A DNA stretch of 64,000 nucleotides, from assembly GCA_001567255.1 (NCBI GenBank), contig LNBW01000003.1, positions 1 through 64,000 of the forward strand. Reading direction: 5' to 3'. This DNA is from Bacteroidetes bacterium OLB9 (GTDB lineage: Bacteria > Bacteroidota > Bacteroidia > Chitinophagales > Saprospiraceae). Within the stretch, counting starts at the first letter, position 1. Every line of letters starts with the position of its first letter. Below the pieces are notes generated by a model. The model was not told the DNA's origin and ran no database searches. It saw nothing but the letters and a program-made list of their open reading frames with translations. The position numbers and the translations under genes were made by a program. Positions 1 to 64,000 of this stretch are shown here, in pieces.

Positions 1-92
1 GGGTAACAGACTTGTCGCTATACTCTATGGGAAGATTAACCATAATGGTGAAATTAAAATATGAATTAAACAAAACAAAAATAAGCAATTAG
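1..92 (+). other. possible 3' end of an upstream gene
   Basis: Two plus-strand frames are open from the window edge: one ends at TGA 62-64, the other at TAG 90-92. The second reads through residues such as SMGRLTIMVKLKYEL, which has the alternating character of a last beta-barrel strand of an outer-membrane protein. Too little is present to choose a frame or name a family. From 93 to 257 I see no gene. Confidence 0.25.
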
Positions 93-257
93 ATACGAAA
101 TTTAAATTCTATTGCATAATTCAGGTTCAACACATCCCAGTAAATGGTGACCTGCGATAACCGTTAATTTATTATTAAGACAAGCGGTATGAGTTGAACC
201 ATGTAATCACATTTTTGTTAACTTGATACTTTGATTTTACATATCAATAAATTTTGT

Positions 258-737
258 ATGAAAATGAGATTTTTGATATTTGTATTGCTGTTTTTTCTAC
301 CCTTGATAGCTAAAAGCCAAAAAGAAAGTCTTACGATTCATATTGATAAAGACTCCTTGTATCTTGATGAGGTGGTGAAAGTAGAATTTATGCTTGACAA
401 CCTCGATGGAATGTTTTCCGAACCGGATTTTAAAGGATTCAGAATCGTTTCCGGTCCCAATACTTCTTCCCAGATTAAAATGATGAATGGAAAAGTTACT
501 CAAAAGAAATCCTATTCTTATATCATTATGCCGATTAAAGCAGGGGCACTCACTATTGGATCTGCCATTTTTTCCGGCAAAACAGACGAGATTGTGACTG
601 ATCCCATTGAAATTTATGTGATTGATCAATCTATTTCAGAAAGGACAATTGCTTCACGACAAAAGTCCTTTATTTATACGCCACAGTCAGGGTCTGAACC
701 CATCAAAAGGGTGAAAAGAGAGATAAAAAAGATATAG
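258..737 (+). CDS. BatD-like protein, N-terminal domain only
   Basis: A 159-residue protein, starting at the ATG that opens a clear signal peptide (residues 1-20, ending AKSQ). The rest matches the first domain of the larger BatD that follows: an opening HIDKDSLYLDEVVKVEF-type strand, then a G(P/G)xTSxxxxxxNGK core and a closing beta strand. It lacks the later domains, the transmembrane helix and the cytoplasmic tail of full BatD, and ends in a basic tail. BatD proteins belong to the Bat (Bacteroides aerotolerance) system, whose biochemical role is unsettled. It lies 7 bp before the next ATG and is probably co-transcribed with it. An upstream ATG-like start at 231 would put extra residues before the signal peptide and is less likely. 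Confidence 0.7.
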   Translation: MKMRFLIFVLLFFLPLIAKSQKESLTIHIDKDSLYLDEVVKVEFMLDNLDGMFSEPDFKGFRIVSGPNTSSQIKMMNGKVTQKKSYSYIIMPIKAGALTIGSAIFSGKTDEIVTDPIEIYVIDQSISERTIASRQKSFIYTPQSGSEPIKRVKREIKKI

Positions 738-744
738 TTTGACA

Positions 745-2463
745 ATGAGAGGTTGGAGCAGATACTTTGCTATACTAGGTGTGACAATAGGTTTTGTGGC
801 AGGCATTGCTGCCCAGACTCCTCGATTTTATATGCAGGCTGATCGCAATCAAGTTGAAGAAGGAGAGACCTTCGTACTTGAAGTGGTTTTGGAAAATATG
901 AATACTGAGCACATTGAGATGCCAGATGTCGCTCCTTTCAAAATCGTGGGTGGACCATCCACTTCTACCTCGATGTCGATTATCAATGGCAAAAGAACAA
1001 GTTCTGCTTCTTATCGGTACTATGTTATGGCGACAAAGAAAGGTACCTACTCGATACCTCCGGCCTCCAGTCAGATAGGAGGTAGAACAATTAAGACAAA
1101 TGAAGTCAAAATAGAAGTGACTGATGCTAAGGCGCCTGTTGCGGCGGATGCAAATCTTTCAGACGATATCAATCTTCGTCTGGTCGCTTCCTCTAGAGAT
1201 GGATACATCGGTCAGCAAATAGTACTGGACTATGTCATTTATACTAGACAAAATATAAGTTCTTACGGTTTTTTAAATGAGCTAAAGCCGGATGGATTTT
1301 TTATTCAGCCAATAAATAATTTGCGAGAGAGTGCCACGAGATCGACGATTAATGGGAAAGATTATTACACGCAAGTTATCGCAAGATACATCCTATTTCC
1401 CCAGAAGGCAGGAATGTTTACCTTAGAACCAGTAAAAATGCGAGTTGACATACCGATGGACAATGGACGTTCAGGATTCTTCTTTAGAGATACGCGCAGC
1501 ATTAATATCCAATCAAATGAAGTAAAGATTAAAATATCCTCTTTGCCAGAACCTACACCTGTGTCTTTTTCCGGAGCAGTAGGAAAACTCAACATGAAAG
1601 CGGTAGTACAAAAGTCTAAAGTGGCGGTTGGACAATCTGTGGTGATGACAATGGAATTAGAAGGATATGTGGACCCTAAAACCGTTCTTGCACCTAAAAT
1701 TGAAGTACCCGAAGGACTGGAAGAATATGATCCGTCAGTTACACACGATGAGACCATCGAACAAAACAATGGAATTCTGGTCAAAAAAACCTTTGAATAT
1801 GTATTTGTTCCAAAGAAGGACACCATTTTTAACATCCAGCCAAAAGTAAGTTATTTTGATCCTGAAAAAGGCAGTTATGAGATAGCAGACGGCCAGCCTT
1901 TTGTCATACACGTTGTGAAAGGAGAGGGTACTGTTTATGACCAGCAAAAGGAGAGCGACATCACCGGTCTAATATCCCAAGACACTCACTTATATACCAA
2001 AATACCGGCTATGCCATATTGGCCATTGCAAGCAGGAGGAGTATTGACTATTGCATTGCTAACGATGGGAGGAATATATGTTAAGAGAAACCAAATACAG
2101 TCTGCCGAAAAGCAAAATATCCGATTTCAGGCAGCAGCGAGTGTAGCCCAAAGACATCTCAATAAAGCTACGGAATACATTACTTCGGGACAAAAAGCGG
2201 CATTTTACGAGGAAATAGCGGCAGCCACCACGGGCTACGTGATTAAAAAATTCAAAATTCCTCATATTGATGCTTCAGCCTCAAAAATCAAAGAATGGTT
2301 AAAAGAACATGATATTCCTGAAGTGCTTGTAGAACAATACAACCAGATTCATCATCAGGCAGAACTGGCGAGATTTGCAGGCCAGTTTGGAGATATGCCT
2401 TCTATCCTTGAAAAAGCAGAATCCTTTATCAACGGTATAGAATCACTGACAGGTAAAGCTTAA
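745..2463 (+). CDS. batD: BatD family protein
   Basis: A 572-residue protein with a signal peptide (about 1-24), several beta-rich domains (about 25-410), one transmembrane helix near 425-448 (WPLQAGGVLTIALLTMGGIY) and a C-terminal cytoplasmic region of about 120 residues with helical, TPR-adapter-like character. This is the usual layout of BatD, which in Bacteroidota is found with MoxR and VWA-domain BatA/BatB proteins; those partners are not in this window. The ATG at 745 is preferred to an in-frame TTG at 739. The gene follows a short BatD-like gene, so the pair looks like a partial tandem duplication. Its stop overlaps the end of the convergent aminopeptidase gene by 4 bp. Confidence 0.85.
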   Translation: MRGWSRYFAILGVTIGFVAGIAAQTPRFYMQADRNQVEEGETFVLEVVLENMNTEHIEMPDVAPFKIVGGPSTSTSMSIINGKRTSSASYRYYVMATKKGTYSIPPASSQIGGRTIKTNEVKIEVTDAKAPVAADANLSDDINLRLVASSRDGYIGQQIVLDYVIYTRQNISSYGFLNELKPDGFFIQPINNLRESATRSTINGKDYYTQVIARYILFPQKAGMFTLEPVKMRVDIPMDNGRSGFFFRDTRSINIQSNEVKIKISSLPEPTPVSFSGAVGKLNMKAVVQKSKVAVGQSVVMTMELEGYVDPKTVLAPKIEVPEGLEEYDPSVTHDETIEQNNGILVKKTFEYVFVPKKDTIFNIQPKVSYFDPEKGSYEIADGQPFVIHVVKGEGTVYDQQKESDITGLISQDTHLYTKIPAMPYWPLQAGGVLTIALLTMGGIYVKRNQIQSAEKQNIRFQAAASVAQRHLNKATEYITSGQKAAFYEEIAAATTGYVIKKFKIPHIDASASKIKEWLKEHDIPEVLVEQYNQIHHQAELARFAGQFGDMPSILEKAESFINGIESLTGKA

Positions 2464-3560
2464 ATCAAAAAAGTACCATTTTTATAAATCTGCTTACCAT
2501 CAGCCCATATTTCACCACCATTTTTCATATTGGCAATCATGTCCCAGTGAATAGGAGATTGGTTAAGGCCGCCTGTCTGGATGTAAGATTGACCAATAGC
2601 CATGTGGATCGAACCGCCAATTTTTTCGTCAAATAAGATGTTTTTTGTAGTGCGCTGGATATTAAAATTGGTGCCGATGGCTACTTCACCAAAATATCTA
2701 GCACCTGGTATTTTCATGATTTCATCAAGAACAGACTGACCTTTCTCGGCATGCCACTCAACAACTTCACCCTTTTTGACCTTTAGCAAAATACCTTCTA
2801 CTTCGTGGCCCATATATATCGTCGGATAATCAAAAAAGATATGCCCTTCCACAGAATCTTCGACCGGTCCTGTAAAGACTTCTCCACTTGGCATATTGGT
2901 ACGCCCATCTGAATTGATCCAAGTACGGTCTTTAACGCTGAAACTTATATTTGTCTTATCGTTTTTATATTGAACATTACTGCACTGATTGAGGTAATCC
3001 ACTACTTTTTGCTGGCTTTGACGTACTTTCATCCATTCTGCAGCTGGATCTTCGGCATACAGATGACACGCACTATAAACAAATCGTTCATATTCCTCAA
3101 GACTCATGCCGGCTTCTTGTGCAGACGCTTGGGTTGGAAACTGACAAAGACTCCTTTTTAGGCTTCTAGTAGCAGTACGTTCAGAATATATTTTGCCTAC
3201 TTCGGCCATTGCCTTTTGGCGAATAGCTGTTTTTTGTGTATCGTTGGACTGGTCCTCTCGAAGATTGAATGGTGCGCGAATAACTAGATATGCATCATAG
3301 GTTTCCATCATGTTTTTATAAGCAGGATTGACAAAAGCGAGTTGTTCCTGTCCAGCTTCTGCGACGAAGATTTTATTTTGCTCTCTGAAGGTCATTTGAT
3401 AGTCCACATGTGCGCCGGCACGTATTGATTCCCGATAAATCTCCCGAACCAGCGGTTCTGCTAGAGTTGTAGTGCTGATATACAGCTTTTCGCCCGGCTG
3501 AATTTCAAGACAATAATGGACAAGTAAGTGGGCATATTTTTGTAAAATATCAGTAGGCAT
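2460..3560 (-). CDS. M29 family aminopeptidase
   Basis: A 366-residue cytosolic metallo-aminopeptidase of the AmpS/PepS/aminopeptidase T family, which removes N-terminal residues from peptides using two metal ions. The expected ligands are visible: E227 in NMPSGEVFTGP, E292 in FGEVAIGTN, H319 in EKIGGSIHMAIG, and H338/D340 in the HWDM motif. There is no signal peptide. Length is slightly below the usual 400-410 residues but both ends are intact. It converges on batD with a 4-bp overlap and lies 28 bp downstream of the DUF3108 gene on the same strand. Confident at family level; substrate preference cannot be read. Confidence 0.9.
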   Translation of the reverse strand: MPTDILQKYAHLLVHYCLEIQPGEKLYISTTTLAEPLVREIYRESIRAGAHVDYQMTFREQNKIFVAEAGQEQLAFVNPAYKNMMETYDAYLVIRAPFNLREDQSNDTQKTAIRQKAMAEVGKIYSERTATRSLKRSLCQFPTQASAQEAGMSLEEYERFVYSACHLYAEDPAAEWMKVRQSQQKVVDYLNQCSNVQYKNDKTNISFSVKDRTWINSDGRTNMPSGEVFTGPVEDSVEGHIFFDYPTIYMGHEVEGILLKVKKGEVVEWHAEKGQSVLDEIMKIPGARYFGEVAIGTNFNIQRTTKNILFDEKIGGSIHMAIGQSYIQTGGLNQSPIHWDMIANMKNGGEIWADGKQIYKNGTFLI

Positions 3561-3588
3561 ATTTATAATATTGGAGGATTTCTATGGA

Positions 3589-4425
3589 TTATTTCTTTTC
3601 AAGTTGATATCTGAGTCCGGAATATGACTTTAAAACAGCCTTAGCAGTTCCTACTTTTAACGGAGATTCTATAAGTAGTGGCAACTTATTGCCATCATTA
3701 GATACATAAATATTCATTTTATTACCATCTTTAAATACCGTTCCAGTCACTAGATCCGGAATAACTTTGATCACGTCAAATGTACCCAAATTTTTGATAT
3801 CGAAATTATCGATTTGTCCATCATATCTGACTTTTATGGGGTAGATGGTTTCATCAAAAAGGATTCGGGTAGGGATATAGTCTCCGGCTTTGTATTGTGA
3901 TACTTGAGTATTTCTCATGAAATAGAGAACAGAAAGTAGATCGTGCGTACAATCTTGCGTAGCAATATATTTTTTTTGAGCTGTTTCTCGAGTTTTGCCA
4001 TTATAGCTGACAGCATAGCGCGAATGCTGATTAAATGCCAGGCTGTCAAATTTGCGATAATCACCTTCTTCAACAATTCTCACAAAATTGCGTGGATACA
4101 TTGTGTTTTTATCAATTTCACTATAAAAGTAGTCTCTGACTTTGAAGAAAGGATCATAAGCATTGTAGGTTTTGCCGACTACCGTGATTACGTAGGTATC
4201 TTTATTTTCTTTGATATTGAAAACTGCTTCACCGGCAGGTACCCAGATAAACTTCCAGTTGTAATAAGCTTTATAGACGATACGTTCTCCCCCTTTGATG
4301 GCCGTATTGGCTATACGACAATCAGTATCATTATTCACAGAAACACCTTCACTGGCATTGATAAACATCAATGCAATAATCGCCATCAAAACGGACGAAA
4401 GGATTAATTTTAATGTTTTCACCAT
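3589..4425 (-). CDS. DUF3108 domain-containing exported protein
   Basis: A 278-residue protein with an N-terminal hydrophobic export segment (about 6-24) followed by a beta-rich domain typical of DUF3108 proteins: GERIVYKAYYNWKFIWVPAGEAVF near the start, a central RDYFYSEID segment and DLLSVLYFMRN in the middle. Family members are secreted or periplasmic and resemble a lipid-binding beta-barrel fold; no function is established. The gene sits between tdk (49 bp upstream) and the aminopeptidase (28 bp downstream), all on the minus strand, so an operon is possible. Confidence 0.75.
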   Translation of the reverse strand: MVKTLKLILSSVLMAIIALMFINASEGVSVNNDTDCRIANTAIKGGERIVYKAYYNWKFIWVPAGEAVFNIKENKDTYVITVVGKTYNAYDPFFKVRDYFYSEIDKNTMYPRNFVRIVEEGDYRKFDSLAFNQHSRYAVSYNGKTRETAQKKYIATQDCTHDLLSVLYFMRNTQVSQYKAGDYIPTRILFDETIYPIKVRYDGQIDNFDIKNLGTFDVIKVIPDLVTGTVFKDGNKMNIYVSNDGNKLPLLIESPLKVGTAKAVLKSYSGLRYQLEKK

Positions 4426-4474
4426 AATTGTATAACTGCCATAAAAAGTGAAAAATTACAGTTTTAGGCAATTT

Positions 4475-5065
4475 TTATAAAACTTTAAGATTGAGAATAT
4501 TTCCCATTTCGTAGCAAACTCTGCATCTGGGTTCATATTTATCTTTTTCTCCCAACACAACAGTAGCTTGATCAGAGGTTAATCTGTAAGAATGGGTAGC
4601 AAGATTGCCACAGTGTGGACAAATAGCATGTACTTTAGTGATGTATTCTGCTACAGCTAGTAAGTGGGGCATTGGTCCGAAGGGCCTCCCTTTAAAGTCC
4701 ATATCGAGTCCTGCCACAATCACGCGGATACCTTTTAGGGCAAGTTTTTGGCATACATCTGCTAGCTTATCATCAAAAAATTGAGCTTCATCAATACCAA
4801 TAACATTGACCTCAGTAATATAGTTAAGGACATCCACACTATTCTGTACTGGAATAGACTCCAGTGCGTTTTCGTCGTGTGATACCACTTTAATATCGTC
4901 GTATCTTGTGTCTTTGGCCGGTTTAAAAATTTGAACCCGCTGATTAGCGATTTTAGCTCTTTTCAACCTTCTGATGAGTTCTTCTGTTTTACCAGAAAAC
5001 ATAGAGCCACATATCACTTCAATCCAACCACTGCGCTGGCTTTTAAAACTTGGCTCTAAAAACAT
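4475..5065 (-). CDS. tdk: thymidine kinase (type II, zinc-containing)
   Basis: A 196-residue enzyme that phosphorylates thymidine to dTMP with ATP in pyrimidine salvage. Visible motifs are the P-loop GSMFSGKT (residues 20-27), the DEAQFF Walker B-like segment (92-97), and four structural zinc cysteines C149, C152, C181 and C184 in CxxC pairs. Length is normal for the bacterial type II family. It is the first gene of a minus-strand group that continues into the DUF3108 and aminopeptidase genes. Confidence 0.95.
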
Positions 5066-5252
5066 ATAATCTATTTTACTGCAAAGTAAATGTATTTATT
5101 AATATTTTTGTTCATTTGATATGACAAGTTACAATTTTTACGTTATAAATGAATAATTTTATAATTTATGCCTTGACAAAGTAGATTTGGTATAAAAATT
5201 GATTCATATTATTTATTTGTATAATATATTAATTAGTATTTTAAGCATAGTT

Positions 5253-5990
5253 ATGGATATCAACGGTTTTAACAAGAAACTTCAAAAAATTTCAGTACTT
5301 ACAGAATCAAATGACAATGGCCTACTTTCAGATCTGGAAAGAGATCTTCTGCTGAGTTATATTAGAGAGCTATACGATATTGCACTGGATGGTAAGCCCA
5401 TACCTGCAAGAAAGATTGCAGAACCCGTATCCGTTGCAAACGTTCAGATACCTGAACCTGTAATAGCACCTATAGTAGAAATCAAAAAGGAGGAAAGAAA
5501 TGCGGAGGCGACGATAGAAAAGGTAGAATATAAGCCAGAAGTAAAGGTATCGGAACCTTCGGTTATCATAGAAGAGAAAGTACCCGTAGCAGTGGCATTG
5601 ACAAAATCTAAGAATACAGAAGCGGTAAGTGTAGTGGATCAACTGGTTAAGAAAACCAATGGATCTTCTGCAACTAATAAAAATATAATTGAAGAGCTAT
5701 TTGCTGAAGATAAAATTGAGGATTTATCTGGCAAATTAAGTTTAAGTCCGGTGAAAGATTTGACCAAATCAATGGGTATCAACGAACGGATTTTCACTCA
5801 ACAGGAATTGTTTGGCAATAATGCACAAGCCTTTAATGAGATCCTACAAAAGCTCAATGGTTTTACTAGCTTTGATGAGACCAAAGCATATTTAATAGCT
5901 GATGTTATTCCAGTATTTGGATGGACGGCGGAAGACAAGGTTAAAAAAGCCGCTACATTTATTAAGTTAGTCAAGCGAAAATTTATTTAA
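5253..5990 (+). CDS. hypothetical protein
   Basis: A 245-residue protein of no family I can name with certainty. I start it at 5253 (MDINGFNKK) because the upstream extension reads as hydrophobic AT-rich intergenic DNA. Three parts can be seen: residues 1-60, helical, with a DLLLSYIRELYDIALDG segment; residues 60-150, low complexity with repeated Val/Pro/Glu/Lys (VSVANVQIPEPVIAPIVEIKKEE style), probably a disordered linker; residues 165-245, a compact helical domain with SMGINERIFTQQELFGNNAQAFNEILQ, a pattern common in uncharacterised Bacteroidota proteins. It stands 15 bp before the rhomboid gene on the same strand, so the two are probably transcribed together. Confidence 0.7.
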   Translation: MDINGFNKKLQKISVLTESNDNGLLSDLERDLLLSYIRELYDIALDGKPIPARKIAEPVSVANVQIPEPVIAPIVEIKKEERNAEATIEKVEYKPEVKVSEPSVIIEEKVPVAVALTKSKNTEAVSVVDQLVKKTNGSSATNKNIIEELFAEDKIEDLSGKLSLSPVKDLTKSMGINERIFTQQELFGNNAQAFNEILQKLNGFTSFDETKAYLIADVIPVFGWTAEDKVKKAATFIKLVKRKFI

Positions 5991-6005
5991 ACAGAAGATC
6001 AAAAA

Positions 6006-6731
6006 ATGCGTCGGGATATTTCGGAGTTTATATATCAGATTCGATTCCCATTACTGCTTTTGCTGACGCTCTGGGTCATCAGAGTGGCAGATGTTGCCTT
6101 TGGGCTTGGGTTGACGCTATACGGTATTTATCCCCGAGACACATCATCATTTCTACACATTTTTACCGCTCCGTTTATTCATGCTTCCTGGGGACACCTT
6201 GCCTCTAACTCCATTCCCATGCTTGTGTTGACAACAATCCTGGTCATATTTTACAGAAAAGTGGCTTTTCATGCGTTTTTTAGTGTCATGGTGGGATCTG
6301 GCCTGCTTGTATGGTTATTTGCACGACCATCTTATCATGTAGGTGCTAGTGGTATTGTATATGGACTGATTTCATTTATATTTTGGACAGGCGTATTTAA
6401 GAAAAACAAAAAGTCAATAATTCTATCTGCCATTATACTAATTTTATACTCCGGTAGTGTGGAAGGCATTTTCCCTAATGTACAGCCTAATATTTCTTGG
6501 GAAAGCCACTTATTTGGCGCTTTAGTAGGAATTGTTGTTGCTTTTGTACTAAAAAATGTTGTTGAACTGGATGAAGAAAAGGCAGATCCTGAGTGGGTTA
6601 CTGAAACACAGGACAGGCACTATTTTTTACCTAGAGATGCCTTTGAAAAGACGCGATTGCAACGATATTATGAATTTATGGAACAAGAGAGAATCCGGCA
6701 GCAATTGATGAATAATCCGGATAATCAATAA
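6006..6731 (+). CDS. rhomboid family intramembrane serine protease
   Basis: A 241-residue membrane protein with about six transmembrane helices. The catalytic serine is S115 in HVGASGIVYG and its histidine partner is H168 in WESHLFGALVG. The HxxxN oxyanion motif is H64/N68 in GHLASN. Rhomboids cut transmembrane segments of substrate proteins inside the bilayer; the substrate here is unknown. A short charged tail (about 190-241) follows the last helix. The gene follows the unknown 245-residue gene by 15 bp and is closed by a strong terminator at 6748-6776. Confidence 0.92.
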   Translation: MRRDISEFIYQIRFPLLLLLTLWVIRVADVAFGLGLTLYGIYPRDTSSFLHIFTAPFIHASWGHLASNSIPMLVLTTILVIFYRKVAFHAFFSVMVGSGLLVWLFARPSYHVGASGIVYGLISFIFWTGVFKKNKKSIILSAIILILYSGSVEGIFPNVQPNISWESHLFGALVGIVVAFVLKNVVELDEEKADPEWVTETQDRHYFLPRDAFEKTRLQRYYEFMEQERIRQQLMNNPDNQ

Positions 6732-6740
6732 GAATAGAGC

Positions 6741-6776
6741 AAAAAAAAATCCTGAAGATCATTCAGGATTTTTTTG
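6741..6776. terminator. intrinsic terminator, probably bidirectional
   Basis: A perfect 9-bp stem (AATCCTGAA / TTCAGGATT, 6748-6756 and 6762-6770) with a 5-base loop, preceded by a run of nine A and followed by a T run. The A tract gives a T run on the opposite strand, so it can stop both the rhomboid transcript and the convergent TonB receptor transcript, whose gene ends at 6795. Confidence 0.85.
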
Positions 6777-6794
6777 TCTGGTTTAGTAGTTATA

Positions 6795-9404
6795 TTATTT
6801 CAAAGCATATCGGACGCCGACATAAAAGTTCGCCCCAAATATAGGTCCCCATATTAGCGAGCTGTCAAAATATGTTCCAAAAGGATTATCTGCGCTTAGT
6901 ATAGGGTTGTCCATCTTATAGTTGAAAATATTTTCACCACCCACGTAAACATCAAATCCGTTTTTCCAGGACTTTGTAATTTGAGTGTTGCTCAAAAAGT
7001 AAGAAGGAGAAGTGTCAGGCAGTCTATGCGCCTCATCATTAGCTAGTGTAGAAGGTATTCTGGCGGCACTCAGCCAGTTGACTGTATAATCCAGCACCCA
7101 ACCTTTTCCGAATTTTAAGGCTGTATTGGCAAATGCTCGGTGAGGAGAAGTCAGCGGCTTTCTCAACAATTCCTCACCATAAGTAGTTTGCACGTCGTTG
7201 TATCGGTATGCTAGTCTTAAGTCCATCCAGTCAGCCACATCAAAATCAGCCTGAGCCTGGAAACTATTAGAGAAGGATGTACCATTTAGATTGTAGAAGA
7301 TAACTTGGCGGGCAGTTCTATCCAGATCCACCACAACCTGATTAGTAAATTGAATTCGGTTATATTCACCTGATAGGGCTAGCGTTCGTTTGCCTATTGG
7401 AATTTCCTTAGTGACGCTTAGGCCTAAATTCCAAGCTACCTCAGGATTCAATCCATAAGGCGTTTTACTCTTGTCTCCTCCTTCGATGATAAAATCCCGA
7501 GATGAAGCAAATAATCCAATATTTTCCGCAAAGATACTTGCAGTACGCTGACCACGTCCCGCTGCTATCCTGAATACAGTGCGCTGATCAGGAGCATATC
7601 TCAGATTGACTCTTGGTGTGAAAAACAAACCATAATTATTGTGATAATCGGCTCTTGCACCCAATAAAACTGTAAACTTTTCAGATCCCATATAAGTGTA
7701 TTCACCAAAAACGCCTGGCACATATTCGCTTCTAAGATATTCATTTTGTGCCACATTTTCTGTGATATCATCCATCTGAAAACTTGCACCCATTCTTACC
7801 TGGTGATCAGTATTGTTGATAATGCTTTGATATATCATGTTGAAGTACAATGATTTTTCTATCGCATCATATCTGCGTAGGCCAAATTGTGATTTTTGAT
7901 CGTGATAACTACCGGAAACCTGCAAGCCGAGTGATTTATAAGGAGCATCAATATTGACAAATCCGCGCTTTGCCCAAAACTCCACTCTATTCGTTCTCAT
8001 GTCAGCACCCCATATTTTAGATCTGTCTGATCTTCCCGGGTCAAATCCCTTCTGGCCGCTTTCATTGTCGGAATATATCAGGTTGACACCAAACTGACCT
8101 TCCTGACCTTCATTATTAGACCATTTCCATCGGTTTAAAATTTCAAATTGTCTTCCAAGAGGCATATCCAAAAATCCATCATTATTTCCATCGCTCTTGA
8201 CATTTCTTGTAGAAGCATGGATAAGATTGGCTGTACTCCAACGATCATTGACAATATTGCGGTTGAATAGATTGAATTCTAGCCGACCGGACTGATTGCC
8301 ATAGGCATTAAGATATAATTCGTCTTCATGAGCGGGTTTTCTTAGTTCGACGTTGATCTGTCCGGTGATACTTTCATAACCGTTGACGACCGAGCCTGCT
8401 CCCATATTCAGTTGCATACTTTCAATCCATGGTCCGGGTATATAAGTCAGTCCTTGTAAAGCGGCTAGACCTCGAATGGCTGGTACATTTTCACGCGTGA
8501 TTTGCACATATGGTCCTGCCAGTCCAAGCATTTCAATTTTACGGGTTCCGGTTACAGCATCAGTAGTAGCAGCATCGATAGCCGGAGTCGTGTCAAAGCT
8601 TTCAGCTAGATTACAACATGCTGCCTTGAGCAATTCTTTGCTTGATATCTGCTGAACCTTGACAGGCTGGAGATAAGAAACCTCCGTGCTTCTCTTTTTA
8701 TGTACAATTTGTACTTCATTCAGTACATTCAGTGTAGAGATAGTAATATTGATATTTCCGGTCTTTTCTATTAATATCGTATCCGGACTGTAGCCTATAT
8801 AATCTACTACGAGGTAGTCACTTTTCTTTTTAATTTTGGTTTCAAACTGACCCTGAATATCGGTTAAAACCCCATTTTTGTCATTCATCCATCGCACAAC
8901 AGCACCGATAACTGGCAGTAATTCACCACTATCATTTTTCTCAAAAACAGTACCGGTAAGCTTATTAGATGGAGAAGATGTACTGGCCGCTTCATGATGT
9001 TCTTCTTGAGTTTCAGTAGTGGGTTCGGCCATGCTGTCGTGGTGATGATCGTCTGATTCATTTTCGTGACCTTCACGATAATGACAGCATTCATGAAGAC
9101 TTTCATAAGCTTCGTCACTGGCTTTCTGACCTTCTGCATCATGACCAACCGCTAGGATGGCTGCAATTAATTTATTTTTATCAAATTTCTTGTCATTGAC
9201 GGTAACCGTGAGTTGCTGAGCTTCAATATCATATTCGGCTGATTGAACGCCGGCTACCTTTTTTGAGGTAGTTTCAATTCTATCTTTACACATACCACAA
9301 GCGCCACTCACCTGAAGGGTCACTTTGTCTTGTGAAAAAAGAGGATTGGACTGTAGTAATAATACAACTACAGATATAGAAATGTACTTTAATAATTTAT
9401 ACAT
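6795..9404 (-). CDS. TonB-dependent receptor with N-terminal HMA metal-binding domain
   Basis: An 869-residue outer-membrane receptor. From the N-terminus: signal peptide (1-24); heavy-metal-associated domain (about 26-95) with the GACGMC site (C36, C39); a His/Asp/Glu-rich linker with HECCHYREGH and DDHHHD clusters (about 103-140); a CarboxypepD_reg-like domain (about 150-230); a plug domain (about 250-360, with QGLTYIPGPWIESMQLNMGAG); and a 22-strand-type barrel ending in an aromatic C-terminus (GVRYALK). Such receptors import ligands through the outer membrane using TonB/ExbBD energy. The added HMA domain and histidine clusters point to a metal, perhaps copper or zinc, as ligand or signal; this is inference. 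The start at 9404 is preferred because it opens the signal peptide; an in-frame start at 9458 would hide it. It lies 76 bp downstream of a Cys/His-rich gene. Confidence 0.88.
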   Translation of the reverse strand: MYKLLKYISISVVVLLLQSNPLFSQDKVTLQVSGACGMCKDRIETTSKKVAGVQSAEYDIEAQQLTVTVNDKKFDKNKLIAAILAVGHDAEGQKASDEAYESLHECCHYREGHENESDDHHHDSMAEPTTETQEEHHEAASTSSPSNKLTGTVFEKNDSGELLPVIGAVVRWMNDKNGVLTDIQGQFETKIKKKSDYLVVDYIGYSPDTILIEKTGNINITISTLNVLNEVQIVHKKRSTEVSYLQPVKVQQISSKELLKAACCNLAESFDTTPAIDAATTDAVTGTRKIEMLGLAGPYVQITRENVPAIRGLAALQGLTYIPGPWIESMQLNMGAGSVVNGYESITGQINVELRKPAHEDELYLNAYGNQSGRLEFNLFNRNIVNDRWSTANLIHASTRNVKSDGNNDGFLDMPLGRQFEILNRWKWSNNEGQEGQFGVNLIYSDNESGQKGFDPGRSDRSKIWGADMRTNRVEFWAKRGFVNIDAPYKSLGLQVSGSYHDQKSQFGLRRYDAIEKSLYFNMIYQSIINNTDHQVRMGASFQMDDITENVAQNEYLRSEYVPGVFGEYTYMGSEKFTVLLGARADYHNNYGLFFTPRVNLRYAPDQRTVFRIAAGRGQRTASIFAENIGLFASSRDFIIEGGDKSKTPYGLNPEVAWNLGLSVTKEIPIGKRTLALSGEYNRIQFTNQVVVDLDRTARQVIFYNLNGTSFSNSFQAQADFDVADWMDLRLAYRYNDVQTTYGEELLRKPLTSPHRAFANTALKFGKGWVLDYTVNWLSAARIPSTLANDEAHRLPDTSPSYFLSNTQITKSWKNGFDVYVGGENIFNYKMDNPILSADNPFGTYFDSSLIWGPIFGANFYVGVRYALK

Positions 9405-9480
9405 GATAAAAGGGTTTGTTTTTGATTTAAAAAGTTTTTCAAATACGCCAAGGCACACTAAGCCTTGTAAAATTCAAAAA

Positions 9481-9867
9481 CTAAACCCTTGGAGGAATGA
9501 TAGGAGAATTCTTAAAATCAAATGAAATAGCAAATACCTGCTGGAGGATATCTCTGTTGATAAAAGGTGCATTGATAGGTGTGATCGACACCGTTTCCAC
9601 TGTTTTGGGTAAGTCTAACTGAACACAAGGAAAACATGCACAATTATCTCCACAACAGCCTTTCTTTTGCTGATGCTTTTTATCTTTCTTCTGCTGATCA
9701 TGATCCATTTTGCTACAGCAGCTTTTCTGAGTGCTATGATCCATCTCAGTTGACATATTACATACTGTATGTGATTCCGCCTTTGGCACAAACTGCAGAT
9801 GATGACCACAGGTACCCATGGTATCATAAAATATCACAATGGCCAGTATTAAAGCGATAACTCTCAT
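9481..9867 (-). CDS. small exported Cys/His-rich protein, likely metal-binding
   Basis: A 128-residue protein with a hydrophobic N-terminal export segment (about 1-18) and nine cysteines (C20, C36, C50, C51, C71, C72, C76, C78, C81) plus several histidines and Met-Asp-His motifs (MDHSTQKSCCSKMDHD). After residue 85 the cysteines stop and the tail is ordinary. I do not recognise a named family, although short Cys/His-rich proteins beside HMA-fused TonB receptors fit a copper or heavy-metal handling role. It is directly upstream of the receptor on the same strand and very likely shares its transcript. Confidence 0.7.
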   Translation of the reverse strand: MRVIALILAIVIFYDTMGTCGHHLQFVPKAESHTVCNMSTEMDHSTQKSCCSKMDHDQQKKDKKHQQKKGCCGDNCACFPCVQLDLPKTVETVSITPINAPFINRDILQQVFAISFDFKNSPIIPPRV

Positions 9868-9875
9868 AAGCGATG

Positions 9876-9883
9876 CAAAGATA
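9876..9883 (-). promoter_or_regulatory. candidate -7 box for the metal-associated pair
   Basis: On the minus strand this reads TATCTTTG, matching the Bacteroidota -7 consensus TAnnTTTG, 8 bases before the ATG of the Cys/His-rich gene. No convincing TTTG -33 box lies at the usual distance, so the call is tentative. If used, the transcript would have almost no leader. Confidence 0.4.
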
Positions 9884-9986
9884 TAAGATAAACAGTAAGT
9901 GAAAGAAACAACAACAGTAATTTAACTAAAATTTAAAGGATAATAATAAAATCTTAAATAGTTATATGTCAATTGCTTATAACCAT

Positions 9987-10020
9987 TTTGAAATGAATTA
10001 GACAAAAGTGTGTATTTTTG
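9987..10020 (+). promoter_or_regulatory. candidate promoter of hflX
   Basis: TTTG at 9987-9990 and TATTTTTG at 10013-10020, spaced 22 bases, fit the Bacteroidota -33/-7 pattern. The transcript start would fall near 10026, just before the ATG at 10036. This argues against the in-frame TTG at 10018, which overlaps the -7 box. Confidence 0.5.
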
Positions 10021-10035
10021 CAGAAAATATATTTT

Positions 10036-11250
10036 ATGTCTGACGCCTGGAAGGTAGGTAAAGAGAAAAAGAAAGGAATAGCGGTAGAAGCAGAATATTG
10101 TGTACTTGTCGGGGTTATCACTAAGGAAGTGAGCGAAGCCCAGGTGATGGAATATCTGGACGAGCTGGAATTTTTGGCATCAACAGCAGGAGCTGTGACT
10201 AGGAAAGTATTTACTCAAAAGATGGAACATCCCAATGTAAAATCTTTTATTGGTCCGGGAAAGCTAGATGAGATCAAAGAGTTCATTGATCGTAATGAAG
10301 ACATCACACTTGCCATTTTTGATGACGATCTGACAGGAAAACAAACAGGCTATCTAGAAGAATATCTCAAAGTCAAAATTGTGGACAGAAGTACACTGAT
10401 TCTCGACATCTTTGCCGAAAGAGCACAAACAGCCCAGGCTAAGACACAAGTAGAACTGGCACAGATGCAATACCTTCTGCCTCGACTGAGAGGTTTGTGG
10501 ACCCACCTAGAGCGGCAGCGAGGAGGCATCGGGATGCGAGGACCGGGAGAGCAAGAGATAGAAACCGATAGGCGTATAGTACGGGACAAAATATCTGTAC
10601 TGAAGAAAAAACTTGAAAAAATCGATCAGCAAACTCAGACGCAGAGAAAGAATAGAGGAGAACTCATTCGGGTAGCTCTCGTAGGATATACCAATGTAGG
10701 CAAATCCACACTAATGAATTTGCTCAGTAAATCCGAGGTTTTTGCAGAAAACAAACTATTTGCCACCCTGGACACAACAGTAAGAAAAGTTGTCTGGGAT
10801 ACAATGCCGTTTTTACTTTCAGATACGGTTGGTTTTATTCGCAAGTTACCGCACCACCTCGTAGAGAGCTTTAAATCTACTCTAGATGAAGTCCGCGAAA
10901 GCGATATTCTGGTGCATGTAGTAGATATCTCTCATCCGCAACATGAGGACCATATTATGACAGTGCAGCATACACTTCATGACCTGGGTGCCTCAGACAG
11001 AACTACATTGATGGTCTTTAATAAAGTAGATTTGTATCGAGAGAAATACTTTGATGATTACCTAGATTTAGGTACAAAGTTAGAAATCATGCAGGAAATA
11101 AAAGATAAATTTAATAATGTGTACAACTATCCAAATGTACTGATATCTGCTACTCAAAGAGAGAATATTGATGAACTCAGAGCAAGGTTAACCCAAATGA
11201 TTGCCCATGAATACACCATCCGTTATCCTTATCAAGTAAAAACCTGGTAA
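10036..11250 (+). CDS. hflX: GTPase HflX
   Basis: A 404-residue ribosome-associated GTPase of the HflX family, which can split or rescue stalled 70S ribosomes under stress. Seen in order: the N-terminal HflX domain with SFIGPGKLDEIK; the glycine-rich GGIGMRGPGEQEIETDRR motif diagnostic of the family; G1 GYTNVGKST; G3 with DTVGFIRKLPHHLVESFKSTLDE; and G4 NKVD. The start at 10036 is chosen because the upstream TTG lies inside the likely promoter. xseA begins 2 bp after the stop, so the two are translated from one message. Confidence 0.95.
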   Translation: MSDAWKVGKEKKKGIAVEAEYCVLVGVITKEVSEAQVMEYLDELEFLASTAGAVTRKVFTQKMEHPNVKSFIGPGKLDEIKEFIDRNEDITLAIFDDDLTGKQTGYLEEYLKVKIVDRSTLILDIFAERAQTAQAKTQVELAQMQYLLPRLRGLWTHLERQRGGIGMRGPGEQEIETDRRIVRDKISVLKKKLEKIDQQTQTQRKNRGELIRVALVGYTNVGKSTLMNLLSKSEVFAENKLFATLDTTVRKVVWDTMPFLLSDTVGFIRKLPHHLVESFKSTLDEVRESDILVHVVDISHPQHEDHIMTVQHTLHDLGASDRTTLMVFNKVDLYREKYFDDYLDLGTKLEIMQEIKDKFNNVYNYPNVLISATQRENIDELRARLTQMIAHEYTIRYPYQVKTW

Positions 11251-11252
11251 GA

Positions 11253-12473
11253 ATGACCGAATCCTATACGCTGTACGAGCTCAATGAGTACATCAAGCGA
11301 GTGATTGCGCTCAATTTTCCTGAACTGATCTGGGTAAATTGCGAAATTGCATCTGTAAAAGAAGTAAAAGGCAATGTTTACTTGGACCTGGTATATCACG
11401 ATGATAAGTCGGATGAAGTCACGGCACAGATGCAAGCCAGTATATGGTATAAGACGCATCTCTTTCTCAAAAACAAACTTGGTGCGTTACTACCCTCATT
11501 GCTGAGCGGCGGAACTCACGTATTGATCAAGGTCTTTGTAGCGTTTAATGAACGGTACGGGATGAAACTGGTCATTGAGGACATTGATCCTTCGTTTACT
11601 ATCGGTCAAATGGAGATGAACCGTCAGAAGATCCTACACCAGCTACAAAATGAAGGGCTCATATTTGTCAACAGACAAAGACCGATTCCATCAGTCATTC
11701 AGCGCATTGCAGTGATTTCAGCCCACAATGCCGCCGGATATATAGACTTTGTACAGCAGCTTACTAATAATATTTATGGGTATAGATATGATATCACATT
11801 GTTTTCGGCCTCCATGCAGGGACAATACACGGAGCGCGACGTTTGCAAAGCCCTTGATACGATCGCTGAACAAGCTGAAAAATTTGATGTAGCAGTGATT
11901 ATTCGTGGTGGAGGATCTAAACTAGATCTTGCCTGGTTTGATAATTTTAATATAGGTGCAAAGATTGCTAAAAGCCCACTTCCTGTCATTACCGGTATTG
12001 GTCATGAGATTGATAATACTGTAGCAGATGTAGTTGCGGGAATATCGCTCAAAACCCCAACTGCAGTCGCCGATCATCTGATTAACCACAATGCCGAATT
12101 TGAATCAGGAGTGATCAATGTTGAGCAGTGGATTGTCCAGTTAGCTCAACGCATCTTAAAGTCGCATGAAATTTCATTGGTTCATATCACCCAATTACTA
12201 AGCTTAATACCAAAAGACAAATTGAATACCCATCGCACACAACTTCAGTTGGTCGTGCATCAGATCCTCTCAACCGCAGAGGCTAGGATTCAGAACCATA
12301 AGGATAAACTAGATTTTGCAGACAGAGAAATTCATTTTTTAAATCCGAAGACTATTTTGAGTAGAGGCTACACTCTCATCCGACAAGAGGATAAAATCGT
12401 CAGTCGAAAAGCCGACTTGAAATCTGGGATACCGGTAAATATTGAGTTTCAAGATGGTAAGATTGACCTATAA
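11253..12473 (+). CDS. xseA: exodeoxyribonuclease VII large subunit
   Basis: A 406-residue nuclease subunit. It has an N-terminal OB-fold (about 1-100, starting YTLYELNEYIKRVI), then the catalytic core with IRGGGSKLDLAWFDN, GIGHEIDNTVADVVA and KTPTAVADHL, the conserved signature of XseA. A helical middle and a C-terminal GYTLIRQ segment complete it. Exonuclease VII degrades single-stranded DNA from both ends and needs many copies of the small subunit XseB. No xseB is recognisable in the 299 bp downstream, where the gene often sits, so it is elsewhere or absent. Confidence 0.95.
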   Translation: MTESYTLYELNEYIKRVIALNFPELIWVNCEIASVKEVKGNVYLDLVYHDDKSDEVTAQMQASIWYKTHLFLKNKLGALLPSLLSGGTHVLIKVFVAFNERYGMKLVIEDIDPSFTIGQMEMNRQKILHQLQNEGLIFVNRQRPIPSVIQRIAVISAHNAAGYIDFVQQLTNNIYGYRYDITLFSASMQGQYTERDVCKALDTIAEQAEKFDVAVIIRGGGSKLDLAWFDNFNIGAKIAKSPLPVITGIGHEIDNTVADVVAGISLKTPTAVADHLINHNAEFESGVINVEQWIVQLAQRILKSHEISLVHITQLLSLIPKDKLNTHRTQLQLVVHQILSTAEARIQNHKDKLDFADREIHFLNPKTILSRGYTLIRQEDKIVSRKADLKSGIPVNIEFQDGKIDL

Positions 12474-12772
12474 AGCTGATATTAGTGTAGTGTTTAACCG
12501 AGATTGCTCATAAGACTTTGTGACGAATGGAAATGACATAAAAGAGCGATGGAGCTCAGCGTTTTTATTCTGCAGGCATAATTTTAATATGTAGAAGAAA
12601 GAAAAATGAGTACCAAAATAGAAATGAGAAGGCGCATTGTCATGTAATATAATTCTAATGCGCAATTTGGGCTTAATTGGGGTGGAAAGAGATTTTTGTT
12701 ATGTTACTTTAAAGGACCAATTGGCAAGGAACGATCATCATACAAGCCACCCCAAAATGTAGATTGGATAAA
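12474..12772. other. intergenic region between convergent genes with inverted repeats
   Basis: No gene is seen between the ends of xseA and trmB. It holds two perfect inverted repeats: GCGCATT at 12632-12638 with AATGCGC at 12657-12663 (18-base loop), and TTGGGGTGG at 12677-12685 with CCACCCCAA at 12747-12755 (61-base interval). They could form structured RNA, act as a weak transcript end, or be remnants of a small mobile sequence. No terminator-like T run follows either. Confidence 0.4.
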
Positions 12773-13465
12773 TTAATTGATAGAAAATCGCACGTATTTT
12801 ATTTTGCGGCCATCTTCAAGGTGTTCTTTTTCGTATCGGGTTTTATATTCTAGTTCTGGAAATGCGAGCGGTGCAGCATAGATGTCGTCATTGTGATAGA
12901 AGATTTTTGCACCTGGATAACTTTTCAGTGTTTCTAGGGTAAACTCATACAGCGTAGTGTCATCCGTTTTGAGATGGATAATGCTTCCTTTTCTGATGAT
13001 ATGTTGATAAGTATCTAAAAATCGACTTGAAGTAAGTCTTTTCATTTCTTTGCTTTCACGCAAAAATGGATCTGGAAAAGTAATCCATATCTCGCTAACT
13101 TCACCCGGATTGAAAAATAGAGCGATTTGTTCGATTCGAGTACGTAGAAAAGCAGCATTTTTTAAATTAAGCTGTAAGGCTCTGGTTGCACCTTGCCATA
13201 TTCTTGCACCTTTAATGTCCACACCTATGAAGTTTTGTTCAGGATATGCTTCTGCAAGAGCTACTGTATATTCACCGGCGCCACAGGCCAATTCCAGCAC
13301 TATAGGTTGTGTGTTTTGAAAATGACCTTCAGCCCATCGACCTTTCATATCTACTTCCTGATCCGGACCGACTAGCAATCGCGGATTTTTAGGATCATAA
13401 TTTTCATATACATTGGGATAACCCAAAAGCTCTCTGAATTTCTTTAATTTATTTTTCCTGCCCAT
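12773..13465 (-). CDS. trmB: tRNA (guanine-N7)-methyltransferase
   Basis: A 230-residue SAM-dependent enzyme that makes m7G46 in the variable loop of tRNAs. The SAM-binding motif is LELACGAGEYTVALAE, followed by NFIGVDIKGARIW, and the family hallmark ITFPDPF(L) is present. The C-terminal YEKEHLEDGRKIKYVRF is typical of TrmB. The ATG at 13465 (MGRKNKLKK) is preferred to an in-frame GTG at 13486, because family members start with this basic segment. Confidence 0.93.
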   Translation of the reverse strand: MGRKNKLKKFRELLGYPNVYENYDPKNPRLLVGPDQEVDMKGRWAEGHFQNTQPIVLELACGAGEYTVALAEAYPEQNFIGVDIKGARIWQGATRALQLNLKNAAFLRTRIEQIALFFNPGEVSEIWITFPDPFLRESKEMKRLTSSRFLDTYQHIIRKGSIIHLKTDDTTLYEFTLETLKSYPGAKIFYHNDDIYAAPLAFPELEYKTRYEKEHLEDGRKIKYVRFSIN

Positions 13466-13615
13466 GAACAGATTACTTTGGGCCACAAAACTAATGTTTT
13501 AGCTATAATCCTACCATAAATATGTATGTTAACTTAAAAATTTAAGGATTACATCACACATTATGGGGAGATCATGCGTTAATAAGGTCATTAGCTGGAT
13601 TGGCCAAAAAATAAT

Positions 13616-13623
13616 TATCTTTG
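13616..13623 (+). promoter_or_regulatory. candidate -7 box for the outer-membrane protein gene
   Basis: TATCTTTG matches TAnnTTTG and lies 28 bases before the ATG at 13652. No TTTG at the usual -33 distance was found, so confidence is moderate. Confidence 0.4.
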
Positions 13624-13651
13624 TGCCGGGTTTAAAAATAAAACATTGTTA

Positions 13652-14509
13652 ATGAGAAAATTCCTTTTATCGGTCATTCTGACAATAGTGGTAACTTCCT
13701 TTGTAAATGCACAGAGTTTTGGTATTCGTGCAGGTTTGAATTACACAAAATTTAGTGGTCCGTTGGAGGCTGGTGTTAATGAAAAATATTCTTTATCCAA
13801 TGGTTTCCACTTTGGCATCAACTATGCTTATAAGCTTACCGATAAATTTTCAGTCAGTGGCGAATTATTATATACCCAAATCGGTACTAAATATAACTAT
13901 GACGGCCAATCCTACTATAAATTACCGGTCAGTTCTGCATTTGTGTATAAAAAAGGTACCTCCAAGATTGATATGAAAGTGTCCAATGCATATGTTAGTA
14001 TTCCGGTGACTTTTCAATGGAAGGCATCTAAGAAATTTGAATTTTTTGGTGGTGCCTATGCAGGCTTTTTAGTGGGGCCACGCGGCAATGGTACCATTGA
14101 GTTTGTACATAATGCGGACAGCCTATATTTCAAGCAATCTCTTATCCACAACTACTATTCTGACGAAGCGAAGCAGGCTGCTACTGCCAATCCTGGCCCT
14201 TCTGTGTGGGTAGATGGAATTGTAGTGTCTCTGGCCAGAGATGCCGGTGCATATTACAATCTGTCTGAAAACGAAAAGGATGGTAATCTATATCGGGTTT
14301 TTGACCTTGGGTTGACCGGCGGGGTTAATTTTTTTATCAATCGTGGGTTTTATATAGGCGCCAGATATGACTTTGGACTCTTAGATATCACAAACAACAA
14401 GATGGATTTTCTCCGGAAGGAATACGATGAGCAAAATGCCCTTGACATTCGATCTAATCACTACGACAGAAATGTGGGTTTTGAGTTTTCGCTTGGTTTT
14501 CGATTCTAA
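13652..14509 (+). CDS. outer membrane beta-barrel protein (PorT/OmpA-barrel type)
   Basis: A 285-residue protein with a signal peptide (1-21, cut after VNAQ) and a barrel of about eight strands: repeated alternating aromatic segments such as FGIRAGLNYTKFSG, FHFGINYAYKLTDKFSVSGELLYTQIGTKY, YVSIPVTFQWKASKKFEFFGGAYAGFLVG and a closing GFEFSLGFRF with C-terminal Phe, the outer-membrane insertion signal. This is the common PF13568-like (porin family) barrel of Bacteroidota. No enzymatic residues are seen. The ATG at 13652 is used rather than a TTG at 13646. The DUF2461 gene starts 9 bp after the stop. Confidence 0.85.
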   Translation: MRKFLLSVILTIVVTSFVNAQSFGIRAGLNYTKFSGPLEAGVNEKYSLSNGFHFGINYAYKLTDKFSVSGELLYTQIGTKYNYDGQSYYKLPVSSAFVYKKGTSKIDMKVSNAYVSIPVTFQWKASKKFEFFGGAYAGFLVGPRGNGTIEFVHNADSLYFKQSLIHNYYSDEAKQAATANPGPSVWVDGIVVSLARDAGAYYNLSENEKDGNLYRVFDLGLTGGVNFFINRGFYIGARYDFGLLDITNNKMDFLRKEYDEQNALDIRSNHYDRNVGFEFSLGFRF

Positions 14510-14518
14510 GATCGAGGT

Positions 14519-15205
14519 ATGATTAGTACAGAATCCATTCAGTTTTTAAAAGAACTTAGGCTCAACAACAATAGATCGTGGTTTGACGATAACCGGTACA
14601 GATACGAAAAGTTAAAAGCAGAACAGTTGCAATTGGCTAGTGATTTATTGGATGCAATTGTAAAATTTGATCCGGCTTTGGAACAACTAGAAGCTAAAGA
14701 CTGTATTTTTCGTATTTATCGTGACATACGGTTCTCAAAAGACAAAACACCGTATAAAACCCATATATCTGTAATTCTGAAGTCTGGTGGCAAAAACAGC
14801 CAATGGTCCGGATATTACCTACATATTGAAGAAGGACAGAGTTTTGCCGGCGGTGGCGTTTGGATGCCGGAAAGACTTCAACTACATAAGATACGGCGAG
14901 AAATCCACTTTTTTCATGATGAACTGAAAACGATCTTGGAAGATAGGGATTTTAAAAAATTATTTGCTGGTTTTGACAAGGATCCGGGAGCGCAACTCAG
15001 CCGTCCACCTAAAGGTTATGATGCCAATGATCCAGCGATCGAGTATTTAAAACTGAAGAGTTTTACTGTCACAACACCCCTGAGAGATGATCTTATTACT
15101 AGCCCGGATCTGATTAAGGTGGTTGCTGATATCTTCAGAACAATATACCCATTGCAGAGATTTCTGAATAGAGCACTGGCTAGCGATGAAAATGGAGGTA
15201 TTTGA
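14519..15205 (+). CDS. DUF2461 family protein
   Basis: A 228-residue cytosolic protein of the DUF2461 (TIGR02453) family. Typical features are the N-terminal FLKELRLNNNRSWFDDNRYRYEKLK segment, FRIYRDIRFSKDKTPYKTHISVIL in the middle, then GYYLHIEEGQSFAGGGVWMPE and the C-terminal YPLQRFLNRAL. The family's function is not known. It overlaps the operon context of the preceding barrel gene (9-bp gap), but a functional link is not evident. Confidence 0.88.
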   Translation: MISTESIQFLKELRLNNNRSWFDDNRYRYEKLKAEQLQLASDLLDAIVKFDPALEQLEAKDCIFRIYRDIRFSKDKTPYKTHISVILKSGGKNSQWSGYYLHIEEGQSFAGGGVWMPERLQLHKIRREIHFFHDELKTILEDRDFKKLFAGFDKDPGAQLSRPPKGYDANDPAIEYLKLKSFTVTTPLRDDLITSPDLIKVVADIFRTIYPLQRFLNRALASDENGGI

Positions 15206-15626
15206 TTATTATGGTGTTTAGGGTAGCAGCAATTAGTACTAACCCACTTAAATGGAGAAACTGATTTTTGCTTTGTCGGAACAGTTTAATCGAAGCCATC
15301 TACCTTCTATTCTGTCAAAATGTCAGGGGTTGCAAGTTATAATTCATCGTCAACAATGCTCTCATCAAGTTTTTTCTAAATCTTTTTATTTACTTATATG
15401 ATTACAATACTACTCAATGTCATTTTAATGCTATATAACCAACCTACACCTTGCTTCATCAACACTTTCCCTATAAAAACAAGTCAAAGTTGACAAAAAT
15501 CACCCGTAACTTTGATAAATTAATTACTTTTGTCATCGGCCATAAAATACGGATATAGGAGTATCTTATGAGCCTTATCGGGTTAATACTTTTGGTATAT
15601 TTTTAAATTGCAATAATTACAAAATC
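15206..15626. other. intergenic region, no gene seen
   Basis: About 420 bp without a supportable reading frame. Two TACTTTTG boxes (15525-15532 and 15587-15594) fit the -7 consensus; the second is 32 bases before the enoyl-CoA hydratase ATG and could serve it. No tRNA, repeat or terminator was recognised. Confidence 0.4.
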
Positions 15627-16387
15627 ATGTCTTCAGGTTATATTCGTTCTCAATATTCTAATAGAGTGACAACAATAGAATTTTTTTCATCCTGCACAAA
15701 ACTCGCTTCCGGGAGATTTGCTCAGGCAGCTGGCTCACGAGATAGAGATAGCCGGCAAAGATGAAAAAACCATGCTGATATTGCTAAGAAGTGGTGGTGA
15801 TCGCACTTATTGTGCAGGGGCCAGCTTTACCGAGTTAACAGCAATTGAGGATTTTGATACCGGCAAGACGTTTTTTTATGGGTTTTGCTAATGTCATCAA
15901 TGCCATCCGAAGATGTTCTAAGATTGTGATCGGTCGCATTCATGGCAAGGCTGTGGGTGGTGGCGTAGGCCTAGCGGCGGCATGTGATTATGCGATGGCT
16001 AATAAATATGCATCTGTGCGCTTATCAGAGTTGGCAGTGGGCATAGGCCCGTTTGTAATAGGTCCAGCAGTAGAGCGTAAGATTGGCCTATCCGCATTTA
16101 GTCAGATGGCACTTAACGCTACTGAGTGGCAGACAGCTGCATGGGCAAAACAAAAAGGACTTTTTACTGAAGTATTTGAATCGACCGAACAACTTGATGC
16201 TTACATTGACCATTTTATGGCTGAACTCATCACTAAGAGTCCGGAAGCATTGGGACAACTCAAGAAAATCTTCTGGGACGGTACAGAACACTGGGAACAA
16301 TTACTGGAAGAGCGCGCAGAGATGAGTGGCAAACTTATTTTGTCAGACTTTGCTAAAAACGCTATCCGCGCCTTTCTTGCATCATAA
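15627..16387 (+). pseudogene. enoyl-CoA hydratase/isomerase family, two frameshifts
   Basis: The three frames together encode one crotonase-fold protein of about 252 residues, the normal length. Frame 1 (15627 to about 15687) gives MSSGYIRSQYSNRVTTIEFF; frame 2 (to about 15877) gives HPAQNSLPGDLLRQL and DRTYCAGASFTELTAI; frame 3 (to 16387) gives GKAVGGGVGLAAACDYAMA and a normal C-terminus. Both shifts need removal of one T, from T7 at 15681-15687 and T7 at 15871-15877. The oxyanion-hole residues (CAGA and GGGVGL regions) are intact otherwise. Either both are sequence errors, or the gene is recently broken, or it is expressed by slippage. Crotonase enzymes hydrate or isomerise acyl-CoA thioesters; the exact substrate is not evident. 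Confidence 0.85.
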
Positions 16388-16395
16388 CGATGTGG

Positions 16396-16860
16396 TTATA
16401 GTTTGATTTTCTTTAACCGGTCTATTTCCCGCTTATTGTCCCGTTCTTTGAGCGTTTCACGTTTATCATAGGCCTTTTTACCCTGAGCTAGTGCTATTTC
16501 CAACTTGGCAAAACCTCTTTCTGAGAAGTAAAGTCGATAAGGTATGATGGTAAGCCCTTTTTCTGTGACGCGTCTTTCTAGTTTTTTGAGTTCGGACTTG
16601 TGGAGTAGGAGTCGTCTGTCACGTCTAGCGTCATGATTGTAGATGGTGCCGTGGTCGTATTCGGCAATAAACATGCTTTTTACGGTAAGATTTCCATTGT
16701 CAAATAAGCAGTAAGCATCATTGAGATTGGCTAAACCTTGACGCAGCGCCTTGACCTCTGTTCCTGTCAGCGCAATACCCGCTTCAAACACTTGAATAAA
16801 GTGATATTCAAATTTCGCCTTACGGTTGATGATTTCTTTCGTGACAATCTTTTTAGCCAT
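16396..16860 (-). CDS. smpB: SsrA-binding protein SmpB
   Basis: A 154-residue tmRNA-binding protein that brings tmRNA to stalled ribosomes. Seen: NRKAKFEYHFIQVFEAGIALTGTEVKALR at the N-terminus, the YDHGTIYNHDARRDRRLLLHKSE segment, GLTIIPYRLYFSERGFAKLEIALAQGKKAYDKRE, and a basic C-terminal tail. Start MAKK at 16860 is chosen because a -7 box lies just upstream at 16882-16889, so the earlier in-frame ATG at 16884 would be inside the promoter. Convergent with the enoyl-CoA hydratase gene (8-bp gap). The tmRNA gene itself is not seen in the window. Confidence 0.95.
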   Translation of the reverse strand: MAKKIVTKEIINRKAKFEYHFIQVFEAGIALTGTEVKALRQGLANLNDAYCLFDNGNLTVKSMFIAEYDHGTIYNHDARRDRRLLLHKSELKKLERRVTEKGLTIIPYRLYFSERGFAKLEIALAQGKKAYDKRETLKERDNKREIDRLKKIKL

Positions 16861-16881
16861 CGTATTTTGAGATATGGATCG

Positions 16882-16889
16882 CAAAGATA
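16882..16889 (-). promoter_or_regulatory. candidate -7 box of smpB
   Basis: Reads TATCTTTG on the minus strand (TAnnTTTG consensus), 21 bases before the smpB ATG at 16860. A -33 TTTG at the usual spacing is not obvious. Confidence 0.4.
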
Positions 16890-16950
16890 GATGAATTTAA
16901 GTGAAATTTGTAAAAAAGCTTTAATTTTGAACTTTATATGCCATATGCTC

Positions 16951-18963
16951 ATGAGTACAACCTATAGATTATTTTTGATTGCAGTTACTGCCACAATAAT
17001 ATGCTTTCAATCCTGCGTCCCGAACAATAAAAGTGTAGAAACCAATATTCAAATTTCCTATTCGGACCCTGAAATTCAAAAGATTGCAGACTTACAAGAT
17101 AAACAGGATATGGCAGGACTCTACGCCTATTTTAACCATGAGAATCCTACATACAGATACCTTGCAGTGACAGCATTCAGTTCCATAAAAAACAGTTTGT
17201 CAGGAGATTCATTAATGCGCATGCTCCAGGATCCAGTCATGCAGGTACGTGCAGCTGCTGCGTATGCACTTGGGCAGAATGGTTCATCTACAGTGACGGA
17301 TAGGCTTATAGCTTCTTTTCGAGGCAAAGATACACTGGATATCAACAATCTATACAATGCTAATATACTCGAAGCGGTGGGTAAAACAGGAGCTTTACCC
17401 GATTTGAAAGCACTGAGTACAGTAAAGACGTACCGCGCTACTGATACGCTTTTACTACAAGGGCAAACAAAGGCCATTTATCGTATGGCTTTGAGAGGTG
17501 TCACTACAGAAGAAGGTACGGCAAGAATGGTGGAGGTTGTGAGCAATACATCCATCGCTCAAGAAGCTAGGCTCTATGCAGCAAATTATCTAGCACGAGT
17601 TAAGAATATATCATTGGGTCGGTATTATAGTCAGTTACAGGAATTATTAAAAAAGGATCAGGATCCAAATATCCGTATGGCCATAGCTACCTCGATGGGC
17701 AACAATAAAGATTCGCTATTTTTACAACCATTGAAATCAGCAATTCATAATGAGAGCGATTTTAGAGTCAAATGCAATATCATACGGTCTCTGGGCAATT
17801 ATCCATATTTTGATATTAGAGATGTGTTGTTGCCTGAACTTAAAAATGACAATATTCATATAGCTTCTTTAGCTGCAGACGTTTTTCAAAAGAACGGCTT
17901 TGTTGAAGACGTACCACTTTATGCTTCTTATGACACCATGCCGCTACCCTGGCAGGTCAAAGCACCTATGAATGGAGCAGTTCTAGCACATACAGCTTTG
18001 TATTACACTGTTAGTAAAAATGCATTTTCTGAACGTATTCTCAAAAACCTCAAAGAAGCGGACTCTCCTTATGCTAAGGCGGCTTATGCTCGGGCATTGA
18101 GTAAGGATCCTTTTAATTATGCACTTATCAATCAGCAATTTAAGCAAGAGAAAAATACTATTGTAAAAATAGCTTTTTTGGAGGGACTGGGCGATATCCT
18201 TAAGAATCCTCAATTTTTTAAAGCTTTTGGCAATAATTATGGTAGAGTCAAGGCGGAAATTCTCTCTATCCTGGTTGAAGCTGTCAATAGTGGTGATGTA
18301 GGCCAGATGGCGACAGCAGCTGAGATATTGAAAACTCCTAAAATGGCATGGAAAGAATGGCTGAAAGACCTTTCGTTTCTTAAAGAAGCGCAATCCGCGC
18401 TGAAACTACCACAAGATATAGAAACATATAATATACTTGGAGAATGTATTGCACTACTGAGCGATACAAAGTATGAGCCTAAAAGGGCTGAATATAATCA
18501 TCCGATCAACTGGAACTTACTCTCCACGGTGACGGATTCGAGTATTGCGGCAGTGAAAACCACTCAGGGAGTGATTCGAATTCAACTTTTAAAGAATACG
18601 GCACCAGGAAGTGTGGCGAATTTTGTAGAATTAATGAATAACAAATATTACAATGGCAAGGTGTTTCATCGTGTTGTGCCCAACTTCGTAATACAAACTG
18701 GTTGTTCTCGAGGAGACGGATATGGTTCAGAACCTTTTACTATTCGATCAGAGTTGCCACAAATTTACTATAATAAGGAAGGATATGTAGGAATGGCTTC
18801 TGCGGGCAATCATACGGAGAGTACACAATGGTTTATCACAATGTCACCAACACCGCACTTAGATGGTAATTATACGATTTTTGGCAAGGTAGTGGAAGGT
18901 ATGGATGTAGTGTATAAAATTCAGCAAGGAGATAAAATCAATGAAATAATTTTCATTAAATAA
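16951..18963 (+). CDS. lipoprotein with HEAT repeats and a C-terminal cyclophilin-type PPIase
   Basis: About 670 residues. The N-terminus is a lipoprotein signal (MSTTYRLFLIAVTATIICFQSC, lipobox ending at C22), so the protein is likely anchored to a membrane facing the periplasm. Residues about 40-500 are helical HEAT-like repeats (DPVMQVRAAAAYALGQ, DPNIRMAIATSMGNN, NDNIHIASLAADVFQ). Residues about 520-670 are a peptidyl-prolyl isomerase of the cyclophilin class: TTQGVIRIQLLKNTAPGSVANF, GKVFHRVVPNFVIQTG, STQWFITMSPTPHLDGNYTIFGKVV. Cyclophilins isomerise Xaa-Pro bonds; the HEAT part may present client proteins. The start could also be 16945; both give the same signal peptide. Confidence 0.88.
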   Translation: MSTTYRLFLIAVTATIICFQSCVPNNKSVETNIQISYSDPEIQKIADLQDKQDMAGLYAYFNHENPTYRYLAVTAFSSIKNSLSGDSLMRMLQDPVMQVRAAAAYALGQNGSSTVTDRLIASFRGKDTLDINNLYNANILEAVGKTGALPDLKALSTVKTYRATDTLLLQGQTKAIYRMALRGVTTEEGTARMVEVVSNTSIAQEARLYAANYLARVKNISLGRYYSQLQELLKKDQDPNIRMAIATSMGNNKDSLFLQPLKSAIHNESDFRVKCNIIRSLGNYPYFDIRDVLLPELKNDNIHIASLAADVFQKNGFVEDVPLYASYDTMPLPWQVKAPMNGAVLAHTALYYTVSKNAFSERILKNLKEADSPYAKAAYARALSKDPFNYALINQQFKQEKNTIVKIAFLEGLGDILKNPQFFKAFGNNYGRVKAEILSILVEAVNSGDVGQMATAAEILKTPKMAWKEWLKDLSFLKEAQSALKLPQDIETYNILGECIALLSDTKYEPKRAEYNHPINWNLLSTVTDSSIAAVKTTQGVIRIQLLKNTAPGSVANFVELMNNKYYNGKVFHRVVPNFVIQTGCSRGDGYGSEPFTIRSELPQIYYNKEGYVGMASAGNHTESTQWFITMSPTPHLDGNYTIFGKVVEGMDVVYKIQQGDKINEIIFIK

Positions 18964-18975
18964 GAGTCAGCCATA

Positions 18976-20625
18976 TTACAAAGTAATGGCCGGCAACGAT
19001 AAATCAGGATTTTTTTCAATATTGGGTTGATTATATCGTTCATATACTTGTTTGGCAAAGTCTAAACCTCGCTTCACCTTGTATTCATATACAAAATCAA
19101 CATCATATTCTCGCAAGAGCGCTCCTTCATCCTGATACATGGCATAGGCTCCGACCTTAAAATTGCGAACTTTAATTTTTTGAATTTCTTTTAGAATATT
19201 GATGCTACTGTTGATATCCGTCATGGTCAATACGACAAGCTTCACACCTGACAAATCTATACTTTCCCAGAAGATACTGTTACTTGGGTCTCCCCAATTG
19301 ATATTGATACCCTTGCCTTTGAAACTATTGACTTTTTCATGATCATATTCGATGGCCATCACCCGAGCATTCATCTCATCCGCAAAATAGTGATAGGTAG
19401 GCTCTCCAATGCTTCCAAAACCTAGTATGAGATATTCTGCATCACCGATAGATCTTGGTTCTTCATCCACATATTGCCTACCTGTATTGAGCTTCATGAT
19501 TAGATATTTATATTTGTCAAATAGCTCGTGTGCATAGTTGTTGAGCGGTGAACCTATTAAAAAAGAAAAAGACATCAATAAGGCAAAAGCCATAATCCAT
19601 TCATTGGGCAACCATCCGGCTTTGACACCCAGAACCCCAATAATTAACGCAAATTCACTGTAGTTACTTAAACTCATTGCAGATAAAAATGCAGTTCTTG
19701 CCTGTATTTTAAATCGAGACAATGACATAATAAAAACCGCAGCCTTAAAAAATATAAATGGAATCAATAGAAGTGTCAGTACCAGGGTTGTCAGTGTAAT
19801 TTCACCGGTGAGACCTATACTAATGAAGAATGCTACTAGGAAGAAGTCTTTATAGGTCATCATTCGATCATAAAGTTCATCCGCCTTGGGGTGTTTTACG
19901 AGCAACATTCCAATAATTAAGGCCCCGAGGTCCGGTTTCAGCCCCACAAGATAAAAGGCTAGTGCACCTGTAATAAATGTGGCAAAAAAACCAAATATCG
20001 TTAGCAACTCACCATGATCAAGATGGTCAAGAATATAAGACAATAAAAATTTGACTCCATAGAGATAGAAGGGTACAAGCAGGACAAACCAGCTTGGTCT
20101 TAAATCAGATACAAATGTCATGAAAAGCACAGCGAAAATATCCTGAATGACAAGAATACCAATGGCAATTTTACCATGAAATGAAGAGATTTCTCCTCTT
20201 TCTTCAAGCACCTTGACCACGAATACCGTACTGGAAAAGCTCAAGGCAAAACCTATCATCAGACAGGCTTTTAAGTCGAGGTCTGAAAACATCTGAAGTC
20301 CGGTAAAACTCAACAAAAACAACAAGGACCCAATCACCAAGATGGTCAGAATTGTGTTGACAGTGGCCGTAACTAGGATATGCCTAGAAATAATATTTTT
20401 GATTTTAATCTTTAGGCCGATGGTAAAGAGTAAGAGCATGACACCAAAGTCTGCCAAAGTTCCAATCATATCGTTGATATGCCCCTTGTGTAGATTGAGC
20501 AAATTAAGAATTAGACCGGCAATCAAAAAGCCAATCAAAGCAGGCAAATTTAATCTACGAGCTATAAAGCCCATGATAAAAGCGATACCTAACCAAGCTG
20601 CATCTACATATATTAAATCCTGCAT
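18976..20625 (-). CDS. Kef-type cation:proton antiporter with RCK N domain
   Basis: A 549-residue membrane protein. Residues 1-385 form a sodium/proton exchanger-type domain of 12 or so helices (LPALIGFLIAGLILNLLN, FALSFSSTVFVVKVLEERGEISSFHGKIAIGILVIQDIFAVLF, GLKPDLGALIIGMLL). Residues about 400-520 form a Rossmann-like TrkA-N/RCK domain with AEYLILGFGSIGEPTYHYF, which in KefB/KefC-like proteins binds a nucleotide regulator. Likely K+ or Na+ efflux coupled to H+. Ends 12 bp from the convergent PPIase gene. No KefF/KefG-type partner is adjacent. Confidence 0.88.
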   Translation of the reverse strand: MQDLIYVDAAWLGIAFIMGFIARRLNLPALIGFLIAGLILNLLNLHKGHINDMIGTLADFGVMLLLFTIGLKIKIKNIISRHILVTATVNTILTILVIGSLLFLLSFTGLQMFSDLDLKACLMIGFALSFSSTVFVVKVLEERGEISSFHGKIAIGILVIQDIFAVLFMTFVSDLRPSWFVLLVPFYLYGVKFLLSYILDHLDHGELLTIFGFFATFITGALAFYLVGLKPDLGALIIGMLLVKHPKADELYDRMMTYKDFFLVAFFISIGLTGEITLTTLVLTLLLIPFIFFKAAVFIMSLSRFKIQARTAFLSAMSLSNYSEFALIIGVLGVKAGWLPNEWIMAFALLMSFSFLIGSPLNNYAHELFDKYKYLIMKLNTGRQYVDEEPRSIGDAEYLILGFGSIGEPTYHYFADEMNARVMAIEYDHEKVNSFKGKGININWGDPSNSIFWESIDLSGVKLVVLTMTDINSSINILKEIQKIKVRNFKVGAYAMYQDEGALLREYDVDFVYEYKVKRGLDFAKQVYERYNQPNIEKNPDLSLPAITL

Positions 20626-21168
20626 AATTCTCGTTTTAGGTGCAAAGCACTGCTTTCTGTCTGGTTTCAGCTTTTAATTATGAAAGGCACTGCGGAAAAA
20701 GATTCTGGCTTCAACTACAAAGAGATAAAATTCTTTGAAATGAAGTTTAATTCCTACTAATTAGGATTTAGATCGTCTCTTTTTGCAAATATATTTCATG
20801 ATTTGATAAAATAAAAGCAATGATGATATATTTATTGCGAAGGTATAATAAATTTAGAAGCTTCAATCTAATTATAAGCCAAGCATGGCTCTGGTTTGAT
20901 TCATTTTAGTTCAAAATTCGCTATCCTTAATTAAACGGATGGAATCAATAATTTTGAAACTGTATTCATACACATGAAAAATTTTCTGTTTTATATCCAA
21001 CAGCAAGTCATATGATTTATGTTTTATAGAATATTTTATATTTAAGCCGACCTACTATTGTTAGTAACTTGTTTTACATATTTATATCTTTACACCAAAA
21101 ATTGTTCTGAAATGTAACCTTCAGAGCTTTTGTATTTATACCCAAATTAACGCAGTAAACAATTTACA
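20626..21168. other. divergent intergenic region
   Basis: About 540 AT-rich bases between the divergent antiporter and giant surface-protein genes. It must hold both promoters, but only a near-match (TATCTTTA, 21085-21092) to the -7 box is seen for the plus-strand gene. No coding region, RNA gene or repeat was recognised. Confidence 0.4.
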
Positions 21169-24100
21169 ATGACCAATTTACCGACTCAACTCCATCTCAA
21201 ATCAGCATTCTCACTGCTGATGTTTATGTTGATTTTTCATATTGATTTGAATAGTCAGTGTCAAATAAAAATAGATGATAAGTTAGACCCATCATCGTGT
21301 TATGCTAATGATGGCTATATCGAAATATCTGCACAAAATGGAGGTTGTGACAGACCGATAAAAGTGTATAAAAATAATACGCTTATTAGACAAGGCTCTG
21401 GTCAACTTGTGGTGAGTGGCTTAGGAGCCGGTCTTTATGAAATCGTATCCGATCCTGGGTGCGGATGCATCAATTCATCAGCTACAACAGTGACCCTTTT
21501 TGCAGGAAATCCTACACAGCTTACACCTTATGTAAACATTGGTGATGGATTTTATCAGGCTAATAAGATAACAGTATGTAAAGGTGATGCTATACAACTT
21601 GGGGTGCAATCACTAGGCATAAACGGATTAACGATTACCGGACCCAACGGATTCAGCAGTAGTACTCCGGATGGTAGTTCTTATTGGTCGTTTGAGGATA
21701 TACAACCGACAGCCTCCGGACTTTATACTATAGAATATACTAATGAAGCTGGATGTATTTCACAGACAAGTATTCAATTAATTGTAGGTAATTTTTCGGT
21801 AAATGCAGGACAAGATGATGCCATGTGTCTTAATGACAACAAAACCCTCAATGCTACAGCCATTAATCCGGCAGAATGCAAGACTACATGTCCATCTGAT
21901 TTGAATTCGCTCCTAGTAGTATGGAGTCTCGATGCTTGTGATGCATCTACGGTGACACAAAGTCTCAGCTATGCCGAATTTGTTCCTAACTATCCTTCAA
22001 AAGGTGGCTGTACTGATATTACTGCTTCAAATGTTTACAGAGATAGAGGAGACCATTCATGTATTCCTGTATTGTCTAGTTATATGGGCAATATTGGAAT
22101 GTGTGTGAGTTCAATGGAAAGCTGTGACCCGGCGGATTATGACCCTGCTAATGCGGTGAAATTTGAGGTAACAATGACACCGGCAGAAGCAGGAAGAATC
22201 ACCAAACTTACTTTCAATACGATGTCTCCAATTAACTGGTTAACGACCAATGGTTCTACAGGGCCTAATAATTACAGTGATAAATTATTGATAAGAGTAT
22301 ATAAAAACAATCTTCTTATCTACTCTGAAAACGACAGACTATTTGAGAGAACATGGAAGCTTGAAGAATTTGACTTTAGCGGGTTACCAGAGTTTGCTAT
22401 TTCTGAGCCGGCTACTTTCCGATTTGAAATCAGAGGATATTGCGTTAATCAAGTAGGTGGAACGATGTCCACTTGGGAAATTGACGATGTTAAGGTTTAT
22501 GGAGGGTGTTGTACTGGAATCGCTACCTATAATGATGTTTCTTATGTTTGGTCAGACGGCTCTACAGGTGCTTCGATCGTTGTTTCTCCGACAGAAACCA
22601 CTACCTATACCGTTACGGCAACAGATTGCAACGGTTGTGTCAGTACAGATGATGTTACAATTACGGTCTATCCACTACCGGTGCCAATTATCAATGGCAA
22701 TACAACAATTTGTTATGGTGAGAGCTCGACGTTAACTGCATCAGGAGGCGAAGAATTTCTTTGGTCCACAGGAGCAACAACACCGTCAATTACGGTTAAT
22801 CCATTAGAAGATCAAACTTATTCAGTGACAGTTACAGATGAGCACGGATGTAATAACTCAACTTCAGTTACTGTGATAGTTAACCCACTCCCGAATCCTG
22901 TTATTGAAGGAGATCTTGCTATTTGTCATGGGAAATCTACCACACTAACCGCCTCAGGAGGCACGTCCTTCCTTTGGTCCACAGGAGCAACAACCGCTCA
23001 AATTACAGTATCCCCAACAGTCAATACAACTTATAGTGTCGAAGTAACCGATGCCAACGGCTGCAAAAACACGACGGAAGCTGAGGTGGTTGTCAATCCA
23101 CTACCTATTCCGATTATTTCAGGCATTAATACGATTTGTTTAAATGAATCTACAGTTTTAACTGCTTCAGGAGGTGTTGCTTACGATTGGTCTACAGGGA
23201 GTTCAGATGCTCAAATTACGGTGTCACCTTCGGTAAATACCACCTATTACGTTACGATAACCGACCAAAACGGTTGTACAGCAGTGGGTAGTCAGTCAGT
23301 GACTGTGAATAGCCTCCCAGAACCTCAAATTGCGGGAGATAATGATATTTGTTTTGGAGATTTGACCACACTTACTGCAAGTGGTGGAATAGAATATGAG
23401 TGGAATACTGGTGAAAACTCAACCTCTATCCTGGTACAACCGGGAATAAATACGATATTTACAGTGACGGTCACAGATCATAATGGATGTACTGCATCTA
23501 CCTCCAAAACAGTTTCTGTAAAAGACCTTCCGACCATTGTCATTGATGGCGATAACGGTGTTTGTAGAGGAGAGCTTCTCACACTGACTGCAAATGAAGG
23601 AAGCCATTACTCATGGAGTACTGGAGAGACAACATCTTCAATTCAGGTAAATCCTTCTGTTACAACCATTTATTCGGTGACTGTTACGGGAGACAATGGA
23701 TGTTCTGGAATAGCTTCTAAACGAGTCGAGGTATATGAGAATCCTCAATTATCTGTAAGTGGCGACAACGAATTATGTGCTGGAGACCAAACAACCCTTA
23801 CTGCAGAAGTTACAGGTTTGACTGCTTGCTCTGATGACTGTAAGGATAATTTAATGTTGCGATGGTCTTTGGACGGTTGTGATGCAGAGGGTGATCATGC
23901 AGGTGATTATTCAGAGTTTCAACCAGAAATTGTCAGTACAGAGGGCTTAAAAGATATTACAGCAACAGAAGTTTTTAGAAATCACGAAGACCATTCCTGC
24001 ACTCCTGATGACCAGGGAGGTACAGGTATGTGTATGAGTACTTCTAGGGATTGTGATCCTTTAAAAATGGATCCTGAGAAGCTGGTAAGATTTAGTGTCA

Positions 24101-26838
24101 CTTTAGACCCAATTCAAAAGGGACGACTGACCCAACTTTCATTTATTGAAAAATCTCCTGAGAATTTCCTTACAACGGATGGTTCTACCGGAGTTAATAA
24201 TATTAATGACTACTACTTGATAAAAGTATATAAAGACGGAGTGCTCGTTTATGAAAAATACAATAACGAGACTCAGCGCAACTGGCACGAGGTATCATTT
24301 AATTTTACCGACCTTCCAGAATTTACTATAACATCGACAAGTACTTTTCTTTTCGAAATGGGAGGTTATTGTGTTACAGATCGTGGAGGCATGGATGGAT
24401 GGGAAATTGATGATATTAAAATTTATGGTGGAGAATGCCCATCTTCTAATACCAACGATAGTATTAGCTATCTTTGGTCAAATGGAGCTTCTGCCGCCTC
24501 TATAAACGTAGTACCTGCTTCATCTGAAGTCTATACAGTTACTGCTACGGATTGTAATGGTTGTCAAGCAGTTGAATCAATTGATATTACGGTTCATCAT
24601 ACCGATACACCGGTGATAACCGGCAATAATGTCATTTGTCAAGGAGAAAACAGTACGCTTACAGTTTCTGAAGCAGCAACCTATTTGTGGAATACAGGTG
24701 CAACAACCCAAACTATTACCATAAGCCCGGATGTTTCACAAACCTATTCTGTCACCATTACGGATGAGCATGGTTGTACAGCAGCGACATCTGTTGATGT
24801 AACCGTTAATGCTTTGCCAATTGCCGATATTTCTGGAGAAAAAGAAATTTGTATGGGCGAAAGCACCACCCTGACAGCGTCAGGAGGAAGTACCTATGCA
24901 TGGAGTGAAGGAAGTACAACAACAGCGATCACAGTAACACCGAGGGAGACGACGACCTACACGGTAACCGTGACGGATGCCAACGGCTGTGAGGCGACGA
25001 CGAGTGCGACAGTAACAGTACACGAGCTACCGGAACCGGAAGTAACAGGTGACACTGAAATATGTGAAGGAGAAACAACGACCTTAACAGCAACAGGAGG
25101 CAACACATATGCATGGAGCAATGGAAATACAACATCAGTAGCGATAGTCAACCCACATGAGACGACGACCTACACGGTGACAGTAACGAGTGCATATGGC
25201 TGTACCGCGACCACGACCGTAACAGTAACGGTGTATGATTCTTTAACAGTTACGATTGACGGCGACCACCTTATTTGTAAAGGAGATAGCGCAACATTGA
25301 TTGCATCAGGTGGTGTTAATTATATATGGAGTAATGGCGAAACAGGTGTTTCAACGACTGTAAGCCCTGCTACAACTACTACATATACAGTTACAGCTAC
25401 TAATAGTTTAGGTTGTGAAGGAGTGGCCTCATGGACTGTTGAAGTAATTCCAGCACCTGAAGTGTATATTTCAGGACCGAATAAGATTTGTGCCGGTATG
25501 ACTTCATTCTTACTTGTAAACACGGATATAGAAGGTCCTTGTGATGAAGTCTGTGATGTTGATCCTCAGGTTTTAGTTTCCTGGGATCTAGACTCGTGTC
25601 ATTCTGTTATGGAACTGGGTACTCATATGGACTATTCAGAATTTATACCTGAAATCAATAAAGCAAATTGTGCAAGTGTTTCAGCTAGTAATGTATATAG
25701 GGATCAACCATTGAAACACTCATGCACACCAGGGTTTGATGGTAGTCCGGCACTATGTATAGATCCGCAAACTAATTGTAATCCTGCTAAAATTGATTTT
25801 GATAAGGCAGTGAAATTCCAGGTTACCATGAATGCCGATGCGACAGGACAAATTACAGGACTGAAGTTTTATGAGCAATCACCATTGAATTTTGACCATA
25901 TAAATGGACCAACCGGACCGAATAATTACGCATTGAAATACCTTATCAGAATCTCTAAGAATGGTCAAGTGATTTATTATGAAGATGAAATACCGACTAA
26001 TCGAAGTTGGGGATTAAAAACATTTGACTTCACCAATAATCCTCTATTCAGAACAATGGGTACGGCAACCTATTTCTTTGAAATCGCGCCATACTGTCCA
26101 GTGAATAATGGCAGTTCAGAATCTGTTTGGGATATTGATGAAATCCAGGTACTTGGTGGATGTTGCTCTTCACTTACGCCATTGACCGTTCAATACGAAT
26201 GGTCTAATGGTGCCACGACTCCTTATATAGAAGTTAGCCCTACATCATCAACGGTTTATACCGTTACAGTGACTGACTGTAATGGATGTGCTACATCAAC
26301 TGAATATCCAGTTAGTGTATCGAAAATGTCTGTTGATTTAGGTGGTGACAAGATTATCAACTTAGGGGATTCAATTACCTTAGTTCCTAATGTTATCGGG
26401 CAAGGTATTTGTGATGAGGACAATCCAATAGCCAATGAACTCAAGTATTTGTGGATAACTGGTGAGGTAACACCTACTATAACCGTGCGTCCGAATACTT
26501 CTACTTTTTATAGAGTGACAGTGACTGATTGCTTTGAGTGCACAGCAAGTAGAAATATTGTAGTACATGTCAGGATGTTCAGACCGATTAATACTTATCC
26601 TAATCCGGCTAGTGATGTTGTTCATGTAGTTGCTGATGCTGAAATGGAGCCAATTACATCAGTCAGATTACTGTCGATCAATGGAAATGTGGTATTCGGT
26701 GATGTTATGAATATCATCAGACACAACGAAAAGTACTTTACCATTGAACTTCCGAATAATATTGCGAATGGTATTTACATTCTTGAATTTAAGCATGGTG
26801 ATAAGATAGAGAGACAGAAACTGATTATTTCCCAATAA
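21169..26838 (+). CDS. giant secreted repeat protein with T9SS C-terminal sorting domain
   Basis: An 1889-residue protein with a signal peptide (about 1-31). It consists of 12-13 Ig/PKD-like repeats of about 70 residues with the pattern GxxxICxGxxTTLTASGG...W(S/N)TGxTT..I.V.P...TTYTVTVTDxNGC. Three near-copies of a separate module of about 200 residues interrupt this array (residues about 247-447, 894-1090 and 1468-1666), each starting (V/R/S)W(S/D)LDxC and ending (Y/L)GG(C/E)C. The last 80 residues (TYPNPASDVVHVV to KLIISQ) are a type A T9SS sorting domain that directs export and surface attachment or release. Many paired Cys suggest disulfides outside the cell. Likely an adhesin or surface-layer-type protein; no catalytic site is seen. 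A stretch near 24,925-25,230 has different codon use from the rest. Confidence 0.9.
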   Translation: MTNLPTQLHLKSAFSLLMFMLIFHIDLNSQCQIKIDDKLDPSSCYANDGYIEISAQNGGCDRPIKVYKNNTLIRQGSGQLVVSGLGAGLYEIVSDPGCGCINSSATTVTLFAGNPTQLTPYVNIGDGFYQANKITVCKGDAIQLGVQSLGINGLTITGPNGFSSSTPDGSSYWSFEDIQPTASGLYTIEYTNEAGCISQTSIQLIVGNFSVNAGQDDAMCLNDNKTLNATAINPAECKTTCPSDLNSLLVVWSLDACDASTVTQSLSYAEFVPNYPSKGGCTDITASNVYRDRGDHSCIPVLSSYMGNIGMCVSSMESCDPADYDPANAVKFEVTMTPAEAGRITKLTFNTMSPINWLTTNGSTGPNNYSDKLLIRVYKNNLLIYSENDRLFERTWKLEEFDFSGLPEFAISEPATFRFEIRGYCVNQVGGTMSTWEIDDVKVYGGCCTGIATYNDVSYVWSDGSTGASIVVSPTETTTYTVTATDCNGCVSTDDVTITVYPLPVPIINGNTTICYGESSTLTASGGEEFLWSTGATTPSITVNPLEDQTYSVTVTDEHGCNNSTSVTVIVNPLPNPVIEGDLAICHGKSTTLTASGGTSFLWSTGATTAQITVSPTVNTTYSVEVTDANGCKNTTEAEVVVNPLPIPIISGINTICLNESTVLTASGGVAYDWSTGSSDAQITVSPSVNTTYYVTITDQNGCTAVGSQSVTVNSLPEPQIAGDNDICFGDLTTLTASGGIEYEWNTGENSTSILVQPGINTIFTVTVTDHNGCTASTSKTVSVKDLPTIVIDGDNGVCRGELLTLTANEGSHYSWSTGETTSSIQVNPSVTTIYSVTVTGDNGCSGIASKRVEVYENPQLSVSGDNELCAGDQTTLTAEVTGLTACSDDCKDNLMLRWSLDGCDAEGDHAGDYSEFQPEIVSTEGLKDITATEVFRNHEDHSCTPDDQGGTGMCMSTSRDCDPLKMDPEKLVRFSVTLDPIQKGRLTQLSFIEKSPENFLTTDGSTGVNNINDYYLIKVYKDGVLVYEKYNNETQRNWHEVSFNFTDLPEFTITSTSTFLFEMGGYCVTDRGGMDGWEIDDIKIYGGECPSSNTNDSISYLWSNGASAASINVVPASSEVYTVTATDCNGCQAVESIDITVHHTDTPVITGNNVICQGENSTLTVSEAATYLWNTGATTQTITISPDVSQTYSVTITDEHGCTAATSVDVTVNALPIADISGEKEICMGESTTLTASGGSTYAWSEGSTTTAITVTPRETTTYTVTVTDANGCEATTSATVTVHELPEPEVTGDTEICEGETTTLTATGGNTYAWSNGNTTSVAIVNPHETTTYTVTVTSAYGCTATTTVTVTVYDSLTVTIDGDHLICKGDSATLIASGGVNYIWSNGETGVSTTVSPATTTTYTVTATNSLGCEGVASWTVEVIPAPEVYISGPNKICAGMTSFLLVNTDIEGPCDEVCDVDPQVLVSWDLDSCHSVMELGTHMDYSEFIPEINKANCASVSASNVYRDQPLKHSCTPGFDGSPALCIDPQTNCNPAKIDFDKAVKFQVTMNADATGQITGLKFYEQSPLNFDHINGPTGPNNYALKYLIRISKNGQVIYYEDEIPTNRSWGLKTFDFTNNPLFRTMGTATYFFEIAPYCPVNNGSSESVWDIDEIQVLGGCCSSLTPLTVQYEWSNGATTPYIEVSPTSSTVYTVTVTDCNGCATSTEYPVSVSKMSVDLGGDKIINLGDSITLVPNVIGQGICDEDNPIANELKYLWITGEVTPTITVRPNTSTFYRVTVTDCFECTASRNIVVHVRMFRPINTYPNPASDVVHVVADAEMEPITSVRLLSINGNVVFGDVMNIIRHNEKYFTIELPNNIANGIYILEFKHGDKIERQKLIISQ

Positions 26839-26845
26839 TTGTTGC

Positions 26846-27883
26846 ATGATTAATTATATTCAGACACAACTTGAAGCATTAACAGTTCATTTTATAGGAA
26901 ATCAAATAGAGGGCGAAGACGTTAAGTTTTCGCCCTCATTGCTCCAAATTAAGGATAGTGAACTGTACGATACATTATTAAAATATTTTTTGACCCACTT
27001 CAAAGAGCCGGAGTTTTTTCGATTTACTTTTTCTAGCGATGAGGTGGAGCTCAATCCGGTATATAATTTTATTGCCAATATTTTTGATGATCCGGCCTGC
27101 CTTTATGAAGAATCTGTAAAAATCGCAAGGCATTTATTTGAAAAATCTCGTCATCCTAATATTAAATCTGGAGAACTATTTGTTGTCTATTTTACTGATC
27201 TGTTTGTTGATGATGAAATGGTAGATGGAGTTGGAATTTTTAAGTCAGAAAACAAAGATGTATTTATCAAAGTTGGCAATGATTTTTCACTCCAAAGATT
27301 AGAAGGAAGTAATATAGGAAAGCTAGACAAAGGTTGTATTATCTTCAATACCGGACGAGATAACGGGTTTAAAATCTGTAATATCGACCATAGCAATAGA
27401 TTTAAGGAAGCTCAGTATTGGCGGGATGACTTTTTAATTCTCACACCGCTTTCTGATGAATATTTTCAGACAAAATCCTATATACAAGCGACTAAATCTT
27501 TTATCAAGAATCGAATGTCTCGTGAATTTGATACTGATTCAGCTGATGAAGCAGCAGTCATGAATCGATCTCAAAATTATTTTAAAAATAATGAAAAGTT
27601 CGATACCTTTGAGTATGAACAAAAAGTATTCAAAGATGACAAAGTGATTGAGGCTTTTCAAGATTACAAAGAGGAATATCAACAAATCAAAGCACTATCT
27701 TTTGACGATGTATTTGACATTTCCCCATCAGCCGTTAAGCGACAGTCACGGGTTTTTCGCAGTGTCATTAAACTAGATAAAAACTTTCATATTTATGTTC
27801 ACGGAGATAAAAACAAGATACAAAAAGGTACTGACGAAGAAGGTAGAAAGTATTATATACTGTATTATGATGAGGAAAATTGA
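26846..27883 (+). CDS. nucleoid-associated protein, NdpA/YejK family
   Basis: A 345-residue cytosolic protein matching the 37-kDa nucleoid-associated family (PF04245): the N-terminal LEALTVHFIGNQIEGEDVKFS segment, KSGELFVVYFTDLFVDDEMVDGVGIFKSENKDVFIKV in the middle, QYWRDDFLILTP, and a C-terminal helical part ending in a short beta region (KNFHIYVHGDKNKIQ). Family members bind DNA and associate with the nucleoid; detailed function is unclear. It starts only 7 bp after the giant surface gene, which suggests read-through but not necessarily shared function. Confidence 0.85.
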   Translation: MINYIQTQLEALTVHFIGNQIEGEDVKFSPSLLQIKDSELYDTLLKYFLTHFKEPEFFRFTFSSDEVELNPVYNFIANIFDDPACLYEESVKIARHLFEKSRHPNIKSGELFVVYFTDLFVDDEMVDGVGIFKSENKDVFIKVGNDFSLQRLEGSNIGKLDKGCIIFNTGRDNGFKICNIDHSNRFKEAQYWRDDFLILTPLSDEYFQTKSYIQATKSFIKNRMSREFDTDSADEAAVMNRSQNYFKNNEKFDTFEYEQKVFKDDKVIEAFQDYKEEYQQIKALSFDDVFDISPSAVKRQSRVFRSVIKLDKNFHIYVHGDKNKIQKGTDEEGRKYYILYYDEEN

Positions 27884-27953
27884 TATTGGCTTGTTTCCAC
27901 TGTCAATGAACATATTATATTCATACTACTAAAAATCACAGCTTAAATATGAT

Positions 27954-27961
27954 TACCTTTG
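27954..27961 (+). promoter_or_regulatory. candidate -7 box of the polysaccharide gene cluster
   Basis: TACCTTTG matches TAnnTTTG and lies 7 bases before the ATG of the flippase gene, which would give a nearly leaderless message. No clear -33 TTTG at the usual distance. Confidence 0.35.
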
Positions 27962-27968
27962 CCTGCAG

Positions 27969-29432
27969 ATGAAGCGTGAGTTTATTATCAACATCATTTT
28001 ATTGATTTGCATCAATCTGCTGATCAAGCCTGCTTATATCATCGGGGTGGAGACGCGCATTCAAAATATTGTGGGCAATGAATCTTACGGGCTGTATTTT
28101 GCATATTTTAATTTTGCTTTTCTTTTTCAGTTTATCAACGATCTAGGGCTTCAAAACTGGAATGCTCAGTATATACCTAAAAATAGAGATAAAGTAGGAA
28201 CGCAAATCATCGAACTCTTTTCGGTCAAACTCGCATTCAGCCTTTTATTTTTAATGCTGGTCACTGGATTTTCACTGTTAAGTGATTATTCTTATACTGC
28301 ATTACTTTTCGTAATTAGTATTAATCTAGTGCTGGCTTCAATATTACAATTACTTAGAACGTATGTCTCAGGGCTTGGTTTTTATCGAACGGACAGCCTG
28401 TTTAGTGCTCTAGATAAATTTATTATGATTTTTATAATAGGGTATTTTGTGTGGTTAGCACCAGATCGGGAGACATTTAATATTATGAATTTTGCCATTG
28501 GCCAGACATGTTCATTTACTCTAGCGATTTTAATTGTCTTTTTATGGATTGTATCTAAAGTTAAAGTAACATTTCATTACAGTAGTTTAAACCGATATGT
28601 TGATATCATTCGTAACAGTGTTCCGTATGTAATAGTGGCAGTACTTATCGGCATATACACAAAAACAGACGGCGTTCTCCTAGACAAATTGCTCGATGAT
28701 CGGCAGTTGAGTGCCGGCATTTATGCGGGAGCATTCCGCTTCTATGATGCAGCCAAAATGATGCTGTTTTTGATAGCAGCTTTGTTACTTCCTATGTTTT
28801 CGTCCATAGTTCATGATAAAGAGAAACAAACAACACTATACGATATAGGAATTAAACTTGCAGCATTATTGAGTATGCCTATTGCTATTTTATTTATTGG
28901 ATTTAATACCGAGTTTTTACAGCTGATTTACCCTAGTACCTATACTTTTGACAGTAGTATTGTGTTATTTTTTCTAACATTTGCATTTATCGCAGTTAGT
29001 ATAGCTAATATAGGTGGCGCCTTTATTCTTGCGGTCAACCGACCTGCTAGACTTTACAAATTATATTTATCCATTATTGTAATCAATCTTTTGTTGCACA
29101 TTCTTTTGATTCCACGGTTTAAAGCACCTGGTGCAGCGTTTACTACTATGATTACCCAAATACTCATTATGTGTGGTCATTATTACATTGTGTCCAAAGA
29201 CTATTATATTCGTTTGAGCAGAATGGTAATCATTCGATTGTTTGTTTTTTTTGTATTAAGTATGTCCTTTACTTTTGCTATCAAATATTTTATCCCATTA
29301 CCGTGGATTTTATTGTTTTTTGCTAGTAGTATAGTATCTGCTATTCTTGCATTTTTGATACAAATATTGGATAAAAGAGACGTTGTCCACTTTTTAAAAA
29401 GCAGAACAACGGGTGATGGACAACATTTTTGA
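27969..29432 (+). CDS. polysaccharide biosynthesis flippase (Wzx/MATE-like)
   Basis: A 487-residue membrane protein with about 12-14 helices of the PST/MVF superfamily, which moves lipid-linked sugar units across the inner membrane. Characteristic: GNESYGLYFAYFNFAFLFQFINDLGLQNWNAQYI near the N-terminus, a long hydrophobic series, SAGIYAGAFRFYDAAKMMLFLIAALLLPMFS in the middle and LLHILLIPRFKAPGAAFTTMITQILIM near the end. It opens a plus-strand block of surface polysaccharide genes. No glycosyltransferases are beside it, so sugar assembly genes must be elsewhere. Confidence 0.85.
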   Translation: MKREFIINIILLICINLLIKPAYIIGVETRIQNIVGNESYGLYFAYFNFAFLFQFINDLGLQNWNAQYIPKNRDKVGTQIIELFSVKLAFSLLFLMLVTGFSLLSDYSYTALLFVISINLVLASILQLLRTYVSGLGFYRTDSLFSALDKFIMIFIIGYFVWLAPDRETFNIMNFAIGQTCSFTLAILIVFLWIVSKVKVTFHYSSLNRYVDIIRNSVPYVIVAVLIGIYTKTDGVLLDKLLDDRQLSAGIYAGAFRFYDAAKMMLFLIAALLLPMFSSIVHDKEKQTTLYDIGIKLAALLSMPIAILFIGFNTEFLQLIYPSTYTFDSSIVLFFLTFAFIAVSIANIGGAFILAVNRPARLYKLYLSIIVINLLLHILLIPRFKAPGAAFTTMITQILIMCGHYYIVSKDYYIRLSRMVIIRLFVFFVLSMSFTFAIKYFIPLPWILLFFASSIVSAILAFLIQILDKRDVVHFLKSRTTGDGQHF

Positions 29433-29460
29433 ATATCTATTGTCGTTACTTAAGTAAATA

Positions 29461-30381
29461 ATGTTAATGCATTATAGGGAAGAGCAATTATTAAGAGCAT
29501 TGAAAAAGGTAGAATTAATTGCGACGACACATAAATTCCATCGCATGCTTTTTCATCCATTCAAGTATGTTTTTGCACTCGTTTATCGTAATATTTTTTA
29601 TAAAATAACGGGAAAACCATATACTACTACCACTACCGCATTTTATGGAAAAGAGTTACACATTCATTTGCCCTCTTCTACAGATATCTATTTAACTTCA
29701 GGCAAGGCGCATTCATCGGAAATTAAGCTTGCTCGTTTTATGATTAGCATTCTACGGTCGGGCAACATTTTTGTTGACGTGGGCGCACATATTGGATATT
29801 TTTCGGGACTGGCGGCGGTGTTAGTTGGTGAAGAAGGTAAAGTCTTTTCGTTTGAGCCTACACCTTCGACATTCAAATTATTAAATAACAATACAAAAAA
29901 TATAAATCAAGTCAAGACTTATAATTACATCGTCAGTGATGAGCAAATGACGAAGGAATTTTATGAATTTCCGAGTCAATACTCTGAGTATAATACTACT
30001 TGTAAGGAAAGCTTTATCCACAGCGAATGGGCAAAAAAGGTGCCGTATGAAGTGCATCAGATTTCTTCTATTTCTCTGGACACGTTTTTTACAGAAGAAG
30101 GCTGCATACCCAATTTAATAAAAATAGATGTTGAAGGTGGAGAGTGGAGTGTCTTGTCAGGAATGAAGCACCATCTTTCGATAGGAAGCCCCGTAGTAGT
30201 AATAGAGTATCTTGTTAATTCTAATAGTATTTATGATCAATGTATCAAATTTATGACATCACTTCAATATAAAGCGTATATCATAAGACAAGACGGCACA
30301 TTATTTGAAACACAAGATGTCAGAGGCTATATGACAGCGCATCAACTTTATTTAGAAAATATTGTATTTCAAAAAGGATAG
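29461..30381 (+). CDS. FkbM family methyltransferase
   Basis: A 306-residue SAM-dependent methyltransferase. The SAM site is FVDVGAHIGYFSGLAAVLVGEEGKVFSFEPTPSTFKLL and the family's second motif is LIKIDVEGGEWSVLSGM. FkbM-type enzymes methylate hydroxyl groups on sugars or polyketides; in this setting a sugar of the exported polysaccharide is a likely target (inference). It lies 28 bp after the flippase gene. The start could also be the second Met, 6 bases on. Confidence 0.87.
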   Translation: MLMHYREEQLLRALKKVELIATTHKFHRMLFHPFKYVFALVYRNIFYKITGKPYTTTTTAFYGKELHIHLPSSTDIYLTSGKAHSSEIKLARFMISILRSGNIFVDVGAHIGYFSGLAAVLVGEEGKVFSFEPTPSTFKLLNNNTKNINQVKTYNYIVSDEQMTKEFYEFPSQYSEYNTTCKESFIHSEWAKKVPYEVHQISSISLDTFFTEEGCIPNLIKIDVEGGEWSVLSGMKHHLSIGSPVVVIEYLVNSNSIYDQCIKFMTSLQYKAYIIRQDGTLFETQDVRGYMTAHQLYLENIVFQKG

Positions 30382-30591
30382 GTCAGCTATCTTCATAATA
30401 GTAATATTCTTTGGTTGATTATCGTTATTAGAAGGATGGTGCGGTAATACATGTTTGATGACTTGAGGGATCATGGATTCATTGGCCATTATCGGCAGAT
30501 GTATCCAATGAATTTAAGTAAAGGCATTACCAATTATTTTGATACTTTTGTGATTTAATAAATTTTGCTGTTTTTGACAGTTTTAAAACCA
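30382..30591. other. gap in the polysaccharide cluster with a hairpin and a 35-codon open frame
   Basis: A perfect 9-bp inverted repeat, ATTCATTGG (30477-30485) and CCAATGAAT (30505-30513), has a 19-base loop. It lies inside an open frame from ATG 30451 to TAA 30558 (35 residues, beginning MFDDLRDHGFIGHYRQMYP) that resembles no family I know. It may be a gene remnant or chance. No terminator-like T run follows the stem. Confidence 0.3.
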
Positions 30592-31674
30592 ATGGATAGA
30601 GAATACAATTTTACTGATTTTATCAAACAATTATATAAATGGCGGAAAGAACTGCTCTGGGCTTTCCTACTGATCATGATTGTTAGTATTGTAGCCAGCC
30701 TATTTCTACCCAACTACTATAAAGCACAGACCACTTTTTATGCTGCCAGCCCGGATCTTGCTAAGCCGGTGCCTATCGGAGGTGACGAAAAGGATATGCG
30801 TATCTATGGAGATGATAATGATCTTGATCGATTGTTTACCATTGCCAATTCTCATGAAGTGCTCTTTTTCCTTGTGGATTCTTTTAAGTTGTATGATCAC
30901 TATAAAATAGATATAGATGATGCCAAAGCTAAATTTAAGGTAATAGAAAACCTTTTAGAAAATTATAAAACCATCAAGACAAAGTACGGTGCACTAGAGC
31001 TCGTTGTTGAGGATAAAAGCCCTGAAATGGCAGCGGCTATGGCTAATGCTGCCCGTGAAAAAATCGAAGAGAAAGCGCAGATGGTAGTTAAAAAAAGCCA
31101 GAAATTTTTGATCGAAAATTATGAGAAAAACATTAATATAAAGCAAAAACTGGTGGATAGTGTGTCAATGCGATTGAGAAATATCAAAACCACAGCAGGA
31201 GTATATGACACATGGAATCAGGTGGATTTGTACAATAAAATCTTTGCTAATGCAGAGTCTGAACTTCAGGATGCAAAAGGTAAAATAGCTTTTTATAAGG
31301 GTTATCCATCCATGAGAGATTCGCTGATTGTATATATGGCCAAGGAAAAGGGTGCAACCAACAAAAAGGCAAATGCACAGGCAGAACTAGAAAAATTTGC
31401 TCCGATTGCGACAGAGTTAAGACAGTTAGAGCAGGAGCAATCACGCATTATTGAGCAGATTAATTTTGACAAGGAAAGATTAAAGCAGCTCGATGCCGCC
31501 TATAGTGCGCCATTTACGGCCATTCATCTGATAGAGAGTGCGATTGTTCCAGTAGAAAAGTCGAGGCCTAAACGCAGTATCATTGTTTTATTATCCACAT
31601 TGGCGGGCGTCGTGTTTTCAGTACTTGGCGTGTTGATTATCGATAATATTAAGAGTGCGGGTATCATCAGATAA
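30592..31674 (+). CDS. Wzz-like polysaccharide chain-length protein
   Basis: A 360-residue inner-membrane protein with one transmembrane helix near each end (about residues 25-45, LLWAFLLIMIVSIVASLFLP; and about 335-355, IIVLLSTLAGVVFSVLGVLII) and a long periplasmic coiled-coil-rich middle (residues 170-300, with KKSQKFLIENYEKNINIKQKLVD and LRQLEQEQSRIIEQINFDKERLKQL). This is the layout of Wzz/polysaccharide co-polymerases, which set chain length. The Pro-rich motif before the second helix (VEKSRPKRS) fits. No C-terminal tyrosine kinase domain is fused. The ATG at 30592 is preferred to a TTG at 30565. Confidence 0.83.
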   Translation: MDREYNFTDFIKQLYKWRKELLWAFLLIMIVSIVASLFLPNYYKAQTTFYAASPDLAKPVPIGGDEKDMRIYGDDNDLDRLFTIANSHEVLFFLVDSFKLYDHYKIDIDDAKAKFKVIENLLENYKTIKTKYGALELVVEDKSPEMAAAMANAAREKIEEKAQMVVKKSQKFLIENYEKNINIKQKLVDSVSMRLRNIKTTAGVYDTWNQVDLYNKIFANAESELQDAKGKIAFYKGYPSMRDSLIVYMAKEKGATNKKANAQAELEKFAPIATELRQLEQEQSRIIEQINFDKERLKQLDAAYSAPFTAIHLIESAIVPVEKSRPKRSIIVLLSTLAGVVFSVLGVLIIDNIKSAGIIR

Positions 31675-31684
31675 ATCGGATATC

Positions 31685-33174
31685 ATGATGAAAAGCACTC
31701 CAGTTTGGCTGCAGGACAAGAGGATATTCCGCTCTTTTATTGGTCTAATTCTGACAAGTATTTTTGCAGCTATTATACTGGAATCGCCACTATTCTTATT
31801 GGCACCTGTAGGTGCTCTAGGATTGGGGTTTATTTTGGATGATTATCGACGACTTTTTTACCTTATTTTCCTAAGTATTCCATTTTCAATTGAGTATTAC
31901 TCTGATACTTTAGGTATAGGAACGGATCTGCCTTCTGAGCCGCTGATGATAATAACGACGGGAATTACCCTTATGGTGTGGATGAAGAAACATCTATCTC
32001 TTAAGGTAGATTATTGGAAAAACCCTATTGTTCTATTACTTTTTCTACATTTATTCTGGATACTGATAACGGCTATTCAATCACAAAATCCAATTATCTC
32101 TTTTAAGGTATTTACTGCCAAAATATGGTATGTCCTTCCTTTTTTTATTTTTCCTCTCATTACATTTAAAGAGAGAGTAGATTTTGAAAAAACTTACGAT
32201 ATCCTTTACAGATTCTTATTTTTAGCAATTCTGATTGTTTTGGTACGGCATGCTATGGAAGGCTTTTCCTTTGCAACTACCAATAAGGTCGTGACGCCAT
32301 TCTTTAGAAATCATGTTAATTATGCTGCAATCTCTGTGGTTACGCTACCTTTTGTTTGGGCTTTTATGCGCATCCGTATGTTAAATCATCGACCTGTAGG
32401 ATGGCTGATTGTTGTGTTTATACTGTTTATTATAGGCATCTATTTTAGTTTTACTCGTGCAGCCATTTTATCTATGTTCATAGCCTTAGGTGCATGGTAT
32501 ATTATCAAAAGGCGATGGGTCAAACAAGCATTGACCCTGAGTAGTATGGTTGCTATCGCGGGTGTTATTTTCCTTTCGTGGAATAATAAATACATGGAAT
32601 TTACGCCCAATTTTGAGCGAACGGTAACTCATTATAAATTTGACAATCTAATAGAAGCTACTTATAAGCTTGAAGATATTTCATCTATGGAGCGAGTGTA
32701 TCGGTGGATGGCAGGTGTTGAAATGATCAAAGACAGATTCTGGATGGGTTTTGGTCCGGGTACTTTTTATTCTAATTACAAAGCGTATTCCATTTCCAGA
32801 TTTCAGACGTATGTCAGTGATAATCCTGAGCATTCTGGAATTCATAATTATTATCTTATGACTTGGGTAGAACAAGGCTGATAGGTTTCATTATTTTTAT
32901 TACACTTTGTTTTATACTCATTATCCAAGCCGAAAACCTATACCATCGATGTACAGATCGGCACGACCAATATATTATAATGGCATCCGCTTTGGGTTTT
33001 ATCATTATCTTTGCAATGAACCTCATCAATGACCTGATAGAAACAGACAAAGTTGGTCCGTTTTTCTTTTTCAATGCAGCGATTTTAGTCTATTATGCCT
33101 CAAAATACGCTGATCATAGCCTAAATTCTTCTCATACTCAAATATCAAATTATGGAACCAGCGCCAATCAATGA
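31685..33174 (+). pseudogene. O-antigen ligase/Wzy-like polymerase, one frameshift
   Basis: A membrane protein of about 496 residues split into two frames. The first runs 31685-32881 and ends ...WVEQG; the second continues LIGFIIFITLCFILIIQ to 33174. One base is missing at about 32878 (GGC-TGA where GGC-CTG-ATA would continue the frame). It has 10 or more helices, and the conserved region of the O-antigen ligase/polymerase family (PF04932) is seen: IYFSFTRAAILSMFIALGAW and FWMGFGPGTFYSNYK with DNPEHSGIHNYYLMTWVEQG. It follows the Wzz-like gene by 10 bp; the second part overlaps the next gene's start by 23 bp. Function: polymerise or ligate surface polysaccharide. Confidence 0.82.
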
Positions 33175-34261
33175 TGCAGACAAGAGAGAAGATTATCAGC
33201 ATGATGAAGCCGCTGCTTTAAAATATCTCAAGACATCCAAAATCTATCTGCCTATTCTTATTGGTATAGGCGTTGTGATTTGGATGTTGACACGACAGTT
33301 TGATATAACTGTGCTCCGCGATTTACATAGTACCGGCCACGTCATATTCTGGATAGGGATGGCGGTTTTGATGTATATAGCCAGGCACTTATTTTATTCT
33401 ATGCGCTTGCGAGTAGTAACGGATTATGCGTTTTCGTGGTTAAAAGCGATTCAACTAATTGTCATATGGGAGTTTTCTACGGCGGTGTCTCCTACGAGTG
33501 TAGGAGGGGCAGGAGTAGCATTTTTTATGTTGTCAAAAGAAAAACTGGGAGGTGCTAAAACCATAACGGCAGTGCTTTACACCATGATCGCAGATACAGT
33601 ATTTATCACAGTAGCGCTGATTGTTCTCTACTTGATTGTGGGTCCTGTAATGATTCGTCCGGGCATGGTGGACCTGTCTGATATTGATGGTTATGGTATT
33701 ACCTTTTTGATTGTGCTGACATTTATGATTGGTTATGGTTCTTTATTCTTTTATGGACTTTTTATTCGACCGAGAGCAATCAAAAGGTTGCTGTTTTGGG
33801 TTAGCAAGTGGAAGATTGTAGGTAAATTTAAAAAGACACTGCGAACTACCGCTTACGATATTGAAACCGCTGCTGCAGAGATCAAACATAAGCCTATTTC
33901 TTTCCATCTTAAAGCGATGGGTTGTACAATGGGAGCTTGGTCGGTGCGATTTCTTGCCATTAATTTTTTGATAGTTGCATTTACTGTGGGCTCTATCCAA
34001 GATTTGTATGATCATTTAATTGTTTTTGCTCGTGGCATGGCAATGTACACGATTGAAGCCTTTAGTCCAACACCGGGAGCCTCAGGTGTTGCCGAAGTAC
34101 TTTTCAGTGGCTTCTACAGTGATTATGTCACTGCTGGTGTATCGGTGATGATTGTTTTTTTATGGAGATTAATTGGCTATTACAGTTATCTATTTGCAGG
34201 AGCCATTGTTGTCCCATTATGGTTGCGTAGTGTTTTTAACAAAAAAGAGAAAACAACATGA
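33152..34261 (+). CDS. UPF0104/lysylphosphatidylglycerol synthase TM-region-like membrane protein
   Basis: A 369-residue integral membrane protein with about 8 helices, of the PF03706 flippase-like family (related to the membrane part of MprF and to AglD). Conserved stretches are WEFSTAVSPTSVGGAGVAFFMLSKE and MYTIEAFSPTPGASGVAEVLFSGF. The cytosolic lysyl-transferase domain of MprF is absent, so it does not make lysyl-PG by itself. Placed last in the polysaccharide block, it may move a lipid or lipid-linked sugar; this is inference from context. Confidence 0.8.
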   Translation: MEPAPINDADKREDYQHDEAAALKYLKTSKIYLPILIGIGVVIWMLTRQFDITVLRDLHSTGHVIFWIGMAVLMYIARHLFYSMRLRVVTDYAFSWLKAIQLIVIWEFSTAVSPTSVGGAGVAFFMLSKEKLGGAKTITAVLYTMIADTVFITVALIVLYLIVGPVMIRPGMVDLSDIDGYGITFLIVLTFMIGYGSLFFYGLFIRPRAIKRLLFWVSKWKIVGKFKKTLRTTAYDIETAAAEIKHKPISFHLKAMGCTMGAWSVRFLAINFLIVAFTVGSIQDLYDHLIVFARGMAMYTIEAFSPTPGASGVAEVLFSGFYSDYVTAGVSVMIVFLWRLIGYYSYLFAGAIVVPLWLRSVFNKKEKTT

Positions 34262-34320
34262 TGCTATTTTCTCTTTTTATCTTTCCATTTTTCCTCTCTT
34301 ATTTCATAAAGGAATCGTTT

Positions 34321-36145
34321 TTAAAATCCATACTCCTTTTGCTCTATCATGTAGTTGGCTATTTTTCTGCGGTTTTCCTTAATATTTTGTAGTGGATACT
34401 TAGTGTATTTTCTAAGACCACTTAAAAACATAGGTTGCATTTCAGGCGCAACAAATGAGGCAATCGCATCTGTACCATTTTTCAGAACTCTTGCAGCAGC
34501 ATCATATAGGAAGGTATGAATGATGGCATTAAAAACTTCAATATTTTTTTTCAGGATAATTTTCGGCTATCTTCATAACGCGCAGTAGTGCACCTTCAGC
34601 ATCAAATATATCAATGATGATGTCAGATAAATTCATGATAATCTCCTGCTCATTTTTTAGATCCAGTTTGCCACTCATGGCCTGCTGTGCTGCTGTACCC
34701 AGTACCATAATCAATGCTTTTTTGAAGTTGTCGATGAGTAGCTGCTCCTGTGCATATGAACCATCATAAGTTGGTGAGGCAGCTTCACCATTCATCAGCT
34801 CATTTTGAACTGCCATGCCTGCCGACATCAAATCCAGCTGGCCTTTCATCGCCAGTTTCATGACTGTGTTTAAGATTACAAGTCGATTGATCTCATTAGT
34901 GCCTTCAAATATCCTATTGATTCTGGAATCGCGGTATGCTCTTGCTACATGGCCTTCCTCAGAATAACCCATACCACCGTAGATTTGCACGGTTTCGTCC
35001 ACAACATAGTCCAGTGTTTCTGAACCGACTACTTTTACAATAGAACACTCAAGCGCATATTGTTCGGCAGCTTCTCTTTTTGCTCTGGCAGGGTCGTGAC
35101 CATCGGATTTAAATTGCTGTTCAGCTTGCTGAATTAATTGCGCTGTTCGATATACCGCTGTTTCTGCGACAAAACTACGTATAGCCTGTTCTGCAAGCTT
35201 GTATTGAATAGCTCCAAAAGCAGCAATAGGCGATTGAAACTGCTCACGCTCCATAGCATAATGCAACGATTCTGAAACCAACTTTTTGGTTCCACCGACA
35301 CAAGATGCACCCAGCTTAAATCTACCTGTATTGAGTACATTAAAAGCGATATGATGTCCTTTACCAACCTCACCTAGTAAGTTTTCTACCGGTACTTTGA
35401 CGTTTTCAAAATAAATCTGACGAGTGGACGAACCCTTGATACCTAGCTTTTTCTCTTCTGCACCTAGGGTAAAGCCTTCCATTCCTTTTTCGATGATAAA
35501 GCCGGTAAAACCAGATTTTCCATTTGGAAGATTTTCTCCGGTCACCTGTGCAAAGACCGTAAAAATATCTGCAAATCCGGCATTTGTGATCCACATCTTC
35601 TGACCATTGAGAATGTAGTGCGTGCCTTCGGCATTGAGGATTGCCGTCGTCTTTGCTGCTAGAGCGTCAGAACCACTAGTAGGTTCGGTCAGACAGTAAC
35701 TGGCTTTAAGCTCTCCGGTAATCAGTTTTGGCAGATATTTTTGCTTCTGGACTTCTGTTCCATAATAGAAAATAGGCAACATTCCGATTCCAGTATGTGC
35801 ATTATAACTGACGGTGAAAGAACCAGAAGGGCCAACTTCGTCGCCAATTAAGGTATTTGTGATATAATCCATATCACTTCCACCCAATTCTTCAGGCATG
35901 TGTGTGCCGAGTAAACCTAACTCACCGAATTTTTCAAGGAGCGACGGAATGAGTCCTTCTTCTAGTTTTTCAATTCTGTCTGTCAACGGCATGATTTCCT
36001 GATCGACAAAGGACTTAATTGTCTCTTTAATCATGAGTTGTTCTTCATTAAAATCTTCAGGTATAAATAATTCCTGATGGTCAGAAGGTTTAATTAGAAA
36101 CTCGCCTCCTTTTAATACTTTGTTTTCAGATGTGGTAGTAGCCAT
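34321..36145 (-). pseudogene. acyl-CoA dehydrogenase with a C-terminal extension, one frameshift
   Basis: Main part 34538-36145: MATTTSENK start, KASYCLTEPTSGSDA, KMWITNAGFADIFTVFAQ, GRFKLGASCVGGTK, QIYGGMGYSEEGHVARAYRDSRINRIFEGTNEINR, all typical of FAD-dependent acyl-CoA dehydrogenases that open beta-oxidation. At A8 (plus strand T8, 34544-34551) one base too many shifts the frame and stops it at EKKY. The other frame continues EKNIEVFNAIIHTFLYDAAARVLKNG and ends EQKEYGF at 34321, completing a 607-residue product of normal length for the long VLCAD-like Bacteroidota members. The short form may still fold, since the shift is in the C-terminal helical extension. The start at 36145 fits a promoter at 36170-36201. 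Confidence 0.88.
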
Positions 36146-36169
36146 GGAAATATTTTTAAAAATTAAACT

Positions 36170-36201
36170 CAAAGTTAAAATAATATTTATGTAAAACCAA
36201 A
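36170..36201 (-). promoter_or_regulatory. candidate promoter of the acyl-CoA dehydrogenase gene
   Basis: On the minus strand: TTTG (36198-36201), a 20-base spacer, then TAACTTTG (36170-36177). Both boxes and the spacing match the Bacteroidota -33/-7 pattern. The transcript start would be near 36164, 19 bases before the ATG at 36145. The in-frame start at 36172 lies in the -7 box and is therefore unlikely. Confidence 0.6.
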
Positions 36202-36403
36202 TTATTTTGCTATAAAATTACATATTATTGTTATAATCAAGAGTTTGCGATAATATTTTAATGTACTTAAAGTATATTTTATATTAAAATGCAAAATAAA
36301 CGCTTCTGATGAAGATAGACTTTTAGAAATAGCAACTCATTAATATACAACAGTTCTAAAGGTATTCGATTTGAATTCGTTTCGCCCATGCTGATAGTAT
36401 TTG

Positions 36404-36411
36404 TATCTTTG
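36404..36411 (+). promoter_or_regulatory. candidate -7 box of the CotH gene
   Basis: TATCTTTG (TAnnTTTG) 23 bases before the ATG at 36435. A good -33 box at the right distance was not found. Confidence 0.4.
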
Positions 36412-36434
36412 CGTACTTTTATAACTTTTACCTA

Positions 36435-38060
36435 ATGTATCGAATAGCGGTAATTTTAAGTCTATTATTTTGTGCTTGTCTTCATCTAGAGGCACAGCCG
36501 CCATTCTCTGATTCTAATCTTCCAATCATTATTATAGACACCAAAGGTGGACAGATTGTGGACGAACCTAAGATTGAAGCAGAAATGAAAATAATAAATA
36601 ATGGACCAGGTAAAAGAAACCACCTTTCAGATACCGTCTTTCAGTACAATAATAAGATAGGCATTGAATTTAGAGGTTCTTCTTCACAAATGTTTCCCAA
36701 AAAGCCCTACGGATTTGAAACGAAAGATGAAAATGGAGAAAAACTCGAAGTTGCTCTTCTCGGAATGCCAGAAGAAGAAGACTGGACGCTCAATGCAACC
36801 TATAATGACAAAACACTGATGAGAGACGGCCTCACCTATATACTTGCCGGTCGGGTGATGGAATATGCGCCAAGGGTCAGATATATTGAGCTCGTGATTA
36901 ATGAAGACTATCAAGGTATTTACTTACTGATAGAGAAAATCAAAAGAAGTAAAAATCGTGTACAGATAGCTAAAATAGGTAAAAGCGATAACGATGGAGA
37001 TGCACTTACCGGAGGTTATCTCATTCAAATAGATAGAGCACCTACGCCTAATATTGATGAAGGTTGGGTGTCACCATTTGCACCTTTTAAAGGAGCAGCG
37101 CAAACTACTTTTTTTCAGTATGAATATCCCAAAGCTAAGAATATTACTCCGCAGCAGCGTAAGTATATCAGGGAATACGTGACCCATTTTGAAAATGTCC
37201 TTCATAGTAATCGATTTAATGATCCATTAGAAGGATTCAGAAAGTATATTGATGAGCAAAGCATCATGGATTATATTATTTTCAATGAGTTGACTAAGAA
37301 TGTGGATGCTTATCGGCTGAGCACCTATTTTTACAAGCAAAGAGACAGTGAAGGTGGAAAAATAAAGTTTGGTCCGGTGTGGGATTATAACTTAGGGTTA
37401 GGCAATGTTGATTACTGTACCAATGGGAATCCTGAAGGACTGGTAATAACGGATTTTAATCAGGTGTGTCCTGATGATGACTGGGTTGTCCATTTTTGGT
37501 GGAATAAATTTCTGGAAGATACCACATTTTATAATGATCTAAAACAAAGGTGGCAATACTTACGACAACACCAACTTGCCACAGAAAACATTCTCAATAC
37601 AGTTGATTCACTAGCCAATCTGCTGAATGAAGCACAGTTCAGAAACTTTAAAAAATGGCCTATATTAAATCAGTATGTATGGCCTAATTATTTTGTAGGC
37701 GCTACTCACGACGAGGAAGTTGCTTTTTTGAAAGACTGGATTATGAGAAGATTGGACTACCTCGATGGAGTTTGGTATATCTCTACGTCAACTATGCAAG
37801 AGCAAACTAGTAATATTATACACGTATGGCCGAATCCAATTGTCAAGGAAGCCATCATCGATCTACATCAACCAATACAACTCAAGGCAGTAGAAGTGTT
37901 TAATATGAATGGTCAGAAGATGGAAATACCCGTTAAAAATACCGAATTATCTCAATATTTTGCAGATTTTGATGGAATGGAAGAAGGAATATACATTCTT
38001 CGGATCATCGCTGAAAATCAGGTTTTCACCCGAAAAATTGTCAAGGCTACTTCACATTAA
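36435..38060 (+). CDS. secreted CotH kinase family protein with T9SS sorting domain
   Basis: A 541-residue protein: signal peptide (1-20), CotH domain (about 25-425) and a T9SS type A sorting domain (about 455-541, HVWPNPIVKEAIIDL to FTRKIVKATSH). The CotH part shows GIEFRGSSSQMFPKKPYGFETKD, WTLNATYNDKTLMRDGLTY, YQGIYLLIEKIKRSKNRV and FGPVWDYNLGLGN, which hold the atypical kinase's nucleotide and metal-binding residues. CotH proteins phosphorylate serines on secreted or spore-coat proteins in other organisms. Here it is probably exported by T9SS; the target is unknown. Confidence 0.88.
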   Translation: MYRIAVILSLLFCACLHLEAQPPFSDSNLPIIIIDTKGGQIVDEPKIEAEMKIINNGPGKRNHLSDTVFQYNNKIGIEFRGSSSQMFPKKPYGFETKDENGEKLEVALLGMPEEEDWTLNATYNDKTLMRDGLTYILAGRVMEYAPRVRYIELVINEDYQGIYLLIEKIKRSKNRVQIAKIGKSDNDGDALTGGYLIQIDRAPTPNIDEGWVSPFAPFKGAAQTTFFQYEYPKAKNITPQQRKYIREYVTHFENVLHSNRFNDPLEGFRKYIDEQSIMDYIIFNELTKNVDAYRLSTYFYKQRDSEGGKIKFGPVWDYNLGLGNVDYCTNGNPEGLVITDFNQVCPDDDWVVHFWWNKFLEDTTFYNDLKQRWQYLRQHQLATENILNTVDSLANLLNEAQFRNFKKWPILNQYVWPNYFVGATHDEEVAFLKDWIMRRLDYLDGVWYISTSTMQEQTSNIIHVWPNPIVKEAIIDLHQPIQLKAVEVFNMNGQKMEIPVKNTELSQYFADFDGMEEGIYILRIIAENQVFTRKIVKATSH

Positions 38061-38068
38061 TTTGTTAC

Positions 38069-39790
38069 ATGTTTTCAGAAAAAGCACATCAGAATCTCTC
38101 AACAGCAACTATTAAAAAGGATACAAACACTTGTTTTATTCCGTTGCAAGCAATAGATGTTCGACTGCCTGAAAAATTTAACTTTCCCTTTAGTTATGAA
38201 CCGCATCCGCTAGCCCTTATTGCTGCTGAAGACCTGCAAAAGAGGATTCAAAATGAGTTAGCTTGTCTGCACCCTTTTGGGTCTGAAACGGAGCCTGGTA
38301 TAGGTAAAATGTTTGGTGTATTGGTCGTTGAAGATGAAAATAACAATCTAGGGTATCTCGCTGCGTTCTCGGGAAAAATAGGAGACAGCAACTTTTATCC
38401 GGGGTTTGTACCTCCTGTTTTTGACACGCTAGATCCGGATGGATTTTATAAGCAGGAAGAGGCCGAGACTAATATTATCAACCGGAAAATCGAACAACTT
38501 GAAGCAGCCGAAAGCTTTAAAAGCGCCTTTGATAAACTGGAAACTAAAAGAGCAGAAGCGGCCACCGCAATTCAAGAATTAAAAGAAGAGATTAAACGCC
38601 AAAAAAAACTTAGAAAACAATTGAGGGTTGATGCTTTGGCAACACATTCACCTGAGTCATATCGTCGATTAGATGAACACCTCAACACAGAAAGTATCAA
38701 ATGGCATTATTCTCTAAAAGAGACCAAAAGAAAATGGGATGATATCGTTGCTGCTTATGAAAAGGAAGCACAAAAATACCTTAATGAGGTTAATGATTTA
38801 AAGTCACTTCGAAAGGTCAAGTCAGCAGAGCTACAGCGTCGGCTTTTTGAGAATTACAATTTTCTCAATCAGTATGGTGATGCTAAAAATCTTATAGAAA
38901 TATTCCAGATCACGGATGATTTGACACCGCCATCAGGTGCAGGAGAGTGTGCAGCTCCTAAGCTACTTCAATATGCTTGGACACATGGCATGAGACCAGT
39001 AACAATGGCAGAATTCTGGTGGGGAAAATCACCTTCATCAGAAGTCAGAAAACATGGATATTTTTATCCAGCTTGTACCGGTAAATGCAAACCGATACTT
39101 GTACATATGCTCAAAGATGTGCCGATGGAGGATAATCCTATGTTGATAAATCCGGCACTAGGTAAGGAACTTCCGATTATCTGGGAAGATGATTATATGC
39201 TCGTGGTCAATAAGCCGGCGGAATTCTTATCTGTGCCGGGCAAAACAATTACTGATTCTGTCTTGACTAGAGTCAAAACTTTATATCCGGATGCTTCGGG
39301 GCCATTGCTAGTTCACCGATTAGATATGTCCACATCGGGATTGCTACTTATTGCAAAATACAAGGAGATCCATCAGCACTTGCAAGCACAATTTATCAAA
39401 CGAAGAGTTAAAAAAAGATATGTTGCCATACTCAAGGGTAACTTTAGGTGCAAAGAAAGGTCCGGTATAATTGACCTGCCACTAAGAGTGGATCTCGATG
39501 ACCGCCCTAGACAAGTGGTTTGTTTTGATCACGGTAAGCCTGCTCAAACCTACTGGGAGCTAAAACATTCAGAAGGAGATGAGCATAGAGTGTACTTTTA
39601 CCCACTGACCGGACGCACACATCAGCTACGGGTTCATGCAGCACATCCCCTTGGACTCAATGTACCTATCAAAGGTGATGACCTCTATGGTATAAGATAT
39701 GATCGGCTATATTTACATGCAGAGCTACTAGAATTTACGCATCCTATCACCCGAAAAACGATAACCTTGGTGGCTGAACCGGAGTTTTAA
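38069..39790 (+). CDS. RluA-family pseudouridine synthase with a long N-terminal domain
   Basis: A 573-residue protein. The C-terminal 220 residues are an RluA-type synthase: VVNKPAEFLSVPGK, then PLLVHRLDMSTSGLLLIAK (catalytic Asp near 421 in HRLDxxTSG) and PLTGRTHQLRVHAAHPLG. The N-terminal 340 residues hold a conserved region (PLALIAAEDLQKRIQ, FGVLVVEDENNNLGYLAAFSGK), a coiled coil (about 135-265), and GAGECAAPKLLQYAWTHGMRP with AEFWWGKSPSSEVRKHGYFYPACTGKCKPIL, whose cysteines may bind metal. This arrangement is seen in a subset of RluA proteins. It pseudouridylates a tRNA or rRNA site that cannot be named. The gene starts 8 bp after the CotH stop. Confidence 0.87.
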   Translation: MFSEKAHQNLSTATIKKDTNTCFIPLQAIDVRLPEKFNFPFSYEPHPLALIAAEDLQKRIQNELACLHPFGSETEPGIGKMFGVLVVEDENNNLGYLAAFSGKIGDSNFYPGFVPPVFDTLDPDGFYKQEEAETNIINRKIEQLEAAESFKSAFDKLETKRAEAATAIQELKEEIKRQKKLRKQLRVDALATHSPESYRRLDEHLNTESIKWHYSLKETKRKWDDIVAAYEKEAQKYLNEVNDLKSLRKVKSAELQRRLFENYNFLNQYGDAKNLIEIFQITDDLTPPSGAGECAAPKLLQYAWTHGMRPVTMAEFWWGKSPSSEVRKHGYFYPACTGKCKPILVHMLKDVPMEDNPMLINPALGKELPIIWEDDYMLVVNKPAEFLSVPGKTITDSVLTRVKTLYPDASGPLLVHRLDMSTSGLLLIAKYKEIHQHLQAQFIKRRVKKRYVAILKGNFRCKERSGIIDLPLRVDLDDRPRQVVCFDHGKPAQTYWELKHSEGDEHRVYFYPLTGRTHQLRVHAAHPLGLNVPIKGDDLYGIRYDRLYLHAELLEFTHPITRKTITLVAEPEF

Positions 39791-39810
39791 TTGCTTCCAG
39801 ATGCCAAAGA

Positions 39811-41490
39811 CTATTTAAACACTTTCAAACTATACAACTTACGTCCTGTATAGAAACTGATAATATACAATCCGGACAAAGGAGGTAATTCTACGTCCAT
39901 TTTACCTGGAAGATTTTTATCCATAGTATAAACCAATCGTCCCGATAATTCGGAAATCGTAAGTCGGCCTATGAGTTCCGAGTCGAAGCTCCAGGAATCT
40001 CCTTGACGAATAAATCGAAATGGCAATGAAGAACTGGCACTTTCAGTAGAAGTTGTACCTTGCAAATCAAAATCTACTACTACCGGCAGATGGTCAGAAG
40101 CACGATCTACATCGTAATAGTTCAACCCGTATTTGTTTAAATCACTCTGCAACATACCGGGTGTATAAAGTACAAAGCTATTGGATATGCTCATGACAGA
40201 ACCGGTATAAATAATGTAATCTAGTCGTCCGGGGCTATAGCTTCCTGTGCTATTCCAGGTGAAGGTCATGGGCACTCCTGTTGTTAGCGGATTAGCATCT
40301 TCAAGATCGGAATTATCCCAGTCGGGTTTGAAATCGGGTCCATAGGCGTTATTATTGACGATATCACCAGTGAGCATACTGACCAGCTGTTGTTTCAAAC
40401 CTACGAGGTTCATATCTCCGGCAAGGACAATCGGGCTGCCTATTGGAACGGTAAAGGGAGAAATTCCAAATTTTATGCCTCGAATGAACGACATGATTTT
40501 ATCTACTTCGGCTTGTCGTTGACTTTCATTATTACAACAGGGCAAATGCGCCATAATGAAAACTAATTTTTTACTACCTAGATCAATCAAAAAGGCACCA
40601 TTACCATCGATACTAGCCGTATTGATCACGGGATATCGGCTTACTACTCTAATGTCGTCACCGGCAGCAGCATGATACCATTGTTGACCTATACCGGAAG
40701 GTAAATATTCCTCAATAAGTGCCGCTGTTTGAGCAGAACTATTATTGTATATCTCACAAAACCCTATGATATCCGGGTTAATGACTTTAAATATTCGGTC
40801 ATAATATTGTTTGACATTACTGCTAAAAAATTTATCTTTAAGTACGTTGTAGGAAACTATACGCAAGTGCTTATCACTGGCTTTTGTTAGCTCAAGAGGT
40901 TGACTGTACACATAGTTTTGCAGACGATATGAATAGCCTCCATCTATATCGGGGGCACGATCACCGTTATTGATTTCGTCCACAATAGTGATTTTTACAA
41001 TATCACCCATTTTGAAAAAATTGCCACTAAACGAAAATTCTCTTCTAATGGCCAGTTCAAATACATCGCTAGTCACAGTAGGCGATGTTACCAGTCCAAT
41101 ATTACTTTGACTAACGGAGAATGTACTGGACCCTGTATGCAAAAATCCTTGTCTTTGACCTAAATTATAGGTAATTTCAGCTCCTATTCCATATATTTTA
41201 CGACCCGTGTTCACACTATTATCTATATCAATATAGATTGTGATGTTGTTATTTTCTTGTAGATTGATTTCTTTGTTTGTGTTAAAATAGACAAAGAGAA
41301 AACGGTCGTCATTAGAGATACGTATGTCTGTAAAATCCACGTTATTTGCCCTTTGGTCGCCCTTTGGATCTTCAAAACGCGCACCGATGCTCTCCCAGTC
41401 ATCAAATTGATCGTTGAGGATAATGGGTTGACCGAATCCGGTTGTTGCAAAAAATAAAAACAACACAAAATTGAACCGCATGATTGTCAT
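39811..41490 (-). CDS. secreted endonuclease/exonuclease/phosphatase-fold protein with T9SS-like tail
   Basis: A 559-residue protein: signal peptide (about 1-20), a beta-sandwich domain (about 24-195, ILNDQFDDWESIG, resembling carbohydrate-binding CBM9-like domains), an EEP-fold domain (about 205-475) and a C-terminal sorting-domain-like tail (about 490-559, ending SLKVFK). The EEP catalytic residues fit: LRIVSYNVLKDKF (Asn), GFCEIYN (Glu), MAHLPCCNNESQRQ, VLAGDMNLVGLKQ (Asp/Asn) and ASDHLPVVVDFDL (Asp-His). Substrate could be DNA, RNA or a phosphorylated lipid or sugar. The second Met at 41481 is an equally good start. Convergent with the RluA gene, 20-bp gap. Confidence 0.85.
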   Translation of the reverse strand: MTIMRFNFVLFLFFATTGFGQPIILNDQFDDWESIGARFEDPKGDQRANNVDFTDIRISNDDRFLFVYFNTNKEINLQENNNITIYIDIDNSVNTGRKIYGIGAEITYNLGQRQGFLHTGSSTFSVSQSNIGLVTSPTVTSDVFELAIRREFSFSGNFFKMGDIVKITIVDEINNGDRAPDIDGGYSYRLQNYVYSQPLELTKASDKHLRIVSYNVLKDKFFSSNVKQYYDRIFKVINPDIIGFCEIYNNSSAQTAALIEEYLPSGIGQQWYHAAAGDDIRVVSRYPVINTASIDGNGAFLIDLGSKKLVFIMAHLPCCNNESQRQAEVDKIMSFIRGIKFGISPFTVPIGSPIVLAGDMNLVGLKQQLVSMLTGDIVNNNAYGPDFKPDWDNSDLEDANPLTTGVPMTFTWNSTGSYSPGRLDYIIYTGSVMSISNSFVLYTPGMLQSDLNKYGLNYYDVDRASDHLPVVVDFDLQGTTSTESASSSLPFRFIRQGDSWSFDSELIGRLTISELSGRLVYTMDKNLPGKMDVELPPLSGLYIISFYTGRKLYSLKVFK

Positions 41491-41683
41491 AAATAATAAT
41501 TAGGTAACAAATATAGCATTTATAAAAATATTCCAACTAAATACTATTTTATTCAAGATAGGACTGTATTAAATCCGACATTCAAGCCTTTGTTTTTTAA
41601 AAATGCCGCTTTCTATAGGTTTAGAATAATAAAAACGTAGTAACTTCACATGAAAATTGACAATTTAGGTAAATTAAGTTAAT

Positions 41684-44600
41684 ATGCGATCTGTAAAATT
41701 GCTCTTCCTGATAATAATTATAGGATTTTTGGCACAGTGTTCTAATGACAAATCCTCATCTGTAAATAGGCCATTGGATTACTGGGTCTTTCGATCAGTA
41801 CTGGACTGGAATCCTCGGATGATTACAATGGCATTGTCTGATGAATTATGGGCATCTTATTATGTTGAGACCGGATCACTGTATAAAGCATGGAAAGGTA
41901 CAGTGTATTTTGATGGCCCTGTTTATACTACCGCTCATGGTCCTCAACCCATTAGTATAGGTAATAGTTATACAGAAAATCGGTATAAAAAACCGTGGTT
42001 TGTACTGAATGGACAGGATACCGTTGCTATTCAGTATAATTATCGAGGACACAAGTTTGTGGACGGAAAAGTCAGACTGATGTATAGTTTGATTCCCGAA
42101 AACTCTGGCAAACCAATCAAAATTGAAGAGGAAGTAGAAGCAGGTATGAAAGGTGATCGACCGATATTTGAAAGGGCGTTTTATACAACCGATGTTCCGG
42201 AAGGGTATCAGGTAGCATTGAGATTTAATCTGAATTCAGTGAGTTCGGAGGCGGATATCAAAACGGACGGACAGTTGAATATAGTCAACACAACAGATAT
42301 TGTATTTGAAAACCAGCCTTCAAAAGCCTTAGACGGATTTCTTGTTCTCAAACCTAATGGTAAAACTACATTTAATACTACATTTCTAAAGACCCCTGTT
42401 CTGGAAAATAAAAATGGTGTCAAAACAGATGACGAGGAAGAAAATGATGTCAATGCACATGAGGGGCTAAAGCTAATTGCTAAGAGCGATTGCAAGGCTT
42501 GTCATAATAAAACCCGACAAACAATCGGTCCTGCCTATGTAGCAATTGCAGACAAATACCCTAATACTGATGAGAATGTTCAACTGCTCATGTCAAAAAT
42601 CAAAAATGGTGGCTCCGGTATATGGGGACAGCAAGTGATGACCCCACACAAGGATATCGCCGATGAGGATTTAAGAACGATTGTGGACTATGTTCTTTCA
42701 CTAAGGACCAGCAAACAAGACATGGCAAAAGATTCAGCTGCTTCATTGATTACCTTAGACCCTGATCCGAATATCGTTGAAGATCAACTCCTCCCGGGAA
42801 GTGTGGTAAAAATATATGACATTCCGAGCTCTACTAAAACAATGCCTGTTTTCTCCGCACCTCAAAAGCCTAAACAAGCCGGTATTTTAAAGCAAATTAA
42901 TAATCTTTCAGGTGGTGATTTTAAAGAATTGCAGGAATATTTCGCATTGGTTGCGGATGGTGTACTTAAAATAGAAAAAGCTGGCACCTATACTTTCCAC
43001 TTATGGAGCGATGATGGTTCAAAACTGTATATCAATAACAAGGAAGTAATTGACAATGATGGACTTCATGGAGCAGAATATAAAGATGTCAGTATAGAGA
43101 TGAAGGAAGGTTATTATAGCTTTCATCTAGACTTTTTTCAAGGTGCAGGTGGTAGTTTTCTGGGCTTGAACTGGAAAAAACCCGGAGATGAAGATTTTGA
43201 AGCCGTCCCTGCCTTTAGCATTTTCCATAATAAATTTAAGGGTGATGCCGTCAAAGGCTTTAAGCTTCCTATGGCCAATACATCCAAGGTGCCAGGAGAC
43301 AAATTCCCACTGGAGGAGGTACATCCTTCATTTGATTTATATCAGGCGAGACCCAATAATTTTAAGCCAATGGTCGGTGGCCTGGACTTTATGTCTGATG
43401 GTACGATGATTGTCAGTACATGGGAACCTGCCGGTGCTGTGTACCGTGTAAATAACGTAGGTTCAGGTGACACCACTAAAATGACCTTTGAGCGTATTGC
43501 CTTTGGACTTGCAGAGCCTTTAGGACTGAAAGTAGTCAATGATACGATTTATGTCATGCAAAAGCAAGAACTGACCAGGTTGCTTGACAATGATGGCGAC
43601 GGGCAAATAGATGAATATCAGACGGTAAGCGATGACTGGCGAGTTTCGTCCAATTTTCATGAATTCGGATTTGGTCTGGCCTATAAAGACGGATACTTTT
43701 ATGCTACTTTAGCCACGGCTATCGTTCCGGGAGGTGCCAGTGTTAATCCTCAGATACCAGATCGAGGTAAAGTTATTAAAATCAATAAAAACACTGGAGC
43801 TTTAAACTTTGTAGCATCAGGTCTTCGCACCCCTAATGGTGTTGGAATCGGTTATGGTGGCTATGTTTATGTAGCAGATAATCAAGGCGATTGGTTGCCT
43901 TCTTCTAAGATTGTTCAGGTTAAAGATGGAGCTTGGTATGGCTCAAGATCTGTTGATTTTGAAGGTACCAAAGATAAAATAGCTGATCCACCGTTAGTGT
44001 GGTTGCCACAGGATGAAATCGGTAATTCTCCGAGTACACCACTTAGTTTGGACCTTGGCCCGTATAAGGGCCAAATGATCCACGGTGAAGTAACACATGG
44101 AGGTGTTAAGCGTGTTTTTGTGGAAGAAGTGAACGGTCAATTGCAAGGATGCGTCTTTCGCTTTATTCAGGGATTAGAAGCTGGTGTCAACCGACTTCAA
44201 TGGGGCCCCAATAACGATTTATATGTAGGAGGTATCGGTAATCCTGGTAACTGGGGACAAACCGGAAAACTGCAATATGGGCTCCAAAGACTGGTATATA
44301 ATGGCAAGCCGACCTTTGAGATGCTGGCTGTTCGTGCTAAATCTAATGGGATGGAAATAGAATTTACCGAGCCTCTTTCACCAGGTGATGGTTGGAAAAC
44401 GGATGAATACGAAGTCAAACAATGGTATTATAAGGCGACAGAGCAATATGGAGGGCCTAAATTGGGCGAAGAGAACCTAAAGGTTAAATCGGCCACAGTC
44501 TCAGCAGATCGCAGAAAAGTATTTCTCGAAATAGACGGATTGAAATCAAACCATGTGGTTTACATCCACCTTAACAAGCACTTTATGAGCGAAGATAACC

Positions 44601-45355
44601 ATTCAATATGGAGTACAGAAGCGTGGTACACAATGAATCAAGTGCCAACTTCAGACAAAGGAAAAGTGGACAAACCACCTTTTGTTTTGGCAAACAATAC
44701 GCTCACACCACTCGAGAAAGAAAATGGATGGGAGTTGCTATTTGATGGTAAAACGCTGAATGGTTGGCGCAATTACAAAAAGCAGACTATAGGAAAGAGT
44801 TGGATTGTTGATAAGGGTGCGATCCACCTCAATGCCCAGCCGAATAAAGATGGCGGTTGGCAGGCACCAGATGGTGGTGATATTATTACCGATCAGGAGT
44901 TTGAAAATTATGATTTCAAATGTGAATGGAAGATAGGCAACTGTGGCAACAGCGGTATCATCTTCAATGTAGTGGAAAGTGACAAGTATAATTACGTCTG
45001 GGAAACCGGACCAGAGATGCAAGTGCTGGATAATACTTGTCATCCGGATTCGCGATACAAAACCCATAGAGCCGGAGATTTATACGATTTAATAGAGTGT
45101 AAGTATGAAGTAGTCAAACCTGCCGGCGAATGGAATGAAGCTCGCATCCGTATCGTCAATGGCAAAGCTGATTTCTGGCTCAATGGCATCCATGTTGTGT
45201 CTTTCACCATGTTTGACGACCAGTGGCGTGAGATGATTGCTAAAAGTAAATTCAAGGATATGCCGGGATTTGGTCTGTCAAAGAAAGGGCATATCGCACT
45301 ACAAGACCATGGCGATAAGGTATGGTTCAGAAATATTAAAATCAGGAGGTTGTAA
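41684..45355 (+). CDS. multidomain lipoprotein: cytochrome c, PA14, sorbosone-dehydrogenase-like propeller, DUF1080
   Basis: A 1223-residue lipoprotein (signal ending LAQC, C19). In order: a beta-rich N-terminal domain with PLDYWVFRSVLDWNPRMI (about 30-230); a class I cytochrome c domain (about 255-345) with heme motif CKACH (about 270-274) and a possible axial Met in QQVMTPH; a PA14 domain (about 390-520, TYTFHLWSDDGSKLYINNKEVIDNDGLHG), likely sugar binding; a beta-propeller similar to sorbosone/glucose dehydrogenases (about 545-900); and a DUF1080 domain (about 1010-1223, GWELLFDGKTLNGWRNY), a family in glycoside hydrolase or 3-keto-sugar metabolism. This suggests a periplasmic sugar oxidising or cleaving system with its own electron carrier. 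Function is inferred from domains. Confidence 0.85.
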   Translation: MRSVKLLFLIIIIGFLAQCSNDKSSSVNRPLDYWVFRSVLDWNPRMITMALSDELWASYYVETGSLYKAWKGTVYFDGPVYTTAHGPQPISIGNSYTENRYKKPWFVLNGQDTVAIQYNYRGHKFVDGKVRLMYSLIPENSGKPIKIEEEVEAGMKGDRPIFERAFYTTDVPEGYQVALRFNLNSVSSEADIKTDGQLNIVNTTDIVFENQPSKALDGFLVLKPNGKTTFNTTFLKTPVLENKNGVKTDDEEENDVNAHEGLKLIAKSDCKACHNKTRQTIGPAYVAIADKYPNTDENVQLLMSKIKNGGSGIWGQQVMTPHKDIADEDLRTIVDYVLSLRTSKQDMAKDSAASLITLDPDPNIVEDQLLPGSVVKIYDIPSSTKTMPVFSAPQKPKQAGILKQINNLSGGDFKELQEYFALVADGVLKIEKAGTYTFHLWSDDGSKLYINNKEVIDNDGLHGAEYKDVSIEMKEGYYSFHLDFFQGAGGSFLGLNWKKPGDEDFEAVPAFSIFHNKFKGDAVKGFKLPMANTSKVPGDKFPLEEVHPSFDLYQARPNNFKPMVGGLDFMSDGTMIVSTWEPAGAVYRVNNVGSGDTTKMTFERIAFGLAEPLGLKVVNDTIYVMQKQELTRLLDNDGDGQIDEYQTVSDDWRVSSNFHEFGFGLAYKDGYFYATLATAIVPGGASVNPQIPDRGKVIKINKNTGALNFVASGLRTPNGVGIGYGGYVYVADNQGDWLPSSKIVQVKDGAWYGSRSVDFEGTKDKIADPPLVWLPQDEIGNSPSTPLSLDLGPYKGQMIHGEVTHGGVKRVFVEEVNGQLQGCVFRFIQGLEAGVNRLQWGPNNDLYVGGIGNPGNWGQTGKLQYGLQRLVYNGKPTFEMLAVRAKSNGMEIEFTEPLSPGDGWKTDEYEVKQWYYKATEQYGGPKLGEENLKVKSATVSADRRKVFLEIDGLKSNHVVYIHLNKHFMSEDNHSIWSTEAWYTMNQVPTSDKGKVDKPPFVLANNTLTPLEKENGWELLFDGKTLNGWRNYKKQTIGKSWIVDKGAIHLNAQPNKDGGWQAPDGGDIITDQEFENYDFKCEWKIGNCGNSGIIFNVVESDKYNYVWETGPEMQVLDNTCHPDSRYKTHRAGDLYDLIECKYEVVKPAGEWNEARIRIVNGKADFWLNGIHVVSFTMFDDQWREMIAKSKFKDMPGFGLSKKGHIALQDHGDKVWFRNIKIRRL

Positions 45356-45422
45356 ATTTATGGACAAAGCAGATTTATTTTTCAATAAAATTCACACCTT
45401 ATATATATGTTAAATATATTAT

Positions 45423-46457
45423 ACCCGTTGTGCGATTAAGAATATAGGTGAAATTTATAAACATATAAAAATATGTTGTGCATAATTCATTGTAATACAA
45501 TAAATAATCGTATCTTTAAGCTATGAAACAACAAAATACGTATGCACAACATAAAGGCAAATTTCGACAAAATTCTTCATATAATCACCAATGAAGTAAA
45601 AGAATTCATTTTTGATGATGGTAATTTTGAATTTTATCCCAGAAAACCGAAAATGAGCGATTGCGAAATTCTGGCATTATCTCTGTGCGCAGAAGCCATG
45701 AGTATTGATTCTGAAAACTATTTCTGGGGTAAAATAAAGAGTCAACCCGATGATTTTCCCAACCTCATTGATCGCTCAAATTACAACAGACGCAGGAGAA
45801 AACTTATTAGTTATCACAATATACTTACTGATAAACTGGCTTCAATACTCAATGAAGGTGAAAATGTTTTTATCGTCGATTCCATGCCAATTCCTGTATG
45901 TAATATAGCCAGAGCAGGCAGGAGCGATGTTTTGAGAGAAAATTTTAAAACCAGCCCCGACAAAGGATATTCTGCTATAACAAAAACTTATTTTTATGGC
46001 TATAAATTACACTTAATTACTTCACTTAAAGGCGTTTATAATTCAATCGACATAACAAAAGCAAGTGTTCACGACGTTCAATACCTAGGTGATGTAAAGC
46101 ATTCTAAATTAAATAACTGTACACTTATAGGAGATAAAGGATACATATCGAGCACACATAAAACGGATTTATTTCATACATCAAATGTACGATTGGAAAC
46201 ACCAAATAGAAGAAATCAAGCCGATTCCAGTAAATTCCCTTATGTCTTTTTTAAAAATAGAAAACGTATAGAAACCCAATTCTCACAACTGACAGACCAA
46301 TTTTTGATTAAAAGGAATTATGCAAAAACATTCTTGGGGTTATGTACTAGAATATGGGCAAAGCTAGCAGGGTTCACAATCCTACAATTTTTAAATCACT
46401 ATAACGGCAAACCACTAAATAACATAAAATATGCCCTGCTTTAATCGCACAACGGGT
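45423..46457 (+). mobile_element. IS982-family insertion sequence, complete
   Basis: A 1035-bp element with perfect 17-bp terminal inverted repeats: ACCCGTTGTGCGATTAA at 45423-45439 and its complement TTAATCGCACAACGGGT at 46441-46457. It has a single transposase gene and an 8-bp target duplication (TATATTAT). Size, termini and transposase fit the IS982 family. The right repeat overlaps the transposase stop codon. The intact ends and frame suggest a recent, possibly active copy. Confidence 0.92.
45542..46444 (+). CDS. IS982-family transposase
   Basis: A 300-residue DDE transposase. The catalytic triad is likely D113 (FIVDSMPIPVC), D198 (IGDKGYIS) and E244 (KRIETQFSQL). The N-terminal FDKILHIITNEVKEF and the RPxMSDCEILALSL-like segment (here PKMSDCEILALSLCAEA) are family hallmarks. 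The stop falls in the right inverted repeat. No frameshift is required, unlike IS1 or IS3 elements. Confidence 0.93.
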   Translation: MHNIKANFDKILHIITNEVKEFIFDDGNFEFYPRKPKMSDCEILALSLCAEAMSIDSENYFWGKIKSQPDDFPNLIDRSNYNRRRRKLISYHNILTDKLASILNEGENVFIVDSMPIPVCNIARAGRSDVLRENFKTSPDKGYSAITKTYFYGYKLHLITSLKGVYNSIDITKASVHDVQYLGDVKHSKLNNCTLIGDKGYISSTHKTDLFHTSNVRLETPNRRNQADSSKFPYVFFKNRKRIETQFSQLTDQFLIKRNYAKTFLGLCTRIWAKLAGFTILQFLNHYNGKPLNNIKYALL

Positions 46458-46465
46458 TATATTAT

Positions 46466-46835
46466 GTATTTGTTTCCAATCATTTTGGATATACAATTGA
46501 GACATGATGGATCTAGGATTTGCAGGATTGATTATATAGAAAATGATCCTATCTGAAAACCATTGACTTTCTCAAGTGTAACCTAAGACAACCGTCAATA
46601 TTTTATTGCTTGAGTGACCTAATAAAGCTCATCAGTGTGATGATCAAGTATGCAATATTTAAAATGGTTTTGTCCATTTATCTATGCAGAGTGATTTTAG
46701 GTTGAATAGTTAACAAAAATGATATTTGAAAAAATGAAACTGTATATTTGTGGGACAAACCTACTTATAACGCAGGTAAATGTCTAAATTTACAGTTGAA
46801 AAGGTTCATTTAAATATTTGATTTAAAACATATAA
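46466..46835. other. intergenic region upstream of the secreted esterase gene
   Basis: About 370 bp between the IS and the esterase gene with no supportable gene. TATATTTG at 46743-46750 matches the -7 box TAnnTTTG and would leave a leader of about 80 bases. No -33 box at the standard spacing. Confidence 0.4.
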
Positions 46836-48041
46836 ATGAGGATAACATTCGTATTCATTCTAGCTTTTTGGAGTCTTTGGGTTATCGCTCAAGAATCTCC
46901 GATTGGATGTGACGGAAAGAGATACATTGAATATGTTTTCTCTGACTATACCGTGACTTCAGTGAAGTATGCCAGACCTATACCTGAAAATTTCGACTTG
47001 TATATGGACGTGTACCAGCCCAAAGGAGATGTTGTAGAGCGACGACCACTTATTCTTTTTGTACATGGTGGTGGCTTTTTATCCGGAAGCAAGGCAGACA
47101 TGTCTGGTTTTTGTATAGATTTTGTAAAAAGAGGATTTGTCACTGCATCTATTGATTATCGGTTGATATTTGGCATTCCTGACAAGGCAGGCTTTATCCG
47201 AGGAGTTGTCAAGGCAATGAATGATTTTAAGGCTTCATACCGGTTTTTTAAATCGGATGCTGCAGGACCTAATATATTTAGAATTGATACGACCAAAATG
47301 ATGGTAGGTGGTTACTCTGCTGGTGCAGTGACCGTACTCCATTCAGCTTATCTGGATCGTGGCGACCCTATTCCAGATTTTATTTTGGATGAAATCAATG
47401 CTCAAGGCGGCTTTAAGGGTAATACAGGAGATGCAGAGAACCTTTCTCATGATGAGCAAGACATCTTAGGCGTTTTCAACTTTGCAGGAGCGACTTTTAC
47501 GCCTGACTTATTTGATGAAGGAGATCCATTTTTGATGAGTTATCATGGCGATGCTGACACCTCTGTACCGATAGATTCAGCTAATTTCTTCGATATTACG
47601 ACGGCTTACGGTTCTAGGGTATTGCACACTTGGGCTGCATTAAAAGGCATACCTCAAGCACTTGAAGTGGTGCCAGGTGGTGGTCATACTGAGATATTTA
47701 CGGATCCCAACCTATTTCCATATCTGGTTGAATATATTTTTAAAGCCATCAATGTTTATTATCCTAGAATATGTGAAACCGGTGTAGGTACTACGGATGC
47801 TGCTCCAGAAGTCATTACTACCGTATATCCCAACCCGGCATCAGATTATGTGAAAGTGTCTTTTGGACAACATGTAGAACGGCTCTTGATTTACGATGTT
47901 ACTGGCCAAATGATTCAATCTATACAGGTTCATGGACGAGAAGTGGAACTAGACAGCCAGAAGTTTAATGCCGGAATGTACTTTATTGTACCAGTAGCAG
48001 CCGGCAAGACAGGCCGACCAGCAAAAGTAGTTTTCAAATAA
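46836..48041 (+). CDS. secreted alpha/beta hydrolase (carboxylesterase-like) with T9SS sorting domain
   Basis: A 401-residue protein with a signal peptide (1-19), an alpha/beta hydrolase domain (about 25-310) and a T9SS type A sorting domain (about 325-401, VYPNPASDYVKVSF to PAKVVFK). The oxyanion motif is HGGG (77-80) and the nucleophile S161 sits in GGYSAGA. SYHGDADTSVP and VVPGGGHTEIF hold the likely Asp and His. The HGGG/GxSxG pair fits carboxylesterases or feruloyl-type esterases acting outside the cell. Substrate unknown. It converges on the integrative element, whose left end begins 25 bp after the stop. Confidence 0.88.
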   Translation: MRITFVFILAFWSLWVIAQESPIGCDGKRYIEYVFSDYTVTSVKYARPIPENFDLYMDVYQPKGDVVERRPLILFVHGGGFLSGSKADMSGFCIDFVKRGFVTASIDYRLIFGIPDKAGFIRGVVKAMNDFKASYRFFKSDAAGPNIFRIDTTKMMVGGYSAGAVTVLHSAYLDRGDPIPDFILDEINAQGGFKGNTGDAENLSHDEQDILGVFNFAGATFTPDLFDEGDPFLMSYHGDADTSVPIDSANFFDITTAYGSRVLHTWAALKGIPQALEVVPGGGHTEIFTDPNLFPYLVEYIFKAINVYYPRICETGVGTTDAAPEVITTVYPNPASDYVKVSFGQHVERLLIYDVTGQMIQSIQVHGREVELDSQKFNAGMYFIVPVAAGKTGRPAKVVFK

Positions 48042-48065
48042 GAGAGAGCGATATTATTATATTCA

Positions 48066-48088
48066 TTACTTTCCGATACAAAAAGTAA
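48066..48088. repeat. attL core of the integrative element
   Basis: The first copy of the 18-bp repeat TTACTTTCCGATACAAAA (48066-48083). Together with the next five bases it forms a perfect inverted repeat: TTACTTT (48066-48072), a 9-base spacer CCGATACAA and AAAGTAA (48082-48088). This is the shape of a tyrosine recombinase core site with two integrase-binding arms around the crossover region. Confidence 0.8.
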
Positions 48089-48142
48089 CTTAATTTTATA
48101 CATAGCTGTATATCAATATATTAGAATTGTTTGTGTGTATTG

Positions 48143-48164
48143 AAGGTACAAATAAGATACAAAG
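48143..48164 (+). repeat. candidate integrase arm-type sites, left end
   Basis: AAGGTACAAAT (48143-48153) is followed at once by AAGATACAAAG (48154-48164): two copies of AAGRTACAA at an 11-bp period, one DNA turn. The same motif with the same 11-bp spacing occurs at the right end (54182-54203). Lying inside the element about 55 bp from the core, they resemble arm-type sites bound by the N-terminal domain of integrases. Confidence 0.55.
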
Positions 48165-48190
48165 ATGTATTATTTTTGCTTTTTTTGCCT

Positions 48191-49729
48191 TTATTGATTT
48201 GGTGAAGTGGTTAAAAATTGCCTTAGTTCGTGCAATCTGTTAAGGTGTGGTAAAAACGTCTCTTTGCCGTTGTTAGCCTTTACAATTGTGATGTGTGCTT
48301 TTATGTACTCTTTGCAATCTGTTATTGTGCTGTAACTGTTAATCTTTACGGGTTGCGTTGGTATCTCGATACTTTTAAAGTAGTCTTCAATTTCTGTTAT
48401 TTGGTTGCTCCAGTCGTCGCCCTCCTTTTTAAGGGATTGCAATTTGTGCAATTCATCATTTTTATTAACTCCCTTTTTAAGTGTGTCCAATTTGTCCAAT
48501 TCTGATACTTTGCCCATTCCCTTTTTTAGGGTGTCCGATTCGTCCAGTTTGTCTAATGCTGTATCTTTATCAGTTCCCTTTTTTAGGGTGTTAAGTTCGT
48601 TAAATTTTTGCCGTGTGTCTTCTTTACCTTCCTTTTTAATGGTGTGTAATTTGTGTAATTTGTCATCTTTGTATTTATCGTTTCTAAATTGTCGCCAGTC
48701 CTGTTTTATTAAAACGTCTGCAATGTCCGACCCTTGTTCCTTTTGTTCGGGTGTGGCTAATCGTTCCAACAAATCCGAAAATATAAACCTTGTTGCATTC
48801 AAACGGCCTTCATATTCTTTGGCTTTAGTTTCCCATTCTTTGAAGGTGTTCCCATCTTTTGAAAGGTCGGGAAATACATAAACAAACCGCCCTTGTAATA
48901 CTTTCAGCTTATCAAATGAAAAACTACTTTTATTATAGACTGCCAACCAAATAAGGTCTTCAGGTGTTTCAGGAAAGCCAAAATACAATGTACCGTAAAC
49001 GGCGGTTTTTGGAGCTTCAACCAATGCAACGGGGTTGCTGTGGTATTTGCCCAAAAGGTGTTCACCAAACAAACAACTGATTTTTTTATCTTGCTTTGTG
49101 TACGCTTCCAACCATTCAGGCAAAGGCTTATTGTTTTGGGCGTGCTGCTTTTCAATTATTGAGTGCAAAAAGTCCGTGCCTGTGGTATGGTTTGCTTCGT
49201 CAAATTGTTTAACCTGCACCGCTCTTACATTGCCCGTTATATCAATAAAAGGAAAAGTATTTGCCCCTGCTCGATAACCATTTGCAACCGTACCCAGTCG
49301 GTATAACTGAACAACCTTTGTAACTTCATTAACTTCAAAGGGAAATTGTACGCTGTAAAATAGGTTCTGTATAAACGTGTTCTTTTCATAGTGCTGTAAT
49401 GTTTGTCTGAATGTTTCAAAGTCAAAAAATACGGGTTCAGGCGTGGGCTGTGGTTTGGGTTGAGTGAAAAAATATTTTTGTTTTGGAACAGTAACTTTAG
49501 TAACTCCAGTAACTTTTTGTTCCTGCTTCCAAATTTCTTTTGCGTAACCGTCTTTATAAGGGTCGTTCCATTGTCTGCATTTATCTTGATTATCGCACCT
49601 GCCCCAATGGTCGGGCAATACTTCGCCCGTTTCAATATCAATGTATCGTTGCCAATGCTTTTTTGCTCCACAATAAGGGCAATTCAACTTTAGTGCTTTG
49701 TTACTTGCTAATGTATATCGGTGTTCCAT
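48191..49729 (-). CDS. zinc-ribbon/TOPRIM-like replication protein, DUF6371-like
   Basis: About 512 residues. The N-terminus has a zinc ribbon (CPYCGAKKHW ... CDNQDKC) like primases of mobile elements. The middle (about 225-345) is TOPRIM-like: VALVEAPKTAVYG supplies the Glu, FVYVFPDLSKDG the Asp pair. This domain order matches the DUF6371-type proteins of Bacteroidota elements, probably a primase-like protein for element replication. Residues about 359-442 are five imperfect repeats with core [LF]xxLxxLKKG of 16-19 residues, then a helical tail. The start at 49729 (MEHRY) is chosen over a TTG at 49735. It is last in the minus-strand operon, 71 bp after the ATPase gene. Confidence 0.7.
   Translation of the reverse strand: MEHRYTLASNKALKLNCPYCGAKKHWQRYIDIETGEVLPDHWGRCDNQDKCRQWNDPYKDGYAKEIWKQEQKVTGVTKVTVPKQKYFFTQPKPQPTPEPVFFDFETFRQTLQHYEKNTFIQNLFYSVQFPFEVNEVTKVVQLYRLGTVANGYRAGANTFPFIDITGNVRAVQVKQFDEANHTTGTDFLHSIIEKQHAQNNKPLPEWLEAYTKQDKKISCLFGEHLLGKYHSNPVALVEAPKTAVYGTLYFGFPETPEDLIWLAVYNKSSFSFDKLKVLQGRFVYVFPDLSKDGNTFKEWETKAKEYEGRLNATRFIFSDLLERLATPEQKEQGSDIADVLIKQDWRQFRNDKYKDDKLHKLHTIKKEGKEDTRQKFNELNTLKKGTDKDTALDKLDESDTLKKGMGKVSELDKLDTLKKGVNKNDELHKLQSLKKEGDDWSNQITEIEDYFKSIEIPTQPVKINSYSTITDCKEYIKAHITIVKANNGKETFLPHLNRLHELRQFLTTSPNQ
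48410..48661 (-). repeat. five-unit coding repeat, [LF]xxLxxLKKG
   Basis: Inside the TOPRIM-like gene, five imperfect units (about 16-19 codons) read KLHKLHTIKKEG, KFNELNTLKKG, LDKLDESDTLKKG, LDKLDTLKKG and LHKLQSLKKEG. At DNA level they show as repeated TTTAGGGTGT-like and AATTTGT-like stretches on the plus strand. The units are alternating hydrophobic and Lys-rich and may form a helical linker or a DNA- or protein-contact surface. Confidence 0.75.
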
Positions 49730-49800
49730 ATTCAATTTTTTTGCTTTGCGTTCACGGTGTTCATGTGTTCAGGTGTGAACAGCGTGAAGAGTGTGAACGA

Positions 49801-50874
49801 TTACAACTTCAAATACTTATTTACTGCTCCTAATGAAACGCCTAATTCTTTTGAAATTTGTCTTTGTGAATATCTTTTTTGGCTCAACTCCTTAGCTTGC
49901 TCAATAAGGCTTTCACGGTCTATTTCTGTTATTTGCTTTAAGTGTTTCCGTTCTGCTCCAAAATCCAAAAACTCAAATGCAAGGAAATTGCAAGGCTTAT
50001 CAATTTGGCAAACAATTACGTTTTCAGTATCGTAAAGCATCGCTGTATTACGGGCTTTAATCTGCTTTATGTATCGCAAATTCTTATCAATGTTACTTTG
50101 CCCTATTGCAAAACAACTATCAATGAAATTGTAAAGCATCTTACTACCGCCTAAATCGTTTTGTGTAATTGGTCGGCTTAAATCACGTTTCGGGGTGTGT
50201 GCAAGCGCCAATATTGAAAGTCCGTATTTGCTTTTTAACGCCTTCAAATACTTCATTAAGGGTAAAGCATCTTTTGAACGCTCCGTTTCATTTTTGAGGT
50301 ATGTAATATTGTCAATAATTAAGATTTTCGCCCCTGTTTCAATTATACTTTGCTCCAATGATTGATTAAGGTGATTTTCAAAGGTAGTTCCCGTTGGTGG
50401 TTCAGTTTCGGGACTTATCTCAACCCGTAGTAAATTGTCATCAAATTGATATTCATTTTCAAAAACTTTTAAGGCTTCATTCTTTACAGAATACCTTGCC
50501 TCAAATTGTTTAGGGGTAAGTTCAAAATCAAAATACAATACTTTTTGGCGTGGGGCTTCCATTTTAAAGCCTTGTATTTGTTCGCCTTTACTTATGCTGT
50601 CGGCAATTTGAACGGCTAAAATTGATTTTCCTAAATTACTATCTGAAAACAAAATACAAATTTCGCCCTCGTGCCAAAATTCGCCAAATAGCATTTCAGG
50701 AATGGGCGTTGTTTTTGCTTGTTCCAACCATTCGTTGGCTGTCATCACTTTGAAAAGACCTTTATTTTGTTCAGCTTCTTTGCGTTTTTGCTCCAGTTGG
50801 TCAAAATGATTGCGCCAAACTTCGGGCTGTTCCAATGGGTTGTTGAGGTCATCAAATACAGGGTTTAGTTTCAT
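49801..50874 (-). CDS. RepA-like AAA/RecA-fold ATPase
   Basis: A 357-residue cytosolic ATPase of the AAA_25/RepA-helicase type. Walker A is SDSNLGKS (77-84), Walker B ILIIDN (184-189), and ALAHTPKR (222-229) is the sensor-like motif of RecA/DnaB-type enzymes; VLYFDFELTPKQFEARY (112-128) is typical of RepA-like proteins. The last 25 residues (YSQRQISKELGVSLGAVNKYLK) form a helix-turn-helix. It likely unwinds or loads at the element's origin. Its start ATG overlaps the stop of the tiny upstream gene (ATGA type, 4 bp). Confidence 0.85.
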   Translation of the reverse strand: MKLNPVFDDLNNPLEQPEVWRNHFDQLEQKRKEAEQNKGLFKVMTANEWLEQAKTTPIPEMLFGEFWHEGEICILFSDSNLGKSILAVQIADSISKGEQIQGFKMEAPRQKVLYFDFELTPKQFEARYSVKNEALKVFENEYQFDDNLLRVEISPETEPPTGTTFENHLNQSLEQSIIETGAKILIIDNITYLKNETERSKDALPLMKYLKALKSKYGLSILALAHTPKRDLSRPITQNDLGGSKMLYNFIDSCFAIGQSNIDKNLRYIKQIKARNTAMLYDTENVIVCQIDKPCNFLAFEFLDFGAERKHLKQITEIDRESLIEQAKELSQKRYSQRQISKELGVSLGAVNKYLKL

Positions 50875-51053
50875 AGCTTAACAGTATTTGAAGGTTCAAC
50901 AATAGACGGGAACAAATCGGGGTTGGTAGTGTAAAACCCTGCACGGTATTTCTGAAAAACTGCAAATACCTTTTTCATTTGTGCATGAAAATTTGTATCT
51001 TTGCCTTGTCTTTTATGCTGAAAAGTTTTAGCCTTGTTGTTTTGATTTTCCAT
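50871..51053 (-). CDS. small hypothetical protein
   Basis: A 60-residue basic protein beginning MENQNNKAKTFQHKRQGKD, with no recognised family. Its ATG overlaps the stop of the excisionase-like gene (TAATG) and its own stop overlaps the ATPase ATG, so it sits in a tightly coupled operon. An internal ATG at 50978 (MKKVFAVFQKYRAG, 35 residues) lies about 28 bases after a copy of the 13-base leader motif AGCATAAAAGACA and is an alternative start. Coupling supports a real gene; function unknown. Confidence 0.6.
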   Translation of the reverse strand: MENQNNKAKTFQHKRQGKDTNFHAQMKKVFAVFQKYRAGFYTTNPDLFPSIVEPSNTVKL

Positions 51054-51394
51054 TACTTCAAGGCTTTTTTATTGTTAGACAAATACGCTTTTGCTTCCTG
51101 CTCAATTTCAGCGTTTGTTTTTTTGCGCCCTTCCTTTAAATACTCGATTAGTTCAGTACGTGAAAAGTACAGGCGTTTACTTCGCTTCATTACAGGCAAT
51201 TCGCCTTTTGATACCTTGCTGTACATTGTGGGTACTGTAAGGCTTAAAAATTCGGCTGCTTCCTGAATCGTTAAAAGTTGTTCCGGTTGTTCGGTGGATT
51301 CAACCGTTTGGGGTGGGGTTTCTTTCAAAACCTTGCGAACTGAACTTTGTATTAAGTTGCTTAGTTGTTCGCTGTCTAATTGTATTATAATCAT
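51053..51394 (-). CDS. excisionase-like helix-turn-helix protein
   Basis: A 113-residue DNA-binding protein. Residues 41-87 form a MerR/excisionase-type winged HTH: LLTIQEAAEFLSLTVPTMYSKVSKGELPVMKRSKRLYFSRTELIEYL. The tail is charged (KKTNAEIEQEAKAYLSNN). Xis proteins bend attachment-site DNA and favour excision; some in this family regulate promoters instead. It is the first gene of an operon that includes the tiny protein, ATPase and TOPRIM-like gene. A palindromic, repeat-rich stretch just upstream (51443-51489) may be its operator. Confidence 0.8.
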   Translation of the reverse strand: MIIIQLDSEQLSNLIQSSVRKVLKETPPQTVESTEQPEQLLTIQEAAEFLSLTVPTMYSKVSKGELPVMKRSKRLYFSRTELIEYLKEGRKKTNAEIEQEAKAYLSNNKKALK

Positions 51395-51442
51395 TTTACA
51401 ACAGTTTTAAAATTTTTACTGCTGCAAAAAACAAATCAATGA

Positions 51443-51489
51443 ATACCCCAATCAATACCTATTTATACTTTGGGGTGCGTTTGGGGTAT
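51443..51489. promoter_or_regulatory. candidate operator or iteron cluster
   Basis: Between the unknown gene and the excisionase-like operon. TTTGGGGT occurs twice, at 51469-51476 and 51480-51487, an 11-bp period. ATACCCCA (51443-51450) and TGGGGTAT (51482-51489) form a perfect inverted repeat. It lies 49-95 bases upstream of the operon's first ATG. It could be an operator for one of the two HTH proteins or an origin-type repeat for the RepA-like ATPase. Confidence 0.5.
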
Positions 51490-51496
51490 AGTATTT

Positions 51497-52315
51497 TTAT
51501 AGTTTTTCGTTTTTTGTTTCCCTTGCCAATTGTGAAGAATTTTTATACGGCAACCAATCAACAATACAAATTCGTTCCTTTTTAGTTGGTTCGCCTTTGC
51601 CCTTATTAAGATTGTCCCAAACGGAACTTTCATTAAACGGTTGAGGTTCTGCAAATCCTTTTTTAACAAACTGAAAAGTTGCACAAATCCAATTCTTTGT
51701 TTCTGTATCTGTGTTCAACAAAAAGCCATTGTATTTAAGCCGTCTGAAAACCTCAACAAACTTGTTTTGGTTATGAGGAAATAACAGAATTTCGCTTAAT
51801 TGTTTGCCCTGTAAAGCTTTCAATAATTCAGCTTCTTTATTAGGGAAATACCCTTTTAGTTCGGAATGTATTTTTTTAATAGTTTCGCTGTTTTTGAATG
51901 TAATTAGTTTTTTGTTTAATTTAGGTTTTCGCTTATCAATCGGTTGGGGTGGCAATGCTTTTAGTTTTTTAGATTCGTTAATCCAATATTCCAACGCTTC
52001 CTCAAAAACGGGTTTGTATTTGATGAAAGTTGCATTTGAATAAACGCCATTCCTTTCAAATGGGTGGTTTGCGTACGTGTAAAGTTCAATTTGTTCTCTT
52101 AAGAATATTTCCTTGCCTGCTTTAGTATCTTTGCTTAAATAGTTCTTTTTGTGTTTCTCAAATGAATTAGCAATATTTTCAATAAATACACTCAATTCAA
52201 TATCAGTAGCACTGTCGATAATTTCTTTTATAAGCTCATACTTTTCTGGCTCGTTTTCCTTTACTAAATCAAGGTGCATTAAATACCGTTCAAAATTTCT
52301 TTCAAAATCGTTCAT
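51497..52315 (-). CDS. hypothetical protein of the integrative element
   Basis: A 272-residue protein of no family I can name. It is acidic and helical at the N-terminus (FERNFERYLMHLDLVKENEPEKYELIKEIID), with a Lys-rich middle (RKPKLNKKLITFKNSETIKKIHSELKGYF) and a C-terminal half with WICATFQFVKKGF and SVWDNLNKGKGEPTKKERICIVDWL. The composition and position resemble unannotated proteins next to integrases in Bacteroidota elements. The start is preceded by the motif AGCATAAAAGACA one base from the ATG, a leader shared with the integrase gene. Confidence 0.65.
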   Translation of the reverse strand: MNDFERNFERYLMHLDLVKENEPEKYELIKEIIDSATDIELSVFIENIANSFEKHKKNYLSKDTKAGKEIFLREQIELYTYANHPFERNGVYSNATFIKYKPVFEEALEYWINESKKLKALPPQPIDKRKPKLNKKLITFKNSETIKKIHSELKGYFPNKEAELLKALQGKQLSEILLFPHNQNKFVEVFRRLKYNGFLLNTDTETKNWICATFQFVKKGFAEPQPFNESSVWDNLNKGKGEPTKKERICIVDWLPYKNSSQLARETKNEKL

Positions 52316-52336
52316 TTGTCTTTTATGCTTAATAGG

Positions 52337-53518
52337 TTAAAAATCTAATTGTATTTTGTCGGCTGCTTTGCGTTTGGTATCGTCCACAATCTTAGCGTAA
52401 ATCTGTGTTGTTTTTAGGTCTTTATGTCCTAACATTTTGGAAACGACGTAAATATCCGTACCGTTAAACATTTGCAAGGTTGCGAAGGTATGCCGGAAAC
52501 AATGAAAGGTTATATCTTTTGTTATTCCTGCTGCTCCGATCCATTGAAATAGGTGTTTATTATGATAGGCTGAATATTTTAAACCTTCAAATACTTTGGC
52601 GGTGGGTTCGCCTTTTTCGTTTAACAAACTTACTGCCTGTTCTGAAATAGGGTAATACTCAATTCCTTTTGTTTTCTTTTGGCTGAAATTCAGGAAATAC
52701 CCTTGCCCCTCAATGTATTCAAGTTCGCCCCAAACCATTTTTTGAATATCTGAAAACCTCAATCCGGTAAGGGCTGAAAACAGGGCTGCACGTTTCAATA
52801 AATCATTGTTACATGGTGTTTTTAAAAGTTTATTCAGTTCTTCAATGGTTAAGTATTCCCGTCTTGTTTCGACTGATTTTATAGGGCTTATTTTGCTGTT
52901 CAGGTCGGTTTGTAGTATGCCGTCTTTATAGGCTTGTTTCAATGCTGCTTTTACTTTATTGAAGTAGGAAGCGGCTGAATTATGTGAAAGGGTGGTTTTG
53001 TCGCTCCTTTTACTTTTGGTTGTAAGTAGGTATTCTTTGAAGTCCTCAAAAAACTTTTCGTTGAGGTCTGCAAACTTCAATTTACCGTTTGTAAACGCTT
53101 CAATGTAGTTGAGTGCTGAAACCCAATTATCATGGTTTGAGGCTTTGCGTTTGTTGGCTAACTTTCTGAAATACTCAATAAAACATTGTTCGCCCAATTC
53201 CTTTTTGCGTAAACGTTCTTTTTCGTAATCGCTGTAAATTTCAGGCTTGTTTAATTGATTTTCGATATCTCGCCATATTTTGTATGCACTGTTGTGATTA
53301 TTAAAATCATGCACTTGGTCAAGTGGGCTTAACTTTTTATTTACTTGCTTATCTAACATACCCTCTTTATTCAACCTACCAAATATGTAAAGCCCTAAAA
53401 ATTTCCTTCGTGTGAGTTCACCTGTTTCTGGGTGTGGGATCGGTGGGTAAAAATCTAAATACAGGCTTTGCCTGTTTCCTGAAATTGCCTTTTGTCTTAA
53501 CTTAACTTTTATTACCAT
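52337..53518 (-). CDS. tyrosine-type integrase
   Basis: A 393-residue site-specific recombinase: an N-terminal arm-binding domain (about 1-95), a SAM-like core-binding domain (about 105-205) and a catalytic domain. The active-site residues are R254 (TGLRFSD), H339 and R342 (FHCFRHTFA), H365 (MLGHKDL) and Y374 (TTQIYAK). This is the usual length and layout of Bacteroidota element integrases. It should act at the 18-bp mnmE site that bounds the element. The AGCATAAAAGACA motif directly precedes the ATG. The gene overlaps no other frame. Confidence 0.95.
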   Translation of the reverse strand: MVIKVKLRQKAISGNRQSLYLDFYPPIPHPETGELTRRKFLGLYIFGRLNKEGMLDKQVNKKLSPLDQVHDFNNHNSAYKIWRDIENQLNKPEIYSDYEKERLRKKELGEQCFIEYFRKLANKRKASNHDNWVSALNYIEAFTNGKLKFADLNEKFFEDFKEYLLTTKSKRSDKTTLSHNSAASYFNKVKAALKQAYKDGILQTDLNSKISPIKSVETRREYLTIEELNKLLKTPCNNDLLKRAALFSALTGLRFSDIQKMVWGELEYIEGQGYFLNFSQKKTKGIEYYPISEQAVSLLNEKGEPTAKVFEGLKYSAYHNKHLFQWIGAAGITKDITFHCFRHTFATLQMFNGTDIYVVSKMLGHKDLKTTQIYAKIVDDTKRKAADKIQLDF

Positions 53519-53538
53519 TGTCTTTTATGCTTTTGTGT

Positions 53539-54090
53539 TTAACTCAATAGTGTATCAATTACCGTTTTCGGAACGTATGCAAACCAACCCTTTTTTATTT
53601 TGGGTATGCTGTTTCGTTTGATAAGGTTTTGTAAGGCTTTTTCTGAAATACGGTATTTGCTTTGTACTTCGGTAAGGGTATAACAGTCTGCAATATCAAA
53701 CTGCTTTTGTTCGTGTTGAGGTGTTACGGGCTGTGGCTGTTCAAAAAGTTTATCAATATCGGAACGCTTAACCCTTGTAATCCTTTGCCCTAAATTCACG
53801 GCTTTGATAGTTCCGTTTTCAATGTAGTAATATGCTGAACGTACTGAACAGTTAAGTAAACGGGCAACTTCACGAACAGTTAAAAACTCTTTTACTTTCA
53901 GTTCCTCAATAGGATGGTTTTTTATACGCTGTGTTTCCTTATTACTGCCTTCAATTTTTGCAGCCCTTAACCTTGCCTTATAAGCCCGTTTGCTGCACGT
54001 ATCACTACAATACTGGGTTACTGTGGTTCGGGCTGTGAACTCATTACCGCAATGCTGGCAAATTCGTTGTACTTTAATATTTGAACTCAT
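53539..54090 (-). CDS. zinc-finger and double helix-turn-helix regulator
   Basis: A 183-residue DNA-binding protein, the first gene from the mnmE end. It has a zinc site (C11, C14, C28, C32: CQHC ... CSDTC), a first MerR/excisionase-like HTH (about 68-115, [36 protein letters not shown]) and a second at 137-180 ([32 protein letters not shown]). The double HTH suggests binding to direct repeats, perhaps those at the element's right end 75-110 bases upstream of its start. It may control integrase expression, which lies 20 bp downstream, or help integration. Confidence 0.8.
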
Positions 54091-54163
54091 TTAATATCCT
54101 TTAGTGTCTTTACGTTTATTTAAGTGCAATTAAGCGCAAAATAAAAAGGGCTTAACCCCGTTT

Positions 54164-54203
54164 TTTGTACCTCAACTGCATAAGGTACAACAAAGGTACA
54201 AAT
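54164..54203. repeat. candidate integrase arm-type sites, right end
   Basis: AAGGTACAA at 54182-54190 and AAGGTACAAAT at 54193-54203 are 11 bp apart, in the same direction and with the same period as the left-end pair (48143-48164). An inverted copy, TTTGTACCT, lies at 54164-54172. The cluster is about 120-160 bp from the right core copy, in otherwise non-coding DNA (54091-54325). Confidence 0.6.
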
Positions 54204-54325
54204 TTACACCGAAAAAACAAACAATATCACAAAGTAAATAATAAGTTTGCATCAATAAAAAATCCCTTATTTCAGGGCTTTAAGTGGGTTTTGTGTTCAC
54301 TTTGTGTTAGGTTGCTTTGTGGTGG

Positions 54326-54343
54326 TTACTTTCCGATACAAAA
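54326..54343. repeat. attR core inside the mnmE 3' end
   Basis: Second copy of TTACTTTCCGATACAAAA. On the minus strand it spells the final mnmE codons for Phe-Cys-Ile-Gly-Lys and the stop. So integration rebuilds the end of mnmE. Beyond the core the sequence (TCGGC) departs from the symmetric half-site seen at the left, as expected for the bacterial side of the site. Confidence 0.85.
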
Positions 54344-55711
54344 TCGGCTGAATATACTATCTAGAAGGTCGTCGGTCGAAATTTCTCCTGTGATAGTGCC
54401 TAAGTTATTAAGTGCTTCTTTGATATCCATAGCGATGAGGTCGGTAGGCATAGCTGAATCCATACCTGCCAAAACTTTATTCAGTGCTTTCATCGTGTTT
54501 TGTAGAGCTTCTGCATGACGGACATTGCTTATGATGGTACCTTCAGCCTGGTGGTGGTCATTGATATATTGGCGCAGGAAGTCAAAAACTGGCTTTAGAG
54601 TTTGTTCCAGTTTTGCGGTGATGGCGAGCGTAGTCAATTGGGATTTAGTAGCGATGAGACTGATTTTTTCGTCTGCTTGAGCTTTCTGTATAGTATCGGC
54701 TTTGTTGAGTAGAATAAGTATCTTTTGTTCTGGTTGAAACTCCAGCTGATTAAAATCTGCCCAAATTTCATCCTCATTCCGGTAGATGTCGTTGAGATAG
54801 AATATGACATCTGCTTCGCGGAGTTTTTGTTTTGATCGCTCAATACCGAGACCTTCGAGCGTATCTTTAGTATCACGGATACCTGCTGTATCTATAAATC
54901 TAAATAGAATACCATCCACAACCAACGTATCTTCGATGAAGTCGCGCGTTGTGCCGGCGATATCGCTAACTAAGGCTTTTTCTTCTTTTAGTATAGTGTT
55001 GAGTAGCGTAGATTTACCGGCATTAGGCGGCCCGATGATAGCCACTGGGATACCTTCTTTGATGCTATTGCCCCATTTGAATGAATCTATCAATGGTCGG
55101 ATGATATTATTAATCTTGTGAATCAGTTCTTTTAACTTGCCGCGATGGGCAAACTCAACATCCTCTTCTGAAAAATCGAGTTCTAACTCAATTAATGCTG
55201 CAAAGTCCACCAGCTCTTGTCGAAGTTCTTTGAGTATGGAGGAAAATTTTCCTTTGAGTTGTTTAAGTGCTATTGCTGATGATTGTGCAGAAGTTGAGTG
55301 AATCAGATCAGCCACTGCCTCGGCTTGTGACAAGTCGAGCCGACCATTGAGGAAGGCGCGGAGAGTAAACTCACCAGGATTGGCCATACGAGCACCGTGC
55401 TTTATGGCTGTATTGAGAATGTCATTGACGATCTGAGGTGAGCCATGGCAAGAAATTTCAGTACTGTCTTCGGTAGTGAAAGATTTTGGACCTTTAAAAA
55501 GAGACACCATGACTTCGTCTATCTCACGACCTTCGTCGATGATCCAGCCGTAATGAATAGTATGTGACGGTTGTGCTTTTAATTTTGGACCTTTAAATAT
55601 AGTATCTGTAATAGCGATAGCATCATTGCCTGACAGACGTATGACAGCTATTGCGCTTTGTCCCTGTGGCGTAGCAGGTGCTACTATAGTATCTGTAAGA
55701 TAGTGTTTCAT
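54326..55711 (-). CDS. mnmE: tRNA modification GTPase MnmE
   Basis: A 461-residue GTPase that, with MnmG, makes the 5-carboxymethylaminomethyl group on U34 of certain tRNAs. Seen: N-terminal folate-binding domain (TDTIVAPATPQGQSAIAVIRLSG, EISCHGSPQIVNDIL), GTPase motifs GPPNAGKST, DIAGTTRDFIEDT, DTAGIRDT and LNKAD, and the C-terminal CIGK motif whose Cys is needed for activity. The frame is intact up to the stop. The last 18 bases are the attachment site of the adjacent element. Gene symbol trmE/thdF in older literature. Confidence 0.95.
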   Translation of the reverse strand: MKHYLTDTIVAPATPQGQSAIAVIRLSGNDAIAITDTIFKGPKLKAQPSHTIHYGWIIDEGREIDEVMVSLFKGPKSFTTEDSTEISCHGSPQIVNDILNTAIKHGARMANPGEFTLRAFLNGRLDLSQAEAVADLIHSTSAQSSAIALKQLKGKFSSILKELRQELVDFAALIELELDFSEEDVEFAHRGKLKELIHKINNIIRPLIDSFKWGNSIKEGIPVAIIGPPNAGKSTLLNTILKEEKALVSDIAGTTRDFIEDTLVVDGILFRFIDTAGIRDTKDTLEGLGIERSKQKLREADVIFYLNDIYRNEDEIWADFNQLEFQPEQKILILLNKADTIQKAQADEKISLIATKSQLTTLAITAKLEQTLKPVFDFLRQYINDHHQAEGTIISNVRHAEALQNTMKALNKVLAGMDSAMPTDLIAMDIKEALNNLGTITGEISTDDLLDSIFSRFCIGK

Positions 55712-55724
55712 GTATAGGATGTAA

Positions 55725-55768
55725 ATATAAAACTGTCTGCAACCCGATATTACAGACAGTTTTATTTT
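55725..55768 (-). terminator. intrinsic terminator after the HMA gene
   Basis: A 10-bp perfect stem (AAACTGTCTG 55730-55739 / CAGACAGTTT 55753-55762) with a 13-base loop. On the minus strand it is followed by a T-rich tail. It lies between the HMA gene (stop at 55790) and the mnmE start (55711), so it would end the HMA transcript and separate it from mnmE. Confidence 0.6.
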
Positions 55769-55789
55769 CCTAACAAAACAAAATTAAAA

Positions 55790-56137
55790 TTAGTTTTTTG
55801 AAGCAATTGGCTTTGATTCATAACCGTGTTTCTTGATTATCTTGACGATTTGATTCAAGCTAATGATATTTTCATCATAAGTAACTGTACAAATTCCTGT
55901 TTCTAGTAATGTTTTACTTTTAATGATACCTTCAGTTTTTTTGAGCTTTCTATCAATACCATCTGCACAACCCATCTGGCAAACCATTCCTTCCACGGCC
56001 AATTCTGCTGTTTTAATTTTTTGCTTTTGCACTTCTGCCTTGTCCGTTTTAGGTGTTGATTGTGCTAATGCAACCGAACCGAATGCAAAAGATAATAAGA
56101 ATACAAGAGTGGATAAACGCAAGAAAAATGACTTCAT
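55790..56137 (-). CDS. exported heavy-metal-associated (HMA) domain protein
   Basis: A 115-residue protein with a signal peptide (about 1-26, ending ALAQ) and an HMA fold (about 40-110). The metal loop is GMVCQMGCA: a CxxxC spacing (C53, C57) instead of the usual GMxCxxC, a variant seen in many Bacteroidota. A third Cys lies at position 83. Likely a periplasmic copper or other soft-metal binding protein. A terminator follows it. From its start to the lon 3' end (56138-56284) no gene was seen. Confidence 0.82.
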   Translation of the reverse strand: MKSFFLRLSTLVFLLSFAFGSVALAQSTPKTDKAEVQKQKIKTAELAVEGMVCQMGCADGIDRKLKKTEGIIKSKTLLETGICTVTYDENIISLNQIVKIIKKHGYESKPIASKN

Positions 56138-56284
56138 TTGAATCTAGATTTTAATGAAAAATAAATAGTCAGTACTTATTGGTAGATAACTATCGTCAGC
56201 AAAATAACGATAATTTCAGATTTTTAGTTGCACTAATCATGGTGACTCTATTCACCTGATAGGATGATATGTATCATATATGAC

Positions 56285-58701
56285 TTACAGACTCTTGAGG
56301 CCAAGTGCATTATGCAATACTTCACTCATCGTATCCACATAGATAAACTTAACACCTTTTAAATATTCGGTAGGCACTTGCTCTACATGTCTTTGGTTAT
56401 CAGAACACATCATGATCTCTTTTATTCCGGCACGTTTAGCTGCCAAAACTTTTTTCCTTAATACCACCTACTGGGAGTACTTTACCTCGAAGGGTAATTT
56501 CTCCGGTCATCGCCAGAAAAGGTTTGACCTTTTTGCCCAGAAAAGCAGAGGTGATAGCAGATAGCATCGTGATGCCGGCGCTAGGTCCATCCTTAGGAAT
56601 CGCACCTTCTGGTACGTGTATGTGTAAATCTGTTTGTTCAAATATTTCCGGAGCTATACCTATTTCCTCGGCATGTGCCTTGATGAAACTGAGTGCCGTC
56701 GATGCGGATTCTTTCATTACATCACCTAAATTGCCTGTCAGTTGAAGCTTACCTTTTCCCTTGGACGTACTAGCTTCAATAAATAAGATATCGCCTCCCA
56801 CAGCAGTCCATGCTAGACCTACGGCCACACCAGGCTGATCCACCTTAGCATAACCATCATGATCATACTTTATAGGCCCTAGAGCTGCTTTAACATCTAT
56901 TTCGGTCAACTTTTCATCATATGCCTCTTCCATCGCCACTTTTTTTAGCGACATAACGCATAATACCTGCAATATTCCGTTCGAGTGAGCGAACACCCGA
57001 CTCGCGGGTATATTTCTGAATGATAAATTCGAGCAGAGGCTTGCTCAGTACTACAGCATCTTTGCCTAGGCCGTGCTCTTTCAGCTGCTTTGGTATGAGG
57101 TGTCTTTTGGCTATTTCTGATTTTTCTTCGATAGAATAGCCAGAGATGTCGATGATTTCCATTCTATCGAGTAGCGCTGGCTGTATAGATGAAAGTGAAT
57201 TAGCTGTGGCAATAAACAATACTTTGGACAGATCGTAATCAATGTCCAGATAATTATCGTGGAAGGTAGTGTTTTGCTCCGGATCCAGTACTTCTAGAAA
57301 TGCTGATGATGGGTCGCCTCTAAAATCTTTACCCAACTTGTCAATCTCATCCAGGATGAAGACCGGATTAGACGTTTTGGCCTTCTTGATAGACTGCAGG
57401 ATTCTGCCAGGCATTGCTCCGATATATGTTCTTCTGTGGCCACGAATCTCACTCTCATCGTGCAATCCACCGAGTGACATTCGGATAAACTGCCGACCGA
57501 GTGCCGTAGCGATAGACTTACCGAGACTGGTCTTACCTACACCTGGAGGACCCACCAAGCACAAGATAGGCGCTTTCATGTCTCCTTTGAGTTTAAGTAC
57601 TGCCAGGTGTTCGATGATACGATTTTTGACGTCATCTAGTCCGAAGTGGTCTCTGTCAAGTACGTTTTTAACTTTTTTCAGGTTGAAATTGTCTTTTGAC
57701 ACTTCATCCCACGGCAAATCTAGCATTAGTTCTAGATAATTGAGTGTGACTGAGTACTCTGCCATCTGAGGGTTGATTCTTTTGGCTTTTGTAAGTTCTC
57801 TGTCAAAGGCTTCCTTCACTACTTTTGGCCATTTTTTGTTTTCAGCTCTCAAATGAAGATTATTCAGTTCTTCTTCCTGTGGATTGCCGCCGAGTTCTTC
57901 CTGAATAGTCTTAAGTTGCTGATTCAGAAAATACTCTTTTTGCTGTTTTTCCAGATCACCACGTACTTTGGACTCGATTTGATTTTTGAGCTGGAGCATT
58001 TGTAACTCTTTATTCATCGCTTCCATCACCAGATGTGCTTTTTGCATATAATCATCAGTAGCCAGAATCTCTTGCTTTTTAGTGATTTCGAGGGTCATAT
58101 TGGAAGCGATAAAATTGACCAGAAATCCATTGTTTTTAATATTTTGAAGCATTAGATTGGCATCAGAAGGGATATTTGGCGAAAGCTCAATAATCTTCTT
58201 AGCGTAATCTTTGATAGATGATACAATGGCGTTAAACTCCATATTTTTGTGTGGCACTTCATCCTCAATAATATTGACAGAAGCCTCCAGCATCTTCTCA
58301 TTGCCCGTAAAGACCCCTGGAATAAATCGCTTCCTACCTTGCAATATGGCTGTGGTACTGCCGTCCGGCATTTTGAGCACTTTCATGATGCGTGCTACAG
58401 TCCCAACTGGGTACAATGACTCAGGTGTAGGGTCTTCGCTTTCTATATCTATTTGAGTTAATACACCTAAGAGTTTGTCTGATTTTTCTGCTTTTTGCAA
58501 TGCTCTTATGGATTTATCTCTGCCTACTGTAATAGGAATGACAACTCCAGGAAAGAGGACGGTATTTTTCAATGCCAGTATAGGCATTACCTCTTTGTAC
58601 TGATCGTCAAATTGCATTTCGTCGTCACCTAGGCTAAAAACAGGGATAAAATCACCTTCTTCCTGCATATCGTCCACTGAAAAAAAGTCTTTATTAAACA
58701 T
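56285..58701 (-). pseudogene. lon: ATP-dependent protease Lon, two frameshifts
   Basis: The frames together give an 804-residue Lon, the normal length. Part 1 (down to about 56940): N-terminal substrate domain (PILALKNTVLFPGVVIPITVGR), Walker A GPPGVGKTS (about residue 382), DEIDKLG and [19 protein letters not shown]-like region (here [23 protein letters not shown]). Part 2 (to about 56455): [16 protein letters not shown], the DGPSAG motif with the catalytic Ser, and [12 protein letters not shown], where the catalytic Lys lies. Part 3: [14 protein letters not shown] to the C-terminus. Shifts need one A removed from A7 (plus 56940-56946) and from A6 (plus 56450-56455); the second is in the KEK motif. 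Lon degrades misfolded and regulatory proteins, so an unannotated break would be surprising. Confidence 0.9.
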
Positions 58702-58820
58702 TAATGTTTGTTTTTTGAATAAAAGTATAAATCAATATATATACCAATTGAATTTTGAGCTGTCAACATTACAATTATGTCATAAAATTGACGAATTATA
58801 AAGACAAATTGGCAGGTTAA

Positions 58821-58851
58821 TTGTTGTAAATTACCGATTTTATTAATTTTG
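58821..58851 (+). promoter_or_regulatory. candidate promoter of pth
   Basis: TTGTTG (58821-58826), a 17-base spacer and TAATTTTG (58844-58851), matching TAnnTTTG. The transcript would begin near 58857, over the upstream ATG at 58856, which supports the internal start at 58910. Confidence 0.45.
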
Positions 58852-58909
58852 CGCCATGCTCCAATGGTTTAAAAAGCTTTTTCAACAACAAACATTACCA
58901 CCAGATCCC

Positions 58910-59470
58910 ATGAAATATCTGATAGTCGGGCTTGGCAATATAGGCTCAGATTACGAACACACTAGACACAATATAGGTTTTGACGTTGTGGACTATATAG
59001 CCAAAGATGCAAATGTCTCATGGAAGCAAGAAACACACGGCGACATGACAGAGTTCAAATTTAAAGGTCGGACGATTGTTCTTTTGAAGCCTACTACTTT
59101 TATGAATCTCAGCGGAAAAGCCGTTAGGTACTGGATGGAAAAACTCAAAATTCAACCTGACAACTTGATGGTTGTCTTAGATGATTTGAACCTCGATTTA
59201 GGTAAACTTAGGTTGAGAAACAAAGGCAGTGATGGAGGTCACAACGGGCTGAAGGATATTGAGGCAAAACTTGGTCATAATCAATATACGCGCCTCAGAA
59301 TGGGTATAGGCAATAATTTTTACAAAGGCCAGCAAGTCAATTTCGTTCTGGGCAAATGGAAGCCCGATGAGCAAGAAAAAGTGGAGATCATGATCGAAAA
59401 AGCCGCGAAGGCTGTAAAAAATTTTACCACAATAGGACTTAAACTTACGATGGACGAACTCAATCGATAG
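58910..59470 (+). CDS. pth: peptidyl-tRNA hydrolase
   Basis: A 186-residue enzyme (205 if started at 58856) that frees tRNA from stalled peptidyl-tRNA. Canonical motifs: MKYLIVGLGNIG at the start, YEHTRHNIGFDVVD with the catalytic His, FMNLSGKAV, VVLDDLNLDLGKLRLRNKGSDGGHNGLKDIE, and RLRMGIGN. I prefer the start at 58910 because family members begin with MKxLIVGLGN and because a promoter-like box ends 5 bases before the earlier ATG (58856), which would add a non-conserved 18-residue leader. It converges on the saccharopine-like gene with an 8-bp gap. Confidence 0.93.
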   Translation: MKYLIVGLGNIGSDYEHTRHNIGFDVVDYIAKDANVSWKQETHGDMTEFKFKGRTIVLLKPTTFMNLSGKAVRYWMEKLKIQPDNLMVVLDDLNLDLGKLRLRNKGSDGGHNGLKDIEAKLGHNQYTRLRMGIGNNFYKGQQVNFVLGKWKPDEQEKVEIMIEKAAKAVKNFTTIGLKLTMDELNR

Positions 59471-59478
59471 ACAGGATT

Positions 59479-60618
59479 CTACGTTGTAGTAATCGATATA
59501 CCTTCTTTTTGTAATCTTCTGACTAGGATATCTCCGAATGCTTCAGCAGGTGTCAGTACACCATATTTTGGATTAGAGCCCAATAACATATTCATCATGC
59601 TGAAAGCAGCCTGGCTGAACATTTTAGCCGTTTCATCATAACCAGGGTCCATGCCAGAAATAATAGTACGTGCCTCTTTAGTTTTTGACCTACCGATACA
59701 AGTGACCTCAAACCTTGATGTGGCACGTCGCTCAGCATCTGGTCCGGTGCCCGGAGGAAATTTTTTATATAATCGATCTCTAATCGGTTTAAACCTAACA
59801 AGCGACATAACTGACATAGCAGTGATTATCATTTTAAAAGCTTTATAAAAGTTGCTTCTTAGAAAATATTCACCAAAACCAAAAGCATAACCATAAATTT
59901 CTGGCATTCTCATTGCAGAACGACGGACAATATGGTGATCTACCACAGGAATAGGTATGGCCCAGCCATTCATTTCTTTATTATAGTGCAAATAGAGTTT
60001 GGGGCGTGGTGCATCTGGATGCTTAGGCAGATGGGTTTTATGAGAAGTTTTTTGGCTTTCCATGTGGAGCGCCTGAATAGCAGTTGTTATAGTTCCTCCT
60101 GAAATACCGGCATTTGTTCGGATGAAAAGTTGTAATAATTTTGGCTCCTCTACGGGCAAATGACTCGCAGTCAGGTAGGCAGATATATCGGCAGGAATAC
60201 TGTCAAAGCCACAGCAATTGACGATGCAGACTTGATTTTGAAGGGCAACGTCGAAGAAAGTGTTATAAGTTTCCGATACAAACGAAGGCTCGCCGGTGAT
60301 ATCAAGATAATGGGTGCGATTCTGAAGACATGATTCAACCACCGATTTGCCATTTCGATTGAAAGGCCCTGCAGTATTCATCAGAATAGTACAAGAACTG
60401 GTCATTTTATCTAACGATGGTTTATTATTGCTTTCAGCTAGCATCAATTCCGGATTGGTGTGCAGTGTTTGGCGAATAGCCTCAAGTTTTTCTCTATTTC
60501 TACCTGCAATAGCCCAACTAAGCCCTTCTTTATCAATATGCTCATCGAGATACTGAGCGACCAATGAACCAGTAAAACCTGTGGCTCCAAAAAGAATGAT
60601 GTCATATTTTCTTTTCAT
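59479..60618 (-). CDS. saccharopine dehydrogenase-like/trans-acting enoyl reductase family protein
   Basis: A 379-residue protein with an N-terminal Rossmann NAD(P) site, DIILFGATGFTGSLVAQYLDEH, then WAIAGRNREKLEAI, TILMNTAGPFNRNGKSVVESCLQNRTHYLDITGEPSFV, and CCGFDSIPADI. These are hallmarks of the saccharopine dehydrogenase-like superfamily; members with this middle region are often called trans-acting enoyl reductases. The reaction cannot be named; lysine metabolism is unlikely from context. The C-terminal region has a hydrophobic stretch (about 260-285). Convergent with pth. Confidence 0.83.
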   Translation of the reverse strand: MKRKYDIILFGATGFTGSLVAQYLDEHIDKEGLSWAIAGRNREKLEAIRQTLHTNPELMLAESNNKPSLDKMTSSCTILMNTAGPFNRNGKSVVESCLQNRTHYLDITGEPSFVSETYNTFFDVALQNQVCIVNCCGFDSIPADISAYLTASHLPVEEPKLLQLFIRTNAGISGGTITTAIQALHMESQKTSHKTHLPKHPDAPRPKLYLHYNKEMNGWAIPIPVVDHHIVRRSAMRMPEIYGYAFGFGEYFLRSNFYKAFKMIITAMSVMSLVRFKPIRDRLYKKFPPGTGPDAERRATSRFEVTCIGRSKTKEARTIISGMDPGYDETAKMFSQAAFSMMNMLLGSNPKYGVLTPAEAFGDILVRRLQKEGISITTT

Positions 60619-60753
60619 GAGGTAAATGTAGCGAATATTAATGACTTCTAGATATTTGATTTAAAATTGTAAAATACGGATAGTGATTTTTTTTTATGTC
60701 GCTGCAATTGATGACCTTTGCGGTATATATAGGCCTTCAAACCTTACCATCCA

Positions 60754-63700
60754 ATGATTACGTTTTTTTCCAAAGATGATCAGCTTATTTACGCAGTAAG
60801 CTCGGCTGTTGCATTGTCAGAGACAGATATAGAAAAATTCAACTGGCTTTTTGGAGCGGCAAAACCAGTAAAGGGCGATACCGTTTCAGGAATGTTTATA
60901 GGGCCGAGAGTTTCCATGATTACGCCCTGGAGTACTAATGCTGTGGAAATCACACAAAATATGTGTATCGCAGGCATCAATAGGATAGAACAATATGTTA
61001 GGGCAGATATGAGCACTACTTTTGATCCGATGCTCAATCAAAAAATTTTCAGGGCTGGATCAAGAAATCTTTACGCTTCATATTCAGCCGGAGCCTATTA
61101 AATATATAGACGATATCCGTGGCTACAATACAGAAGAAGGACTAGCACTAAGTGATGAAGAAATAACGTATCTAGAATCACTATCCAATCGACTAGGTAG
61201 ATTACTGACAGATTCAGAGGTTTTTGGCTTTTCACAGGTCAATTCAGAACACTGTCGTCATAAGATTTTCAATGGAACATTTATTATCGATGGTGAAGAA
61301 AAGGAGGAATCCTTATTTGCTATGATTAAGAAAACATCAGCCACCAATCCCAACGATATCATATCTGCTTATAAGGACAATGTGGCATTTATCAAAGGTC
61401 CTGAATTAATTCAATTTGCACCTGAAAAAGGTGATGTACCATCTGAATATCGTAAAAAGCGATTTGAATCGGTTCTTTCACTCAAAGCCGAAACGCACAA
61501 TTTTCCTACAACAGTGGAACCTTTCAATGGAGCTGCTACCGGATCTGGTGGCGAAATCAGAGATCGTCTAGCGGGAGGCCAAGGTGCATTGCCTTTAGCA
61601 GGAACAGCTGTGTATATGACCGCATATTCAAGGGCAGAAAGCGGTAGAACGTGGGAAGAACAGATGAATGAGCGGCCTTGGTTATATCAGACTCCGATGG
61701 ACATTCTGATCAAGGCATCCAATGGAGCATCAGATTTTGGTAATAAATATGGTCAACCTTTAATAACAGGATCGGTGCTGACTTTTGAGCATGAGGAGGA
61801 TGGTATCACTTTGGGATATGATAAAGTCATCATGCTAGCAGGTGGTATCGGTTACGGCAAGGCTAATCAAGCTAAAAAACATATACCTAAACAAGGTGAT
61901 CGTATAGTAGTGATGGGTGGCGATAATTACCGCATCGGAATGGGTGGAGCAGCCGTATCATCGGCAGATACCGGTGCATTCGGCACGCAAATTGAGCTCA
62001 ATGCCATCCAAAGGTCCAATCCGGAGATGCAAAAAAGAGTAGCCAACGCTGTTCGTGCTCTGGTGGAAAGTGACCATAATCCGATTGTGTCCATCCATGA
62101 CCATGGTGCAGGAGGCCATTTGAACTGTTTGTCAGAACTCGTAGAAGCTACCGGTGGTATAATCGAAATAGATAAACTACCAGTGGGAGACCCTACCCTT
62201 TCTAATAAAGAAATCATCGGCAATGAATCTCAAGAAAGAATGGGAATGGTCATCAGCGAAAATGATGTTGAACTATTAAGACGAATAGCTGAACGTGAAA
62301 GAGCGCCTATCTATGATGTGGGAGTCATAACCGGAGATCATCGATTTACCTTTGACAGTGCTACTGATGGCACAAGACCTCTTGATCTTGCACTAAAAGA
62401 TATGTTTGGCTCCAGCCCAGTGACCATCATAGAAGATGTCACAAAGAAGGTCGTATATCAAGATTTGGCCTATGATAAGACAGCATTTGAAAGTTACCTC
62501 AAGCAAGTATTACAACTGGAGGCAGTAGCTTGTAAAGATTGGCTAACGAATAAGGTGGACCGATGTGTAGGAGGAAGAACTGCAATACAGCAGTGTACTG
62601 GACCACTGCAACTTCCGCTCAATAATTGCGGTGTGATGGCATTGGACTATGATAGCAAGCATGGTATGGCTACTTCTATTGGTCATGCTCCCGTGAGTGC
62701 ACTGATTGATCCGGCAGCTGGTAGCCGAAATAGTATAGCAGAGGCATTGACCAATATCATATGGGCTCCACTAAAAGACGGAATAAAGAGTGTTAGTCTT
62801 TCGGCCAACTGGATGTGGGCGTGTAAAAACCCGGGTGAAGATGCGAGGCTGTATGAAGCAGTTCGTGCCTGCTCGGATTTTGCTATCCGCTTGGGCATTA
62901 ATATTCCTACCGGCAAGGATTCGCTCTCTATGAAGCAAAAGTATAAAGACAAGGAAGTGATAGCGCCAGGTACGGTGATTATCAGTGCTGCAGGTCATTG
63001 TACAGACATTACGAAGGTAGTACAGCCGACGGTAAAGCCATCACAAGGCAGTGTTTATTATATCAATTTGTCTGGAACAGATCATGCTCTGGGAGGGTCA
63101 TCCTTTGGTCAAGTATTGAATAAAATAGGTAGTACGTCACCAGACATTGCTGATGCAGATGCTTTCGTTACTGCATTTAATACCATTCAGGCATTAATTA
63201 AGTCGGATTGCATAGTTGCCGGCCACGATATTGGCAGTGGTGGGTTGATTACCACACTTTTAGAGATGTGTTTTGCTGATATACAAATCGGAATGGTGCT
63301 TGATTTAACAAGTATAGGAGTACATGAAAGCATCCGTTTATTATTCAGCGAAAATGCAGGCGTCGTATTCCAGGCGAAGGCAGGACAGGATGAAGCTATT
63401 GAAGAAACCCTACGATCAAATCGGATTCCATTTCATAAAATCGGATATGTTACGAATCAGCCGGTACTTAAGCTCGTCAATGGAGACGAACACTATGTTC
63501 TCAACATACCAGAGTACAGAGATAGATGGTATCACACTTCATATCTGATGGACAGACAACAATCAGGTGGAGTCAAGGCAGAGGAGCGATATCAAAACTA
63601 CAAGCAGCAACCATTGTATTATTCGTTTCCTGCACATTTTACCGGAAAAAGACCAGAAGCTCCTCAGCAACGCAAGATAAAAGCCGCCATCATCAGAGAG

Positions 63701-64000
63701 AAAGGAAGTAATTCAGAGCGGGAAATGGCCAATGCTATGTATCTAGCTGGTTTTGATGTCAGAGATGTGCACATGACGGATCTGGTCTCCGGAAGAGAAA
63801 CGCTAGAGGATATTCATTTTATAGGAGCAGTGGGCGGTTTTTCTAATTCAGATGTTCTTGGATCAGCTAAGGGATGGGCGGGCTCATTCCGATATAATGA
63901 CAAGGCACACAAGGCAATCACCCGCTTTTTTGAAAGATCTGACACACTGAGCTTAGGTATCTGCAATGGATGTCAGTTGTTTATGGAGTTGGGTTTGATA
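60754..64000 (+). CDS. purL: phosphoribosylformylglycinamidine synthase, long form, frameshifted and cut by the window end
   Basis: Encodes FGAM synthase of purine biosynthesis (single-chain, about 1230 residues elsewhere). Residues 1-95 are in frame 1 (MITFFSKDDQLIYAV ... DPMLNQK). At A6/T4 (61040-61049) one extra base shifts the frame. The second frame then continues without stops to the window end: [70 protein letters not shown], then the glutaminase domain with GICNGCQLF near 63956-63979. All main domains are present except the last residues. The shift may be a sequencing error, since the rest is conserved. Starts 135 bp from the divergent saccharopine-like gene. Confidence 0.9.

Follow-up and report, generated by a model that had tools for sequence, protein, structure and literature searches.

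A compact, probably helper-dependent integrative element at the 3' end of mnmE belongs to a widespread Bacteroidia family

Introduction

How might a block of DNA that can apparently integrate, but in which no transfer or capsid gene is recognised, pass from one cell to another? The question is raised by a locus at the 3' end of mnmE, within the 64-kb stretch of DNA analysed here (hereafter, the window), for which a preliminary description had proposed a compact, cargo-free integrative element. Searches of the open-access literature, which misses most subscription papers, returned no mnmE-end element from Bacteroidota, and on the strength of those text searches small integrative elements at mnmE, widespread in Bacteroidia, are apparently undescribed.

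Results

Boundaries and gene content

The 18-bp direct repeat previously said to bound a 6.26-kb block, TTACTTTCCGATACAAAA, occurs without mismatch at 48066-48083 and again at 54326-54343, with a spacing of 6,260 bp; no further exact copy exists in the 80 contigs (3.16 Mb) of the host genome, where 4e-4 matches to an 18-mer would be expected by chance (3.16 Mb, both strands). As had also been proposed, the right-hand copy forms the final five codons and stop of mnmE (F-C-I-G-K-stop, read on the minus strand). The target gene itself (54326-55711, minus strand) is kept intact and its product is unchanged, the final codons being supplied by a copy that the element carries. No tRNA or tmRNA gene was found in the 64-kb window; an IS982-family transposase (45542-46444) lies near the chromosomal flank of the element.

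Seven intact ORFs occupy the element, all on the minus strand and pointing away from mnmE. Profile (HMM) searches, in which PF00589 and PF12728 were both matched, identify a 183-aa HTH_17 (AlpA/xis-like) protein with a zinc-finger-like N-terminus (53539-54090), a 393-aa tyrosine integrase (52337-53518; Phage_integrase and Phage_int_SAM_5) with all of its catalytic residues present (R254, H339, R342, H365 and Y374), a 113-aa HTH_17/excisionase-type protein (51053-51394), a 357-aa AAA_25 (RepA-like) ATPase with a weak C-terminal HTH match (49801-50874) and, supported also by a structure model, a 512-aa primase-like protein carrying Zn_ribbon_16, DUF6371 and DUF6965 (48191-49729). These correspond to the integrase, two HTH regulators, ATPase and zinc/TOPRIM-like protein of the preliminary description, which had missed two further genes: one for a 272-aa protein without a family match (51497-52315), beginning 21 bp after int and occupying the place that the 'transposase' has in Tn4555 and the integrase-overlapping gene in PICMIs; and a 60-aa ORF (50871-51053), likewise without a family match, which overlaps the ATPase and HTH genes and has an N-terminus common to relatives.

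Modelled with 14 relatives (pLDDT 76), the primase-like protein finds its best Foldseek matches among DnaG primase cores (E 7e-5, probability 1.0), which supports the earlier zinc/TOPRIM guess, and the 512-aa protein is predicted from this fold to have primase activity. The replication gene set read from the letters, primase-like protein plus ATPase, therefore stands as a DnaG-like primase fold plus AAA_25, from which we infer that an excised circle would be replicated. PDB sequence searches with the ATPase and with the primase returned no match. The model of the 272-aa protein was poor (pLDDT 56), with no Foldseek match; homology to the Tn4555 'transposase' or to other int-adjacent proteins was considered and set aside, hhalign giving nothing significant, and it is by position only that the protein corresponds to the accessory proteins of Tn4555 and the PICMIs.

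Several smaller features accompany these genes. A 13-mer, GCATAAAAGACAA, occurs at the start codons of int (53518-53530) and of the 272-aa gene (52316-52328), and again inside the 60-aa ORF (51006-51018); the Winogradskyella sibling L072 has it without mismatch at the starts of int and of the int-adjacent gene, and L117 at int, and it may be a common leader or regulatory signal. The gap ahead of the 113-aa HTH gene (51430-51490) holds ACCCCAA / TTGGGGT boxes, a possible operator or set of iterons, and the gene for the primase-like protein has imperfect tandem repeats of 48-57 nt (48437-48598) where it encodes a disordered linker.

Attachment and putative arm sites

The distal attachment core (48066-48088) places the 18-bp repeat within a 23-bp near-palindrome, TTACTTTC-CGATACA-AAAAGTAA (8-7-8), which in the mnmE sense reads TTACTTTT-TGTATCG-GAAAGTAA, with TGTATCG as a 7-bp spacer; 0-3 mismatches separate it from the distal-end sequences of the sibling elements L049, L072, L120, L146 and L148. 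The proximal attachment site (54316-54343) consists of the last codons of mnmE and an element-borne CCACCACAAA (mnmE sense) that is kept in the nearest relatives, and attP can be reconstructed by joining the element ends through TTACTTTTTGTATCGGAAAGTAACCACCACAAA.

Scoring the motif TTTGTACCT with up to one mismatch picks out two like 9-mers, 11 bp apart, at either end: at 48144-48163 on the minus strand, 98/87 bp before the distal end, and at 54183-54202, +123/+134 after mnmE, where a single inverted copy (54164-54172) follows at +153. These are the only two pairs with 11-bp spacing in the 64-kb window, and none arose in 30 shuffles; eleven relatives, among them insertions at secA (L125) and dnaK (L135), have a pair with the same spacing after the target gene. 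We read the pairs as arm sites that the integrase would bind, and the att site as a whole looks intact and lambda-type, with a palindromic core, a 7-bp spacer and paired arm sites. Imperfect inverted repeats of 8 bp flanking a 7-bp overlap were likewise proposed for the attP of SGI1, and 7 bp is also the spacing found in lambda, CTnDOT, CTnBST and NBU1 (PMC2297512).

The integrase family and its targets

At a threshold of E<=1e-70 the integrase family was found in 40 of 395 Bacteroidia genomes. Among 41 matches, the window's included, 37 could be assigned to a site: 31 lie directly after mnmE, three follow dnaK, two follow secA and one uses another; the family thus sits at the mnmE end in about 8% of the sampled genomes. 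Comparison with other mnmE-inserted elements of Bacteroidota, as the preliminary description had advised, places the window's in a large family of Bacteroidia elements at mnmE, and within Bacteroidota this one integrase family explains the use of the site. Three breaks at E. coli mnmE ends, inspected as a source of SGI1-like integrases, are not integrase islands.

In the integrase tree the secA integrases form one clade, as do those at the dnaK 3' end (L129, L135, L142). The secA target genes end in C-H-G-K-stop, TGYCACGGWAAGTAA, similar in sequence to the mnmE core TGTATCGGAAAGTAA; from this similarity it seems that the choice of target follows a DNA core shared by mnmE and secA, TGTnnCGGAAAGTAA, rather than the gene, as if targets were selected by a rule at the level of DNA sequence.

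Most genomes contain single copies of the 18-mer class; other pairs on one contig are also seen, for example 30.8 kb apart in G338. A sister integrase in L124 is accompanied by a different 25-bp repeat, GCAAGTCTGGAGACTTGCGAAAGTT, in copies at 7344 and 18096, 10.8 kb apart. A scan of viral contigs with the integrase found no relative; with the ATPase, two contigs matched and were not informative.

Evidence for horizontal spread and retained function

Compared with the window integrase, the G234 and Winogradskyella enzymes show 78% and 73% identity, respectively; for MnmE, identity between these two and the host is 47-50%. Integrases up to 78% identical where host MnmE stands at about 50% indicate that the elements travel. 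The ATPase gene shows a pS of 0.35 against a Bacteroidales element, the topology of the integrase tree departs from host families, and pN/pS is 0.2-0.4 in the element genes tested.

The empty mnmE 3' end anticipated in close relatives is seen in three congeners (G007, G001 and G003), which have no integrase nearby; since downstream genes differ, there is no syntenic empty-site alignment. Two other congeners have more distant integrases at the mnmE end. Taken together, the integrase and MnmE identities, ATPase pS, tree, congener mnmE ends and pN/pS support both horizontal spread and retained function. In the congeners G006 and G009 the contig with mnmE breaks off at the gene's 3' end, which is what insertions that vary between cells would be expected to produce.

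Siblings

The order mnmE-HTH-int-unknown-HTH-(60-100 aa)-ATPase-primase recurs in L072 and others. What stays constant in the siblings is int, the int-adjacent gene and the HTH genes, while the replication module is swapped: AAA_25 with DUF6371 in the window element, L072 and L117; D5/DUF5906 helicase with DUF6371 in L052; BT4734/PriCT_2/AAA_25 proteins in L083 and relatives in L130-L141; DUF3987 in L121, L154 and L155 (by similarity); and rolling-circle G2P or Rep_1 proteins in L146, L148, L149 and L125. In L122, L130, L137, L140, L141 and L146, int and the int-adjacent gene overlap by 4 nt. Small elements of 5.4-6.5 kb comprise the window's and those of L146 and L148 (5.4 and 6.5 kb, both ends mapped), and L051 provides another element end with the primase as terminal gene.

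Sibling cargo is often restriction-modification, with RM genes in at least nine relatives. In the Aquimarina mnmE element (L083, 14241-20049) a 1433-aa protein and a GHKL-like ATPase follow, a possible defence cargo. Between the HTH gene and int, L049 (2603-4477) and L052 (5668-7410) encode 580-624-aa proteins of no assigned family, which have a short zinc-finger-like stretch in common with the 183-aa HTH protein. Downstream of mnmE in L072 a second att-like copy and then an HTH gene fragment (14958-15298) form the remnant of a tandem second element.

Genes that may serve exit from the cell differ among siblings. The L049 element, with the site and gene order of the window's, ends in a terminase small subunit gene (Terminase_2, 3e-38) and is the only sibling with a confident TerS; Chryseobacterium L063 gives a weak terminase match behind the primase. 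A 200-aa protein behind the L072 primase was considered as terminase-like and rejected for want of PHROG or Pfam support. Two Bacteroidales elements at mnmE (L154, L155; far ends unmapped) carry a PF03432 relaxase behind the primase.

Transfer and packaging genes

HMM searches of the kind recommended at the outset recognised no relaxase, transfer or capsid gene in the window element, nor did we identify a terS or a candidate pac/cos site or oriT there. Across the host genome (97% complete) there is no match to relaxase PF03432, Tn4555-type MobA, Terminase_2 or Terminase_6N. No helper was found in that genome; PF02534, which gave no match in a Bacteroides control either, is a weak test in Bacteroidota. 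The terminase small subunit encoded by a prophage fragment in G024 shares 28% identity with the L049 one, which is suggestive of a co-resident phage and is not evidence of a helper.

Discussion

Synthesising these results, we consider that the block is probably a functional, helper-dependent minimal integrative element. We propose that the integrase and the HTH_17 proteins, perhaps with the 272-aa protein, would excise it as a circle, that the AAA_25 ATPase and DnaG-like primase would copy this circle, and that the element would then exit the cell in a helper's machinery. That it is instead a set of ordinary chromosomal genes beside a fortuitous repeat is refuted by the rarity of such an 18-mer match genome-wide, by the confinement of the two arm pairs to the ends, by the presence of an integrase and by congeners without the block. 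It is also very improbable that we are looking at an immobile, reduced remnant of a larger element that has lost cargo and transfer genes: although neither these nor a helper are found in the genome, and decayed or partial siblings exist (L050; the tandem remnant in L072), all ORFs are intact, as are both att ends and the arm sites, pN/pS is low, and equally small elements occur in L146 and L148, with a primase-terminal end in L051.

The identity of the helper is more finely balanced. PICI satellites redirect packaging by a terminase small subunit, and packaging by a helper phage, in a PICMI- or PICI-like manner, is the route that we favour, at about even chances. Somewhat less probable is a Tn4555/NBU-type integrative mobilizable element, whose mobA was lost or never present, and which would conjugate, without a relaxase of its own, from an oriT recognised by a helper relaxase. 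The circular Bacteroides record CP103138, with HTH-int-'transposase'-xis-AAA ATPase-DUF6371-mob in the order of the window element, speaks for such mobilisation, as do the relaxase genes of L154 and L155 and the description of oriT-only IMEs (PMC5704250, PMC11389934); against it, no element of the window's own clade contains a PF03432 relaxase or Tn4555-type MobA, Tn4555-like integrases fall in a different part of the integrase tree, and a close sibling has TerS instead. It is the L049 terS, the L063 match, the L154/L155 relaxases, the CP103138 order, the host-genome searches and PICMI biology, weighed together, that lead us to lean towards phage packaging.

We also speculate, while thinking it rather unlikely, that one mnmE-end chassis (integrase, excision proteins and a swappable replicon) serves both routes, acting with TerS as a phage satellite, with a relaxase as a mobilizable element and, when bare, with whichever helper is present; if true, the border between satellite and IME in Bacteroidota would be a single gene slot. 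The sibling elements form a natural series differing in the gene that may decide the mode of travel, and the mapped att site makes excision, helper dependence and defence cargo directly testable.

Among known systems, the Tn4555 type is represented by CP103138 (cfxA), which is Tn4555-like as identified from its gene content. It shares with the window element the order HTH - integrase - unknown/'transposase' - excisionase - AAA ATPase - DUF6371, with homologous ATPase (about 40% identity) and primase (about 30%). Beyond these genes CP103138 has a mobilization gene and cfxA, both absent from the window element, which uses mnmE and, for all its backbone order, lacks the relaxase of its own that marks a Tn4555-type IME. 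SGI1 integrates at the last 18 bp of mnmE/thdF and has its own replicon (PMC2297512, PMC8409611). Compared by description rather than by Int sequence, it is like the window element in this site and in 8-bp inverted repeats around a 7-bp overlap, but is 43 kb long and belongs to another phylum, and IncA/C plasmids mobilise it, with MpsA as an atypical relaxase; that unrelated integrases converge on the C-x-G-K codons, as the preliminary description suggested from SGI1, is a conjecture. With the PICIs the link is through L049, which has int, HTH, ATPase, primase and terS, whereas the window element is without terS or a packaging module.

The PICMIs of Vibrionaceae, of about 6.1 kb and carried by virulent phages, require int, alpA, primase and an int-overlapping gene for transfer; their model requires a DUF3987/DUF5906 primase and a fis site, and the overlapping gene, iolg, is present in 21/35 subfamilies (PMC10803314). 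Likened to them from genes alone, the window element agrees in size, integrase, AlpA/HTH_17 protein, primase, an extra gene beside int, the absence of a capsid-remodelling gene and a site at the 3' end of a protein gene, with defence function (PMC10803314) a further likeness. It differs in having DUF6371/AAA_25 and mnmE, not DUF3987/DUF5906 and fis, and in a 272-aa gene that starts past int without overlap; the PICMI primase domains, DUF5906 or DUF3987, are themselves present in some of its mnmE siblings.
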